Shown here in pieces: positions 1-49,215 of a DNA stretch of 49,215 bases (position 1 is its first letter; every line of letters starts with the position of its first letter). The DNA comes from Candidatus Mediterraneibacter norwichensis (GTDB lineage: Bacteria > Bacillota > Clostridia > Lachnospirales > Lachnospiraceae), in NCBI GenBank assembly GCA_019112765.1, contig DXIU01000089.1, positions 1 to 49,215 on the forward strand. The letters run 5' to 3'. A model generated the notes under the pieces. It made no database searches and was not told where the DNA came from. It saw nothing but the letters and a program-made list of their open reading frames with translations. Both the position numbers and the translations under genes were made by a program.

Positions 1-174
1 TCCATTGTGAATCTTGTTTTTAGCCGGATTTCCGGTTTTTTAGTTTTACCAGGTTATGGAACGGAGCTGGATTCCCACTCCACTTTTTCCGGAATACGAT
101 TTTCATTCCATTGTATCCGGATGTTTTCGGACCTTTTCTCCAGCCCACGTCCCCGACAAATTCAAATTTTCCAC
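1..174. other. Upstream non-coding stretch with short hairpin and imperfect palindrome
   Basis: No convincing gene is seen; an in-frame extension of the following ligase runs through here but lacks a ribosome binding site and family similarity. CCGG at 24-27 pairs with CCGG at 32-35 and is flanked by T-runs on both strands, which could be a weak terminator of an upstream gene. TCCGGAATAC (88-97) and GTATCCGGA (113-121) form an imperfect palindrome upstream of the promoter at 175-203 and could be an operator. Both readings are weak. Confidence 0.3.
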
Positions 175-203
175 TTTAAATCGTCAAAGTATTATGGTAT
201 ACT
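175..203 (+). promoter_or_regulatory. Probable sigma-A promoter of the arylacetate/Ior cluster
   Basis: TTTAAA at 175-180 and TATACT at 198-203 are separated by 17 bp and lie about 40 bp before the first coding start at 244. The -35 is imperfect, the -10 is good. It would drive the six-gene cluster up to the terminator near 6300. Confidence 0.5.
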
Positions 204-243
204 GAAAAAAGGCGAATGTTTAGTCGAAGGAGGTAGTTTTAAC

Positions 244-1554
244 ATGATATGGGCAAAGGAGGAAACTCTGCCGAGAAGTGAGATCGAAGCGATCCAGCTG
301 TCCAAACTGAAGGATACGGTGCGTTATATTTACGACCGTGTAAAACCTTACCGTGAGAAGATGGATGCGGCAGGAGTCAGGCCGGAGGATATCCAGACGT
401 TAGAGGATCTGAAAAAGATGCCTTTTACATATAAGTCAGATTTCAGAGACAATTACCCGGACGGGCTTTTTGCGGTAGATAAAAAAGAAATCGTGCGCTA
501 CCATGCCAGCTCCGGAACAACCGGGAAACCGACGGTGGTAGGATATACGAAAAACGATCTGGACATGTGGCTGAATAATGTGGCAAGACTGGCCTGCATG
601 GGAGGAGCCACGGCAGATGACGTGGCTCAGATTTCATTCGGATATGGTACATTTACCGGAGCTCTTGGTCTTCACGGAGGGCTGGAGAAGATCGGGGCGT
701 CTGTGATTCCCATGTCGTCCGGAAATACGAACAAACAGATCATGTTTCTCCAGGACATGGGAGTGACTCTTCTGGTTGCTACTCCGTCCTATGCGCTGCA
801 TCTGGGCGAGGAGGTAAGAAAGAGAGGCATTGATCCTGAAAAGGATCTGAAACTTCATATCGGCCTGTTCGGCGGGGAAGGCATGACGGAACCCATGCGG
901 GATGAGATGCATAAAGTCTGGGGAGATCAGTTTGTCTGTACACAGAACTATGGCATGAGCGAGCTGTGCGGACCGGGCGTGGCCGGGGAATGTACAGAAC
1001 TCTGCGGAATGCATGTAAATGAAGACTGGTTCATCCCGGAGATCATCAATCCGGAAACCGAAGAGGTACTTCCCCCGGGAGAACTGGGAGAACTCGTGGT
1101 AACCTGTCTGGGAAAAGAAGCTTTGCCGCTGGTAAGATATCGTACCGGGGATCTGACAAGACTGATGTACGAACCCTGCAAATGCGGAAGAACGACCTGC
1201 AGAATGGAAAATCTCTCCGGACGTGCGGACGACATGCTTGTCATCCGCGGTGTAAATGTATTCCCGACACAGATCGAAGAGGTACTTCTTAAGATTGACG
1301 AGATCGGACCTCATTACGAGATTCTTGTGGAGAGAAAGAACCGTCTGGATGTGATGACAATTACAGTAGAGCTGATTGATGACAGACTGCTTGACAGCTA
1401 CGGCAAACTGAGCGAACTGGAAGGCAGAATCAAAGCTGCGCTGAAAGCACAGCTGGGACTGGCGACACAGCTGAAGCTGGTTGCGCCGAACTCTCTTCAG
1501 AGATTTGAAGGAAAGGCAAAGAGAGTGACAGATTTACGAAAGGATGGACTGTGA
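244..1554 (+). CDS. paaK: Phenylacetate/arylacetate-CoA ligase (first copy)
   Basis: This 436-residue protein belongs to the ANL adenylate-forming family and should activate phenylacetate or a related arylacetate to its CoA thioester with ATP. The AMP-binding loop SSGTTGKP is near residue 89, a YGMSE-type A5 motif lies mid-protein, YRTGD follows, and the C-terminal lid holds a Cys-containing segment (CKCGRTTC) typical of PaaK. Length matches the PaaK family. ATG 244 is chosen because GAAGGAGGT lies just upstream and homology begins there. The gene runs into iorA with almost no gap, so the CoA ester is probably made for, or recycled from, the Ior reaction. Substrate (phenyl-, indole- or hydroxyphenylacetate) cannot be told from sequence. 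Confidence 0.9.
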   Translation: MIWAKEETLPRSEIEAIQLSKLKDTVRYIYDRVKPYREKMDAAGVRPEDIQTLEDLKKMPFTYKSDFRDNYPDGLFAVDKKEIVRYHASSGTTGKPTVVGYTKNDLDMWLNNVARLACMGGATADDVAQISFGYGTFTGALGLHGGLEKIGASVIPMSSGNTNKQIMFLQDMGVTLLVATPSYALHLGEEVRKRGIDPEKDLKLHIGLFGGEGMTEPMRDEMHKVWGDQFVCTQNYGMSELCGPGVAGECTELCGMHVNEDWFIPEIINPETEEVLPPGELGELVVTCLGKEALPLVRYRTGDLTRLMYEPCKCGRTTCRMENLSGRADDMLVIRGVNVFPTQIEEVLLKIDEIGPHYEILVERKNRLDVMTITVELIDDRLLDSYGKLSELEGRIKAALKAQLGLATQLKLVAPNSLQRFEGKAKRVTDLRKDGL

Positions 1555-1555
1555 T

Positions 1556-3301
1556 ATGGCAGAGAAAGTTATTATGCTTGGCAATGAGGCGATTGCCAGA
1601 GGAGCATACGAGGCGGGAGTAAAAGTTTCCTCCGCGTATCCCGGCACACCCAGTACCGAGATCAGTGAGTACCTTGTCCAGTACAGGGACGATGTGTATG
1701 AAGAATGGGCTCCCAATGAGAAAGTAGCTACAGAGGTAGCAGTAGGCGCCAGCCTGGCGGGAGTCCGGGCTATGGCCTGTATGAAACATGTGGGTCTGAA
1801 CGTGGCGGCTGATCCCCTTTATTCTGTATCCTACATGGGCGTAAACGGGGGACTTGTTCTTGTGGTGGCAGATGATCCGGGACTTTACAGCTCCCAGAAT
1901 GAACAGGACACAAGAATGGTGGCAAGAGCGGCACAGATACCGGTTATTGAGCCGTCCGACAGCGCGGAGGCGAAGGACTTCTTTAAAATCGCCTTTGAAC
2001 TGAGCGAGCAGTTTGACCGCCCCTTCATTTTCCGTACAACGACCAGACTGGCTCATTCCCAGGGCCTGGTGGAACTGAAAGAACGTGTGGAACCGGAAGA
2101 TAAACCGTATGAGAAAAATATCCGGAAAAATGTTATGATGCCGGGCAATGCCAAATTCCGTCATATTGAGATTGAAAAACGGAACAACGAGCTTGCCGAA
2201 GCGGCAAATACCCTGTCCATCAACACTGTGGAAATGAATGATACAAAGATCGGCGTTATTACAAGCGGAATTCCTTATCAGTACGTAAAAGAAGCGCTTC
2301 CCGAGGCTTCTGTGCTGAAGCTGGGAATGGTGAATCCGCTGCCCAGAAAGCTGATTGAGGAGTTCGCGTCCAAAGTAGAGAAGCTGTATATTGTAGAAGA
2401 ACTGGATCCGGTTATCGAGGAACAGGTGAAGTCCTGGGGGATTCAGGCTGTGGGCAAGGAGATCTTAACTGTGCAGGGCGAATACAGCGCTAATATGCTC
2501 CGAGAGGCTATTTTAAAAGAAAAGCTGGATATTAAAGCCCCGGCTGAGGCTCCGGGAAGACCGCCGATTCTCTGCCCGGGATGTCCTCACCGCAGCGTCT
2601 TTTATGTGCTGAACAGGCTGAAAATGCATGCGGCAGGCGACATCGGCTGCTATACACTGGGAGCCGTTGCCCCCCTGAGCGTGATTGATACGACCATGTG
2701 TATGGGATCGAGTATTTCCACTCTTCACGGAATGGAAAAAGCAAAAGGCAAAGAATATATCAAAAACTGGGTGGCAGTGATCGGCGATTCCACCTTCCTG
2801 CATACCGGTGTCAACTCGCTGATGAATATGGTGTACAACAACGCCACAGGTACAGTGATCATCATGGATAATTCCACAACCGGAATGACCGGCCACCAGG
2901 ATCACGCCGCAACCGGAAAGACCCTGCAGGGAGATCCTACATATGCCATTAATATTCCTGATCTCTGCCGGGCAATGGGCGTGAAGAACGTACACGAAGT
3001 CAATGCCTTTGATCTGCCGCTTCTGGAGAAGACGATCAAAGAGGAAACGGTGAAAGACGAAGTGTCTGTAATTATTACAAAGACGCCGTGCGTCCTTCTG
3101 GATAAGAGAAAGAAACCTCTTTATATTGCCCATGAAGATAAATGTAAAAAATGCGGCATGTGCATGAAGCCGGGATGTCCGGCCATGACGAAAAATGCCG
3201 ATGGAACAATTCACATTGACGATACGATGTGCACCGGCTGCGGACTGTGCGAGTCACTGTGCAAATTCGGGGCAATCGAGCTTGTAAAGGAGGGGGAGTA
3301 A
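1556..3301 (+). CDS. iorA: Indolepyruvate:ferredoxin oxidoreductase, alpha subunit
   Basis: IorA is the large subunit of the TPP-dependent enzyme that interconverts aryl pyruvates plus CoA with arylacetyl-CoA, CO2 and reduced ferredoxin. The N-terminus has the family LGNEAIARGA start; a TPP-binding region with GDSTF and NSTTGMTGHQ lies around residues 415-450; two 4Fe-4S motifs (CKKCGMC and CTGCGLC with trailing Cys-Pro or Cys-Lys) are near residues 530-545 and 559-573. It is about 581 residues, close to the usual length. ATG 1556 is preferred over ATG 1544 because AAAGGA at 1539-1544 is correctly spaced for it. One base separates its stop from iorB, so the two subunits are translated together. 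The cytosolic heterodimer exchanges electrons with ferredoxin. Confidence 0.93.
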   Translation: MAEKVIMLGNEAIARGAYEAGVKVSSAYPGTPSTEISEYLVQYRDDVYEEWAPNEKVATEVAVGASLAGVRAMACMKHVGLNVAADPLYSVSYMGVNGGLVLVVADDPGLYSSQNEQDTRMVARAAQIPVIEPSDSAEAKDFFKIAFELSEQFDRPFIFRTTTRLAHSQGLVELKERVEPEDKPYEKNIRKNVMMPGNAKFRHIEIEKRNNELAEAANTLSINTVEMNDTKIGVITSGIPYQYVKEALPEASVLKLGMVNPLPRKLIEEFASKVEKLYIVEELDPVIEEQVKSWGIQAVGKEILTVQGEYSANMLREAILKEKLDIKAPAEAPGRPPILCPGCPHRSVFYVLNRLKMHAAGDIGCYTLGAVAPLSVIDTTMCMGSSISTLHGMEKAKGKEYIKNWVAVIGDSTFLHTGVNSLMNMVYNNATGTVIIMDNSTTGMTGHQDHAATGKTLQGDPTYAINIPDLCRAMGVKNVHEVNAFDLPLLEKTIKEETVKDEVSVIITKTPCVLLDKRKKPLYIAHEDKCKKCGMCMKPGCPAMTKNADGTIHIDDTMCTGCGLCESLCKFGAIELVKEGE

Positions 3302-3302
3302 G

Positions 3303-3872
3303 ATGGCAGTAAAAAATATTATGATTGTCGGCGTAGGCGGACAGGGAACCCTTCTGACCAGCAGAATCCTGGGAGGACTTACCATTGCGGGCGGATATGA
3401 CGTAAAGCTTTCCGAGGTTCACGGTATGGCTCAGAGAGGCGGAAGCGTTGTGACGTTTGTACGTTACGGCGACAAGGTTGCAGAGCCGATTGTGGAAGAG
3501 GGACAGGCGGATGTGATTATTGCCTTTGAGAGGCTGGAAGCTCTGCGGTACGCACATTTTCTTAAAAAAGACGGCGTGCTGATCGTAAATGACTGGCGGA
3601 TTGATCCTATGCCTGTAGTAATCGGAGCGGCAGAGTATCCGGAACATATCCTGGAGGATCTGGAAAAAGAATACAAAGTATACCGCGTAGATGCCACAGA
3701 GGAGTCAAAAAAACTGGGCAATCCGAAAGTATTCAATCTGATTGTGCTGGGTGTTGCGGCGCAGCATATGGATTTTACAAAAGAACAGTGGTATGAAGTG
3801 ATCGAAAAAACAGTACCTCCGAAAACGATAGAGATTAACAAAAAAGCGTTTGATGTAGGCTACACTCTTTAA
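3303..3872 (+). CDS. iorB: Indolepyruvate:ferredoxin oxidoreductase, beta subunit
   Basis: This 189-residue protein is the gamma-domain-like small subunit of Ior. It begins with the family motif IMIVGVGGQGTLLTSRIL and contains SEVHGMAQRGGSV, both hallmarks of 2-ketoacid:ferredoxin oxidoreductase small subunits. AAGGAGGGGG lies just before ATG 3303, inside the end of iorA, so translation is coupled. Together with IorA it forms the complete two-subunit enzyme, which normally needs only ferredoxin as electron partner. The ligases on both sides make an arylacetate to arylpyruvate or the reverse route likely. Confidence 0.92.
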   Translation: MAVKNIMIVGVGGQGTLLTSRILGGLTIAGGYDVKLSEVHGMAQRGGSVVTFVRYGDKVAEPIVEEGQADVIIAFERLEALRYAHFLKKDGVLIVNDWRIDPMPVVIGAAEYPEHILEDLEKEYKVYRVDATEESKKLGNPKVFNLIVLGVAAQHMDFTKEQWYEVIEKTVPPKTIEINKKAFDVGYTL

Positions 3873-3910
3873 GAGTGCCTGAATAGAGAGCAAGAAAGGC
3901 GGTGATATCA

Positions 3911-4330
3911 GTGATCAAACAGATATCGGTATTTGTCGAAAACCAGCCGGGAAGCATGATGCGGGTGACTTCTGTGCTGACAGAGTCCCACGTCAATATC
4001 CGTGCGATCTCAACGTTTGATACGCCCGAGTTTGGTATCCTTCGTCTGGTGGTCGACGATCCGGCAAAGGCAAAAGAAAGCCTGACGCAGAAAGGGTTTG
4101 TGACAAGAGTAAATGATGTGATCGGAGCGGAGCTCAAGGATGAAAAGGGCAATCTGAATCAGATGTTCAAGATCCTTGCCGACGGTGAGATTAACGTAAA
4201 TTATATTTATTCTTTTGTCATCCGCGAAGAGAAGGCGCCGGTTATCGTGTTCCACACAGACGATTTTCAGAAAGCAGAACAGGTTTTAAAAGAAGCGGAA
4301 GTAAAACTGGTGGAAGAGTCTGAACTGTAA
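3911..4330 (+). CDS. Double ACT-domain protein (first copy)
   Basis: The protein of about 139 residues consists of two ACT domains in tandem, roughly residues 1-68 and 70-139, with no catalytic domain. The first starts KQISVFVENQPGSM and has the expected ligand-loop pattern. GTG 3911 is chosen because a nearly perfect Shine-Dalgarno, AAAGGCGGTGAT at 3895-3906, precedes it by 4 bp; an upstream GTG at 3902 lies inside that element. ACT domains usually bind amino acids, so this is likely a sensor that regulates the neighbouring PaaK or Ior in response to an aromatic amino acid. That role is inferred from context only. A paralogue follows the second paaK. Confidence 0.8.
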   Translation: MIKQISVFVENQPGSMMRVTSVLTESHVNIRAISTFDTPEFGILRLVVDDPAKAKESLTQKGFVTRVNDVIGAELKDEKGNLNQMFKILADGEINVNYIYSFVIREEKAPVIVFHTDDFQKAEQVLKEAEVKLVEESEL

Positions 4331-4413
4331 AAGAGCCTGTGTCCGTGAGGGGCAGGAGACAGATCTGAAAACCATTTTGCAGGCTGCCGCAAAAACATTA
4401 AAGGAGAAACAAA

Positions 4414-5745
4414 ATGGCTGGAGTATCATTAGAAAACTGGGTTGAGCGGATCCGTGATCCGAAAATTGAGTGTATGAGCAGGGACGAGATGGCGGACCTG
4501 CAGAGTAGACGCCTTGTAGATGTAGTGCGCAGGGTGTATGACAATGTTGAATTTTACCGGAAGAAAATGCAGCAGAGAGGGGTGGAGCCCGGAGATATCA
4601 AATCTATCGAGGATATCGAAAAGCTTCCTTTCACGACAAAAGAAGATCTGAAGAATAATTATCCGTTCGGTCTTCTGGCAATTCCCATGAAAGATGTAGT
4701 CCGTGTACAGGGGACTTCCGGTACAACAGGAAAGCTGACGATTGCGCCTTATTCACAGAAAGACGTTGATGTATGGGGCGAATGCGTGGCCAGAGGTCTT
4801 ACCATGGCAGGTCTTACCTCTGAGGACATTATTCATGTATGCTATGGATACGGACTGTTTACAGGCGGTATGGGGCTGGATTTCGGAGCAAAGGCTCTGG
4901 GAGCGACCGCAATCCCGATGTCCGCGGGAAATACGAAACGGCAGATGATGTGTATGGAGGATCTGGGAGCGACTGCATTTGCGTGTACCCCTTCCTACGC
5001 TCTTTACCTGGCAGAATCTCTGGCAGAGGCAGGTGTGGTAGACCGCCTGAAGCTCAAGGCCGGAATCCACGGAGCAGAGCCCTGGACCGAGGAGATGCGC
5101 AAGAAGATCGAGAGTATTCTGCACATTAACTGTTTCGATATTTATGGACTGTGTGAAGTGACAGGACCCGGCGTTGCCCAGGACTGCATTCACAAAGAAG
5201 GACTTCATGTCCATGCCGACTATTTCTATCCGGAAGTGCTCAATCCGGCGACTCATGAAAAATGTGCGGACGGAGAGACAGGTGAACTGGTATTCACAAC
5301 ACTTGCAAAAGAGGCAATGCCTCTGATCCGATACCGTACAAAAGATCTGACAAGCATTAATCACGCCCCATGCAAATGCGGAAGAACCCTTCCCCGTATC
5401 TCCAAGTTTACGGGAAGAACCGATGATATGAAAGTCATCCGTGGAGTCAACGTATTCCCGACTCAGGTTGAGACCGCGCTTCTGAGCATGGGCGGAGCGG
5501 TAGCGCCGCACTATCTGATGATTGTAGACAGAGAAGACAATATGGATGTTCTGACTGTTATGGTAGAAGTAGATGAAGCTGTATTCTCAGACGAGATCCG
5601 TAAACTGGATGCCCTGAGAAATAAGATCGCCAGCGTATTAAAGACCGCACTGGGCGTATCTGTACGAGTGAAGCTGGTTGAGCCGAAATCAATCCAGAGA
5701 AGCGAGGGCAAGGCTGTCCGCGTGATCGACAACAGAAAACTGTAA
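4414..5745 (+). CDS. paaK: Phenylacetate/arylacetate-CoA ligase (second copy)
   Basis: A 443-residue paralogue of the first ligase, with the same ANL architecture: GTSGTTGKL near residue 100, YGLCE in the A5 position, YRTKD, a Cys-rich CKCGRTLP segment and the C-terminal lid ending in a KAVRVIDNR motif. AAAGGAGAAAC precedes ATG 4414. Two paralogues within one cluster, each followed by or close to an ACT-domain gene, suggest different arylacetate preferences or different allosteric control. The substitution YRTKD for YRTGD between the copies may bear on this. Which acid each copy uses is not readable from sequence. Confidence 0.9.
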   Translation: MAGVSLENWVERIRDPKIECMSRDEMADLQSRRLVDVVRRVYDNVEFYRKKMQQRGVEPGDIKSIEDIEKLPFTTKEDLKNNYPFGLLAIPMKDVVRVQGTSGTTGKLTIAPYSQKDVDVWGECVARGLTMAGLTSEDIIHVCYGYGLFTGGMGLDFGAKALGATAIPMSAGNTKRQMMCMEDLGATAFACTPSYALYLAESLAEAGVVDRLKLKAGIHGAEPWTEEMRKKIESILHINCFDIYGLCEVTGPGVAQDCIHKEGLHVHADYFYPEVLNPATHEKCADGETGELVFTTLAKEAMPLIRYRTKDLTSINHAPCKCGRTLPRISKFTGRTDDMKVIRGVNVFPTQVETALLSMGGAVAPHYLMIVDREDNMDVLTVMVEVDEAVFSDEIRKLDALRNKIASVLKTALGVSVRVKLVEPKSIQRSEGKAVRVIDNRKL

Positions 5746-5761
5746 AAAGGAGGGCGCAGGA

Positions 5762-6205
5762 ATGGGAATCACAATTCAGCAGTTATCGGTTTTTCTTGAA
5801 AACCGTCAGGGACGACTGGACGAGGTACTGTCCGTCCTTGCAGGGAATGATGTAAATATTGTGGCATTGAGCCTGGCAGATACAACAGAATACGGAATGC
5901 TCCGCATGATTGTGTCTGACCCGAACAAGGGAAAAGCTGTTCTCAGAGAACATGGAATTACAGCTATGCTGACAGACGTGGTAGCGCTCCGTGTTCCCCA
6001 CGAGACCGGATCTCTCAGCAAAGCCATGCACCAGATCATGGAAGGAGAGATCAATGTGGAATATATGTATGCCTTTGCAAACGGCGCGGATGCATCGGCG
6101 GTTCTCAAATGCGATGACCCGGTAAGAGTGGTTGACATTTTAAGGGGAAGCGGATTTGACGTATGGGAAGCTCCGGAGGCGTATGTGTCAAACATCAAAT
6201 TATAA
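5762..6205 (+). CDS. Double ACT-domain protein (second copy)
   Basis: This 147-residue protein is a tandem of two ACT domains and a paralogue of the product at 3911-4330; both contain a QLSVFLENRQGR or QISVFVENQPGS type start and an IMEGEINVEYMYAF or ILADGEINVNYIYSF type second domain. AAAAGGAGGGCG lies just before ATG 5762, 16 bp after the second paaK. It is the last gene before a strong terminator. Probable role: amino acid-responsive regulatory partner of the second ligase, inferred from pairing alone. Confidence 0.78.
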   Translation: MGITIQQLSVFLENRQGRLDEVLSVLAGNDVNIVALSLADTTEYGMLRMIVSDPNKGKAVLREHGITAMLTDVVALRVPHETGSLSKAMHQIMEGEINVEYMYAFANGADASAVLKCDDPVRVVDILRGSGFDVWEAPEAYVSNIKL

Positions 6206-6280
6206 GACTGAAAAACAGAATAAAGAGCCGCAGCGCGGATTTCTGCCGTCATGAGCAGAAAATTCTGCCTGCGGTATAAA

Positions 6281-6327
6281 AGAAGACAGGCCGGACAAAA
6301 AATGTCCGGCCTGTCTTCTTAATCGTT
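6281..6327 (+). terminator. Strong intrinsic terminator, probably bidirectional
   Basis: A perfect 16-bp stem (6281-6296 with 6304-6319) closes a 7-base loop. T-rich sequence follows on the plus strand and A-rich sequence precedes it, so it can end both the arylacetate/Ior operon and the convergent cold shock gene. Confidence 0.9.
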
Positions 6328-6398
6328 TTTTTCTGTATTGCTTTTAATTTAAATGTCTGTCTGATTTATATAATTAAAAGGTACATTAAAAATTCTGA

Positions 6399-6596
6399 TT
6401 AAAGTTTTACTACGTTTGTCGCCTGTGGTCCTTTTGCGCCTTCTGTCACGTCAAATTCGACAGCCTGGCCTTCTTCTAAGGATTTGAATCCATCCATTAC
6501 CAGTCCTGAGTAGTGAACGAAAATATCGTTGCCCTCGGAATCGGAGATGAATCCGTACCCCTTCTGGTTGTTAAACCATTTCACTGTACCTGTCAT
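6399..6596 (-). CDS. csp: Cold shock domain protein (CspA family)
   Basis: A 65-residue single OB-fold protein with both nucleic acid binding motifs, KGYGFI (RNP1) and DIFVHYS (RNP2), beginning [13 protein letters not shown]. It binds single-stranded RNA and DNA as an RNA chaperone. The start is set by a GGAGG element just upstream on the minus strand, giving the usual family length; the frame is open further upstream but without similarity. It stands alone with its own promoter and a leader of about 58 nt, and converges on the previous operon. A function in cold adaptation or general growth cannot be separated here. Confidence 0.95.
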
Positions 6597-6660
6597 TGTG
6601 CATACCTCCATAAGAAAATAAAAAGTTACTGTCCAGATCTTTCCGACCTGATCCTGTGTC

Positions 6661-6689
6661 AGTGTAGCATGTTTAACAATAAAAGTCAA
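6661..6689 (-). promoter_or_regulatory. Sigma-A promoter of the cold shock gene
   Basis: Read on the minus strand, TTGACT (6684-6689) and TACACT (6661-6666) are exactly 17 bp apart. Transcription would begin near 6654 and give a leader of roughly 58 nt before the csp start. Confidence 0.75.
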
Positions 6690-6736
6690 TGAAAAACTTG
6701 CCGGTTTCGTAAAAATATACAAAAAGAATGTGAATG

Positions 6737-6765
6737 TTGTAATTGAGAAGCGGGTAAATTAAAAT
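6737..6765 (+). promoter_or_regulatory. Probable sigma-A promoter of cysK
   Basis: TTGTAA (6737-6742) and TAAAAT (6760-6765) are 17 bp apart, divergent from the cold shock promoter. The leader to the cysK start is about 58 nt and holds a short direct repeat, AGAAAGAGAC, but no recognised riboswitch or T-box. Confidence 0.5.
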
Positions 6766-6829
6766 AAAGGCGTATCTATCTGCCTTGCAGAAAGAGACAT
6801 CAGAAAGAGACGAAAGGAGAGGCACAGCA

Positions 6830-7762
6830 TTGAAGATTTATAAAAACATAACTGAATTGATTGGAAGAACCCCTCTGATGGAGGTAACCAATATTGAACA
6901 GGAAAAACAGCTTAAGGCCAGAATACTGATAAAGCTGGAATATTTCAATCCGGCAGGAAGCGTAAAGGACCGTGCTGCGCTCAGCATGATTCAGGAGGCG
7001 GAGAAACAGGGAAAGATCCGCCCGGGCGCGCTGATCATTGAGCCGACCAGCGGAAACACAGGGATCGGTCTGGCGGCGGTGGCCGCGTCAAGAGGATACC
7101 GGACGGTGTTTGTCATGCCGGAGACCATGAGTGTGGAGCGAAGAAAACTTCTGGCCGGTTATGGCGCCCGGATTGTACTGACAGAAGGCAGCAAAGGGAT
7201 GAGCGGAGCCATAGCCAGGGCGGAAGAGCTGGCAGCAGAAAATGACAATGCGATTGTTCTGGGACAGTTTGTTAATCCCGCAAATCCGGAAGCGCATTAT
7301 AGAACGACAGGTCCCGAGATCTGGGAAGATACAGAGGGAAAGATTGATCTGTTTGTTGCTGGTGTGGGAACCGGCGGAACCATCACCGGAACCGGAAGGT
7401 ATCTGAAAGAACAAAAACCGGATCTTAAAGTAATCGCCGTGGAACCGGCAGGCTCACCGGTTCTGTCAGGGGGAAAAGCAGGTTCTCATGGCCTGATGGG
7501 CATCGGGGCCGGTTTCGTGCCGGAGATTCTGGATACGGAAATCTATGACCGGATCTGCACAGTTGCGGAGGAAGAAGCCTATGAAGCTGCCAGGCTTCTT
7601 GCGCACAGGGAAGGCATACTTACCGGAATAACCTCCGGAGCCGCGCTGCATGCGGCGGTTCAGGAGGCGGAGCGTCCGGAAAATGAAGGAAAAACAATTG
7701 TTGCCCTTCTTCCGGATACCGGTGAACGGTATCTGTCCACTCCTCTGTTTCAGGAAAATTAG
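6830..7762 (+). CDS. cysK: Cysteine synthase (O-acetylserine sulfhydrylase)
   Basis: CysK makes L-cysteine from O-acetyl-L-serine and sulfide with PLP. The PLP lysine is Lys46 in NPAGSVKDR, the substrate loop PTSGNTGIG follows near residue 70, and the phosphate-binding glycine loop GVGTGGTITG lies near residue 180. It has about 310 residues, the usual length. The TTG at 6830 is chosen since AAAGGAGAGG at 6813-6822 is well spaced and the protein then begins like other CysK (LKIYKNITELIGRTPL); the upstream in-frame ATG has neither. Its partner serine acetyltransferase, cysE, lies about 20 kb away in this window under T-box control. Confidence 0.93.
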   Translation: MKIYKNITELIGRTPLMEVTNIEQEKQLKARILIKLEYFNPAGSVKDRAALSMIQEAEKQGKIRPGALIIEPTSGNTGIGLAAVAASRGYRTVFVMPETMSVERRKLLAGYGARIVLTEGSKGMSGAIARAEELAAENDNAIVLGQFVNPANPEAHYRTTGPEIWEDTEGKIDLFVAGVGTGGTITGTGRYLKEQKPDLKVIAVEPAGSPVLSGGKAGSHGLMGIGAGFVPEILDTEIYDRICTVAEEEAYEAARLLAHREGILTGITSGAALHAAVQEAERPENEGKTIVALLPDTGERYLSTPLFQEN

Positions 7763-7790
7763 TCTGTTGCAGACAAATCAGAAATATGAG

Positions 7791-7852
7791 AAAGCAGTCT
7801 TTTACATACAGACGCTGCGGCATGCAATGTCTGTATGAAAGGCTGCTTTTTT
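7791..7852 (+). terminator. Intrinsic terminator after cysK
   Basis: A long interrupted stem pairs 7791-7813 with 7829-7848 (AAAGCAG with CTGCTTT, ACATACAGAC with GTCTGTATG) and ends in a run of six T. It lies about 30 bp after the cysK stop. Confidence 0.85.
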
Positions 7853-7951
7853 ATTCCGCAGTAACGGCATATGAATTTTTCTATAGAATATGGCGGGATG
7901 CACAAAAACGGAATCCGTTTTTTTGTGTGGTCTGCCGAAAATGACTTTAAA

Positions 7952-8003
7952 TGAATGAAAATGGCTGAATATGATTGACTGTGAATGAAAATGAAAGTAT
8001 AAT
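7952..8003 (+). promoter_or_regulatory. Promoter of the fructose operon with direct-repeat operator
   Basis: TTGACT (7975-7980) and TATAAT (7998-8003) lie 17 bp apart, a near-consensus sigma-A promoter. The 12-bp sequence TGAATGAAAATG occurs twice, at 7952-7963 and 7982-7993, 30 bp apart; the second copy fills the promoter spacer. DeoR-family repressors commonly bind direct repeats, so this is the probable binding site of the regulator encoded next, which would repress its own operon until fructose-1-phosphate accumulates. The binding itself is inferred. Confidence 0.75.
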
Positions 8004-8038
8004 GAACTTATCAAAAGAAAAAGGAAGGAGTGAAGCAG

Positions 8039-8788
8039 ATGCTGACAGAAGAACGGTTCGCGCGGATTCTCCGGATTGTCAATGAAGAAAAGTCTGTGAC
8101 AGTACAGGATCTGAAGGAAAGGCTCCATACCTCAGAGTCTACAATACGGAGGGACCTGACAGTACTCGATCAGAAAAAACTTCTTGTGAAAGTGCACGGG
8201 GGAGCCACAGTTCTTGAAATGGACTATACGGCGAAGGACATTGCGGTAGCGTCCAGGATGAATCAGAATACAGAAGAGAAAAGGGAAATCGGAAAATTTG
8301 CGGCAGATCTGATAGAATCTGATGACTTTGTTTATCTCGATGCCGGTACAACGGTTTCACACATGCTGGAATATATCACATCCAAAGACGCTGTTTTTGT
8401 GACAAACGGGATTTCACATGCGCAGATGCTGACGCGGAAAGGATTTACGGTTTATCTTCTCGGAGGCATGCTCAAGCCGGCTACAGAAGCGGTGATCGGG
8501 CTTCAGGCGGCAGAGAGTCTGGAGAGATATCATTTTACAAAAGGTTTTTTCGGAACAAATGGAGCCGACAGAAAATTCGGTTACACAACTCCGGATCCTG
8601 CAGAGGCGATGATCAAGGAGACGGCCATGAAAAAGTGCAGAAAATGCTATGTTCTTGCAGATTCAACCAAAATCGGGCATACTGCGCCTGTGAAATTCGG
8701 GAATTTTTCTGATGCATGGCTGATTACGACAAATGTGAAGGATAAGGAACTGAAAAAAGAGAAAAATATTATTGAGGTGAGAAAATGA
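8039..8788 (+). CDS. fruR: DeoR-family transcriptional repressor of fructose utilisation
   Basis: About 249 residues: an N-terminal DeoR helix-turn-helix (residues 1-55, with VTVQDLKERLHTSESTIRRDL) and a DeoR sensor domain that usually binds a sugar phosphate (DAGTT near residue 105, FFGTNG and a C-terminal ADSTKIG motif). ATG 8039 is chosen because GGAAGGAG at 8023-8030 is well spaced; the upstream GTG 8030 overlaps it. It is the first gene of fruR-fruK-fruA and overlaps fruK by 4 bp, so it most likely senses fructose-1-phosphate and represses this operon through the repeats at 7952-7993. The symbol is assigned from context. Confidence 0.88.
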   Translation: MLTEERFARILRIVNEEKSVTVQDLKERLHTSESTIRRDLTVLDQKKLLVKVHGGATVLEMDYTAKDIAVASRMNQNTEEKREIGKFAADLIESDDFVYLDAGTTVSHMLEYITSKDAVFVTNGISHAQMLTRKGFTVYLLGGMLKPATEAVIGLQAAESLERYHFTKGFFGTNGADRKFGYTTPDPAEAMIKETAMKKCRKCYVLADSTKIGHTAPVKFGNFSDAWLITTNVKDKELKKEKNIIEVRK

Positions 8789-9705
8789 TCTATACAGTAA
8801 CATTTAACCCTTCTCTGGATTATGTGGTGCAGACTGCTGACCTGATTCCCGGACGTGTGAACCGAACCACAGAGGAACATATTTATCCGGGAGGAAAAGG
8901 CAATAATGTCTCTGTTATTCTCTCCAATCTGGGACAAAAAAGCAAAGCGCTGGGCTTTAAGGCAGGCTTTACCGGGGAGCAGATGGAGCAGATGCTGGAA
9001 AGCTATGGATGCTGCACAGACTTTATCCCGCTGGAAGAAGGACTGACGAGAATCAATGTCAAGGTGAAAGCAAAAGAAGAAACGGAAATCAACGGACAGG
9101 GACCGGTCATTACCGCGGCTGCTATAGAGGAACTGTTCAGCAGACTGGATGCTCTGAAAAAGGAGGATGTGCTTATTCTGGCCGGCAGTATCCCGAATAC
9201 GCTTCCGGAAGATATTTACGAGAAAATCATGGCGCGGCAGCAGGGAAAAGGAGTGCGCGTCATTGTGGATGCGACAAAAGATCTTCTCGTTAACGTGCTC
9301 AAATACCGACCTTTTCTGATTAAGCCCAATAACCATGAACTGGGCGAAATATTCGGAAAAGAACTGAAAACCGATGAAGAGATTGTGGAATACGCGGAAA
9401 AGCTTCAGGAAACGGGAGCGGTAAACGTACTTGTCTCAATGGCGGGAGAAGGCGCGATTCTTGTGACAGAGGACAAGAAAGTATACAAGCAGCTGCCTCC
9501 AAAAGGGAAAGTGGTCAATTCCGTCGGCGCCGGGGATTCTATGGTAGCCGGATTTACAGCGGGTTATCTGAATACCGGAGATTATAGAAAAGCGCTTGAG
9601 CTTGGAACAGCGGCAGGAAGTGCGACAGCGTTTGTTTCCTGGCTGGCCACAAGAGACGAGATTGCGGAGAAACTTGAAAAACCTGTTTCTGTATACGGAA
9701 TATAA
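8785..9705 (+). CDS. fruK: 1-phosphofructokinase
   Basis: A 306-residue PfkB-family kinase converting fructose-1-phosphate to fructose-1,6-bisphosphate with ATP. It begins MIYTVTFNPSLDYVV as 1-phosphofructokinases do, has the GGKGNNVS substrate motif near residue 39 and the ATP/catalytic motif GAGDSMVAGF with Asp251 as catalytic base. The start overlaps the fruR stop by 4 bp and the fructose PTS gene follows 13 bp downstream. The position between a DeoR regulator and FruA makes 1-phosphofructokinase far likelier than tagatose-6-phosphate kinase. Confidence 0.93.
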   Translation: MIYTVTFNPSLDYVVQTADLIPGRVNRTTEEHIYPGGKGNNVSVILSNLGQKSKALGFKAGFTGEQMEQMLESYGCCTDFIPLEEGLTRINVKVKAKEETEINGQGPVITAAAIEELFSRLDALKKEDVLILAGSIPNTLPEDIYEKIMARQQGKGVRVIVDATKDLLVNVLKYRPFLIKPNNHELGEIFGKELKTDEEIVEYAEKLQETGAVNVLVSMAGEGAILVTEDKKVYKQLPPKGKVVNSVGAGDSMVAGFTAGYLNTGDYRKALELGTAAGSATAFVSWLATRDEIAEKLEKPVSVYGI

Positions 9706-9718
9706 AGGAGAAAGAAAA

Positions 9719-11644
9719 ATGAGAATAACAGATCTGCTGAAAGCCTGCAGCATAGAATTGAACGGGGCCCCGGACACCAAGGAAGAGACGATCCGGCAAA
9801 TGGTCGGACTTATGGTAAAAGCGGGAAATATTTCCGATCCGGAAAAATATATGAAAGGCGTGTTCGCCAGAGAAGAAGAGGGGACAACAGGGATCGGGGA
9901 AGGAATTGCAATTCCCCATGCAAAAAACGATGCCGTCCGCGCTCCGGGCCTGGCGGCAATGGTCATCAGAAACGGTGTGGATTATGATTCTATGGACGGC
10001 GAACCGGTAAATCTTGCGTTTCTGATTGCTGCGCCGGATACGGAAGAAAATGTGCATCTGGAAGTACTCAGCAGACTGTCTATGCTTCTGATGGATGAAT
10101 CGTTTAAGGAGAATCTTCTGAAAGCAAAGACAGTGGAAGAATTTCTTGCATGTGTGGACCAGGCGGAGAAAGACAAATTTGAGGAAGAAAAACCACAGGA
10201 AACTCCGGATACAGGCTACCGCATTCTTGCTGTGACGGCCTGCCCCACAGGAATTGCGCATACGTATATGGCAGCGGAGAGTCTGGAGAAGACGGCGGCT
10301 CAGATGGGATATACAATTAAAGTGGAGACAAATGGTTCCGGAGGAGACAAAAATGTCCTTACACCCCAGGATATCGCGGAATGCGAATGCATTATTGTGG
10401 CGGCGGACAAAGATGTCAGAATGGCACGTTTTGAAGGAAAGCCGGTAATTGTAACAAAAGTGGCAGACGGGATCCATAAGCCGGAGGAACTGATCCGTGA
10501 AGCGGTGAGCGGCAATGTGAAAATTTATCACAGTTCCGGAAAGGAGGAAGGGGCTGAAGCTTCAGTCCCGGAAGAAGGTCTGGGCAGAAAAATATATAAA
10601 GCGCTGATGAAAGGCGTATCCCATATGCTTCCGTTTGTAATCGGAGGCGGTATTCTGATGGCGCTGTCCTATCTCTGCGACGGGGCAAACGCAGGAACAG
10701 ATATTTTCGGAAACGGGACCCCTCTTGCAAGATTTTTTAATCTGACAGGCAATACAGCTTTTGAAATGATGTTCCCTATTCTTGCGGGATATATTGCCAT
10801 GGCTATCGGGGATCGGCCGGCTCTTATGCCTGGTATTGTGGGCGGACTTCTGGCAAGAGCGGGAACAAGTGTGTTTCTTCCGGAAGAGGAGTGGATTTCC
10901 TCCGGCTTTTTCGGAGCTTTAATCGCCGGATTTGTGGCAGGATATCTGATGCTGCTTATTAAAAAAGCGCTGGAGCGGCTGCCCCGGGCGCTGGAGGGAA
11001 CAAAGCCGGTGCTGCTGTATCCTTTTGCAGGTATTGTTCTGATGGGCGCGATTATGATATTCATTGTCAATCCGCCCATGGGTGCATTCAATGAATGGCT
11101 CAACAGCACACTTGCCGGTATGGGAGAGGGAAGCAGAATCCTTCTGGGCATTGTTCTCGGCGGCATGATGGCAGTTGATTTCGGCGGCCCGTTCAATAAG
11201 GCGGCGTATGTATTCGGCACTGCGTCGATCGCAGGCGGTCAGTTTGATATTATGGCTGCAGTTATGGCAGGCGGTATGGTTCCGCCTATCGCGATTGCCC
11301 TTGGAACGACATTTTTCAGAAAATGTTTTACCGAGAGTGAACGGCAGACAACCGTTACAAATTATATTATGGGACTTTCATTTATTACGGAGGGAGCAAT
11401 TCCGTTTGCGGCGTCCGATCCTCTTCGGATTATCCCGCCCTGCATCATCGGTTCTGCGGCAGCCGGGGCGTTGTCCATGGCATTCGGATGCGGTTCCCGT
11501 GCTCCCCATGGAGGTATATTTGTAGTGGGAATTATGGATAACGCACCTATGTTTCTTGTAGCAGTTCTGGCCGGCGCTGTAGTGGGAATGGCAGGAATCG
11601 TTCTGCTGAAAAAAACAACAGCGGGAAGAACAAAAAAGGCCTGA
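9719..11644 (+). CDS. fruA: Fructose-specific PTS transporter, fused EIIA-EIIB-EIIC
   Basis: About 641 residues carrying all three fructose PTS modules in the order A-B-C. EIIA spans roughly 1-150 with phospho-His67 in IPHAKND; EIIB spans roughly 165-265 with the phospho-Cys175 in TACPTGIAH; EIIC is the membrane channel from about 285 to the end with multiple hydrophobic helices. It takes up fructose and delivers fructose-1-phosphate to FruK. ATG 9719 is chosen for its AAAGGAG element; the frame extends upstream into fruK without similarity. HPr and EI follow directly, so phosphate donor and acceptor are adjacent. Confidence 0.94.
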   Translation: MRITDLLKACSIELNGAPDTKEETIRQMVGLMVKAGNISDPEKYMKGVFAREEEGTTGIGEGIAIPHAKNDAVRAPGLAAMVIRNGVDYDSMDGEPVNLAFLIAAPDTEENVHLEVLSRLSMLLMDESFKENLLKAKTVEEFLACVDQAEKDKFEEEKPQETPDTGYRILAVTACPTGIAHTYMAAESLEKTAAQMGYTIKVETNGSGGDKNVLTPQDIAECECIIVAADKDVRMARFEGKPVIVTKVADGIHKPEELIREAVSGNVKIYHSSGKEEGAEASVPEEGLGRKIYKALMKGVSHMLPFVIGGGILMALSYLCDGANAGTDIFGNGTPLARFFNLTGNTAFEMMFPILAGYIAMAIGDRPALMPGIVGGLLARAGTSVFLPEEEWISSGFFGALIAGFVAGYLMLLIKKALERLPRALEGTKPVLLYPFAGIVLMGAIMIFIVNPPMGAFNEWLNSTLAGMGEGSRILLGIVLGGMMAVDFGGPFNKAAYVFGTASIAGGQFDIMAAVMAGGMVPPIAIALGTTFFRKCFTESERQTTVTNYIMGLSFITEGAIPFAASDPLRIIPPCIIGSAAAGALSMAFGCGSRAPHGGIFVVGIMDNAPMFLVAVLAGAVVGMAGIVLLKKTTAGRTKKA

Positions 11645-11652
11645 ATACTTGA

Positions 11653-11681
11653 TTGAAAATTCAGGCAATGTGTTATATACT
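11653..11681 (+). promoter_or_regulatory. Probable promoter of ptsHI
   Basis: TTGAAA (11653-11658) and TATACT (11676-11681) are 17 bp apart, about 40 bp before ptsH. This would let HPr and EI be made without fructose induction. Readthrough from fruA is also possible since no terminator is seen between them. Confidence 0.55.
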
Positions 11682-11720
11682 TATAAAGGATCACCATATG
11701 GTAAAAGGAGGATAAGACCA

Positions 11721-11978
11721 ATGAAAGAATTCAAATATGTGATTACAGATCCGGAAGGAATTCACGCAAGACCGGCAGGGATTCTTGTAAAACAGGCAGC
11801 TGGATATCAGAGCACTGTAAAAATTGCCAAAGGAGAGAAGTCAGCTGACGCAAAAAGAATCTTTGGTGTTATGGGTCTTGGAGTTAAGACCGGAGAAGAA
11901 GTGACCATCACAGTTGAGGGAGCAGATGAGGAGAAGGCAATTGCCGAATTAGAGGCATTCTTCAAGGGGAATTTATAA
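11721..11978 (+). CDS. ptsH: Phosphocarrier protein HPr, lacking the regulatory serine
   Basis: An 85-residue HPr that passes phosphate from EI to the sugar-specific EIIA domains. The catalytic His15 sits in GIHARPAG. The segment that in Bacillus HPr reads KSIMGVMSLG, with regulatory Ser46, here reads KRIFGVMGLG: position 46 is Arg, 48 is Phe and 52 is Gly. HPr kinase therefore has no normal target, so the classical HPr(Ser-P)/CcpA route cannot work through this copy. AAAGGAGG precedes ATG 11721. It is followed after 1 bp by ptsI. A second HPr or Crh elsewhere in the genome could carry the regulation. Confidence 0.95.
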   Translation: MKEFKYVITDPEGIHARPAGILVKQAAGYQSTVKIAKGEKSADAKRIFGVMGLGVKTGEEVTITVEGADEEKAIAELEAFFKGNL

Positions 11979-11979
11979 A

Positions 11980-13602
11980 ATGATTACAATAAGCGGTAAA
12001 AGTGTTTTCGGCGGCGTGTCAATCGGAAAGCTTATGTTTTACAAAAGAAACGAAAAAGTCATTAAGAGAGTACACGTCGATGATGTGGACGCGGAATGGG
12101 ATCGCTTCCAGCAGGCAAAAGACACTGCTGTATCCCAGCTGAAAGGTCTGTATGATAAAGCACTTGAAGATGTAGGCGAAGCAAACGCCATGATTTTTGA
12201 AATCCATCAGATGATGCTGGAGGATCTTGACTATCTTGAGTCTATTGAGAATATTATCCGTACCCAGGAAGTCAATGCAGAATTCGCGGTAGCAACTACA
12301 TCAGACAATTTTCAGAAGATGTTTGCGGCTATGGACGATGCATATATGCAGGGACGTGCTGCAGATGTAAAAGATGTCTCTGAGCGCGTTCTGGATATTC
12401 TCTGTGGCGTTAATGACGGCATGAAAGCTATGGATGAACCATGTATTATTGCTGCGGATGATCTGGCGCCAAGTGAGACAGTACAGCTTGATAAAAGTAA
12501 AGTGCTCGGTTTTGCCACTATGTACGGCTCATCCAATTCCCACACAGCGATTCTTGCAAGAACAATGAATATACCGGCTGTTATCGGGCTGGGCGAGGCG
12601 CTTCTTCCGGACTATGACGGGAAGATTGCCGCAATCGATGGATTTACCGGAAAGCTTTATATTGAGCCGGACGATGAGACGATGGCTGAGATGAAGGAGA
12701 AGCGCGCAAAAGATCTGGAACAGAAAGCGCTTCTTGAGCAGCTGAAAGGCAAGGAAAATGTCACAAAGAGCGGGCGGAAGATCAATGTATATGCAAATAT
12801 CGGAAATGTATCTGATGTCGGAACTGTGCTGAAAAATGACGCAGGCGGAATCGGTCTGTTCAGAAGTGAATTCCTTTATCTGGAAAACACAGATTTTCCG
12901 ACAGAGGAGCAGCAGTTCTCCGTATACAAACAGGTCGCGGAGAATATGGCCGGGAAGAAGGTTATTATCCGTACTCTGGACATTGGCGCAGACAAGCAGG
13001 TGGATTATTTCGGACTGGACAAAGAAGAAAATCCGGCTCTCGGATATCGGGCGATCCGTATCTGTCTGACCAGACCGGAGATTTTCAAAACACAGCTGAG
13101 AGCGCTGTACAGAGCGGCAATGTTTGGAAATATTTCCATTATGTTTCCCATGATCATCTCTGTTGATGAGATTCACCAGATCAAAGCGATCATTAACGAG
13201 GTAAAAGAAGAGCTTAAGACAGAGGGAATCCCGTTCAGGGATGATGTGGAACTGGGCGTTATGATTGAGACGCCGGCGTCGGTTATGATCAGTCGCGAGC
13301 TTGCAAAAGAGGTTGATTTCTTCAGTGTGGGAACAAATGATCTTACACAGTATACGCTGGCTATTGACCGTCAGAATGCAAAACTTGATCGGTTCTATGA
13401 TCCGCACCATCCGGCGATCCTTGCCATGATAAAAATGGCTGCGGAAAACGCGCACGCAGAGGGCGCCTGGATCGGAATCTGCGGCGAGCTTGGAGCGGAC
13501 CTTGAGCTTACACAGGAGTTCATTGATATGGGTCTGGACGAGCTGTCCGTGTCACCTTCCATGGTGCTTCCGCTCAGAAAGCGTATCAGAGAATGTGAAT
13601 AA
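11980..13602 (+). CDS. ptsI: Phosphoenolpyruvate-protein phosphotransferase (PTS enzyme I)
   Basis: A 540-residue enzyme I that takes phosphate from phosphoenolpyruvate and gives it to HPr. The N-terminal HPr-binding domain is followed by the swivelling domain with phospho-His188 in SSNSHTAIL, then the PEP-binding TIM barrel with FRSEFLY near residue 290, a VGTNDLTQY motif near residue 450 and the catalytic cysteine in GICGE near 500. It is close to the usual length of about 570. AAGGGG lies before the start within the end of ptsH, so the two are translationally linked. A terminator follows. Confidence 0.96.
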   Translation: MITISGKSVFGGVSIGKLMFYKRNEKVIKRVHVDDVDAEWDRFQQAKDTAVSQLKGLYDKALEDVGEANAMIFEIHQMMLEDLDYLESIENIIRTQEVNAEFAVATTSDNFQKMFAAMDDAYMQGRAADVKDVSERVLDILCGVNDGMKAMDEPCIIAADDLAPSETVQLDKSKVLGFATMYGSSNSHTAILARTMNIPAVIGLGEALLPDYDGKIAAIDGFTGKLYIEPDDETMAEMKEKRAKDLEQKALLEQLKGKENVTKSGRKINVYANIGNVSDVGTVLKNDAGGIGLFRSEFLYLENTDFPTEEQQFSVYKQVAENMAGKKVIIRTLDIGADKQVDYFGLDKEENPALGYRAIRICLTRPEIFKTQLRALYRAAMFGNISIMFPMIISVDEIHQIKAIINEVKEELKTEGIPFRDDVELGVMIETPASVMISRELAKEVDFFSVGTNDLTQYTLAIDRQNAKLDRFYDPHHPAILAMIKMAAENAHAEGAWIGICGELGADLELTQEFIDMGLDELSVSPSMVLPLRKRIRECE

Positions 13603-13622
13603 AAACATAGAGAATACGGATA

Positions 13623-13672
13623 AGATGTCTTTTTATGGATGCGTCAGATTCATAAAAAGACATCTTTTTTTC
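13623..13672 (+). terminator. Intrinsic terminator after ptsHI
   Basis: A 15-bp stem pairs 13623-13637 with 13651-13665 across a 13-base loop and is followed by a run of T. It separates ptsHI from the LexA-boxed promoter beginning at 13673. Confidence 0.9.
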
Positions 13673-13721
13673 TTGCTATGACAGAACATATGTGCTATTA
13701 TAACAAAAAGAACACATGTTC
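13673..13721 (+). promoter_or_regulatory. Promoter with two LexA (SOS) boxes
   Basis: TTGCTA (13673-13678) and TATTAT (13696-13701) are 17 bp apart. GAACACATGTTC at 13710-13721 is a full match to the Gram-positive LexA core GAAC-N4-GTTC; GAACATATGTGC at 13684-13695 matches with one mismatch and fills the promoter spacer. The boxes start 26 bp apart and bracket the -10, an arrangement that would block RNA polymerase until LexA is cleaved after DNA damage. The motif match is seen directly; the regulation is inferred from the known LexA consensus. Confidence 0.78.
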
Positions 13722-13789
13722 GAATACATGGGCGCGGATTATATTCAGAAAGTTTAACGATAACGATGTGGAAGGAATGTGAAAACAGC

Positions 13790-15115
13790 ATGAAAGATCG
13801 GATTCAAACGGAGATGACGCTATATGAAAAACTGGAAATATTGTCTGACGCGGCAAAGTATGATGTGGCATGTACCTCCAGCGGCGTAGACAGAAAGGGA
13901 GACGGTACAGGTATGGGAAACTGCAGCAGGGCCGGGATCTGCCATAGTTTTTCTGCCGATGGAAGGTGTATTTCTCTTTTGAAGATCCTGTTTACAAACG
14001 AGTGTATTTATGACTGCAGGTACTGCGTTAACCGCTCGTCAAACGATGTAGTCAGGACTTCTTTTACTCCTGACGAAGTCTGTACACTGACAATGGAGTT
14101 TTACCGGAGAAATTATATCGAAGGTCTGTTCCTGAGTTCAGGAGTGCTGAAAAGTCCGGATTACACTATGGAACTTTTGTACGCTACGCTGTACCGGCTT
14201 CGCCATGTATGCAATTTTCAGGGATATATTCATGTAAAAGCCATACCCGGCGCAGATCAGAGACTGATCCAGATGACCGGATATCTTGCAGACCGCATGA
14301 GTGTGAATATGGAACTGCCCACCGCTGAAGGACTGCGGCTTCTTGCTCCGCATAAATCAAGGGAAAATATTCTTGCCCCTATGCGTTTTGTGCAGGAAAA
14401 GTCCAGGGAAAACAGGCAGGAGATCGCACTGTACCGTTCGGCTCCCAGGTTTGTCCCGGCCGGACAGAGCACGCAGATGATTATCGGCGCTACCCCGGAG
14501 ACGGACTACCAGATTTTAAATGTGGCTGAAGCACTCTATAAGAAATTTGATCTGAAACGTGTTTTTTATTCTGCATTTGTACCCGTCAACCGCGATCTGG
14601 CTCTTCCGGATCTGACTGGAAAAGGGCCTCCGCTTCTCAGGGAACACAGGCTCTACCAGGCGGACTGGCTGCTTCGCTTTTATCATTTTGAGGCTGCTGA
14701 GCTGCTGGATGAGAAAAATCCGAATTTCAATGTGCTTCTGGATCCCAAGTGCTGCTGGGCATTGAATCATCTTGAAGTTTTTCCTGTGGAGATAAACCGG
14801 GCAGATTACCGCCTGCTCCTGAGAGTTCCGGGGATTGGCTGCAAGTCGGCTTCCCGGATTGTAAAGGCCAGAAGAATGGGCAGCCTCGGGTTTGAAGACC
14901 TGAAGAAGATGGGCGTGGTGCTGAAGCGGGCGCTTTACTTTATTACCTGCAGCGGCAGGATGATGTACCGGACCAAACTGGAACAGGATTATATCACAAG
15001 GAATCTCCTGAATACAAAGGAGCGGCTGCCGGAAGGCGCCGACGGCATGACATACAGACAGCTTTCCCTTTTTGATGATGCCGGAGGAATACCGGCGGGA
15101 GGTGATGTGAAATGA
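13790..15115 (+). CDS. Radical SAM protein with C-terminal helix-hairpin-helix, putative DNA repair/modification (TIGR03916-like)
   Basis: About 441 residues. The cluster motif C-x3-C-x2-C is at Cys72, Cys76 and Cys79 (CIYDCRYC) and binds the 4Fe-4S centre that cleaves SAM to a radical. The C-terminal part holds a helix-hairpin-helix DNA-binding motif, VPGIGCKSASRIVKARR, near residue 346. This matches the family named putative DNA modification/repair radical SAM protein, whose genes are linked to a DUF4130 protein or a DUF4130-uracil glycosylase fusion. ATG 13790 is preferred since GAAGGAA at 13771-13777 precedes it; ATG 13766 is possible. The reaction is not established. The LexA boxes upstream strongly support a DNA damage role. 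Confidence 0.85.
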   Translation: MKDRIQTEMTLYEKLEILSDAAKYDVACTSSGVDRKGDGTGMGNCSRAGICHSFSADGRCISLLKILFTNECIYDCRYCVNRSSNDVVRTSFTPDEVCTLTMEFYRRNYIEGLFLSSGVLKSPDYTMELLYATLYRLRHVCNFQGYIHVKAIPGADQRLIQMTGYLADRMSVNMELPTAEGLRLLAPHKSRENILAPMRFVQEKSRENRQEIALYRSAPRFVPAGQSTQMIIGATPETDYQILNVAEALYKKFDLKRVFYSAFVPVNRDLALPDLTGKGPPLLREHRLYQADWLLRFYHFEAAELLDEKNPNFNVLLDPKCCWALNHLEVFPVEINRADYRLLLRVPGIGCKSASRIVKARRMGSLGFEDLKKMGVVLKRALYFITCSGRMMYRTKLEQDYITRNLLNTKERLPEGADGMTYRQLSLFDDAGGIPAGGDVK

Positions 15116-15876
15116 AACAGATTTATATATGCAGCGATACAATTACCGGTATTTACTCTGCGCTCTATGATGCATGGAAAGAGAACCGGGATAAGGAGGC
15201 GGGAATAGAACTCCGGGGAAAAACGCAGCAGCAGCTGTTCTGTGAGTATACCGTTGTGGAAGAAAACGGAGAAAAGGCGTTTCAGCTGGAGCGTATGGTA
15301 AAAAGATATCTGGGATACAATGCCTACTGGGATATTTACCATGCTCTTCTTTCTGACGATGAACAGAAAGGGGAGGCGGTGTTCCGGACGATGCAGGAAG
15401 CCCGGAAGATACAGGACAGCAGGCGGATTATGGATCATCTGGGCAATCCGGATGTGGCAAAAGTGTTTCAGCTGAGCAGAAGCGTGTCAAACGAAGCTCA
15501 CCTTTATCAGGAATTTATCCGTTTTCGTGAACTGGAAGGCGGCCTTCTTTTTTCCGAGATCTCTCCGAAAGCACAGGTTCTTACGTGTATTGCGGAACAT
15601 TTTGCTGATCGGTTTCCGCTGGAAAACTGGATGATCTATGATAAAACACATCAGGTATTTCTTGTACATCGGGAAAGAGAAAAGTGGAGACTTGTATGGG
15701 GACAGGAGCTGGATAAACAGGCAGCGGCAAGGATCTCGAAGGAGGAGAAGGAATATGAGACTCTGTGGAAAGGCTTTTTTGACTCCATAGCAATACAGGA
15801 GAGAAAAAATGACCGTCTGCAGAAAACACATCTTCCGCTCAGATACAGAGCAGAAATGACAGAGTTTTCAGATTAA
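15112..15876 (+). CDS. DUF4130-type probable DNA metabolism protein (TIGR03915-like)
   Basis: A 254-residue protein that overlaps the radical SAM gene by 4 bp. Its start, IYICSDTITGIYSALYDAW, and the central region with RRIMDHLGNPDV, EFIRF and HFADRFP match the DUF4130 family that accompanies this type of radical SAM protein. In other bacteria the domain is often fused to a uracil-DNA glycosylase; no glycosylase domain is present here. The tight overlap implies a two-protein unit made in fixed ratio. Its biochemical role is unknown; it may handle the substrate of the radical SAM enzyme or present DNA to it. Confidence 0.82.
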   Translation: MKQIYICSDTITGIYSALYDAWKENRDKEAGIELRGKTQQQLFCEYTVVEENGEKAFQLERMVKRYLGYNAYWDIYHALLSDDEQKGEAVFRTMQEARKIQDSRRIMDHLGNPDVAKVFQLSRSVSNEAHLYQEFIRFRELEGGLLFSEISPKAQVLTCIAEHFADRFPLENWMIYDKTHQVFLVHREREKWRLVWGQELDKQAAARISKEEKEYETLWKGFFDSIAIQERKNDRLQKTHLPLRYRAEMTEFSD

Positions 15877-15923
15877 TATTTTGATTTTCCCTATCTGAAC
15901 AAAATATGCTTTCCTGAAAAAGG

Positions 15924-15952
15924 TTGTATAAACACGAAAACAGGACTAGAAT
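15924..15952 (+). promoter_or_regulatory. Probable promoter of the nuclease-helicase gene
   Basis: TTGTAT (15924-15929) and TAGAAT (15947-15952) are 17 bp apart. The leader to the start at 16039 is about 80 nt. No GAAC-N4-GTTC box is seen here, so this gene is not obviously SOS-regulated by itself, though readthrough from the upstream pair is possible because no terminator intervenes. Confidence 0.5.
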
Positions 15953-16038
15953 AGAACAGGAAAAAGTCAGATTACAGCAGCAGTGGATATACGGAAACAG
16001 CTGCTGGTTGGTTGTTTTGCTTCAGAGGGAGAGATGCA

Positions 16039-18405
16039 ATGAGTTCAGTGAATGAAGATGTGCCGGTAATACGTATTTCAGTCAGAAATCTTGTGGAATT
16101 TATTCTGAGAGAAGGGGATATCGACAACCGCATATCCGGAGGAATGGACAGAGACGCTATGCTGATGGGCAGCAGAATCCATCGGAAAATACAGAGAAGA
16201 ATGGGATCGGATTACCATGCCGAGGTCCCTCTGAAAAAAGAAGTTGTTTTCGACGGCTTTCATATTCTTGTCGAAGGGCGGGCAGACGGGATTATTACAG
16301 AACAGGACAAAGCGGAGCCCGGAATTACAATAGATGAGATCAAAGGTGTTCTGAGAGAACTGCGGTTTATAGAAAAACCTGAACCTCTGCATCTTGCCCA
16401 GGCAAAATGCTATGCGGCCATCTATGCGGAACAGAAAGGTCTGGAAAAAATTGATGTACAGATTACCTACTGCCAGATGGAAAGCGAGGAGATCCGCCGT
16501 TTTGTACAATCCTTTGAAACAGAAGAACTAATAAGGTGGTTTTACGAGCTTATCGGAAAATATGAAAAATGGGCCAGGTTTGAAACTGAATGGAAGAAAG
16601 TGCGGAATGCTTCAATTCATGAAACAGAATTCCCGTTTTCTTATCGCACCGGTCAGCGGGATATGGCAGCGGCAGTTTACCGGACCATACTGAGAAAGAA
16701 AAAATTGTTTATTCAGGCGTCTACAGGGGTGGGGAAGACAATATCCACAGTTTTTCCGTCCGTTAAGGCGCTTGGGGAGGGAATCGGCGAAAAGATCTTT
16801 TATCTCACGGCAAAGACAATTACGCGGACTGTGGCTGAGCAGGCGTTCCGGACTCTGAGCGATAATGGCCTGCTGATAAAGGTGATTACCCTGACTGCGA
16901 AAGAAAAGATCTGTTTTTGTGATGAGACGGACTGCAATCCGGAAAGCTGCCCGTATGCAAAAGGGCACTATGACCGGGTAAATGACGCGGTATATGATCT
17001 TCTTATCAGTGAAAACGGCGTCAGCCGGCAGACAGTTGAACAGTACGCATTGAAACACAGAGTGTGTCCTTTTGAAATGTCCCTTGACCTTTCGGTGTGG
17101 GCGGACGCAGTGATCTGCGACTATAATTATGTATTTGATCCGAATGCGCATCTGAAAAGGTTTTTCTCGGAAGGAGGAAATAAAGGCTATATTTTTCTTG
17201 TGGATGAAGCGCATAATCTGGTGGAGCGTGGAAGAGAAATGTACAGCGCGGAACTGTATAAAGAAGATTTTCTGGAGGTAAAGCGCTGTGTGAAGGAATG
17301 TGATAAGAAAATCGCGGCTCAGCTGGATGGAATTAACCGGCTTTTTCTTGCGCTGAAACGGGAATGTGAAACTTATCGGGTCCTGGAGAGTGTTTCGCAT
17401 ATTTCTCTGAAACTGATGCGCCTTCTTACAGAGATGGAGAGATTCCTGGAAGAACAGGAAGGAGGAGAAAAGCGGGAAAAAGTTCTGGAACTGTATTTCC
17501 GGGTCAGAGCTTTTCTGAATATCCATGACATCATGGATGAGAATTACGTTATATACAGCGAACTGGAAGCGGATGGAAGATTCAAGGTAAAGCTGTTCTG
17601 CATTAATCCGGCAGTGAATCTTCAGGGCTGTCTGGAACAGGGAAACGGAACTGTTTTTTTCTCTGCCACTCTCCTTCCCATCCGGTATTATAAAAATCTT
17701 CTTTCGGTAGAAGAGGACGATTATGCCATATATGTGGAGTCTTCTTTTCCACGGGAGAACCGTCTGATTCTCGTGGGTAGAGATGTGAGTACAAAGTATA
17801 CCAGACGAGGGCCGGAGATGTACCGGAGAATTGCGGAATATATTCTTTGTACTGCAAAGAGCAGACAGGGCAATTATATCGCTTTTTTTCCATCTTACCG
17901 AATGCTGGAGGAAGTTTATGAGTATTTCCGGCAGGGGAAGGGGAAGATGGAGTCAGCGGCTCAGACTCAGTATATGAGTGAGACAGAGAGAGAAGAATTC
18001 CTGAAACTGTTTGAAACAGAGAGAGAGGAAAGTTTTGTTGGTTTCTGCGTAATGGGAGGAATTTTTTCCGAAGGAATCGACCTGGCGGAAGACCGGCTGA
18101 TCGGAGCAGTGATTGTCGGGACCGGACTTCCACAGGTGTGCAGTGACAGAGAGATTATCAGGAATTTTTTTGACAGAAAGAATATGCAGGGGTTTTCCTA
18201 TTCCTATCTTTATCCCGGTATGAACAAAGTGCTTCAGTCCGCGGGGCGTGTGATCCGGACGGAAAGAGATAAAGGGGTTATTCTGCTGCTGGATGACCGG
18301 TTTCAGGATCAGAGATACCGGGAGATATTTCCGCGGGAGTGGGCCGGCGTGCGCACATGTGGCATGCCCAGCCTGCGGCATCAGCTGGAAGAGTTCTGGA
18401 AGTAG
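16039..18405 (+). CDS. DinG/XPD-like iron-sulfur helicase with N-terminal PD-(D/E)xK nuclease-like domain
   Basis: About 788 residues. The N-terminal 200 residues resemble a RecB-type PD-(D/E)xK nuclease (GRADGI near 80, a DEIKG motif near 105, then HLAQAKCY). The helicase core follows: Walker A ASTGVGKT near 226, four cysteines typical of an XPD iron-sulfur cluster (292 or 294, 299, 304, 343 with the CPFE context), DEAH at 389-392, and the C-terminal RecA domain ending with QSAGRVIRTERD. XPD/DinG helicases unwind 5' to 3' at forks and R-loops. ATG 16039 is set by AGAGGGAGAG upstream. It follows the radical SAM/DUF4130 pair, which favours a role in repair. The 3' end overlaps the convergent LysR gene by 25 bp. 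Confidence 0.85.
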   Translation: MSSVNEDVPVIRISVRNLVEFILREGDIDNRISGGMDRDAMLMGSRIHRKIQRRMGSDYHAEVPLKKEVVFDGFHILVEGRADGIITEQDKAEPGITIDEIKGVLRELRFIEKPEPLHLAQAKCYAAIYAEQKGLEKIDVQITYCQMESEEIRRFVQSFETEELIRWFYELIGKYEKWARFETEWKKVRNASIHETEFPFSYRTGQRDMAAAVYRTILRKKKLFIQASTGVGKTISTVFPSVKALGEGIGEKIFYLTAKTITRTVAEQAFRTLSDNGLLIKVITLTAKEKICFCDETDCNPESCPYAKGHYDRVNDAVYDLLISENGVSRQTVEQYALKHRVCPFEMSLDLSVWADAVICDYNYVFDPNAHLKRFFSEGGNKGYIFLVDEAHNLVERGREMYSAELYKEDFLEVKRCVKECDKKIAAQLDGINRLFLALKRECETYRVLESVSHISLKLMRLLTEMERFLEEQEGGEKREKVLELYFRVRAFLNIHDIMDENYVIYSELEADGRFKVKLFCINPAVNLQGCLEQGNGTVFFSATLLPIRYYKNLLSVEEDDYAIYVESSFPRENRLILVGRDVSTKYTRRGPEMYRRIAEYILCTAKSRQGNYIAFFPSYRMLEEVYEYFRQGKGKMESAAQTQYMSETEREEFLKLFETEREESFVGFCVMGGIFSEGIDLAEDRLIGAVIVGTGLPQVCSDREIIRNFFDRKNMQGFSYSYLYPGMNKVLQSAGRVIRTERDKGVILLLDDRFQDQRYREIFPREWAGVRTCGMPSLRHQLEEFWK

Positions 18406-19271
18406 CTTAAAAATTCCATGGCAACCCGGGATAATGGAAGCAGTTCATTATATGCGATAACAAGTTCGCGTTCCGGGATTTCTTCTTTTGTTTCAAGAAT
18501 AAAGATATCGTTTTCTGCATTTTTAATACAGTAATCCGGTACAAAGGCGATCCCCAGACCGATGCGGGCCAGGTCGACAAGAAGGTCATTGCTTGTCAGC
18601 TCGATTTCCGGAACCAGATCAAGGTGATGCTGCTGGAAGACCTGATGAAGAAATTCATTTGTCGTGCTGTTTTTATCCAGCATCAGAATCGGATACCGGG
18701 TCAGCTGACGGAAAGTCAGCCTGCTGTCTTTTAATTCCATAAAAGGCTCCCCGGCAATAAATACGTCGCGGAATTTTTTGATCCTGACCGAAGATGCTCC
18801 GGTTCCAAGATAGCGGTTGGGGTGATTGACTACGATAAGATCTACAAGGCCGCTTTTTAAAAGTTCCGCACATTTAAGAGAAGTCTGGTTGATTACCTTT
18901 ATGTGTGCATTCGGAAATGTCTTGTGAAACCGTTCCAGATAAGGGATAAGAAAATAGCGGCATATCGTGTCGCTTGCTCCGATCCGGATCTGACCGCCGG
19001 TGGAGGCTGCATCAAGCAGCTGTGCCTCTCCTCTCTGGATCAGATTCATGGCCGGTTCAATATGGCGCATGAGGATCTCGCCTTCAGGAGTGAGCTGTAC
19101 TTTTTTGGTACTCCGGATAAACAGAACCTGATCCAGTTTTCTTTCCAGTGTTTTGATGGACTGACTGACTGCAGACTGCGAGATAAAAAGCTGTTTTGAA
19201 GCTTCCGAGAAATTTAATGTTGACGCGACATGATAAAAAACCTTGTAAAGCTCGTAATTGATATCAATCAT
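18381..19271 (-). CDS. LysR-family transcriptional regulator
   Basis: A 296-residue LysR protein: winged helix-turn-helix at residues 3-62 (NFSEASKQLFISQSAVSQSIKTLE) and a periplasmic-binding-type effector domain from about 90 (IRIGASDTICRYFLIPYL). ATG 19271 is preceded on the minus strand by a G-rich Shine-Dalgarno (AGGGGGT). It is divergent from the Lit-like membrane protein gene and converges on the helicase gene with a 25-bp overlap, so the two mRNAs are antisense at their ends. LysR proteins often control the divergent neighbour; the ligand is unknown. Confidence 0.92.
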   Translation of the reverse strand: MIDINYELYKVFYHVASTLNFSEASKQLFISQSAVSQSIKTLERKLDQVLFIRSTKKVQLTPEGEILMRHIEPAMNLIQRGEAQLLDAASTGGQIRIGASDTICRYFLIPYLERFHKTFPNAHIKVINQTSLKCAELLKSGLVDLIVVNHPNRYLGTGASSVRIKKFRDVFIAGEPFMELKDSRLTFRQLTRYPILMLDKNSTTNEFLHQVFQQHHLDLVPEIELTSNDLLVDLARIGLGIAFVPDYCIKNAENDIFILETKEEIPERELVIAYNELLPLSRVAMEFLSYFQNSSS

Positions 19272-19362
19272 TATTAGACCCCCTAATAAATACTGCTTGT
19301 ATTATAAGCGAAAATTAATTAAAATACAAGGAGAATACTTCAGGGAAGGAGCGGGATATATT

Positions 19363-20058
19363 ATGAGAAAACTGCAGTGGGCGGCAGGAATATTATTATC
19401 TTTTTCGGTTATGGCCATTCTGCTGATTTCCAGTTTTGAAATTGCCATGTATGCGGATTTCAGCGTATATCAGCGGGAATATGAAAAATATGATGTGCTG
19501 GATGATCTGGATATGAAGATGGAAGATGTTATGTATGTTACGGAAGAAATGATGGCGTACCTGAGAGGAGACAGGGATACCCTGTCCGTCATAACAACTG
19601 TTGAGGGACAGGAACAGGATTTCTTTAATGAACAGGACAGATTTCATATGGGAGAAGTCAGAGATCTGTTTATCGGCGGCCTGAATATCCGGACGGGAGC
19701 AGTTGTTACTGCGCTGATCTGTCTGGTTTTTCTGATAGCATCCAAAGCCTGTCTGAAAAAAATCCTTGCCAGATCTTATCAGATTGCTCTGGGTATAACA
19801 GGCGCTGCGGTTATTTTTATCGGCGCTGCCGCACTTATTGATTTTAACGCAGTATTCGTGCAGTTCCATCATATTTTCTTTGACAATGATCTGTGGCTTT
19901 TTGATCCTGCTGAGGACTACATGATCCGCATGCTGCCGGAAGGACTGTTTGCCGATATGGTTTTACGGATTGGTCTTCTTTTTGTGGGAAGTCTCCTGAT
20001 ACTGCTTATTATCAGTATTTTAGCCGGGCGTTTTAAGAAAAAACAGAAATCTGATTAG
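19363..20058 (+). CDS. TIGR01906/DUF1461 integral membrane protein, Lit-like
   Basis: A 231-residue protein with an N-terminal TM segment (residues 7-30), an extracytoplasmic region, and three further TM segments near 110-130, 140-160 and 205-225. The FHHIFFDNDLW and LFDPAEDYMIRMLPEGLF segments are signatures of the DUF1461 family. Members characterised in enterococci and bacilli (Lit) move an acyl chain within lipoproteins to make the N-acyl, S-monoacyl lyso form. Whether this copy does so is inferred. ATG 19363 follows AAGGAGCGGG. It is divergent from a LysR regulator. Confidence 0.75.
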   Translation: MRKLQWAAGILLSFSVMAILLISSFEIAMYADFSVYQREYEKYDVLDDLDMKMEDVMYVTEEMMAYLRGDRDTLSVITTVEGQEQDFFNEQDRFHMGEVRDLFIGGLNIRTGAVVTALICLVFLIASKACLKKILARSYQIALGITGAAVIFIGAAALIDFNAVFVQFHHIFFDNDLWLFDPAEDYMIRMLPEGLFADMVLRIGLLFVGSLLILLIISILAGRFKKKQKSD

Positions 20059-20213
20059 TTCTGCTTATCAGATATTTAAGTTATATTAATTATACTAATG
20101 AAGAAAAGTGTGATACGATACAGACAGGAACTCATGCGGACAGAGAAATACTGTTCAGAGTGTGAAAGCAAGGGTGTAAGGAAAAACCAGAAGAAAACAG
20201 GTAAAGGAGAGAT

Positions 20214-23200
20214 ATGATGAGCAGCGTAAAGCGGGTATATGTGGAGAAAAAGCCGGAATATGCCGTTGCGGCAAAAGAACTGAGACATGAGATCAGACAC
20301 TATCTGGGCATTGCAGATACAGAGGAAGTTCGTGTCCTGATCCGGTATGATGTGGAGAATATTTCTGACGATACTTTTGAGAAGGCCTGCAGGGGTGTGT
20401 TTGCGGAACCGCCGGTTGATATTCTTTACAGAGAGGACTTCCCGGCGGGAGAAAACAGCAGAGTATTTTCTGTGGAATTTCTTCCGGGACAGTTTGATCA
20501 GCGGGCTGATTCGGCGGAGCAGTGCATACGTTTTATTAAAGAGGATGAAGAACCGGTAGTCCGCACAGCCACAACTTATGTGATTGCGGGAAATATTTCC
20601 GCTGAGGAGTTTGAGGCGATCAAGAATCACTGCATTAATCCGGTGGATTCCAGAGAGGCCGCGCCGGAGAAACCGGAGACACTTGTAACGGTATTTGAGG
20701 AGCCGGAGGATATCCGGACTTTTGACGGATTTAAAGACATGCCGGAAACAGAGCTGAAAGAGCTTTATAATTCACTCGGACTGGCAATGACATTCCAGGA
20801 TTTCCTCCATATTCAGAAATATTACTGTGAAGAGGAACACCGGGATCCGACAGTGACGGAAATCCGGGTGCTGGATACTTACTGGTCCGATCACTGCCGC
20901 CATACAACTTTCTCTACGGAATTGAAAGATGTGGTTTTTGATGAGGGAGATTACAGGGAGCCTATCGAGAACACATATAAAGAATATCTGCGGGATCACA
21001 GCGAGATCTTTGCAGGGAGAGAGGACAAGTTTGTCTGCCTGATGGACCTTGCGCTGATGGCCATGCGCCGGCTGAAAAAAGAGGGAAAGCTGGAAGATCA
21101 GGAAGAATCAGACGAGATCAATGCATGCAGCATTGTTGTACCGATCCGTGTTGACGGGAAAGAAGAAGAGTGGCTGATTAACTTTAAAAATGAAACACAC
21201 AATCATCCGACTGAGATTGAGCCTTTTGGAGGGGCTGCAACCTGTCTGGGAGGCGCGATCCGGGATCCTCTTTCCGGACGTACGTATGTATATCAGGCGA
21301 TGCGCGTGACCGGAGCGGCAGATCCGACCGGGTCAGTGAAAGATACTCTGAAAGGAAAACTGCCTCAGAAGAAACTTGTCCGGGGTGCGGCTCAGGGATA
21401 CAGCTCTTATGGAAACCAGATCGGACTGGCAACCGGACTTGTAAAAGAAATCTACCATCCGGATTATGTGGCAAAACGTATGGAAATCGGAGCTGTTCTG
21501 GGTGCAGCGCCAAGACGTGCGGTAATCCGTGAAAACTCGGATCCGGGAGATCTGATTATACTGCTGGGCGGACGGACAGGACGTGACGGCTGCGGCGGCG
21601 CGACCGGTTCTTCCAAAGTTCACACAGAAGAGTCAATTGAGACATGCGGGGCAGAAGTTCAGAAGGGAAATCCTCCTACAGAGAGAAAGATTCAGCGCCT
21701 TTTCAGAAGAGAAGAAGTCAGCCGTCTGATCAAGAAGTGCAACGACTTTGGCGCAGGCGGAGTATCTGTGGCAATCGGTGAACTTGCTCCCGGCCTTCGC
21801 GTGGAACTGGACAAAGTGCCGAAGAAATATGCGGGACTTGACGGAACAGAAATTGCAATTTCCGAATCTCAGGAAAGAATGGCGGTTGTAGTTGATCCGA
21901 AGGATGCGGATCAGTTTATGAAATATGCGGCAGAAGAGAATCTTGAAGCGACAGAAGTTGCGGTGGTCACAGAGGAACCCAGGCTTGTACTTGTATGGCG
22001 GGGGAAAGAGATCGTTAATATTTCCCGTGCGTTCCTTGATACCAACGGCGCTCATCAGGAAACTTCTGTCGAGGTGGAGATCCCGGAGCGTGAAGGAAGT
22101 CTGTTTAAACGTGAAGAAGTATCGGATGTAAAAGAAAAGTGGCTTGCAGTTCTGAGAGACCTTAATGTGTGCTCCCAGAAAGGCCTTGTGGAAATGTTCG
22201 ACGGTTCTATCGGAGCAGGTTCTGTATTTATGCCTCACGGAGGGAAATATCAGCTGACAGAGATTCAGGCTATGACAGCCAAGATCCCGGTACAGACGGG
22301 AACAACAGACAGCGTGTCTATGATGAGTTATGGATTTGATCCTTATCTTTCCAGCTGGAGTCCGTATCACGGAGCAGTCTACGCTGTAGTAGAATCAGTG
22401 GCAAAGATTGTCGCTGCCGGCGGGGATTACAGAAAGATCCGGTTTACTTTCCAGGAGTATTTCCGCAGAATGACAGAGGATCCGAAACGCTGGAGCCAGC
22501 CTTTTGCTGCTCTCCTTGGCGCATACGCTGCGCAGATCGGTTTCGGCCTTCCGTCTATCGGAGGAAAGGACAGTATGTCCGGAACATTCCAGGATATTGA
22601 TGTACCGCCGACGCTGGTTTCCTTTGCTGTAGATATGGCTCTTCAGCAGGAGATTATCACACCGGAGCTGAAAAAGCCGGGCAATAAACTGATCTGGCTG
22701 CGTATTGACAGAGATGATTATGATCTTCCTGTCTATAATAAAATTATGGAACAGTACGGGAAGTTTACAGAAGATATCCGTGCAGGCCGTATTGTTTCCG
22801 CATATGCACTTGACCGTCATGGCGTGATCGCCGGAGTCAGCAAAATGGCGTTCGGCAATAAGATGGGTGTAAAAGTTGAACATAATATGGATCCGAGAGA
22901 TCTGTTCGCTCCGGCGTTCGGTGATCTGATTGCCGAAGTAGAAGACGGACAGGTGGGAAATCTGCAGATCAGTTATACGGTGATCGGTGAAGTTACAGAC
23001 AGAAGCTGTTTTGAATACAGTAATGTGGAAATCGGCATGGATGAAGCTTTAAATGCCTGGACAGGAACACTGGAAAAAGTTTTTGCGACAAAATCGGCGG
23101 CAGATTCTGATGATCCGGTGGAGGAGAAACTGTTCCATACATCGGATGTACACATCTGCAGTCATAAAATCGGACAGCCCTGCGTATTTATACCTGTCTT

Positions 23201-23972
23201 TCCGGGGACCAACTGTGAATATGACAGTGCGCGGGCTTTTGAGCGCGCGGGCGCAAAGGTAATTACAAAAGTATTCCGTAACCTGAATGCCGAAGATATC
23301 CGCTCTTCTGTAGAAGAATTTGAACGGAGCATTTCTCAGGCTCAGATGATCATGTTCCCCGGAGGATTCAGTGCAGGTGATGAACCTGACGGATCTGCCA
23401 AATTTTTTGCTACTGCTTTCCAGAATGCAAAGATCAAAGAGGCTGTAGAGAAGCTTTTAAATGAAAGAGACGGACTTGCGCTTGGTATCTGCAATGGCTT
23501 CCAGGCACTGATTAAACTGGGACTCGTACCCTATGGCAGAATTACAGGTCAGACGGAGGACTCTCCGACTCTGACATACAATACTATAGGCCGTCATATT
23601 TCTAAAATGGTATATACCAAAGTTGTTACAGATAAGTCTCCCTGGCTTATGGAGGCAGAACTGGGCGGTGTATACACGAATCCGGCTTCCCATGGTGAGG
23701 GACGCTTTGTTGCGGACAAGGAATGGCTTGACCAGCTGTTTGCCAACGGGCAGGTAGCAACTCAGTACTGCGATCCGGAAGGAAATATCAGTATGAGTGA
23801 GGAATGGAATGTAAACGGTTCCTACTGCGCTATAGAGGGAATTACAAGTCCGGATGGACGTATTCTCGGAAAAATGGCGCACTCAGAGCGCCGGGGAGAT
23901 TCGGTCGCTGTAAATATATACGGCGAACAGGACATGAAGATTTTTGAGTCGGGAGTTAAATATTTCAGATAA
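20214..23972 (+). CDS. purL: Phosphoribosylformylglycinamidine synthase, single chain (clade II)
   Basis: A 1252-residue PurL that converts FGAR, glutamine and ATP to FGAM in purine synthesis. It has the FGAM synthase core (TYWSDHCRHTTF near 225, NFKNETHNHPTEIEPFGGA near 325, GGKDSMSGTF near 785) and a C-terminal class I glutaminase with nucleophile Cys1093 in GICNGFQALI and the HGEGRF motif. Many Firmicutes split this into PurS, PurQ and PurL; Clostridia commonly have this fused clade. Starts at ATG 20214 or ATG 20217 are both plausible after AAAGGAGAG. A TATACT at 20091-20096 may be its -10; no purine riboswitch or PurR box is recognised in the leader. Confidence 0.96.
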   Translation: MMSSVKRVYVEKKPEYAVAAKELRHEIRHYLGIADTEEVRVLIRYDVENISDDTFEKACRGVFAEPPVDILYREDFPAGENSRVFSVEFLPGQFDQRADSAEQCIRFIKEDEEPVVRTATTYVIAGNISAEEFEAIKNHCINPVDSREAAPEKPETLVTVFEEPEDIRTFDGFKDMPETELKELYNSLGLAMTFQDFLHIQKYYCEEEHRDPTVTEIRVLDTYWSDHCRHTTFSTELKDVVFDEGDYREPIENTYKEYLRDHSEIFAGREDKFVCLMDLALMAMRRLKKEGKLEDQEESDEINACSIVVPIRVDGKEEEWLINFKNETHNHPTEIEPFGGAATCLGGAIRDPLSGRTYVYQAMRVTGAADPTGSVKDTLKGKLPQKKLVRGAAQGYSSYGNQIGLATGLVKEIYHPDYVAKRMEIGAVLGAAPRRAVIRENSDPGDLIILLGGRTGRDGCGGATGSSKVHTEESIETCGAEVQKGNPPTERKIQRLFRREEVSRLIKKCNDFGAGGVSVAIGELAPGLRVELDKVPKKYAGLDGTEIAISESQERMAVVVDPKDADQFMKYAAEENLEATEVAVVTEEPRLVLVWRGKEIVNISRAFLDTNGAHQETSVEVEIPEREGSLFKREEVSDVKEKWLAVLRDLNVCSQKGLVEMFDGSIGAGSVFMPHGGKYQLTEIQAMTAKIPVQTGTTDSVSMMSYGFDPYLSSWSPYHGAVYAVVESVAKIVAAGGDYRKIRFTFQEYFRRMTEDPKRWSQPFAALLGAYAAQIGFGLPSIGGKDSMSGTFQDIDVPPTLVSFAVDMALQQEIITPELKKPGNKLIWLRIDRDDYDLPVYNKIMEQYGKFTEDIRAGRIVSAYALDRHGVIAGVSKMAFGNKMGVKVEHNMDPRDLFAPAFGDLIAEVEDGQVGNLQISYTVIGEVTDRSCFEYSNVEIGMDEALNAWTGTLEKVFATKSAADSDDPVEEKLFHTSDVHICSHKIGQPCVFIPVFPGTNCEYDSARAFERAGAKVITKVFRNLNAEDIRSSVEEFERSISQAQMIMFPGGFSAGDEPDGSAKFFATAFQNAKIKEAVEKLLNERDGLALGICNGFQALIKLGLVPYGRITGQTEDSPTLTYNTIGRHISKMVYTKVVTDKSPWLMEAELGGVYTNPASHGEGRFVADKEWLDQLFANGQVATQYCDPEGNISMSEEWNVNGSYCAIEGITSPDGRILGKMAHSERRGDSVAVNIYGEQDMKIFESGVKYFR

Positions 23973-24000
23973 CTGAGATCCTGCAGGGATGAGGGTGCAA

Positions 24001-24045
24001 AACAGAAGAGGCAGCTGCCTGAGACAGAGAGGCTGTCTCTTTTGT
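24001..24045 (+). terminator. Intrinsic terminator after purL
   Basis: GAGACAG (24021-24027) pairs with CTGTCTC (24033-24039) and is followed by TTTTG. An alternative stem pairs AAGAGGCAGC with GCTGTCTCTT. Either would end the purL transcript about 60 bp after its stop. Confidence 0.7.
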
Positions 24046-24165
24046 CTGTACCTGTCAGAACCGGCAGAAGCTCCGAATGACCGGGCAGGTCCGAAGGAAA
24101 CCGGAGGAAAAAAACGGCCCGGAAATCCGGAAAAAAACTCCCGGAAAAATAAATGAAAAAAAGTG

Positions 24166-24195
24166 TTGACATTTGGCGGAAGATGATAGTATAAT
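24166..24195 (+). promoter_or_regulatory. tRNA operon promoter
   Basis: TTGACA (24166-24171) and TATAAT (24190-24195) are both consensus, 18 bp apart, about 50 bp before tRNA-Val. This is the strongest promoter in the window by sequence. The 120 bp before it hold no gene. Confidence 0.85.
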
Positions 24196-24242
24196 AGCAA
24201 AGCGGGTTGAGGACAGGAAAGTTTTTAACCGGCTGAAAGTAT

Positions 24243-24315
24243 GGGGTCTTAGCTCAGCTGGGAGAGCATCTGCCTTACAAGCAGAGGGTCACAGGTTCGA
24301 GCCCTGTAGGCCCCA
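24243..24315 (+). tRNA. tRNA-Val (anticodon TAC)
   Basis: A 73-nt cloverleaf with a 7-bp acceptor stem (GGGGTCT with AGGCCCC, one G-T pair), TTCGAGC T-loop and anticodon loop CTTACAA, giving TAC, which reads GTA and related valine codons. CCA is not encoded. It is the first of two tRNAs in one transcript. Confidence 0.95.
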
Positions 24316-24330
24316 TCAAAAACTGAATAT

Positions 24331-24404
24331 GGCGGAATAGCTCAGTTGGCTAGAGCATACGGTTCATACCCGTAGTGTCGCTGGTTCGAATCCAGTTTCC
24401 GCTA
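24331..24404 (+). tRNA. tRNA-Met (anticodon CAT), elongator type
   Basis: A 74-nt cloverleaf with acceptor stem GGCGGAA/TTCCGCT, T-loop TTCGAAT and anticodon loop TTCATAC, giving CAT. It lacks the three G-C pairs in the anticodon stem that mark initiator tRNA, so it is taken as elongator Met; a tRNA-Ile with lysidine-modified CAT cannot be excluded by eye. CCA is not encoded. Confidence 0.9.
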
Positions 24405-24412
24405 TTTCATTG

Positions 24413-24441
24413 AACGTCGGATTTATCCGGCGTTTTTCTTT
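24413..24441 (+). terminator. Terminator of the tRNA-Val/tRNA-Met operon
   Basis: AACGTCGGAT (24413-24422) pairs with ATCCGGCGTT (24425-24434) with one G-T pair, followed directly by TTTCTTTT, 8 bp after the last tRNA. Confidence 0.88.
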
Positions 24442-24510
24442 TGCAGGGTGGATTTTCGCACATGGTCTGTGATAAAATGAAAAACAGAGATGTTTACGGA
24501 GGATAAAGGC

Positions 24511-24972
24511 ATGAATAAAAAGATCGGAGATGTGATCAGAATATTACTGGGATGTTATCTCATATTTCTGGGAGTATGTCTCTGGATTCAGGTGTCGAAA
24601 GCAGGACCGACGGATGAACAGCTGATGACATTATTTGCGGTAATTCTTATCGCTGTCGGAATCGTATCTTTCCTGGTCTCTGTACTTTCTCTTACAGACG
24701 GTCTGAAAGGAAAAGAATACTTCCGGAAAAAGAAGAGAAAATCCGTATCGGACGATACTGTTGAAATTCGTCTGGACGAACAGTGGAGTCAGTTTTCCGC
24801 AGATAAGACATCGCACAAAACAGAGAAAAGTCCGGCGGCAGAATCCGGCGGAAAAACAGAAGAGATGCCGGTGCCTGAAGAGACAGATAAAACAGAAGAA
24901 ATGCCGAAGATAGAAAATACAGAAGATATTGATAAAACAGAAGAAATTGAAAGTGATTATGAGGAGAAATAG
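24511..24972 (+). CDS. Small membrane protein with acidic repeat tail
   Basis: A 153-residue protein of unknown function. Two TM segments (about residues 8-25 and 37-60) are followed by a basic patch KKKRK and a cytoplasmic or exposed tail rich in Glu, Thr and Lys. The tail carries an imperfect repeat of the form TDKTEEMP / IDKTEEI; at DNA level a 17-bp block recurs 45 bp apart at 24886 and 24931. GGAGG at 24498-24502 fixes ATG 24511; the frame opens earlier at 24490 without support. It lies 2 bp before ispF and is probably co-transcribed, but shares no evident function. Confidence 0.75.
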
Positions 24973-24974
24973 AG

Positions 24975-25523
24975 ATGCGGATAGGCATGGGATATGATGT
25001 TCACAGACTGACAGATAACAGAAAGCTGATATTAGGGGGAGTGGAGATCCCTTATGAAAAGGGGCTTCTGGGCCATTCAGATGCAGATGTTCTGCTGCAT
25101 GCGGTTATGGATGCTCTGCTGGGAGCAGCCGGACTGGGCGATATAGGGCAGCATTTTCCGGATTCTGATCCGGCATATAAAGGGATTTCCAGCATAAAGC
25201 TTCTGGAAGAAGTGGGACAGCTTCTGGATGAAGCCGGCTATGTAATTGAGAATATTGATGCTACGATTATTGCCCAGCGTCCGAAAATGCGTCCTTATAT
25301 CAGACAGATGATTGAAAATATAGCTGAAACACTGAAAGTGGAACCTGGCCAGGTGAATGTAAAGGCAACCACGGAAGAAGGCCTGGGATTTACCGGAACC
25401 GGGGAAGGAATATCTGCCCAGGCAGTGTGCCTGCTTGAAAAGTATTTGAATTACGCCAGCGGAGATGTGACAGATACAGGCGCTGCCTGCGTCGGCTGCT
25501 GTGCCGGGAGACAGAAATCATGA
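24975..25523 (+). CDS. ispF: 2-C-methyl-D-erythritol 2,4-cyclodiphosphate synthase
   Basis: IspF makes the cyclodiphosphate in the MEP isoprenoid pathway. The zinc ligands are in MGYDVHRL (Asp8, His10) and [14 protein letters not shown]; the C-terminal [18 protein letters not shown] is typical. It is 182 residues, about 22 longer than most IspF proteins, the extra being a C-terminal tail that contains the cysteine cluster CVGCC. It is 2 bp after the membrane protein gene and overlaps the following acetyltransferase by 4 bp. The enzyme core looks intact; the tail's role is unknown. Confidence 0.95.
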
Positions 25524-26692
25524 TTGTCCGTAAACTGGATCAGGCAGAGCACGGGAAGACGAGGAAACTATGGGAAGAGGTCTTTTCTGAGGATACTGCA
25601 GAATTTCTGGATTACTATTATTTTGTAAAAGCCCGGGAAAATCAGATTTATGTAGTGGAAGAGGAAGAAAAAATCCGTTCCATGATTCATCTTAATCCCT
25701 ATGAAATACGGATTGGGGACAAATTATTTCCATCCTTTTATATTATTGCCGTTGCCACGCAGAAGGAATACCGGGGGCGGGGATATATGGGGACTCTTTT
25801 GCGCAGGTGCATGCAGGAAATGTACAGCCGGAAAGTTCCATTTACCTTTCTGATGCCCGCTGCGGAAGCAATTTATTCCCCTTATGATTTCCGGTATATT
25901 TATAACCAGTCTGTGGGGGGAATGAAAAAGAGCGGAACAGCTGGAAGTGCGGATGACGTGATGCGAAACAGCATGCGGCAGAACTCAGAAACGGAGTGCC
26001 GTGATGCAATGCTATGGGATGCGGAGCAGATGGCGGATTTTTTTAAAGAGAATTTTGAGGGGAAGTGGCAGGTATATGCGGAACGCAGCGGTGAGTATTA
26101 CAGAACTGTGATTCTTGAGCAGCAGAGCGAACGGGGCGGAGTCAGACTGCTGAAAGCGGATGGCTCCATTACCGGTATGTTCGCCTATGCAAGGGAAGCT
26201 GCGCTGGAAGTACGTGAGCCTCTTTATCTTCCGGAATATGAGGCTGAAGTTATCCGCCAGATCCGGAGGCTTCAGAGGGAGCCGGAGGAACCGGTCCGGA
26301 TTTATGCATCTTTGCCGTCGTTGTGTGACGGCACTGATTTCCGACCTGTAATTATGGCCAGGATTATCTGCCTTAACCGATTCCTGACTGCGTTTACAGT
26401 TCCGGAGGAGACAGAAATGGAATGTTCTTTTGCGGTGATTGATCCGATTGTTACACAGAACAGCCGTATATGGAAGCTGCACAGCAGTTCCGGAGAGCGG
26501 GAGATTCATGTCCGTGAGACTGAGGATTCGGAGGGAGTATTGCCTGTTGCGGAACTGACAGAACTTTTATTCGGCAGAACGCCGATAGAAGAAATAAAGA
26601 AAAGGCCGGGTGTGATTCTGACAGAACATCTGGAAGCGGAACTGGAGAAGATAGTAAAACTGGAATATGTGTTTTTAAACGAGATTGTCTGA
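25520..26692 (+). CDS. GNAT-family N-acetyltransferase, Eis-like
   Basis: A 390-residue protein with an N-terminal GNAT domain; the acetyl-CoA binding signature ([20 protein letters not shown]) is near residues 74-93, followed by [19 protein letters not shown], common to Eis-type multi-domain acetyltransferases. The middle is a second GNAT-like fold and the last 100 residues resemble the sterol-carrier-type domain of this group. Its ATG overlaps the ispF stop by 4 bp. Eis proteins acetylate amines such as aminoglycosides or lysines; the substrate here is unknown. Confidence 0.82.
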
Positions 26693-26757
26693 GTGCAGCG
26701 AAATCGCCCGCTTCAGCTCTGCAGAGTGACTGACGGTAAAGCAGGAGGAAGAAGGAA

Positions 26758-27381
26758 ATGAGAAAAGGAATGAGAAGGACGGCTATACTGGCTGTATTGG
26801 CGGCATCTGTATCATTTTTGTGCCCGGGATGTTCGGAAAAGCCGGATGCGGAGGCCTATGTCAACGCTGCTCTGGATGCGATCTATCACAGAGAATGCGG
26901 AGAATATGCGGAGCTGATTCGTGTCAGTGAGAGTCAGGCTGAAGAGGAAATTGAAAAAACATTTCAGGAAAATATGAGCGCGGCGTTTTCAGGGGATACT
27001 GTTACCAGTGACGAAGATAAAGAAGCTTATACAGATGCTGTAAGAGAAGTCTACAAGGCAGCCAGATATGAGGTGACGGGCAGCAAAGAGACAGAGGAGG
27101 GCTTTGCTGTAACGGTCTGCGCAGAACCATGCATGGTGTTTGATCATCTGGAAGACGGTGTGACAGAAAAGATAACTCGGGCGCTTGAGGATGGAACATA
27201 TTCGGAAGATAAGACTGTTTCCTATGTTACTCAGTATCTGAATGAGGCGCTTAAGGAAAATGAATACGGACCAGAAACGGAAATTGAGATTAATGTAACA
27301 ATAGACGGCGATGGTGTCTGTCAGATTCCGGAAGAGGATCTTCTGAAGATTGAAAACACTTTATTTCCGGGAGCGGCATAG
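26758..27381 (+). CDS. Probable lipoprotein of unknown function
   Basis: A 207-residue protein with a basic start (MRKGMRRT), a hydrophobic core and LCPGC with a candidate lipidated Cys25. The lipobox is atypical, having Cys at -3 where Leu is usual. The mature part is hydrophilic, acidic and helical, with a DAEAYVNAALDAIYHRECGEYAE region like extracytoplasmic proteins of unknown function in Lachnospiraceae. An AGGAGG element precedes ATG 26758; ATG 26770 is also possible. It ends before the T-box promoter and is not part of the cysteine operon. Confidence 0.7.
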   Translation: MRKGMRRTAILAVLAASVSFLCPGCSEKPDAEAYVNAALDAIYHRECGEYAELIRVSESQAEEEIEKTFQENMSAAFSGDTVTSDEDKEAYTDAVREVYKAARYEVTGSKETEEGFAVTVCAEPCMVFDHLEDGVTEKITRALEDGTYSEDKTVSYVTQYLNEALKENEYGPETEIEINVTIDGDGVCQIPEEDLLKIENTLFPGAA

Positions 27382-27446
27382 ATTTCAGCAAACAGGAAAA
27401 CAGCCCTTTCTTTGACCCAGAAGGTTCGGGCCGGGAAACAAACTGG

Positions 27447-27475
27447 TTGACAAATCCGGAAAAGTTGCATAAGAT
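27447..27475 (+). promoter_or_regulatory. Promoter of the T-box-controlled cysE-cysS operon
   Basis: TTGACA (27447-27452) and TAAGAT (27470-27475) are 17 bp apart. Transcription should start near 27482, just ahead of the T-box leader. The 65 bp between the lipoprotein gene and this promoter hold nothing recognisable. Confidence 0.78.
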
Positions 27476-27481
27476 AGGGAT

Positions 27482-27727
27482 GTATTTAGAGAAAGGCGAA
27501 GAACGGGAAGAGTAGCAGATCTGCCGCTCACAGAGAGGGAAAGCCGCCGGCTGTAAGCTTTCCCGGGACTGGAAGATATGTGAAGTGCGTCCGGGAGCCG
27601 CCTCCGTGAAACAGTAGCGGGGGACGTCAGGCATACGTTACATGCAGATTGAGTGAAAGAAAAGATTCTTTTATTAGAGTGGAACCGCGGAAAAACTTCG
27701 TCTCTATACAGAGACGGAGTTTTTTGT
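27482..27727 (+). ncRNA. T-box riboswitch, cysteine-specific
   Basis: The leader has the conserved T-box sequence AGAGTGGAACCGCGG at 27676-27690, followed by an intrinsic terminator (27692-27727: AAAACTTCGTCTCT with AGAGACGGAGTTTT, then T-run). Stem I shows the GGAAGAGTAG and AGAGAGGGA landmarks, and the specifier after GTGAAG is TGC (27586-27588), a cysteine codon. Uncharged tRNA-Cys should pair with the specifier and with the T-box, favour the antiterminator, and switch on cysE and cysS when cysteine is short. The genes downstream fit this exactly. Confidence 0.92.
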
Positions 27728-27813
27728 TCTGCGGGGAATCCGTTCCGCAATCTGTCCGAAAGATATCAGGCAGAATATTGTGAGCGGAGTGAGATTTGCG
27801 TAAGGAGAAAAAC

Positions 27814-28500
27814 ATGGGGCTTATTTCATATATACGGGAAGAAATACAGGTGGTAAGAGAAAGGGATCCGGCAATCAAATCCAATCTGGAAGTTTTTCTG
27901 TATCCGAGTTTCCGGGTCATACTCCGGTACAGACTTGCCCATAAACTGTATCTTAAGAAACATTATTTCCTTGCACGCTGGATCTCCCAGAGAGCTGCCA
28001 GAAAAACAGGGATTGAGATTCACCCGGGAGCAACAATAGGAAAAGGATTGTTTATTGATCATGGAAGCGGTGTTATTATCGGAGAGACGACAGTAATTGG
28101 CGATAATGTGACACTCTATCAGGGGGTGACGCTGGGAGGAACCGGAAAAGAACACGGGAAACGTCATCCTACATTGGAAGACAATGTGATGGTGAGCGCA
28201 GGAGCCAAGATTCTTGGATCCTTTACAATTGGAGAAAATTCAAAAATCGGGGCGGGCTCTGTAGTGCTGGAAGAGGTGCCGCCGAACTGTACAGTCGTGG
28301 GTGTGCCCGGACGGATTGTGCGTATGGATAACAAAAAGATCCCGCGGACAGATCTGGATCAGATTCATCTGCCGGATCCGGTTCTTAATGATATCAGAGA
28401 GCTGCAGCAGGAGAATATCAGGCTTCACAGTCAGCTCAGAAGACTTATAAAAAATATGAGATGTCTCGAAAAGGAAGGAGAAACAGATGAAGATTTATAA
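27814..28500 (+). CDS. cysE: Serine O-acetyltransferase
   Basis: About 228 residues. CysE acetylates L-serine with acetyl-CoA, supplying O-acetylserine to CysK. The N-terminal helical domain is short; the left-handed beta-helix begins near residue 65 with [19 protein letters not shown], and the catalytic His lies in DHGSGVVI-type and HGKRHP motifs near residues 80-115. ATG 27814 has AAGGAG at 27802-27807; the upstream TTG 27796 does not. It is the first gene after the T-box and overlaps cysS by 14 bp, so cysteine synthesis and cysteine charging share one switch. Confidence 0.95.
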
Positions 28501-29893
28501 CACAATGTCAAAGAAAAAAGAAGAGTTTGTCCCCCTGGAAGAAGGGAAAGTTAAAATGTACGTATGCGGTCCTACCGTATATAATTTTATTCATATTGGA
28601 AATGCGCGTCCTATGATTGTCTTTGATACGGTCAGAAGATATTTTGAATATAAGGGATATGATGTGAACTATGTCTCAAATTTTACAGACGTTGACGATA
28701 AGATTATCAAAAAGGCTATCGAGGAAGGCGTCACAGCAGAAGAAATTTCCAGACGCTACATTGCAGAGTGCAGGAAAGATATGGAAGGGATGAATGTAAA
28801 GCCGGCCACAAAACATCCGCTTGCTACAGAAGAGATCTGCGGTATGGTGGATATGATTCAGTCACTTATCGACAAAGGATACGCATATGAAAAGAACGGC
28901 ACGGTCTACTACCGGACGAGAAAGTTCAAGGATTACGGGAAACTGTCCCATAAGAATCTGGATGATCTGCAGTCCGGCGGAAGAGCGCTGCTTGTAACAG
29001 GGGAGGATGAGAAGGAAGATCCTCTTGATTTTGTACTCTGGAAGCCGAAGAAAGAAGGAGAACCTGCATGGCAGTCTCCCTGGAGTGAGGGCCGCCCGGG
29101 ATGGCATATTGAGTGTTCGGAAATGTCAAAAAAATATCTTGGGGAGCAGATTGATATTCATGCCGGCGGGGAAGATCTGATTTTCCCTCATCATGAAAAT
29201 GAAATCGCTCAGAGCGAGGCTGCAAACGGAAAAGAGTTCGCAAGATACTGGATGCATAACGGATTCCTGAATATTGATAACCGGAAGATGTCAAAATCAC
29301 TGGGCAATTTCTTTACTGTGAGGGAGATTGGAGAGAAATATGATCTTCAGGTGCTCCGGTTCTTTATGCTCAGCGCTCATTACAGGAGTCCGCTTAATTT
29401 CAGCGCGGAACTGATGGAAGCGGCAAAAAGCGGCCTGGAGAGAATTATAACTGCTGCAGATAATCTGAAGTTCCTTATGACAAATGCAAAATCAGATGTT
29501 ATGTCAGAAGAGGAAGAACAGAGATATGAGACCTCCGCTCAGTTTACTGCAGGTTTTGAAAAAGCTATGGATGATGATTTCAACACAGCAGACGCAATTG
29601 CGGCAGTATTCGAATATGTAAAATTCATCAATACTAATACAGGGGCGGACAGCTCAAAAGAGTATCTGGAGAAGCTTTATGGAAGACTGGAGAAGCTTAC
29701 AGATGTTCTGGGAATTATTATTGACAGAAAAGAAGAAATGCTGGACGCAGATATTGAAGCTCTGATCGAGGAACGCCAGGCTGCAAGAAAAGAGAAAAAT
29801 TTTGCCAGAGCAGATGCGATCCGTGAAGAACTTCTGTCAAAGGGTATTATACTGGAAGATACAAGAGAAGGAGTAAAATGGAAAAGAGCGTAG
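28487..29893 (+). CDS. cysS: Cysteinyl-tRNA synthetase
   Basis: A 468-residue class I synthetase. The zinc-site cysteine is in [11 protein letters not shown], the HIGH-type motif is HIGNARP near residue 37, the zinc-binding WHIECSEMS segment is near 205-215 and the KMSKS motif is KMSKSLGN near residue 267. The C-terminal helical DALR-type domain ends at the stop. The start lies inside cysE behind GGAAGGAGAAACAG. Length is typical. It charges tRNA-Cys, the same tRNA whose charging is sensed by the T-box upstream. Confidence 0.97.
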
Positions 29894-30372
29894 AATACGG
29901 ATTGGACTATTATATCAGTCAGATGCCGGGGACAGGTGAAGCAGACGCAAAGAGCTGTTCTCCCCTGGTGCTGGCCTATATCGGCGACTGTGTTTTTGAT
30001 CTGGTGATTAAGACTAGAGTTGTGGCCTGTGGAAACCGCCAGGTACACAGGCTTCATGAAGAAACAAGCCATTTTGTTCAGGCTTCTGCCCAGTCTTTTA
30101 TGATGCGCGCGATACAGGAGCATCTGACAGCGGAGGAACATGCCGTTTATCGGAGAGGACGGAATGTAAAGAGTGTTTCTGCGGCAAAGAATCAGTCTAT
30201 AACGGATTACCGCAGGGCTACCGGATTTGAGGCGCTGATTGGTTATCTGTATCTGGAACGCCGGTATGAGAGGCTGACAGAGCTTGTTTCCATCGGGCTT
30301 GCAAGTATGGAGAAGCGGGATAATGACCGGGAGAACCGTCCGGAACAGGAGAAAGGGACAGAAAAGGAATAA
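29878..30372 (+). CDS. mrnC: Mini-ribonuclease III
   Basis: A 164-residue RNase III catalytic domain without a double-stranded RNA binding domain. It matures the ends of 23S rRNA. The catalytic region is [11 protein letters not shown] near residues 32-42, with Cys and Phe replacing the more usual Ala and Tyr; the metal-binding acidic residues are kept, and [10 protein letters not shown] supplies the second acidic site. It overlaps cysS by 16 bp, with a GAAGGAG element in the cysS end, and precedes rlmB by 3 bp, the order seen in Bacillus. Confidence 0.93.
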
Positions 30373-30375
30373 AGG

Positions 30376-31158
30376 ATGCGGGAAAAATATAACACAACAG
30401 ACAAAAAAGATGAAACAGAACGTACTCTGGTTATAGAAGGACGGAATGCAGTGCTGGAAGCCGTTCGGGCGGGAAAACCCATTGACAGACTGTTTGTTCT
30501 TGACGGCTGTCAGGACGGTCCTGTCCGGACAATTGTGCGGGAGGCAAAAAAACGGAAAATCGTTTTAAGTTTTGTAGATAGAGAAAGGCTTTCCCACCTT
30601 TCGGAAACGGGAAAGCATCAGGGAGTAGTGGCGTTTGCGGCTGCCTATGAGTACAGTGATATTGACAGTATGCTTAAGCTGGCTGAAGAGAAAGGAGAAG
30701 ATCCGTTTCTCATCCTTCTGGATGGTATTGAGGACCCTCACAATCTGGGCGCGATCATCCGTACAGCCAATCTTGCCGGAGCGCACGGTGTAATTATCCC
30801 GAAACGCAGGGCATCCGGCCTTACAGCTACGGTTGCCCGGACATCGGCGGGGGCTCTGAATTATACCCCGGTGGCAAAGGTGACAAATCTTGTAAATACC
30901 ATGAAGGCACTGAAGGAGAAAGGCATGTGGTTTGTATGTGCCGATATGGACGGCAGCCTGATGTATGAAGTCAATTTGACGGGACCGATTGGCCTTGTGA
31001 TCGGAAATGAAGGGGAGGGCGTCAGCCGGCTTGTGAGAGAAAACTGCGATTTTACAGCAGCTGTTCCCATGAAAGGTGAGATTGATTCTCTGAACGCGTC
31101 AGTGGCAGCAGGCGTGCTGGCATATGAGATTGTCCGCCAGCGCATGTCCGGAAAATAA
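30376..31158 (+). CDS. rlmB: 23S rRNA (guanosine-2'-O-)-methyltransferase RlmB, SpoU/TrmH family
   Basis: A 260-residue SPOUT methyltransferase. An N-terminal substrate-binding domain (residues 18-95, starting VIEGRNAVLEAVRAGKP) precedes the knotted catalytic domain with the three TrmH motifs: LDGIEDPHNLGAIIRTA near 115, IGLVIGNEGEGVSRL near 210 and NASVAAGVLAYEI near 240. The catalytic Asn and Arg in the first motif are present. It methylates the ribose of a peptidyl-transferase-loop guanosine, as E. coli RlmB does for G2251. It sits between mrnC and sigH. Confidence 0.93.
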   Translation: MREKYNTTDKKDETERTLVIEGRNAVLEAVRAGKPIDRLFVLDGCQDGPVRTIVREAKKRKIVLSFVDRERLSHLSETGKHQGVVAFAAAYEYSDIDSMLKLAEEKGEDPFLILLDGIEDPHNLGAIIRTANLAGAHGVIIPKRRASGLTATVARTSAGALNYTPVAKVTNLVNTMKALKEKGMWFVCADMDGSLMYEVNLTGPIGLVIGNEGEGVSRLVRENCDFTAAVPMKGEIDSLNASVAAGVLAYEIVRQRMSGK

Positions 31159-31173
31159 GCAGGGTGACGGAAT

Positions 31174-31794
31174 ATGGAAAAATATGAAAGATTGACGGAT
31201 GAGCAGCTTATCAGTGAGCTTCGCTCCGGTGAAACCGGCGTGATGGATTTTATCATGGTCAAATATAAGTCCATGGTCAGAAAAAAAGCAAGGGCTATGT
31301 ATCTTCTGGGCGGAGAGAATGAAGATCTGATTCAGGAAGGAATGATCGGACTTATCAAGGCAGTCCGTGACTACAGGCCGGAACAGGGCGCTTCATTTCA
31401 AAGCTTTGCAGAACTGTGTGTTTCGCGCCAGATGTACAGCGCCATAGAAGCATCAAAGAGGAAGAAGCACATGCCGCTGAACTCTTACGTATCCCTTTAT
31501 GAATCAGGGGAGACAGAAGGAGACGAGAAAAAGATGCCTCTGATCGACACCATTGAACCGTCCCGGGAAAATGATCCGGAAACGCTGTATTTCAGCAGGG
31601 AATACACGGAGGCTTTTGTGGAGCAGCTGAAAGAGCAGTTAAGTCCTCTTGAAAATCATGTGCTTTATCTGCATCTTATGGGGACAGACTACAGAACGAT
31701 TGCGGAAATTCTCGAAAAAAGTCCGAAGTCTATAGATAACGCTCTGCAGAGAATCCGGACAAAAGCAGGGAAAATGCTGGATAATGCCAGGTGA
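31174..31794 (+). CDS. sigH: RNA polymerase sigma factor SigH (sporulation, sigma-30)
   Basis: A 206-residue sigma-70 family factor. Region 2 covers residues 20-105 with EDLIQEGMIGLIKAVRDY; region 4 covers residues 150-206 with a helix-turn-helix in DYRTIAEILEKSPKSIDNALQRI. This matches SigH, which starts the sporulation programme. It follows rlmB by 15 bp at the end of the cysE-cysS block, the same neighbourhood as in Bacillus, except that the yacP gene usually found between rlmB and sigH is absent. The T-box is far upstream, so a nearer promoter may also act. Confidence 0.93.
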   Translation: MEKYERLTDEQLISELRSGETGVMDFIMVKYKSMVRKKARAMYLLGGENEDLIQEGMIGLIKAVRDYRPEQGASFQSFAELCVSRQMYSAIEASKRKKHMPLNSYVSLYESGETEGDEKKMPLIDTIEPSRENDPETLYFSREYTEAFVEQLKEQLSPLENHVLYLHLMGTDYRTIAEILEKSPKSIDNALQRIRTKAGKMLDNAR

Positions 31795-31852
31795 CTGAGA
31801 AGGATGCATAAAAGGAAGTATCCGGCAGTGTAAAACTACGTGCAAACGCAGT

Positions 31853-31914
31853 ACAGAAAAAGAAAACAGGAGACATAACATAAACAGAAAAAGAAAACAG
31901 GAGACATAACATAA
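31853..31914 (+). repeat. Perfect 31-bp tandem repeat carrying the dtd ribosome binding site
   Basis: Two identical 31-bp units lie head to tail at 31853-31883 and 31884-31914, immediately before the dtd start. Each unit contains ACAGGAG. Only the second is placed correctly for the ATG at 31916. It looks like a recent slippage duplication. Confidence 0.95.
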
Positions 31915-31915
31915 A

Positions 31916-32362
31916 ATGAAGTTTGTAATACAGAGAGTCGAAAAGGCAGCGGTACATGTTGACGGACAGTGTGTGGGAAACATTGGAAGGGGATTCCTCG
32001 TACTGATCGGCGTATCTGATACAGATACGGAGGCTGTGGCTGATAAAATGATCCGGAAGATGACAGGTCTCCGGATTTTTGAAGATGAGAATGGAAAGAC
32101 CAATCTTTCGCTTGGAGATGTGAATGGAAGCCTTCTGCTTGTCTCTCAGTTTACCCTTTATGCAAACTGCAGAAAGGGAAACAGACCCAGCTTTATCGAA
32201 GCGGGATCCCCGGAGCTTGCGGAAAAGCTTTATGAATATATTATCGCTGAATGCAAAAAATCTGTACCAGAGGTACAGACCGGAATTTTCGGGGCAGAGA
32301 TGAAAGTAAGCCTGGTCAATGACGGACCGTTCACCATTCTGCTGGATTCTGAAAAAATGTAA
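31916..32362 (+). CDS. dtd: D-aminoacyl-tRNA deacylase
   Basis: A 148-residue Dtd that removes D-amino acids, and glycine from tRNA-Ala, from mischarged tRNA. The SQFTL active-site motif is near residue 77 and the cross-subunit GPFTI motif is near residue 139 ([13 protein letters not shown]), both intact. The start follows the tandem 31-bp repeat that carries its Shine-Dalgarno. It converges on a tRNA-Thr gene on the other strand, with only 8 bp between them. Confidence 0.95.
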
Positions 32363-32370
32363 AAAAAGAA

Positions 32371-32443
32371 AGCTGTCTAGGGGACTTGAACCCCCGGCCT
32401 CCGCCTTACCAAGGCGACGCGCTACCGACTGCGCCAAGACAGC
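32371..32443 (-). tRNA. tRNA-Thr (anticodon GGT)
   Basis: On the minus strand a 73-nt cloverleaf folds with acceptor GCTGTCT/AGACAGC, T-loop TTCAAGT and anticodon loop TTGGTAA, giving GGT, which reads ACC and ACT. CCA is not encoded. The gene stands alone and converges on dtd. Confidence 0.95.
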
Positions 32444-32472
32444 TTATGCGTTGTATTTCACACGCAACACAT

Positions 32473-32502
32473 AATATACACTACAGGCTGGTCTGTTGTC
32501 AA
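32473..32502 (-). promoter_or_regulatory. Promoter of tRNA-Thr
   Basis: On the minus strand TTGACA (32497-32502) and TATATT (32473-32478) are 18 bp apart, about 30 bp before the mature tRNA 5' end. On the plus strand TATACT at 32560-32565 may be the -10 of the next gene, but its -35 is unclear. Confidence 0.75.
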
Positions 32503-32614
32503 TAGAAAAATGCAATAAATTAAGGCTTTTCTTTTGATCGGGTCAGATTGCGGGTGTGCTATACTGTAGAAATACAAAGGTGTTTTCCCGGAGGTACCCT
32601 AAGAGGTAGGGGCT

Positions 32615-32947
32615 ATGAAAATAGAAAGAGAAGAACTGAAAAACTTAAGAGATGCACTGGTAAATCTTATGGACTTTATTGACGTCGTGGAGCAGGGCGA
32701 GCTTCCGGAATTCTACAGGTACTTTGATACGATGAAGAATAATATCGAGATCTTCATCTGTATCGGCTGCGATGACACGGAAGACATTGTTCCGGTTCTG
32801 GAGAGGGACTGGAAAGCTTCACATACTATGTTTATCGGTGTTCAGGATTATGATATAAGAGAAAATAATCCGGATGCAGATCCTGCGCTGTGTCTGTGTT
32901 TTGCCAGGCTGCTCTCAAATGTGGGGAAATATTTTGTGCAGAAGTGA
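32615..32947 (+). CDS. Small acidic protein of unknown function
   Basis: A 110-residue soluble protein that is not recognised. It is acidic with no TM segment or signal peptide. The middle has IEIFICIGCDDTEDIVPVLE and the C-terminal part has LCLCFARLLSNVGKYF, giving several cysteines (residues near 52, 93, 95). Secondary structure looks alpha/beta. An AGAGGTAGGG element precedes ATG 32615. It lies between a divergent tRNA gene and a Nudix hydrolase gene 52 bp downstream, so it may be transcribed with the latter. Confidence 0.65.
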   Translation: MKIEREELKNLRDALVNLMDFIDVVEQGELPEFYRYFDTMKNNIEIFICIGCDDTEDIVPVLERDWKASHTMFIGVQDYDIRENNPDADPALCLCFARLLSNVGKYFVQK

Positions 32948-32999
32948 AGAAGAAACTGGTTTCTGATATCTGTATTATCTGAGAAGGGAGTCGAGAATT

Positions 33000-33716
33000 A
33001 TGCCGTCATTTCTGAAAGATCTGACACCATTTTATGGAACAGGAGAGAAAAATGCTGAGGGAAAAACACTGGAACAGTTTCTGGAGGATTATGATCCTTA
33101 CAAATACCGTACTCCCTGCTGCACAACAGATACTGTTGTCTTTTCATACAACGGACAGCCGGTTTCTGAAGACACAGTTTTTAAAGTTCTTCTCGTAAAA
33201 AGGAAAAATCATCCCAGCATTGGGTTCTGGGCTCTCCCGGGAGGATTTATTAATCTGGAAGAAAATCTGGAAGATACAGCCCGCCGGGAACTTGAGGAAG
33301 AAACAGGAGTGAAGGGGCTTGCTGTGGAACAGTTCGCCTGTTATGGGGACTGGAACAGGGATCCCAGGGCGCGGGTGATCACAACTGCGTATATGGCTCT
33401 GACGGAAGAAAGCCAGGTGAAGATACAGGCCGGGGACGATGCGGCTGACGCGGCCTGGTGCACCATTCATGCGGATGAAACCTCCCGAAAGGAAACGAAG
33501 GAATACAGTGAAGTAACCTACGCGCTGAAAGCTGAAAACCGGGAGAAAGAAATATCGCTGTGTGCTGTTGTAAAAAAAACAGAGAGGAAAGGGCTGATCC
33601 GGGAGAAAAAATATACCGTATCTGACGGAGGCGGAATTGCAGTGGATCATGCGGCTGTTATTGTGCAGGCATACCTTCTGCTGAAGAAACGGATCCGGGA
33701 AACCGGACTCTTGTGA
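33000..33716 (+). CDS. Nudix hydrolase
   Basis: A 238-residue protein with a complete Nudix box near residues 83-105 (G-G-F-I-N-L-E-E then RELEEETGV, matching GX5EX7REUXEEXGU), which binds Mg2+ and cleaves nucleoside diphosphates linked to another group. The N-terminal 50 residues (FLKDLTPFYGTGEKNAEGKT) and the C-terminal 70 residues are extra to a minimal Nudix fold. The length is like ADP-ribose/NAD-type Nudix proteins, but there is no winged-helix domain as in NrtR regulators. The substrate is unknown. AGAAGGGAG precedes the ATG. Confidence 0.88.
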   Translation: MPSFLKDLTPFYGTGEKNAEGKTLEQFLEDYDPYKYRTPCCTTDTVVFSYNGQPVSEDTVFKVLLVKRKNHPSIGFWALPGGFINLEENLEDTARRELEEETGVKGLAVEQFACYGDWNRDPRARVITTAYMALTEESQVKIQAGDDAADAAWCTIHADETSRKETKEYSEVTYALKAENREKEISLCAVVKKTERKGLIREKKYTVSDGGGIAVDHAAVIVQAYLLLKKRIRETGLL

Positions 33717-33777
33717 AGCTATGGATTTTATGGTAATATAACCTGAATGAATGAAATGAGTGACAGAGGAGGAAACA

Positions 33778-35445
33778 ATGGAAAACGTAGCTGTTTCAAA
33801 GAATTTTATCGAACAGGAAATAGATAAGGATCTTGCGGAAGGCGTATACGATCACGTATGTACCCGTTTTCCGCCGGAACCCAACGGATATCTGCACATT
33901 GGACACGCAAAGTCCATTCTTCTGAATTACGGACTCGCTCAGGAGTATGGAGGAACCTTTCATATGAGGTTTGACGATACCAATCCGACCAAAGAAAAGA
34001 TGGAGTTTGTAGATTCCATCAAAGAAGATATTCAGTGGCTGGGTGCAGACTGGGGAGACCATCTGTATTTTGCATCTGATTATTTTGATCAGATGTACGA
34101 GTGCGCGGTAAAGCTGATTAAAAAGGGAAAAGCCTTTGTCTGCGATCTGTCGGCTGAAGAGATGAGAGAGTACCGCGGAACTCTGAAAGAGCCGGGAAAG
34201 GAAAGTCCTTACCGGAACCGGAGTGTTGAAGAGAACCTGCAGCTTTTCGAAGAGATGAGAGAAGGGAAATATAAAGACGGGGAAAAGGTTCTCCGGGCGA
34301 AAATTGATATGGCGTCTCCGAATATAAATATGAGAGATCCGGTAATTTACCGTGTGGCTCACATGACACATCACAATACCGGCGACAAGTGGTGCATTTA
34401 TCCTATGTATGATTTTGCGCATCCGATCGAAGATGCCATTGAGGGAATCACGCATTCGATCTGTACCCTTGAATTTGAGGATCACAGACCTCTTTATGAC
34501 TGGGTTGTAAGGGAGTGTGAATTTGAGCAGCCGCCAAGGCAGATCGAATTTGCAAAACTGTACCTGACTAATGTGGTGACCGGAAAGCGTTATATTAAGA
34601 AGCTGGTGGAAGAAGGAATTGTAGACGGATGGGACGACCCGAGGCTTGTGTCTATCGCGGCGCTCAGAAGACGCGGATTTACGCCGGAATCCATAAAAAT
34701 GTTTATTGATCTGTGCGGTGTTTCCAAAGCGCAGAGCTCTGTTGATTATGCCATGCTTGAGTACTGTATCCGGGAAGATCTGAAAATGAAGAGATCCAGG
34801 ATGATGGCGGTTCTTGATCCGATCAGGCTTGTGATTGACAATTACCCGGAAGGACAGACCGAGTATCTGGATGTGGCAAATAATCTGGAAAACGAGGAGC
34901 TGGGAACCAGAAAAGTCCCGTTCTGCAGAGAACTCTATATTGAGAGAGAAGACTTTATGGAAGAACCGCCGAAAAAATATTTCCGGCTGTTCCCGGGCAA
35001 TGAAGTCCGTCTGATGCACGCATACTTTGTAAAATGCGTAAGTTTTGTCAAAGATGAGGAGGGCAGAATTACGGAAGTGCACTGCACTTACGATCCGGAG
35101 ACAAAAGCCGGAAGCGGATTTACAGGAAGAAAAGTGAAAGGAACCATACACTGGGTTCCGGCACCCTATGCTCAGAAGGCAGAAGTTCGCCTGTACGAAA
35201 ACCTGATCGACGAGGAAAAAGGTGTTTACAATAAAGAAGACGGCTCTCTGAATCTGAATCCGAATTCTCTGACAGTGATAAAAGATGCGTATGTAGAACC
35301 AAGTTTTGAAGGAGCGGAGGCGTACGACAGTTATCAGTTTGTGCGCAACGGCTATTACTGCATTGACGCGAAAGACTCCAGACCGGATCATCTTGTGTTC
35401 AACCGGATTGTATCTCTGAAGAGCTCTTTCCGGCTGCCCAAATAA
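33778..35445 (+). CDS. glnS: Glutaminyl-tRNA synthetase with divergent KMSKS loop
   Basis: A 555-residue class I synthetase charging tRNA-Gln directly. The HIGH motif is in [16 protein letters not shown] near residue 35, typical of GlnRS. The KMSKS loop, usually VMSKR in GlnRS, reads VTGKR here (residues 267-271): the catalytic Lys270 and Arg271 are kept, Met and Ser are replaced. The C-terminal anticodon-binding barrels are full length. GAGGAGGAAACA fixes ATG 33778; a GTG at 33760 is inside the ribosome binding site. Nine bp separate it from a MocR regulator. Confidence 0.95.
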
Positions 35446-35454
35446 AGAAAAAGC

Positions 35455-36867
35455 ATGTATGAACTGACGATTCATTTACAGACAAATTCAAAAACGCCGC
35501 TGTATGAGCAGATCTATCGCTATATAAAGGGTGAAATCCGGGAGGGCCGTATTGCGAGCGGAGAGAAGCTGCCGTCTACCCGTGCGCTCAGCAGACATCT
35601 GGAGGTGAGCAGGAGCACGGTGGAAATGGCGTATGAGCAGCTCCTGTCTGAGGGATATATTGAAGCCCGCGCCTGCCGCGGATATTATGCAGCCCGTCTG
35701 GACGGGCTGTATCAGCTTACAGAGCCGGATACGGTAAAAAAGGAAAAAAAGAATTCCGATGGAAAGAAATATGAATTTGACTTTACTCCGTACGGAGTTG
35801 ACCTGAAAAGTTTCCCTTACAATATCTGGCGCCGGCTTTCCAGGGAATGCCTGGTTGACGACAGAGCGGAATTGTTCCGATTGGGCGATCCCCGGGGCGA
35901 GTACGGCCTCAGAAACGCAATCTGCAGCTATCTGCATCAGGCCAGAGGTGTCAACTGCAGTCCGGAGCAGATTGTTGTCGGGGCGGGCAGCGACTATCTT
36001 CTTATGCTGCTTGCGGCGATCATGGGACAGGGACACAGAGTTGCCCTTGAGAATCCTACTTACAGGCAGGCGTACCGGCTGTTCAGAAATCTGTCTTATG
36101 AAGTGTGTACGGTTGATGCGGATGATAAGGGAATGCAGATGGACGAACTGGACAGGACAGGAGCGGACATCGCGTTTGTCATGCCTTCTCACCAGTATCC
36201 TCTTGGCATTGTCATGCCGCTGAGACGGCGTATGGAACTTCTGAAGTGGGCAAACGAAGAGAATAACCGTTATATTATAGAAGATGATTATGACAGTGAA
36301 TTCAGATATAAAGGAAAACCGATTCCGGCGCTGCAGGGCTATGACGCGTGCGGGAAGGTGATTTATGTGGGGACTTTCTCCAAGTCAATTGCTCCTTCTA
36401 TCCGTATGAGTTATATGGTTCTTCCGGAACCGCTGCTGCAAAGGTATGAGGAAAGATGCAGTTTTATCAGTTCTACTGTGTCCAAGGTAGACCAGATTAT
36501 CCTTCAGAAGTTTATAGAGGAGGGGTATTTTGAACGTCACCTTAACAAGACCCGCGCACTTTATAAAAACCGGCATGATGTACTTCTTTCCTGTCTGAAA
36601 GAAATAGATGCTGACTTTACAGTATCCGGAGAAAATGCAGGCGTTCATCTTCTTCTTCATTTTCATAACGGAAAGACCGAGGAGGAAATGATACGAAGCG
36701 CCGCGGAAAAAAACGTAAAAGTCTATGGCTTATCCGGGTATTATGTGGAGCAGGACAAAGAGCACAAACCCCAGAAGGATGCGGTGATCCTTCTGGGATA
36801 TGCAAATATGGGGGAAGAGAGCATCCGCAGGGCGGCAGCCCTTCTGGCGGAGGCCTGGAAAGAATAG
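35455..36867 (+). CDS. MocR-type regulator: GntR DNA-binding domain fused to PLP aminotransferase fold
   Basis: A 470-residue protein. Residues 1-75 form a GntR winged helix (KTPLYEQIYRYIKGEIREG, then STRALSRHLEVSRSTVEMAYEQL). Residues 115-470 form a class I aminotransferase fold with the PLP lysine at Lys310 in GTFSKSIAPSIR. MocR proteins sense PLP or amino-compounds and act mainly as regulators. PdxR is one subgroup, but no pdxST genes are nearby, so the symbol is not given. The ribosome binding site is weak, so translation may be coupled to glnS, 9 bp upstream. Confidence 0.9.
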   Translation: MYELTIHLQTNSKTPLYEQIYRYIKGEIREGRIASGEKLPSTRALSRHLEVSRSTVEMAYEQLLSEGYIEARACRGYYAARLDGLYQLTEPDTVKKEKKNSDGKKYEFDFTPYGVDLKSFPYNIWRRLSRECLVDDRAELFRLGDPRGEYGLRNAICSYLHQARGVNCSPEQIVVGAGSDYLLMLLAAIMGQGHRVALENPTYRQAYRLFRNLSYEVCTVDADDKGMQMDELDRTGADIAFVMPSHQYPLGIVMPLRRRMELLKWANEENNRYIIEDDYDSEFRYKGKPIPALQGYDACGKVIYVGTFSKSIAPSIRMSYMVLPEPLLQRYEERCSFISSTVSKVDQIILQKFIEEGYFERHLNKTRALYKNRHDVLLSCLKEIDADFTVSGENAGVHLLLHFHNGKTEEEMIRSAAEKNVKVYGLSGYYVEQDKEHKPQKDAVILLGYANMGEESIRRAAALLAEAWKE

Positions 36868-36868
36868 A

Positions 36869-36898
36869 AAAAGGAGTGCGCGGGCACTCCTTTTGTTG
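36869..36898. terminator. Bidirectional terminator between convergent genes
   Basis: A perfect 11-bp stem, AAAAGGAGTGC (36869-36879) with GCACTCCTTTT (36884-36894), closes a GCGG loop. A-rich and T-rich flanks serve both the MocR gene and the convergent small membrane protein gene. Confidence 0.88.
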
Positions 36899-36901
36899 CT
36901 C

Positions 36902-37129
36902 TTATTCGGCAGTTTCGGATTCTTCTTCGCCGTTTTTGTTAAGAGATACATATTCGCGGTCAGAAGCAGGCTTCAGATCCGCGTCCAGATCAAAATCTTC
37001 ATCTTCAGTAAATTCAGAGCCGTCCCCGTCGCCTGTATCGGCGCTGCTTTTGCAGAAATACGCGATTACAAGGCCAATTGCTGTACCGGCTGCGGCAAGG
37101 ATACTGAACCATTTTAAAAATTTCTTCAA
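36902..37129 (-). CDS. Small single-pass membrane protein with acidic tail
   Basis: About 75 residues, not recognised. A basic start (KKFLKWF) precedes one TM segment (residues 8-26, ILAAAGTAIGLVIAYF), then a strongly acidic tail with DEDFDLDADL. TTG 37129 is chosen because AAAGGAG lies 9 bp upstream on the minus strand and homology-like composition begins there; an ATG at 37219 would add 30 residues without a ribosome binding site. The layout resembles the YtxH-like small membrane proteins of Firmicutes, but the resemblance is weak. Confidence 0.65.
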   Translation of the reverse strand: MKKFLKWFSILAAAGTAIGLVIAYFCKSSADTGDGDGSEFTEDEDFDLDADLKPASDREYVSLNKNGEEESETAE

Positions 37130-37247
37130 TATTAACGTCTCCTTTCTGTAAGATGATGATCCTCTCTGGTACGAAAAGAGGACATCCCGAATCTGATTTT
37201 TATTGTAATACTTTTTCATTTTAAATACAATAAAAAAGAAATAACAT

Positions 37248-37305
37248 TTTACAGAAAGGGAAAATTATAGTATAATTCTTACGGCGGCCGGAGGAGAAAC
37301 CGGCC
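37248..37305 (+). promoter_or_regulatory. Promoter and leader hairpin of purA
   Basis: TTTACA (37248-37253) and TATAAT (37271-37276) are 17 bp apart. Just after the likely start point, GGCCGG (37286-37291) pairs with CCGGCC (37300-37305) around an 8-base loop. There is no T-run, so it is not a terminator; it may protect the mRNA 5' end or gate translation. No purine riboswitch is recognised. Confidence 0.7.
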
Positions 37306-37343
37306 TGTAATATTCATAATTGCAGTACGCAGGAGGGTTTGAA

Positions 37344-38624
37344 ATGGTAAAAGCAGTAGTTGGTGCAAATTGGGGCGATGAAGGAAAAGGCAAAATCACA
37401 GATATGCTCGGAAAAGAGGCGGATATCATCGTCCGGTTCCAGGGCGGAGCAAATGCGGGCCATACAATCGTAAATAACTATGGCAAATTTGCGCTGCATA
37501 CACTGCCGTCCGGAGTGTTTTATGATCATACGACCAGCATAATCGGCAACGGCGTTGCTCTGGATATTCCGGTTCTTTTCAAAGAGATCCAGTCCATTGT
37601 TGACCGGGGAGTTCCGAAGCCGAAGATTCTTGTATCAGACAGAGCTCAGATTGTAATGTCCTATCACAAGAATTTTGACGCTTATGAAGAGGAAAGGCTT
37701 GGAAAAAAATCTTTCGGTTCTACAAAGTCCGGTATCGCTCCGTTTTATTCTGATAAATATGCAAAGATCGGCTTTCAGGTAAGCGAGCTGTTTGATGATG
37801 ATCTGCTCAAAGAAAAAACCGTACGCATTGCGGAACAGAAAAATGTGCTCCTGGAGCATCTGTATCACAAACCGTTGATTAACCCGGATGATTTATATAA
37901 AGAACTTACAGAATACAGAGAGATGATTGCTCCATATGTATGTGATGTATCTCTGTATCTTCACAATGCTCTGAAGGAGGGAAAAAATATTCTGCTGGAG
38001 GGACAGCTCGGATCCCTGAAGGATCCTGATCACGGCATCTACCCGATGGTTACTTCTTCTTCCACACTGGCAGCCTACGGCGCAATCGGAGCAGGCATTC
38101 CTCCTTATGAGATTAAGCAGATCATAACAGTCTGCAAGGCGTACTCCAGTGCTGTCGGCGCCGGCGCTTTTGTCAGCGAGATTTTCGGTGAAGAGGCGGA
38201 CGAGCTGAGAAAACGCGGGGGAGACGGCGGAGAATTCGGCGCAACAACAGGACGGCCCAGACGTATGGGATGGTTTGACTGTGTTGCTTCAAAATATGGC
38301 TGCAGAATGCAGGGAACAACAGATGTTGCCTTTACAGTTCTGGATGTACTTGGCTATCTGGACGAGATCCCGGTATGTGTAGGCTATGAGATTGACGGAA
38401 AGGTGACAACAGATTTCCCGGTTACTCATCTTCTGGAGAAAGCAAAACCGGTATTTAAGAAGCTCCCGGGATGGAAATGCGACATCCGCGGCATAAAGAA
38501 TTATGAGGAGCTTCCTGAAAACTGCCGCAACTATATTGAGTTTATCGAGAAAGAAATCGGCTATCCGATTACAATGATCAGCAACGGCCCGGGACGCGAG
38601 GATATTATTTTCCGCAATCGGTAA
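37344..38624 (+). CDS. purA: Adenylosuccinate synthetase
   Basis: A 426-residue enzyme that joins IMP and aspartate using GTP, the first step from IMP to AMP. The N-terminus has the GTP-binding NWGDEGKGK loop at residues 9-17 with the catalytic Asp and His (GGANAGHT near 40). The IMP-binding ATTGRPRRMGWFD motif is near residue 300 and the C-terminal KCD near 385. CAGGAGGG precedes ATG 37344; an upstream ATG at 37320 lacks one. It stands alone between its promoter and a terminator. Confidence 0.96.
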   Translation: MVKAVVGANWGDEGKGKITDMLGKEADIIVRFQGGANAGHTIVNNYGKFALHTLPSGVFYDHTTSIIGNGVALDIPVLFKEIQSIVDRGVPKPKILVSDRAQIVMSYHKNFDAYEEERLGKKSFGSTKSGIAPFYSDKYAKIGFQVSELFDDDLLKEKTVRIAEQKNVLLEHLYHKPLINPDDLYKELTEYREMIAPYVCDVSLYLHNALKEGKNILLEGQLGSLKDPDHGIYPMVTSSSTLAAYGAIGAGIPPYEIKQIITVCKAYSSAVGAGAFVSEIFGEEADELRKRGGDGGEFGATTGRPRRMGWFDCVASKYGCRMQGTTDVAFTVLDVLGYLDEIPVCVGYEIDGKVTTDFPVTHLLEKAKPVFKKLPGWKCDIRGIKNYEELPENCRNYIEFIEKEIGYPITMISNGPGREDIIFRNR

Positions 38625-38646
38625 AAAAGAATACTGGTAAAGAGCA

Positions 38647-38692
38647 GTGCCTCTGAGTATTTCCTGACAGGGAGATATTCGGAGGCTTTTTA
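38647..38692 (+). terminator. Intrinsic terminator after purA
   Basis: GCCTCTGAGTATTTCC (starting at about 38649) pairs with GGGAGATATTCGGAGGC with some G-T pairs and is followed by TTTTT. Confidence 0.78.
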
Positions 38693-38808
38693 TAATTTCA
38701 TAAGATAAAATTTAGAAATATGCCATTGGATAGACACATTTCAGGAATATTCTATAAGCATCGAAAATATAATATAAAGCTGAGATTTGATAAAAAGGAG
38801 GTATTTTT

Positions 38809-38964
38809 ATGCGTCATGGCAGCGAAGGGAAATCCAGGGACATTATTTCGATGGAAGAATACCTGAAAAAAAGACAAGCGATAAATTCAGAGAAAAATAC
38901 AAAAAAAGAAGGACAGCCTCTCGAGGCGGCTGCCCTGCAGCTTGCGGACTTACTATACATCTGA
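38809..38964 (+). CDS. Putative 51-residue protein with a strong ribosome binding site
   Basis: ATG 38809 is preceded by AAAGGAGGT at 38794-38802 with a 6-bp spacer, among the best ribosome binding sites in the window, and by TATAAT at 38768-38773. The product is basic and helical (GKSRDIISMEEYLKKRQA near residues 7-24) and has no TM segment. Its last 17 codons run through the hairpin that serves as terminator for the convergent membrane protein gene, and it overlaps that gene's last codons by 12 bp. The function is unknown. The signal for translation is good, but without homologues it remains a candidate. Confidence 0.5.
   Translation: MRHGSEGKSRDIISMEEYLKKRQAINSEKNTKKEGQPLEAAALQLADLLYI
38901..38935 (-). 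terminator. Terminator of the minus-strand membrane protein gene
   Basis: On the minus strand GGGCAGCC pairs with GGCTGTCC (38928-38935 with 38911-38918, one G-T pair) and is followed by TTCTTTTTTT. It lies within the 51-codon plus-strand frame. Confidence 0.8.
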
Positions 38965-39180
38965 TGAGTCATCCGAAGGATCTTCGTCCTTTTTCAGTAC
39001 TCTTGCCATCAGAATCATTCCGTACAGAAGCACGGGAATCAGAATGGTTGCGGCTATGGATGCTTTCAGCATCATATCTGCCCATGATGATCCGATCAGG
39101 GCGAAGACCAGAGTACAGACATATAAAATTACAAGAAGAACGGCTCCGATAAGAGCAAAGATACGTTTCAGCTTTTGCAT
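38953..39180 (-). CDS. Small two-TM membrane protein
   Basis: About 75 residues, not recognised. Two TM segments (residues 8-28 and 37-58) are followed by a charged acidic tail, KKDEDPSDDSSDV. ATG 39180 is chosen because AAAGGA lies upstream on the minus strand; the frame opens 19 codons earlier without a ribosome binding site. It is divergent from the SEC-C protein gene with overlapping promoters, and is followed by its own terminator. Confidence 0.7.
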   Translation of the reverse strand: MQKLKRIFALIGAVLLVILYVCTLVFALIGSSWADMMLKASIAATILIPVLLYGMILMARVLKKDEDPSDDSSDV

Positions 39181-39277
39181 GATAAATCCTTTCTTTTGTT
39201 TCTGCCTGGCCGGAACAGAAAAAGGAAACCGGAACACAGCCGTGTTTCCGCAGAAATTATCCGGCCTTTACAGCTAT

Positions 39278-39325
39278 AGTATACCTGAATTAAAGGTTTA
39301 CGGCAAACACAAATTAGTATATAAT
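39278..39325. promoter_or_regulatory. Divergent promoters with overlapping -35 elements
   Basis: Plus strand: TTTACG (39297-39302) and TATAAT (39320-39325), 17 bp apart, for the SEC-C gene. Minus strand: TTGCCG (39301-39306) and TATACT (39278-39283), 17 bp apart, for the membrane protein. The two -35 hexamers share two bases, so only one can be occupied at a time. Confidence 0.55.
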
Positions 39326-39391
39326 GAACAGGCGGGCAGAGCAATATTATCTGCCTGATATGGATAAATTAAAATAAAGGAGCAATATACA

Positions 39392-39907
39392 ATGAGCGAA
39401 AAAAGTTTACTGGATCAGTGGCATGCCATAGCCTATGATGAAAAGAAGTCACGGGATCAGCTGGAAAAGTTCTGGTCTGTGTATTTTAATATTGAGAAGA
39501 ATATCTATGCGCAGCTTCTGGAAGACCCGGATACTGAAGTGAAAGGAACAGTCAGAGAACTGGCGGAAAAATACGGCCAGGATGTGATGACAATGACAGG
39601 ATTCCTTGATGGTATCAACGATAGTCTGAAAACACCGAATCCGATAGAGACAATGACCGAGGATACAGAGGTAAGCCTGGCTTTTGATAAGGAAAAGCTT
39701 TATAAGAACATGGTTGACGCTAAGGCAGACTGGCTGTACGAGCTGCCGCAGTGGGAGAGAATCTTTGACGAAGAGACAAGAAAAAGGCTTTACCGTGAAC
39801 AGAAAGAGTCCGGTACTATCCGCAAGGGAAAGAAGATCGGCCGAAATGACCCGTGTCCATGCGGAAGCGGGAAAAAGTATAAAAAGTGCTGCGGAAGAAA
39901 TGCCTAA
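39392..39907 (+). CDS. SEC-C motif protein
   Basis: A 171-residue soluble protein. The C-terminal 22 residues are the zinc-binding SEC-C motif ([19 protein letters not shown]), as at the end of SecA and in several accessory proteins. The rest is a helical domain rich in charged residues ([21 protein letters not shown]) of unknown role. AAAGGAG lies before ATG 39392. A SecB- or SecA-related function is possible only by analogy. The next gene starts immediately after its stop. Confidence 0.85.
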
Positions 39908-40642
39908 ATGAGAGTATTTTTTCTGGCTGCGGCGGTTTTTTGTATATTATATTATGTTATTCTCGCTGTTTATTCGCGTAAATTCACATCTACATTTGCG
40001 GGATTCTGGCTGGCGGCAGGCGGCGTACATCTGGTACTCGGATGTGTGCCGCCTTTTTCTGCGGCAGGCAGAATAACTGCCGGGGCTGTAGCTGCGGCGT
40101 GGTTATTGTTCCTGTGTGTGGAGATCCGGATTATCCGGGCGATGACTTCCGGCGGAAAAGAAAAAGCGGACTGCGTTATTGTGCTGGGGGCTCAGGTAAG
40201 AGGCCGGAATATAACTGATTCGCTGAAGCGAAGACTGGACAGAACTGTACAATATCTTCAGAAGTTTCCGGAAACGAGAGTTATTGTATCAGGAGGACAG
40301 GGACGGGGCGAGGCGATAACAGAAGCGGATGCGATGGAGGAGTATCTGGTGAAGAACGGGGTTGATAAAAGCCTGATTTTTAAAGAAGACAAATCCACAT
40401 CAACCCGGGAAAATCTGCGGTTCAGCAGGAAATACGCGGATGTGAAAAAAGAAAAGATCGGAATCGTGACAAATGGTTTTCATATGTACCGCGCTTCCCT
40501 GATTGCGGGAGAAGAGGGGTATGAGAATATCTGCACAATTCCGGCTTCCTCCAATCCGGTTTATCAGTTGAATTATCTCGTAAGAGAGTTTTTTGCCCTG
40601 CTTCAGTTCTATGCGCTTCGCAGGCACCGGAGAAAAAGGTGA
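39908..40642 (+). CDS. YdcF/SanA-type membrane protein (DUF218)
   Basis: A 244-residue protein with three N-terminal TM segments within residues 1-80 and a DUF218 domain from about residue 90: VIVLGAQVRGRNITDSL, then RVIVSGGQG near 135 and the KSTSTRENLRFS segment near 165. DUF218 proteins such as ElyC and SanA affect envelope or peptidoglycan precursor homeostasis in Proteobacteria; that role is not shown here. It starts at the base after the SEC-C stop and overlaps the start region of the aldo/keto reductase ribosome binding site, so three genes form one transcript. Confidence 0.85.
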   Translation: MRVFFLAAAVFCILYYVILAVYSRKFTSTFAGFWLAAGGVHLVLGCVPPFSAAGRITAGAVAAAWLLFLCVEIRIIRAMTSGGKEKADCVIVLGAQVRGRNITDSLKRRLDRTVQYLQKFPETRVIVSGGQGRGEAITEADAMEEYLVKNGVDKSLIFKEDKSTSTRENLRFSRKYADVKKEKIGIVTNGFHMYRASLIAGEEGYENICTIPASSNPVYQLNYLVREFFALLQFYALRRHRRKR

Positions 40643-40656
40643 AAAGGAGACCAAAT

Positions 40657-41511
40657 ATGGATAAACAGACATTTTATACTCTTTCCAATGGAGTAAAGAT
40701 TCCGGCTGCGGGATATGGTACATATAAGGCGGCTGACGGAAAAAGCGCAGAGATAATATCTGCTGCAATAGAAGTGGGATACCGTTGCTTTGATACTGCT
40801 TCTTTTTACGGGACGGAAGGATATCTCGCAGAAGCAATTACAAAAAGCGGGATTCCAAGAAAGGAATTTTTCATCACATCCAAACTCTGGAAAACGGAGA
40901 TGGGCTATCAGAATGCAAAGGATGCCTTTGAGAGAAGTCTGGAGCGCCTGAAGACAGACTATCTGGATCTTTATCTGATTCACTGGCCTCTCCCTGAGCC
41001 GGGATATAAAGACTGGAAACGGCTGGATACAGAGACCTGGCAGGCGCTGGAAGAGCTGTATGAAGCAGGAAAGGTGCGGGCGATCGGTCTGAGTAATTTC
41101 CTGCCGCATCATATAGAAAATCTTCTGAAAAACTGTAAAGTAAAGCCTGTGTCAGATCAGCTGGAGTTTCATCCGGGATACAGCCAGGAAGCCGCTGTTA
41201 ATTACTGTAAAGAGCATGGAATGCTTGTTCAGGCCTGGAGTCCGCTTGGAAGAAGACGGATCATGGAAGAGCCGCTTGTGACTTCGCTTGCGGAAAAATA
41301 TGGTGTGTCCCCGGCCAGAATCTGCCTGAAATATGCTGTGGAGCGCGGAGTAATGCCGATTCCAAAAGCATCAACTGCAGAGCGCATGAAGGAAAATATG
41401 GATCTTTTTTCGTTTGAAATGGAAAAAGAGGACATCTACCGCCTGGCAACCATGCCGCAGGCAGGATGGTCAGGCGAACATCCGGACAGAGAAACGGTTC
41501 CGGCAGAATAA
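40657..41511 (+). CDS. Aldo/keto reductase
   Basis: A 284-residue AKR of the AKR5-like group, a cytosolic NADPH-dependent carbonyl reductase. The catalytic tetrad is visible: Asp in FDTASFYGTE (with the Tyr in the same motif), Lys in FITSKLW near residue 77 and His in YLIHWPL near residue 110. The C-terminal IPKAS cofactor motif is near residue 235. AAAGGAG at 40642-40648 fixes ATG 40657; a GTG at 40639 overlaps the previous stop and is unlikely. The substrate is unknown; neighbours do not help. Confidence 0.92.
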   Translation: MDKQTFYTLSNGVKIPAAGYGTYKAADGKSAEIISAAIEVGYRCFDTASFYGTEGYLAEAITKSGIPRKEFFITSKLWKTEMGYQNAKDAFERSLERLKTDYLDLYLIHWPLPEPGYKDWKRLDTETWQALEELYEAGKVRAIGLSNFLPHHIENLLKNCKVKPVSDQLEFHPGYSQEAAVNYCKEHGMLVQAWSPLGRRRIMEEPLVTSLAEKYGVSPARICLKYAVERGVMPIPKASTAERMKENMDLFSFEMEKEDIYRLATMPQAGWSGEHPDRETVPAE

Positions 41512-41586
41512 AAGGATACAAAATAGAATATCTTTTCGGAAGAACGGACATAATAAAGCTGAATTTTGAAAAGAGGAGGTAATATT

Positions 41587-41901
41587 ATGCCGGAATTGAA
41601 ATGCACGGTACAGACCTGTGTACACAACAATGATTTTCTCTGCAGCCTTGACCGAATTCAGGTTGGCGGGGAAACAGCCAAAAGTGCCGGAGAAACAAGC
41701 TGTGACAGTTTTCAGGAAAGAAAGGAAGGAAGCTATGCCAATTCACTTGAGATGGCTTCTGACTGTGCCTGTGTAGACTGCAAGGCTACAGAGTGCATGT
41801 ATAACGAAAGCTGTAAATGCCAGGCTGGAAAGATCAGTGTGGAAGGCGGAGACGCCAGGACAAGCAGCGCTACAGAGTGCGCTACTTTCAAGTGCTGTTA
41901 A
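41587..41901 (+). CDS. DUF1540 cysteine-rich protein, two repeats
   Basis: A 104-residue protein of two DUF1540 units, residues 2-45 (CTVQTCVHNNDFLCSL, then CDSF) and 58-104 (CACVDCKATECMYNESCKC, then CATFKCC). Each carries four or more Cys in a zinc-finger-like or metal-binding arrangement. These proteins are common in sporulating Clostridia and their function is unknown. GAGGAGGT precedes ATG 41587 by 10 bp. A terminator follows, so it is a single gene or the end of the SEC-C transcript. Confidence 0.88.
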   Translation: MPELKCTVQTCVHNNDFLCSLDRIQVGGETAKSAGETSCDSFQERKEGSYANSLEMASDCACVDCKATECMYNESCKCQAGKISVEGGDARTSSATECATFKCC

Positions 41902-41939
41902 TCGGACTGCAGAAAAAGTCCGGAACAGAAAAAAGAATG

Positions 41940-41970
41940 AAATCCGGGTGTTCTGCCCGGATTTTATTTT
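41940..41970 (+). terminator. Intrinsic terminator after the DUF1540 gene
   Basis: AATCCGGG (41941-41948) pairs with CCCGGATT (41956-41963), followed by TTATTTT. Confidence 0.85.
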
Positions 41971-41979
41971 GGCTCTTTA

Positions 41980-42135
41980 TTGACTACCGGACGGGAATCG
42001 CGTTATAATCATTTGACAAGTACTGTGTAAACGGTCCGCCGTCTCTGCGGATCGGCAGTGCAGGGCAAGCTGACTGGAACAAGCGGTCAGGATGAGCATT
42101 TCTGCGGGAAAAGACACAATAAAGGGGAAATACAT
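41980..42135 (+). promoter_or_regulatory. metA promoter and structured leader
   Basis: TTGACT (41980-41985) and TATAAT (42004-42009) are 18 bp apart. The leader of about 120 nt holds GGTCCGC/GCGGATC, flanked by ACTG/CAGT, and a second stem CTGAC/GTCAG. None of the known SAM riboswitch core sequences is recognised. It could be an unrecognised methionine-linked regulatory element or merely stable RNA. Confidence 0.55.
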
Positions 42136-43056
42136 ATGCCAATTCGAGTACAAAATGATCTCCCGGTAAAGGAGATACTGGAACAGGAAAATATATTTGT
42201 AATGGATGAATACCGGGCGGCCCACCAGGATATCCGCCCGATCAGTATCGGACTTCTTAATCTGATGCCGCTGAAAGAAGATACAGAACTTCAGATCCTC
42301 AGATCTCTGTCGAATACGCCTCTGCAGGTAGATGTGACATTTGTACGGGTGACAAGCCATGTGTCCAGAAACACTTCAACCAGCCATATCTACAAATTTT
42401 ATGAACCATTTGACAGTCTGCGGAATAAAAAGTTTGACGGATTTATCATTACCGGCGCTCCGGTAGAGCAGATGCCGTTTGAAGAGGTGGATTACTGGGA
42501 AGAATTAAAAGAGATTATGGAGTGGACAACGACAAACGTAATGTCTACCCTTCACCTGTGCTGGGGCGCTCAGGCAGGACTGTACTATCATTATGGAATC
42601 GGCAAGAAGGATCTGCCGAAAAAACTTTCCGGTGTATACCGCCATCGGGTCAGGAACAGGAAAATTCCTCTTGTAAGAGGATTTGACGACGTATTTATGG
42701 CGCCGCATTCCAGACATACCGAAGTCCCCCAGGAACTGCTGGAGGCGGATGAAAGGATTACTATTCTGGCAGATTCACGCCAGGCAGGCGTATTTCTGTG
42801 CATGGCAGAGGAGGGGCGGCAGATTTTCGTCATGGGGCATCCTGAATATGACAGAATGACACTGGACTCGGAGTATAAAAGAGATATGGGAAGAGGACTG
42901 AATCCGCAGATACCGGAAAATTATTACCCGGATGACGACCCGGACAATAAGCCTGTCCTTACGTGGAGAGCCCATGCAAACAATCTGTATACGAACTGGC
43001 TGAACTACTATGTGTATCAGGTAACTCCGTACGATCTGTACGGGACGCCGTTTTAA
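42136..43056 (+). CDS. metA: Homoserine O-acetyltransferase, MetA type
   Basis: A 306-residue MetA that acylates homoserine in methionine synthesis. The catalytic triad positions are all present when numbered from ATG 42136: Cys142 in LHLCWGA, His235 and Glu237 in MGHPEYD. Position 111 is Glu (GAPVE), which in the B. cereus enzyme selects acetyl-CoA; E. coli has Gly there and uses succinyl-CoA. The product is therefore predicted to be O-acetylhomoserine. AAAGGGG lies before ATG 42136; the frame opens further upstream without a site. It is followed after 14 bp by dut. Confidence 0.93.
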   Translation: MPIRVQNDLPVKEILEQENIFVMDEYRAAHQDIRPISIGLLNLMPLKEDTELQILRSLSNTPLQVDVTFVRVTSHVSRNTSTSHIYKFYEPFDSLRNKKFDGFIITGAPVEQMPFEEVDYWEELKEIMEWTTTNVMSTLHLCWGAQAGLYYHYGIGKKDLPKKLSGVYRHRVRNRKIPLVRGFDDVFMAPHSRHTEVPQELLEADERITILADSRQAGVFLCMAEEGRQIFVMGHPEYDRMTLDSEYKRDMGRGLNPQIPENYYPDDDPDNKPVLTWRAHANNLYTNWLNYYVYQVTPYDLYGTPF

Positions 43057-43070
43057 AGGAGAATACGAAG

Positions 43071-43592
43071 ATGAAAAGAGTGGCAAGATTTGAAAAAGTC
43101 AGCTTACAGCAGTTTATGGAAGGCTGGACGGATACATTCGGCCCCCAGGAACCCGGGGGGATCGAGCAGATTTATGACAGCATCCGCCTGCCAAGAAGGG
43201 CCACTGCCGGAAGCGCGGGATATGATTTTTTCGCTCCGACGGCTATCACCCTGAAGCCGGGCGAAACAGTGAAAGTGCCCACGGGAATCCGCGTCTGGAT
43301 GGAGCCGGAATGGGTGCTCAAGTGCTATCCGAGAAGCGGCCTGGGATTCAAGTACAGGCTTCAGCTTAATAATACGGTTGGGATTATTGACAGCGATTAC
43401 TACTATTCGGATAACGAAGGCCATATATTTTCCAAGCTTACCAATGATTCCAGAGAGGGCAAGACCGTTGAGATCAGCGCGGGAGACGGATTTATGCAGG
43501 GAATATTTGTCGAGTACGGAATCACTCTGGACGACTGCGTGGACAATGTAAGAAACGGCGGCTTCGGAAGCACGACAGGACAGAACGGGTAA
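43071..43592 (+). CDS. dut: dUTP diphosphatase
   Basis: A 173-residue trimeric-type dUTPase that hydrolyses dUTP to dUMP, keeping uracil out of DNA. Motif 1 is AGSAGYDFF, motif 2 PRSGLGFK, motif 3 NTVGIIDSDYYY and the C-terminal motif 5 GGFGSTTG, which closes over the substrate. It is longer than the usual 145 residues because of an N-terminal 30-residue extension and an insertion after motif 3. AAAGGAG precedes ATG 43071 by 9 bp. The metA-dut pairing has no obvious metabolic sense. Confidence 0.93.
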   Translation: MKRVARFEKVSLQQFMEGWTDTFGPQEPGGIEQIYDSIRLPRRATAGSAGYDFFAPTAITLKPGETVKVPTGIRVWMEPEWVLKCYPRSGLGFKYRLQLNNTVGIIDSDYYYSDNEGHIFSKLTNDSREGKTVEISAGDGFMQGIFVEYGITLDDCVDNVRNGGFGSTTGQNG

Positions 43593-43707
43593 GCGTGACG
43601 ATGTGCGGCTTACAGAAATGTAAGTACAAAAAAGAAAATGTAAGAAATTATTGTGGAAGAATACGAACCGGTCCGTTACACTGTAGAAAGAACGGAGGTA
43701 TATACTT

Positions 43708-44373
43708 ATGATGAAATGGATAAAACGGCTGTTTTCTTTCATATTATTGTGCCTTCTGATCGCAGGAGGCATTCTTTTGTTTCAGGGCTACCGTGGTTAC
43801 AGGGAAGCTCTGGCCGGGAAAAGCGTGGAAGAGATGGTACGCCAGATTGAAGAAATCGACAACTATACGCCGCTTGATGAACTGCCGCAGACATATATAG
43901 ACGCTGTGCTCGCAGTAGAGGATAAAAGATTTTACAGTCATCCCGGCATTGATCCCGTCGCGATAGGAAGGGCATTGATCAATGATATTAAGGCGGGGGA
44001 ATATGTGGAAGGCGGCAGCACGATAACCCAGCAGCTTGCGAAAAACCAGTATTTTACTCAGGAAAAAAAGATGGTGCGCAAGGTGCCCGAGATGTTTATG
44101 GCATTTAAGATCGAATCGGAGCTGGACAAGGATAAAATTCTGGAGCTGTATGTAAATTCTATTTATTTCGGAAACGGGTATCAGTGTGTGGGCGACGCCT
44201 GCCAGGCTTATTTTGGAAAGAAACCATCAGAAATGACATTTGACGAGTGTATGCTCCTTGCAGGCATCCCCAACGCGCCCAGCAATTATAATCCTCTGGC
44301 CAGTGAGGAACTGGCCAGGCAGCGGCAGAAACAGGTGCTGGAGAAAATGAAAAAGGCCGGATATCTGGATTGA
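43708..44373 (+). CDS. mtgA: Monofunctional peptidoglycan glycosyltransferase (GT51)
   Basis: A 221-residue enzyme with an N-terminal TM anchor (residues 7-25) and a GT51 domain that polymerises lipid II into glycan strands. The catalytic Glu is in VEDKRFYSHPG near residue 71; the GGSTITQQLAKN motif is near 110, with KIESELDKDKILELYVN near 145 bearing the second Glu. No transpeptidase domain follows, unlike class A PBPs. ACGGAGGT precedes ATG 43708; ATG 43711 is equally possible. It lies shortly before spoVAF, so a sporulation cortex role can be suggested but not shown. Confidence 0.92.
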   Translation: MMKWIKRLFSFILLCLLIAGGILLFQGYRGYREALAGKSVEEMVRQIEEIDNYTPLDELPQTYIDAVLAVEDKRFYSHPGIDPVAIGRALINDIKAGEYVEGGSTITQQLAKNQYFTQEKKMVRKVPEMFMAFKIESELDKDKILELYVNSIYFGNGYQCVGDACQAYFGKKPSEMTFDECMLLAGIPNAPSNYNPLASEELARQRQKQVLEKMKKAGYLD

Positions 44374-44410
44374 CGCAGATAACGGACATACGGCAAGTTT
44401 ACGGAAAAGC

Positions 44411-44441
44411 TGTATATTTTGCCGGCAATACGGGCAGTCTA
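44411..44441 (+). promoter_or_regulatory. Possible forespore (SigG-like) promoter of spoVAF
   Basis: TGTATA (44411-44416) and CAGTCTA (44435-44441) are 18 bp apart and resemble the sigma-G pattern TGMATA with CATACTA, with three mismatches in all. The start point would lie about 40 bp before the spoVAF start. A sigma-A promoter is not evident here. Confidence 0.3.
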
Positions 44442-44490
44442 ACTATAGAAACCGCCGCTTTCTCAGAGGCAGAAAAGGGGAATGTATTCT

Positions 44491-45858
44491 ATGGTTAAAA
44501 AAGACACAAAAAAGATCAGCCCGTCTTTTGAAGAAAATATTGCATATATGAACGAAGTACTTCCGGTAAAGGAAAGTTTTGATGTGATCCGCAGGGAGAT
44601 CGAGATCGGAGGGAAGGAGGCAGTGTTCTTTTTCATTGACGGATTCATGAAAGATGAAGCAATGTTAAAGATCATGGATTCCTTCCTTTCTGTGTCTGCG
44701 CAGGATATGCCGGAAGATGCCGATGATTTTGTGCAGAGGCATGTGCCATATGTGGAGGTCGATATTCTGGAAGACTTTGATGAGGTGATCCGAAATGTCC
44801 TTGCAGGTACGACCTGTCTTTTTATCGACGGATACAAAGAATGTATATGCATAGACTGCCGTACTTATCCCGCCAGAAGTGTGGATGAGCCGGATAAAGA
44901 CAGATCCCTCAGAGGTTCAAGGGACGGATTTGTGGAAACGATCGTGTTTAATACGGCTCTGATGCGCAGGAGGATCCGTGACCCTCACCTGATCATGGAG
45001 ATGGTGGAAGCCGGGCAGGCGTCCCGCACGGATATCGCCATCTGCTATATGTCAGACCGGGTCGACGGGGAACTGCTTGACAATCTGAAAAAGCGTATTG
45101 AAAGCCTGCAGCTTGGCGATCTGCGGATGAACCAGCAGAGTCTGGCGGAAGCCCTGTTTAAAAGAAAGTGGTTCAATCCTTTTCCAAAATTCAAATATAC
45201 GGAACGCCCGGATACTGCAGCGGCGTGTCTTCTTGAGGGCAAGGTCGTCATTCTGGTGGATAATTCCCCATCCGCAATGATCCTGCCTACCTCCATCCTG
45301 GATATGATAGAGGAGGCAAACGATTATTATTTTCCCACTGTGACAGGGGTATACCTGAAAACTACGAGAATAATGATCACGATCGCAACGGTATTTTTCA
45401 CTCCGCTTTATCTTCTTTTTATGCAGAATCTGGAATGGCTGCCGGATGTCTTTGCATTTGTGGCGGTGCGGGATACGGTCAACATACCGCTGGTCTTCCA
45501 GTTCCTGATCCTGGAACTGTCCATCGACGGACTGCGGCTTGCGGCTATGAATACACCGACTATGCTGAGTACACCGCTGAGTGTTATTGCCGGTATTGTG
45601 ATGGGGGAATTCTCTGTCCAGTCCGGCTGGTTTAATTCGGAAGTAATGCTCTACATGGCATTTGTGGCTGTGGCGAATTATACGCAGCCAAACTTTGAAC
45701 TGGGCTATGCGCTGAAATTTATGCGCCTGCTCCTTCTGATCCTTACGGCGTGCTTTGATCTGGCCGGATTTATTATAGGCTGTATACTCATTCTGTGCTT
45801 TTTGGTCTTTAATAAAACATTGTCTGGAAGAAACTATATGAATGTAAAATTAAACTGA
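44491..45858 (+). CDS. spoVAF: SpoVAF-like spore germination protein (GerA family)
   Basis: About 455 residues. The N-terminal 230 residues match the soluble part of GerA-type subunits and in detail SpoVAF (KESFDVIRREIEIGGKEA near 25, YPARSVDEPDKDRSLRGSRDGFVE near 130, MRRRIRDPHLIMEM). The C-terminal half has about five TM segments after PTVTGVYLKTTRI. It should sit in the spore inner membrane and take part in germination. The other spoVA genes are not adjacent in this window, so the gene is an orphan here. ATG 44491 fits AAAAGGGG; ATG 44482 is too close. Confidence 0.92.
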   Translation: MVKKDTKKISPSFEENIAYMNEVLPVKESFDVIRREIEIGGKEAVFFFIDGFMKDEAMLKIMDSFLSVSAQDMPEDADDFVQRHVPYVEVDILEDFDEVIRNVLAGTTCLFIDGYKECICIDCRTYPARSVDEPDKDRSLRGSRDGFVETIVFNTALMRRRIRDPHLIMEMVEAGQASRTDIAICYMSDRVDGELLDNLKKRIESLQLGDLRMNQQSLAEALFKRKWFNPFPKFKYTERPDTAAACLLEGKVVILVDNSPSAMILPTSILDMIEEANDYYFPTVTGVYLKTTRIMITIATVFFTPLYLLFMQNLEWLPDVFAFVAVRDTVNIPLVFQFLILELSIDGLRLAAMNTPTMLSTPLSVIAGIVMGEFSVQSGWFNSEVMLYMAFVAVANYTQPNFELGYALKFMRLLLLILTACFDLAGFIIGCILILCFLVFNKTLSGRNYMNVKLN

Positions 45859-45889
45859 CGGAGCCTGTCTCTGCTTTTTTATCTTTTAT

Positions 45890-45918
45890 TTGTACAGGTA
45901 CTACGGGCATGATATAAT
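45890..45918 (+). promoter_or_regulatory. Probable promoter of the type VII secretion locus
   Basis: TTGTAC (45890-45895) and TATAAT (45913-45918) are 17 bp apart. The start point near 45925 lies just before a terminator-like hairpin. Confidence 0.55.
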
Positions 45919-45930
45919 TTGAATGTGGTG

Positions 45931-45971
45931 AAAGTTTCTTGGATACTTTTAGGTATTCAGCGAACTTTTTT
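45931..45971 (+). terminator. Terminator-like hairpin in the leader of the T7SS locus
   Basis: AAAGTT (45931-45936) with AACTTT (45963-45968) and GGATAC (45941-45946) with GTATTC (45953-45958) form a long stem around TTTTAG, ending in a run of six T. It may terminate the spoVAF transcript, or attenuate the transcript starting near 45925. The next gene begins at 46106. Confidence 0.7.
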
Positions 45972-46105
45972 GTTATATAAATGTATTTTCTTGGAAAAGT
46001 GATACGTTTCCGAAAAATTTATTATTGATGAAAGAAAATTACAGGATGATAATATATCATTGCCAGATATATGGATCAATCCGGAAAGGGGAAGGAAATA
46101 TACAA

Positions 46106-48483
46106 ATGAAATACAAAAGAGTAATTACAGCACTGCTTCTGATTGTATGCGCTGCGGCGGCCGGAGGTACAGGATTCCTGTATGGACAGAACCGGGCCGC
46201 CCGGGGAACGGACATGGAGACCGGTGCGGTGATATATGAATCACAGCCGGAGGAATCAACGCGTATTGCAGTCGTAAATCTGGATGAGGGAACCGGGGAA
46301 AACGGAGCGCGATCAATTATGCGGAGAGTCTGTCCCGGTTTCCCAGTTCGGACTTTGAGTACTCTTCTCTTGAGGAGGCAAGGGCAGGTTTTGAAAACGG
46401 GACATACGGGGCGTATATCATTATTCCGGCAACATTTTCCCAGAGCGTGGAAAGTATTAATTCTACGCCGGCGCCATCATGGCTTCAGTACACGGTGAAT
46501 CCGTCCTATTCTGGAAGGACCCAGTATGAACTGCTGTATAATGTGGTGAGTTATGCTGAGAGTTTAAATAACAGTCTTTCTTATATGTATATAGATAATA
46601 TACTGGCAGAATTTCATGCAGCCCAGGACGGGGCCTCCACCGTTATGGAGAATGATATGTGGGACAGAGATGCGATCGTGGGCATCGAGGCATATGATCT
46701 GGTGTCGCTGATTCAGGTGCCGGAGCTGACACAGGCGGAAAATACTACGGAGATGCTGGATATTACGCCCTATACTCAGCGAAATTCGGAACTGGCACAG
46801 GGGATTGACGAACAGTATATGCAGTGTGTGGAAGAGATTCAGCAGGAGATACAGGCGCTGGGTGAGTCGGGAACGAATCTGGCAGGAATCCTGACAGAGA
46901 TGTCCGAAGCAGTGGCACAGATTGATATAACTGCCGGCGAGGATGGAACATCCATAGCAGAGACCGCTGACGCTGCTCTGGCACAATCTCTGGGCGAGTA
47001 TAAGGCTGACATGGCGGAGGTGCTTGCCGAAGAGATGGGAAATATGTCAGAAGACATTGAGTATACAGCAGAAAAGCTGGAAGATTCGGTGAGCAGATAT
47101 AACAGCCAGATGAACGGACAGGTACAGTCGCTATTGACACAGTATCAGTCTGCTCTGACGGAGGCAGCGCCGGAACTGGAAGTATCTGAAAATAACGATG
47201 GAGGATATGAAGTCAGGTTCAGGGGTGAACAGAATTCACCCACGCTCAGGTTTACCCTGTCGGAGGACAGCAGAATCAGTGCAGAGGAAGAACTTCTGAA
47301 AAAAATAACGGCGTCTCTTGCCGAGGCAGAGAATGCAAAAGATACGGTATCAATTTCCGTGAATGTCCCGGAATCATCTCCGGGGGCAGGAGACGGAAGG
47401 ACGGTGGAGACAGAGTATGAAGCTGACAGATCTGTAAGAACCGTACTGGAAGGCTGGGACGAGGAAGCGCAAAAACTGGGATATGATTCGGCAGCGGCCT
47501 TTCTGGAAAAATATGGGAACGGCAGTGTGGCTATACACTCTGGTGATGTGGAAATAACCTGTGAAGGATCTGCGGATGAACTTACCCAATTTATAAAAAA
47601 CAGCCTGAAGGGAGTCGGCCATGACGATTATACGGCAGAGGAATTTAAAGGCATAGTTTACAGTGAAGACGGCAGGCCGATGGAAGATCCTGAAACCGGC
47701 GGAATTATCACAGTATCCGCGCTGCTGAGCCGGCAGCAGGAAGCACTGAAAAATACGGCGGAAAAAATAGGAGAAACACAAAACCTGGATATTCAGGCTA
47801 TACAAAATCTGGTAAAATCAGAGTATATAGCTCCGGTGGAAGAGAATGCAGATAGGGCGGAAGAGACTTTCGTACAGAGAAATAATGCAGAAAAAGCAGA
47901 AATCGCTGCATATAATGAGAAATTATCCGCTTTCAGCCCGCAGATCAATTCGCAGTTCCTGACCGAGAGCAGCACAGAAATGACCCAGAATAATATGAAA
48001 ATGCAGGAGGCATTGTCCGAAAATAATATGGCCTATATGCAGTATGCAGACCAGGTATTCCAGACGGCCACAGAGAATGTAACCGTGCTGCAGCAGACGA
48101 TCATGGATACAAAAGAAGATTCGGACGCTGCAGTTGCCGAAGGATTAAATAATGCCATAGAGATAAAGGCTCAGACGAGCCGGGAGAATCAGGAGATACT
48201 GGCTGAGTTTACGCAGAAGCTTCCGTATACAAGACTGGGTACGGCTGAATACACACAGGCATATCAGTTTATTGCTGATCCTGTCAATACGGAGGAAATT
48301 TCCCAGGACGGAAACGGAAGCAAAACAGCCTCCGGGGCGGTGCAGAGCCAGGCTAAAGGACTGACAGGAGGAGAAAACCAGGGGCAAAGCTCTGCAGCTA
48401 TGTATATAGCGACGGGGATCCTTGCATTTATCCTGCTGCTCGCTCTCATACTCAATGCCGTAATGAACAGAAGAAGGCAATAA
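46106..48483 (+). pseudogene. EsaA/YhgE-like type VII secretion protein, interrupted by a one-base frameshift
   Basis: The intact protein would have about 793 residues: an N-terminal TM segment (7-25), a long helical coiled-coil-rich extracytoplasmic part, and a C-terminal TM (IATGILAFILLLALIL). It resembles EsaA/YhgE-type proteins of Firmicutes T7SS, but has one C-terminal TM rather than several. Translation from ATG 46106 reads VVNLDEGTGENGA to 46309, then goes out of frame; the frame from 46312 continues INYAESLSRF without a stop to 48483. One missing base near 46310 explains both. This is a recent mutation or a sequencing error; no canonical slippery heptamer is in frame. AAGGGGAAGGAA precedes the start. 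Confidence 0.75.
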
Positions 48484-48566
48484 GCTGTCCGAGGCGGCAT
48501 TGCAAAATAAATACTTAATAATTGTCTGCTCTGATAGAAGAAGCAGACCGAAAAGGAGGAAAAACT

Positions 48567-48857
48567 ATGGGTATCAGAATGAACACCGAAGATGTCATTG
48601 CCAGAGGGCAGGAGATCGCAAGTCACGTGGAGGATGTAACTACACTTCAGAACTATCTGAATGATGTAGTTAACAATCAGCTTCCAGAACTGTGGGAAGG
48701 AAGCGGTTATGAAGGATTTGCCGCCAGAGTGGCTGAGATGGCGCCCAGCTTTGAGGCAATGCGCGAACTGATCAGCGATATCGGCCAGGGAGTTGTTACA
48801 AATGCACAGCAGTATGCAGAATTCGACCAGGCCGCCGGAGCTGCAAACCGCGGATAA
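48567..48857 (+). CDS. WXG100 family type VII secretion protein (EsxA-like)
   Basis: A 96-residue helical hairpin protein. The turn motif is Trp43-Glu-Gly45 (ELWEGSGYEGF), and the C-terminal export signal YxxxD is Tyr83-Asp87 (YAEFD). Such proteins are small secreted substrates and co-secretion partners of T7SS. AAAAGGAGGAAAA fixes ATG 48567. It follows the EsaA-like gene by about 80 bp. A hairpin after its stop may let it be made in excess of downstream genes. Confidence 0.93.
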   Translation: MGIRMNTEDVIARGQEIASHVEDVTTLQNYLNDVVNNQLPELWEGSGYEGFAARVAEMAPSFEAMRELISDIGQGVVTNAQQYAEFDQAAGAANRG

Positions 48858-48868
48858 GCGGAGAAAGA

Positions 48869-48893
48869 GGGGAAGCGCTTCGGGCGCTTCCCC
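48869..48893 (+). terminator. Strong hairpin after the WXG100 gene, weak T-run
   Basis: GGGGAAGCGC (48869-48878) pairs with GCGCTTCCCC (48884-48893) around TTCGG. The following sequence TGTGTTCAT is only moderately T-rich, so it could be a leaky terminator or an mRNA-stabilising stem. Confidence 0.7.
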
Positions 48894-49043
48894 TGTGTTC
48901 ATATATCGGATGGGAGATACCCAGAAGCAGGAAAAATCAGAATGAATGACCATATACCCGGATTACGGAAGATATATTGTGTTGAACTTTCAACTGAAAA
49001 TATAAGAAGAACAAAAAAATGATGGTGTGGAAAGGAGAGGCAT

Positions 49044-49215
49044 ATGAATGAAAATTCAAGATTAAGGCCCCAGGCGATCAAACACCAGTGCGACGCCGCG
49101 GTGGATGTGCTTGAGAAGGACAATGAGGCGCTCCGGACAGTGGGAAAAAGCCTGGATCAGTTTGTGGCAGACAATGAACTGGAGAGCCAGTCCTTTGGGG
49201 AACTGAAGGAGCACA
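49044..49215 (+). CDS. Probable LXG-like type VII substrate, N-terminal part only
   Basis: The gene starts at ATG 49044, preceded by AAAGGAGAGG, and is cut by the window end after 57 codons. The visible part is helical and charged, with the pattern CDAAVDVLEKDNEALRTVG then NELESQSFGELKEH, reminiscent of the N-terminal helices of LXG polymorphic toxins or related T7SS-exported proteins. It follows the WXG100 gene on the same strand. TTGTGT (48978-48983) and TATAAG (49001-49006), 17 bp apart, could be its own promoter. The C-terminal domain is out of view. Confidence 0.6.
   Translation, partial: MNENSRLRPQAIKHQCDAAVDVLEKDNEALRTVGKSLDQFVADNELESQSFGELKEH

Follow-up and report, generated by a model that had tools for sequence, protein, structure and literature searches.

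A radical SAM/DUF4130 gene pair behind a predicted LexA-controlled promoter as a candidate SOS-induced DNA repair enzyme

Which reaction is carried out by a radical SAM protein that is encoded together with a DUF4130 protein, and is its synthesis governed by DNA damage? The question is raised by a gene pair of Candidatus Mediterraneibacter norwichensis, located on the 49,215-nucleotide stretch of DNA analysed here (contig DXIU01000089.1, in the following called the window). To our knowledge no activity has been described for TIGR03916, the family of the radical SAM protein, and a literature search, which covered few subscription papers, revealed no biochemical study of TIGR03916, DUF4130, COG4277 or a UdgX-radical SAM combination. 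TIGR03916 proteins above cut-off are encoded in 94 of the 398 genomes of a phylum sample (about a quarter), and copies are also found in Proteobacteria, Bacteroidota, Fusobacteriota and Gemmatimonadota. The following features were assigned to the locus.

13622..13666, + strand: intrinsic terminator of the upstream gene, a 19-pair stem followed by a T run
13673..13678, + strand: -35 hexamer TTGCTA, from the promoter scan
13684..13695, + strand: distal predicted LexA box GAACATATGTGC, one mismatch, within the -35/-10 spacer and filling its end
13696..13701, + strand: -10 hexamer TATTAT with TG extension, from the promoter scan, spacer to the -35 hexamer 17 nt
13710..13721, + strand: proximal predicted LexA box GAACACATGTTC, perfect core, kept in relatives, over the expected transcription start
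13790..15115, + strand: radical SAM gene, TIGR03916, 692.5 bits (cut-off 343.5), 441 aa (449 aa from ATG 13766)
13871-13873, 13940-13942 and 13967-13969, + strand: codons of C28, C51 and C60, proposed ligands of a second cluster
14003..14026, + strand: radical SAM motif CX3CX2C (C72, C76, C79), present in 103/103 alignment rows
14786..14908, + strand: helix-hairpin-helix (HhH) DNA-binding motif, PF12836 (HHH_3), 27.4 bits, barely above the cut-off of 27.0
15112..15876, + strand: partner gene, TIGR03915/DUF4130, TIGR03915 247.2 bits (cut-off 112.25), DUF4130 170.3 bits

Since the terminator closes the upstream gene, the pair starts from a new, isolated promoter. Two putative LexA operators cover this promoter: the distal one lies in the spacer, the proximal one at the expected start site, and close relatives keep this order. 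The proximal box starts 8 nt past the -10 hexamer. The GTGC half of the distal box shares bases with the TG extension of the -10, which may be the reason for its mismatch in the window; among the 63 close relatives with a box pair (best 80 of 427), 36 have a distal box with this GTGC end. A preliminary description of this DNA had already pointed to a perfect core and a one-mismatch copy bracketing the -10, and coordinates as well as placement agree with our assignment.

Taken alone, the window is weak evidence for LexA boxes. The promoter scan revealed two promoter-like sites in comparison to 3.4 expected and by itself proves nothing. Perfect cores are expected with a mean of 0.68 per 49-kb window, at least one being present in 51 of 100 shuffles, and 26 one-mismatch cores were counted in the window where 16.8 are expected. 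In the whole genome 41 palindromic cores are found versus 18 for the reversed pattern.

The comparative result, in contrast, is strong. Promoters were scored between 250 nt upstream and 20 nt downstream of the start codon, which was set by rule and not curated, in two sets. The first comprises the best 80 of 427 relatives with named genome records and is biased towards close kin; the second consists of 93 usable promoters from across the phylum, the window's own genome included. Among the best 80 of 427 relatives a perfect core was identified in 73 promoters, and all 80 have a core when one mismatch is allowed (shuffle means 0.25 and 6.3). Phylum-wide the corresponding numbers are 23/93 and 64/93 (shuffle means 0.21 and 5.9), which leaves 29/93 promoters without a core of either kind. 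With eight other patterns or spacings as controls, matches within one mismatch were obtained in 1-10 of the 80 promoters (best 80 of 427) and in 3-13 of the 93, with 0-1 perfect matches each, the single one among the close relatives being CTGT-N8-ACAG. Elsewhere in the close-relative loci (best 80 of 427) the frequency of perfect cores is 0.003 per 270 nt. Box pairs 18-40 nt apart are present in 63/80 promoters (best 80 of 427) versus 1/3239 other tiles. A scan of this kind had been suggested in the preliminary description as a check on its proposal, and most homologues were indeed found to carry a box.

When the loci are grouped by family, boxes with no more than one mismatch occur in one or more members of 34 of the 42 families, and perfect boxes in 16 of 42; locus L131, with 72 nt upstream only, was left out of the 93 promoters and is listed in this tally. 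A few family boxes lie far upstream (e.g. at -127 in family f57 and -178 in f17) and may be due to chance. The column consensus of the phylum-wide boxes is GAACATATGTTY, in agreement with what we take to be the Bacillus LexA consensus. The genome of the window encodes a LexA-family protein above cut-off and carries GAACAGTTGTTC in its own recA and lexA promoters, by which the operator type of this organism is fixed. The promoter of the pair contains a putative operator of this host type that is conserved in relatives, as would be found in a LexA regulon. By the same box rule 32 of 45 lexA-model loci are positive (starts inferred by length; the 45 include the fragment of genome G387 and one second paralogue), and the predicted box is scored for the pair's gene about as often as for lexA itself.

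In family f85 (seven genomes) no promoter comes within one mismatch of the box; the five that were inspected all contain GAATATATATTC or GAATATGTATTC, a palindrome two mismatches from the core, which is suggestive only. In the four genomes of f57 the partner gene is located elsewhere, no box was found within 300 nt of the split-off partner, and neither gene of the pair has a convincing box. A LexA-family match above cut-off is present in 92 of the 93 phylum-wide genomes, and most boxless genomes do have LexA. The best LexA match is partial or weak in G046, G158 and G335 (110-127 bits), and G387 has only a fragment; these four are all boxless versus 25/89 of the others (Fisher p 0.008, post hoc).

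Plasmid and chromid copies were collected from 27 records, 19 of them alphaproteobacterial, 3 betaproteobacterial and five from other groups; in seven plasmid records that are not annotated the starts were placed near the start of the match. CTGTN8ACAG, presumably the E. coli-type LexA motif, is present in all three betaproteobacterial loci and in 0/95 other tiles. The 19 alphaproteobacterial loci all contain a perfect GAACN7GAAC or GTTCN7GTTC, which was found in 1/530 other tiles and with a shuffle mean of 0.15/19; they span Rhodobacterales, Hyphomicrobiales, Rhodospirillales and Sphingomonadales and include close kin, so that they do not represent 19 independent events. When spacings 0-12 were scanned, perfect direct GAAC or GTTC repeats occurred at spacing 7 only. 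This direct repeat is given as the alphaproteobacterial LexA motif in the available text of PMC8565304. The perfect Gram-positive core is absent from all 19 + 3 loci, and the alpha- and betaproteobacterial boxes are absent from the same-phylum sets except for the one CTGT-N8-ACAG. In alpha- and betaproteobacteria the predicted box type follows the clade's own LexA. None of the three box types was found in the five copies from Bacteroides, Spirosoma, Acinetobacter, Fusobacterium and Gemmatirosa. The Bacteroidetes LexA motifs GGA-N5-TCC and CTAA-N5-TTAG, as named in the same text (PMC8565304), gave one one-mismatch GGA-type match upstream of the two Bacteroidota copies, which is no support.

That the boxes are chance matches, as the 0.68 perfect cores expected per window might imply, is hardly credible in view of the comparative counts and the clade-wise change of box type; at the sequence level this explanation is refuted by 80/80 (best 80 of 427), 64/93, the 19/19 alpha- and 3/3 betaproteobacterial loci and the box pairs in 63/80 (best 80 of 427). 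SOS control of the pair is very probable, and the damage-controlled promoter claimed in the preliminary description is strongly supported as far as sequence goes. Because this predicted control is kept in clades with three different LexA operators, the substrate should arise from DNA damage, which would narrow the range of candidates, otherwise open to every radical SAM reaction, to those on DNA lesions.

The SOS control of the pair is already in print and hence not new. In Clostridium acetobutylicum CAC3343-CAC3344 were placed in the LexA regulon from footprinting and expression, as proposed in 2013 (PMC3828012, available text); this is another genus, the available text is silent on how the enzyme works, and orthology to the window pair is by description only. 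In 2025 a study of the Caulobacter SOS response appeared (PMC12700426), in which the names of the pair that we tried gave no match. COG4277 is an HhH protein family that we take to be equal to TIGR03916. For a COG1573-COG4277 'UDG base excision repair' operon of Bacteroidetes SOS control was predicted as well, and the operon is cited also for Verrucomicrobia (Erill 2016) and Alphaproteobacteria (Paes da Rocha 2008, Caulobacter), according to the accessible part of PMC8565304. There the partner is taken for a uracil-DNA glycosylase; here it is DUF4130 on its own, with no UDG.

What kind of enzyme is controlled in this way? By score, CX3CX2C motif, HhH motif and pairing with TIGR03915 the radical SAM protein is a full member of TIGR03916; its start is likely ATG 13790 rather than ATG 13766, judged by eye from the Shine-Dalgarno sequence. 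The general Radical_SAM model of Pfam gives 25.0 bits, which is under its cut-off of 29.5. The C-terminal HhH motif, noted in the preliminary description, could be recovered, and its residues P347, G348 and G350 are invariant in 103 rows. In a PDB profile search the HhH region gave a match to ComEA with an E of 1.6e-5; its matches to RuvA (0.018) and Topoisomerase V (0.7) were weak. There are six conserved cysteines in total, three in CX3CX2C and three beyond; C28 is kept in 103/103 rows, C51 and C60 in 102/103. The sole protein of the 103 without C51 and C60, both of which are Tyr, is that of G387, a genome that is also without TIGR03915. Judging from this one case, C51 and C60 may belong to the same site, one that is important in the working system.

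The model of the protein has a predicted radical SAM fold, and the nearest solved folds listed are lipoyl synthase and HydE, which lie within 1 Z unit of each other and thus tie; MqnE and BioB are also listed as near. Membership among the lipoyl synthases (LipA/LIAS) was considered and rejected: only the TIGR03916 model matched, hhalign gave a probability of 8% (E 0.004), and the cysteine spacing is C-x22-C-x8-C and not CX4CX5C, in addition to the HhH tail.

The two genes share 4 bp (15112-15115), as had been noted before. TIGR03915 was detected at E<=0.001 in 79 of 80 same-phylum TIGR03916 genomes examined, in 71 of them above cut-off. By sequence no convincing solved relative of DUF4130 was found, with one match at E 0.44. 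The best solved matches of a DUF4130 structure model, over residues 1-211, are DHH proteins (PAP phosphatase, RecJ, Cdc45) with modest scores. Unlike DHH phosphoesterases, DUF4130 is without a conserved N-terminal Asp/His set, no Asp or His column exceeding 60% in residues 1-125 of 124 rows. From the modest match and the missing ligand set it follows that DUF4130 would be at most a Cdc45-like inactive scaffold. None of the defence-system models searched matched the pair.

The partner differs between clades. In alpha- and betaproteobacteria it is a DUF4130-UdgX fusion, annotated as such in 16/22 records, the other six being unannotated or ending before the partner. TIGR03914 gives 245-349 bits in the four fusions scanned, and the histidine of a GKRRIH-type loop, which we take to be the covalent residue of UdgX, is kept in 5/5 fusions (GKRRIH twice, GKRRLH, GKQRLH and GRKRLH). 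DUF4130 stands alone in Acinetobacter, Bacteroides and Spirosoma. Above cut-off TIGR03914 is found in 0/80 same-phylum genomes (of 94 with TIGR03916); sub-cut-off matches in 52 of them are read as other UDGs. In terms of the three linked models (TIGR03916, rSAM_link_UDG; TIGR03915, SAM_7_link_chp; TIGR03914, UDG_fam_dom) the window pair has full membership in the first two, and no match to the third was found in their genome. The tie to uracil-DNA glycosylase that had been pointed out for these families therefore stands for alpha- and betaproteobacteria with their UdgX-family partner, and fails for Acinetobacter and for the window's phylum. Since UdgX is missing above cut-off in this phylum, the core function does not need it.

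We consider it likely that the pair is a DNA-lesion enzyme. With somewhat less confidence we favour a damage-induced radical SAM lesion-processing complex that combines a LexA-repressed unit, HhH-bound DNA, a second cluster and a DUF4130 clamp. Both genes would form one LexA-repressed transcription unit; on DNA damage RecA would be activated, LexA would cleave itself and the pair would be made, as in established SOS biology. The TIGR03916 protein would bind DNA via its HhH tail, SAM would be reductively cleaved at the [4Fe-4S] cluster of C72/C76/C79, and the 5'-deoxyadenosyl radical would attack the damaged nucleotide. A second cluster is probably coordinated by C28, C51 and C60, and DUF4130 may be a non-catalytic DHH-like clamp that presents a (probably single) strand. 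In alpha- and betaproteobacteria the fused UdgX would add capture of uracil or abasic sites, and UdgX is also the reason why our first guess for the substrate would be a base or abasic lesion.

A more specific version, in which a two-cluster, lipoyl-synthase-like radical SAM enzyme works on strands held in a dead RecJ/Cdc45-type clamp and, with UdgX in alpha- and betaproteobacteria, processes an adduct or a lesion sugar, is doubtful. The cysteine and fold leads point to two clusters and a DNA-holding partner, and should the more specific version be true, the pair would represent an SOS-induced DNA repair machine of a new class. UdgX of alpha- and betaproteobacteria would then capture uracil or abasic sites covalently, and the UdgX-abasic-DNA adduct, or else the sugar of the lesion itself, would be what the radical reaction processes or releases.

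Other roles for an SOS-controlled pair were weighed against the lesion-processing complex. The pair could act in mutagenesis or programmed base modification, e.g. by changing thymine or cytosine before UDG-type enzymes or error-prone polymerases act. The UdgX fusions would fit such a role, and DUF4130 was called a predicted mutagenesis-related enzyme that is associated with SplB-like radical SAM proteins and uracil-DNA glycosylases (available text of PMC3765255). It is nevertheless unlikely, as the window's phylum has no UdgX above cut-off (0/80, with 52/80 sub-cut-off) and no polymerase gene was seen by eye beside the window pair. Still less probable is an action on RNA or on a component of the nucleotide pool, with mere co-induction with SOS genes. 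HhH motifs are general, and the predicted fold is nearest to radical SAM enzymes for small molecules and proteins (LipA, HydE, MqnE, BioB); a role on DNA is favoured instead by the usual pairing, by the UdgX fusion and by the matches of the HhH region to ComEA and, weakly, to RuvA and Topoisomerase V.

That the protein is an analogue of spore photoproduct lyase (SplB) for the direct reversal of thymine dimers or related UV lesions is similarly improbable, although such an analogue too would be a radical SAM enzyme with a DNA-binding motif under damage control. SplB repairs DNA, and for alpha- and betaproteobacteria an SOS regulation of splB was predicted (PMC3323433, in the part available). 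The analogy, drawn in the preliminary description, did not hold beyond the common ground that both are radical SAM proteins: apart from the cluster motif TIGR03916 shows no profile similarity to SplB (hhalign 4%, E 0.0099, over 37 columns), and it has three extra conserved cysteines as well as the HhH tail. Family membership was likewise rejected, as no spore photoproduct lyase match at E<=0.01 was obtained in the Pfam scan, and no PF20903 match at E<=0.001 was found in the window's genome. The lyase is not among the 50 nearest folds listed for the TIGR03916 model, which does not by itself speak against a shared fold. Many close relatives are of gut or faecal origin by their record titles (best 80 of 427), where UV would be scarce.

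As far as searched, three points go beyond what is in print, namely the change of box with the clade, seen for this pair within a single data set, the pattern of six cysteines, two of which are lost in the orphan of G387, and the DHH-like reading of DUF4130, which is based on a predicted structure. Two further reports may or may not concern the TIGR03916 family: the Streptomyces LexA target vnz_31145, a 'Radical SAM protein' (PMC9380542, available text), and a 'radical SAM protein' in the Gram-positive core regulon (PMC7739468, available text). In Acinetobacter a protein of the same description is up during desiccation, according to the accessible part of PMC13130816.

The genes that flank the pair, formed by the TIGR03916 radical SAM gene and its TIGR03915/DUF4130 partner, are as follows.

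8030-13602, 5' of the pair: members of an apparent fructose-PTS operon, recognized by eye (DeoR-type regulator, 1-phosphofructokinase, PTS permease, HPr and enzyme I)
16012-18405, directly 3' of the pair: DinG/Rad3-type helicase gene

The helicase scores 407 bits against the PADLOC model of the type IV-A CRISPR-associated DinG. A gene of the DinG/Rad3 type also follows the pair in 53 of the 71 close relatives with sufficient room (taken from the best 80 of 427 loci). In the window, the interval between the pair and the helicase gene contains no LexA core (GAAC-N4-GTTC) at up to one mismatch.

One TIGR03916 copy, L172 in genome G387, is an orphan and carries Tyr at both C51 and C60, two of the three conserved cysteines outside the CX3CX2C motif which are proposed as ligands of a second cluster. 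TIGR03915 is absent from this genome, LexA is found only as a fragment, and L172 has no LexA box. In family f57 (G046, G084, G276 and G297; L273-L276) the two genes of the pair are located at distant loci, and neither of them has a convincing LexA box in these four genomes.

We also looked for uvrB in the genome to which the window belongs, where no match exceeded the cut-off; this may be due to an assembly gap or to a true loss of excision repair. The top match lies inside a 1133-aa frame, which may, as a guess, be Mfd.

TIGR03916-like sequences occur in ten phage-labelled records of the phage collection (e.g. MT835514.1, 32115-33407), several of which are short faecal contigs and may be bacterial. 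In the plasmid collection (158 records), alphaproteobacterial megaplasmids and chromids are common carriers of the TIGR03916 gene, with Phaeobacter contributing 58 records. A catalase gene lies 3' of the pair in two records from Paracoccus.
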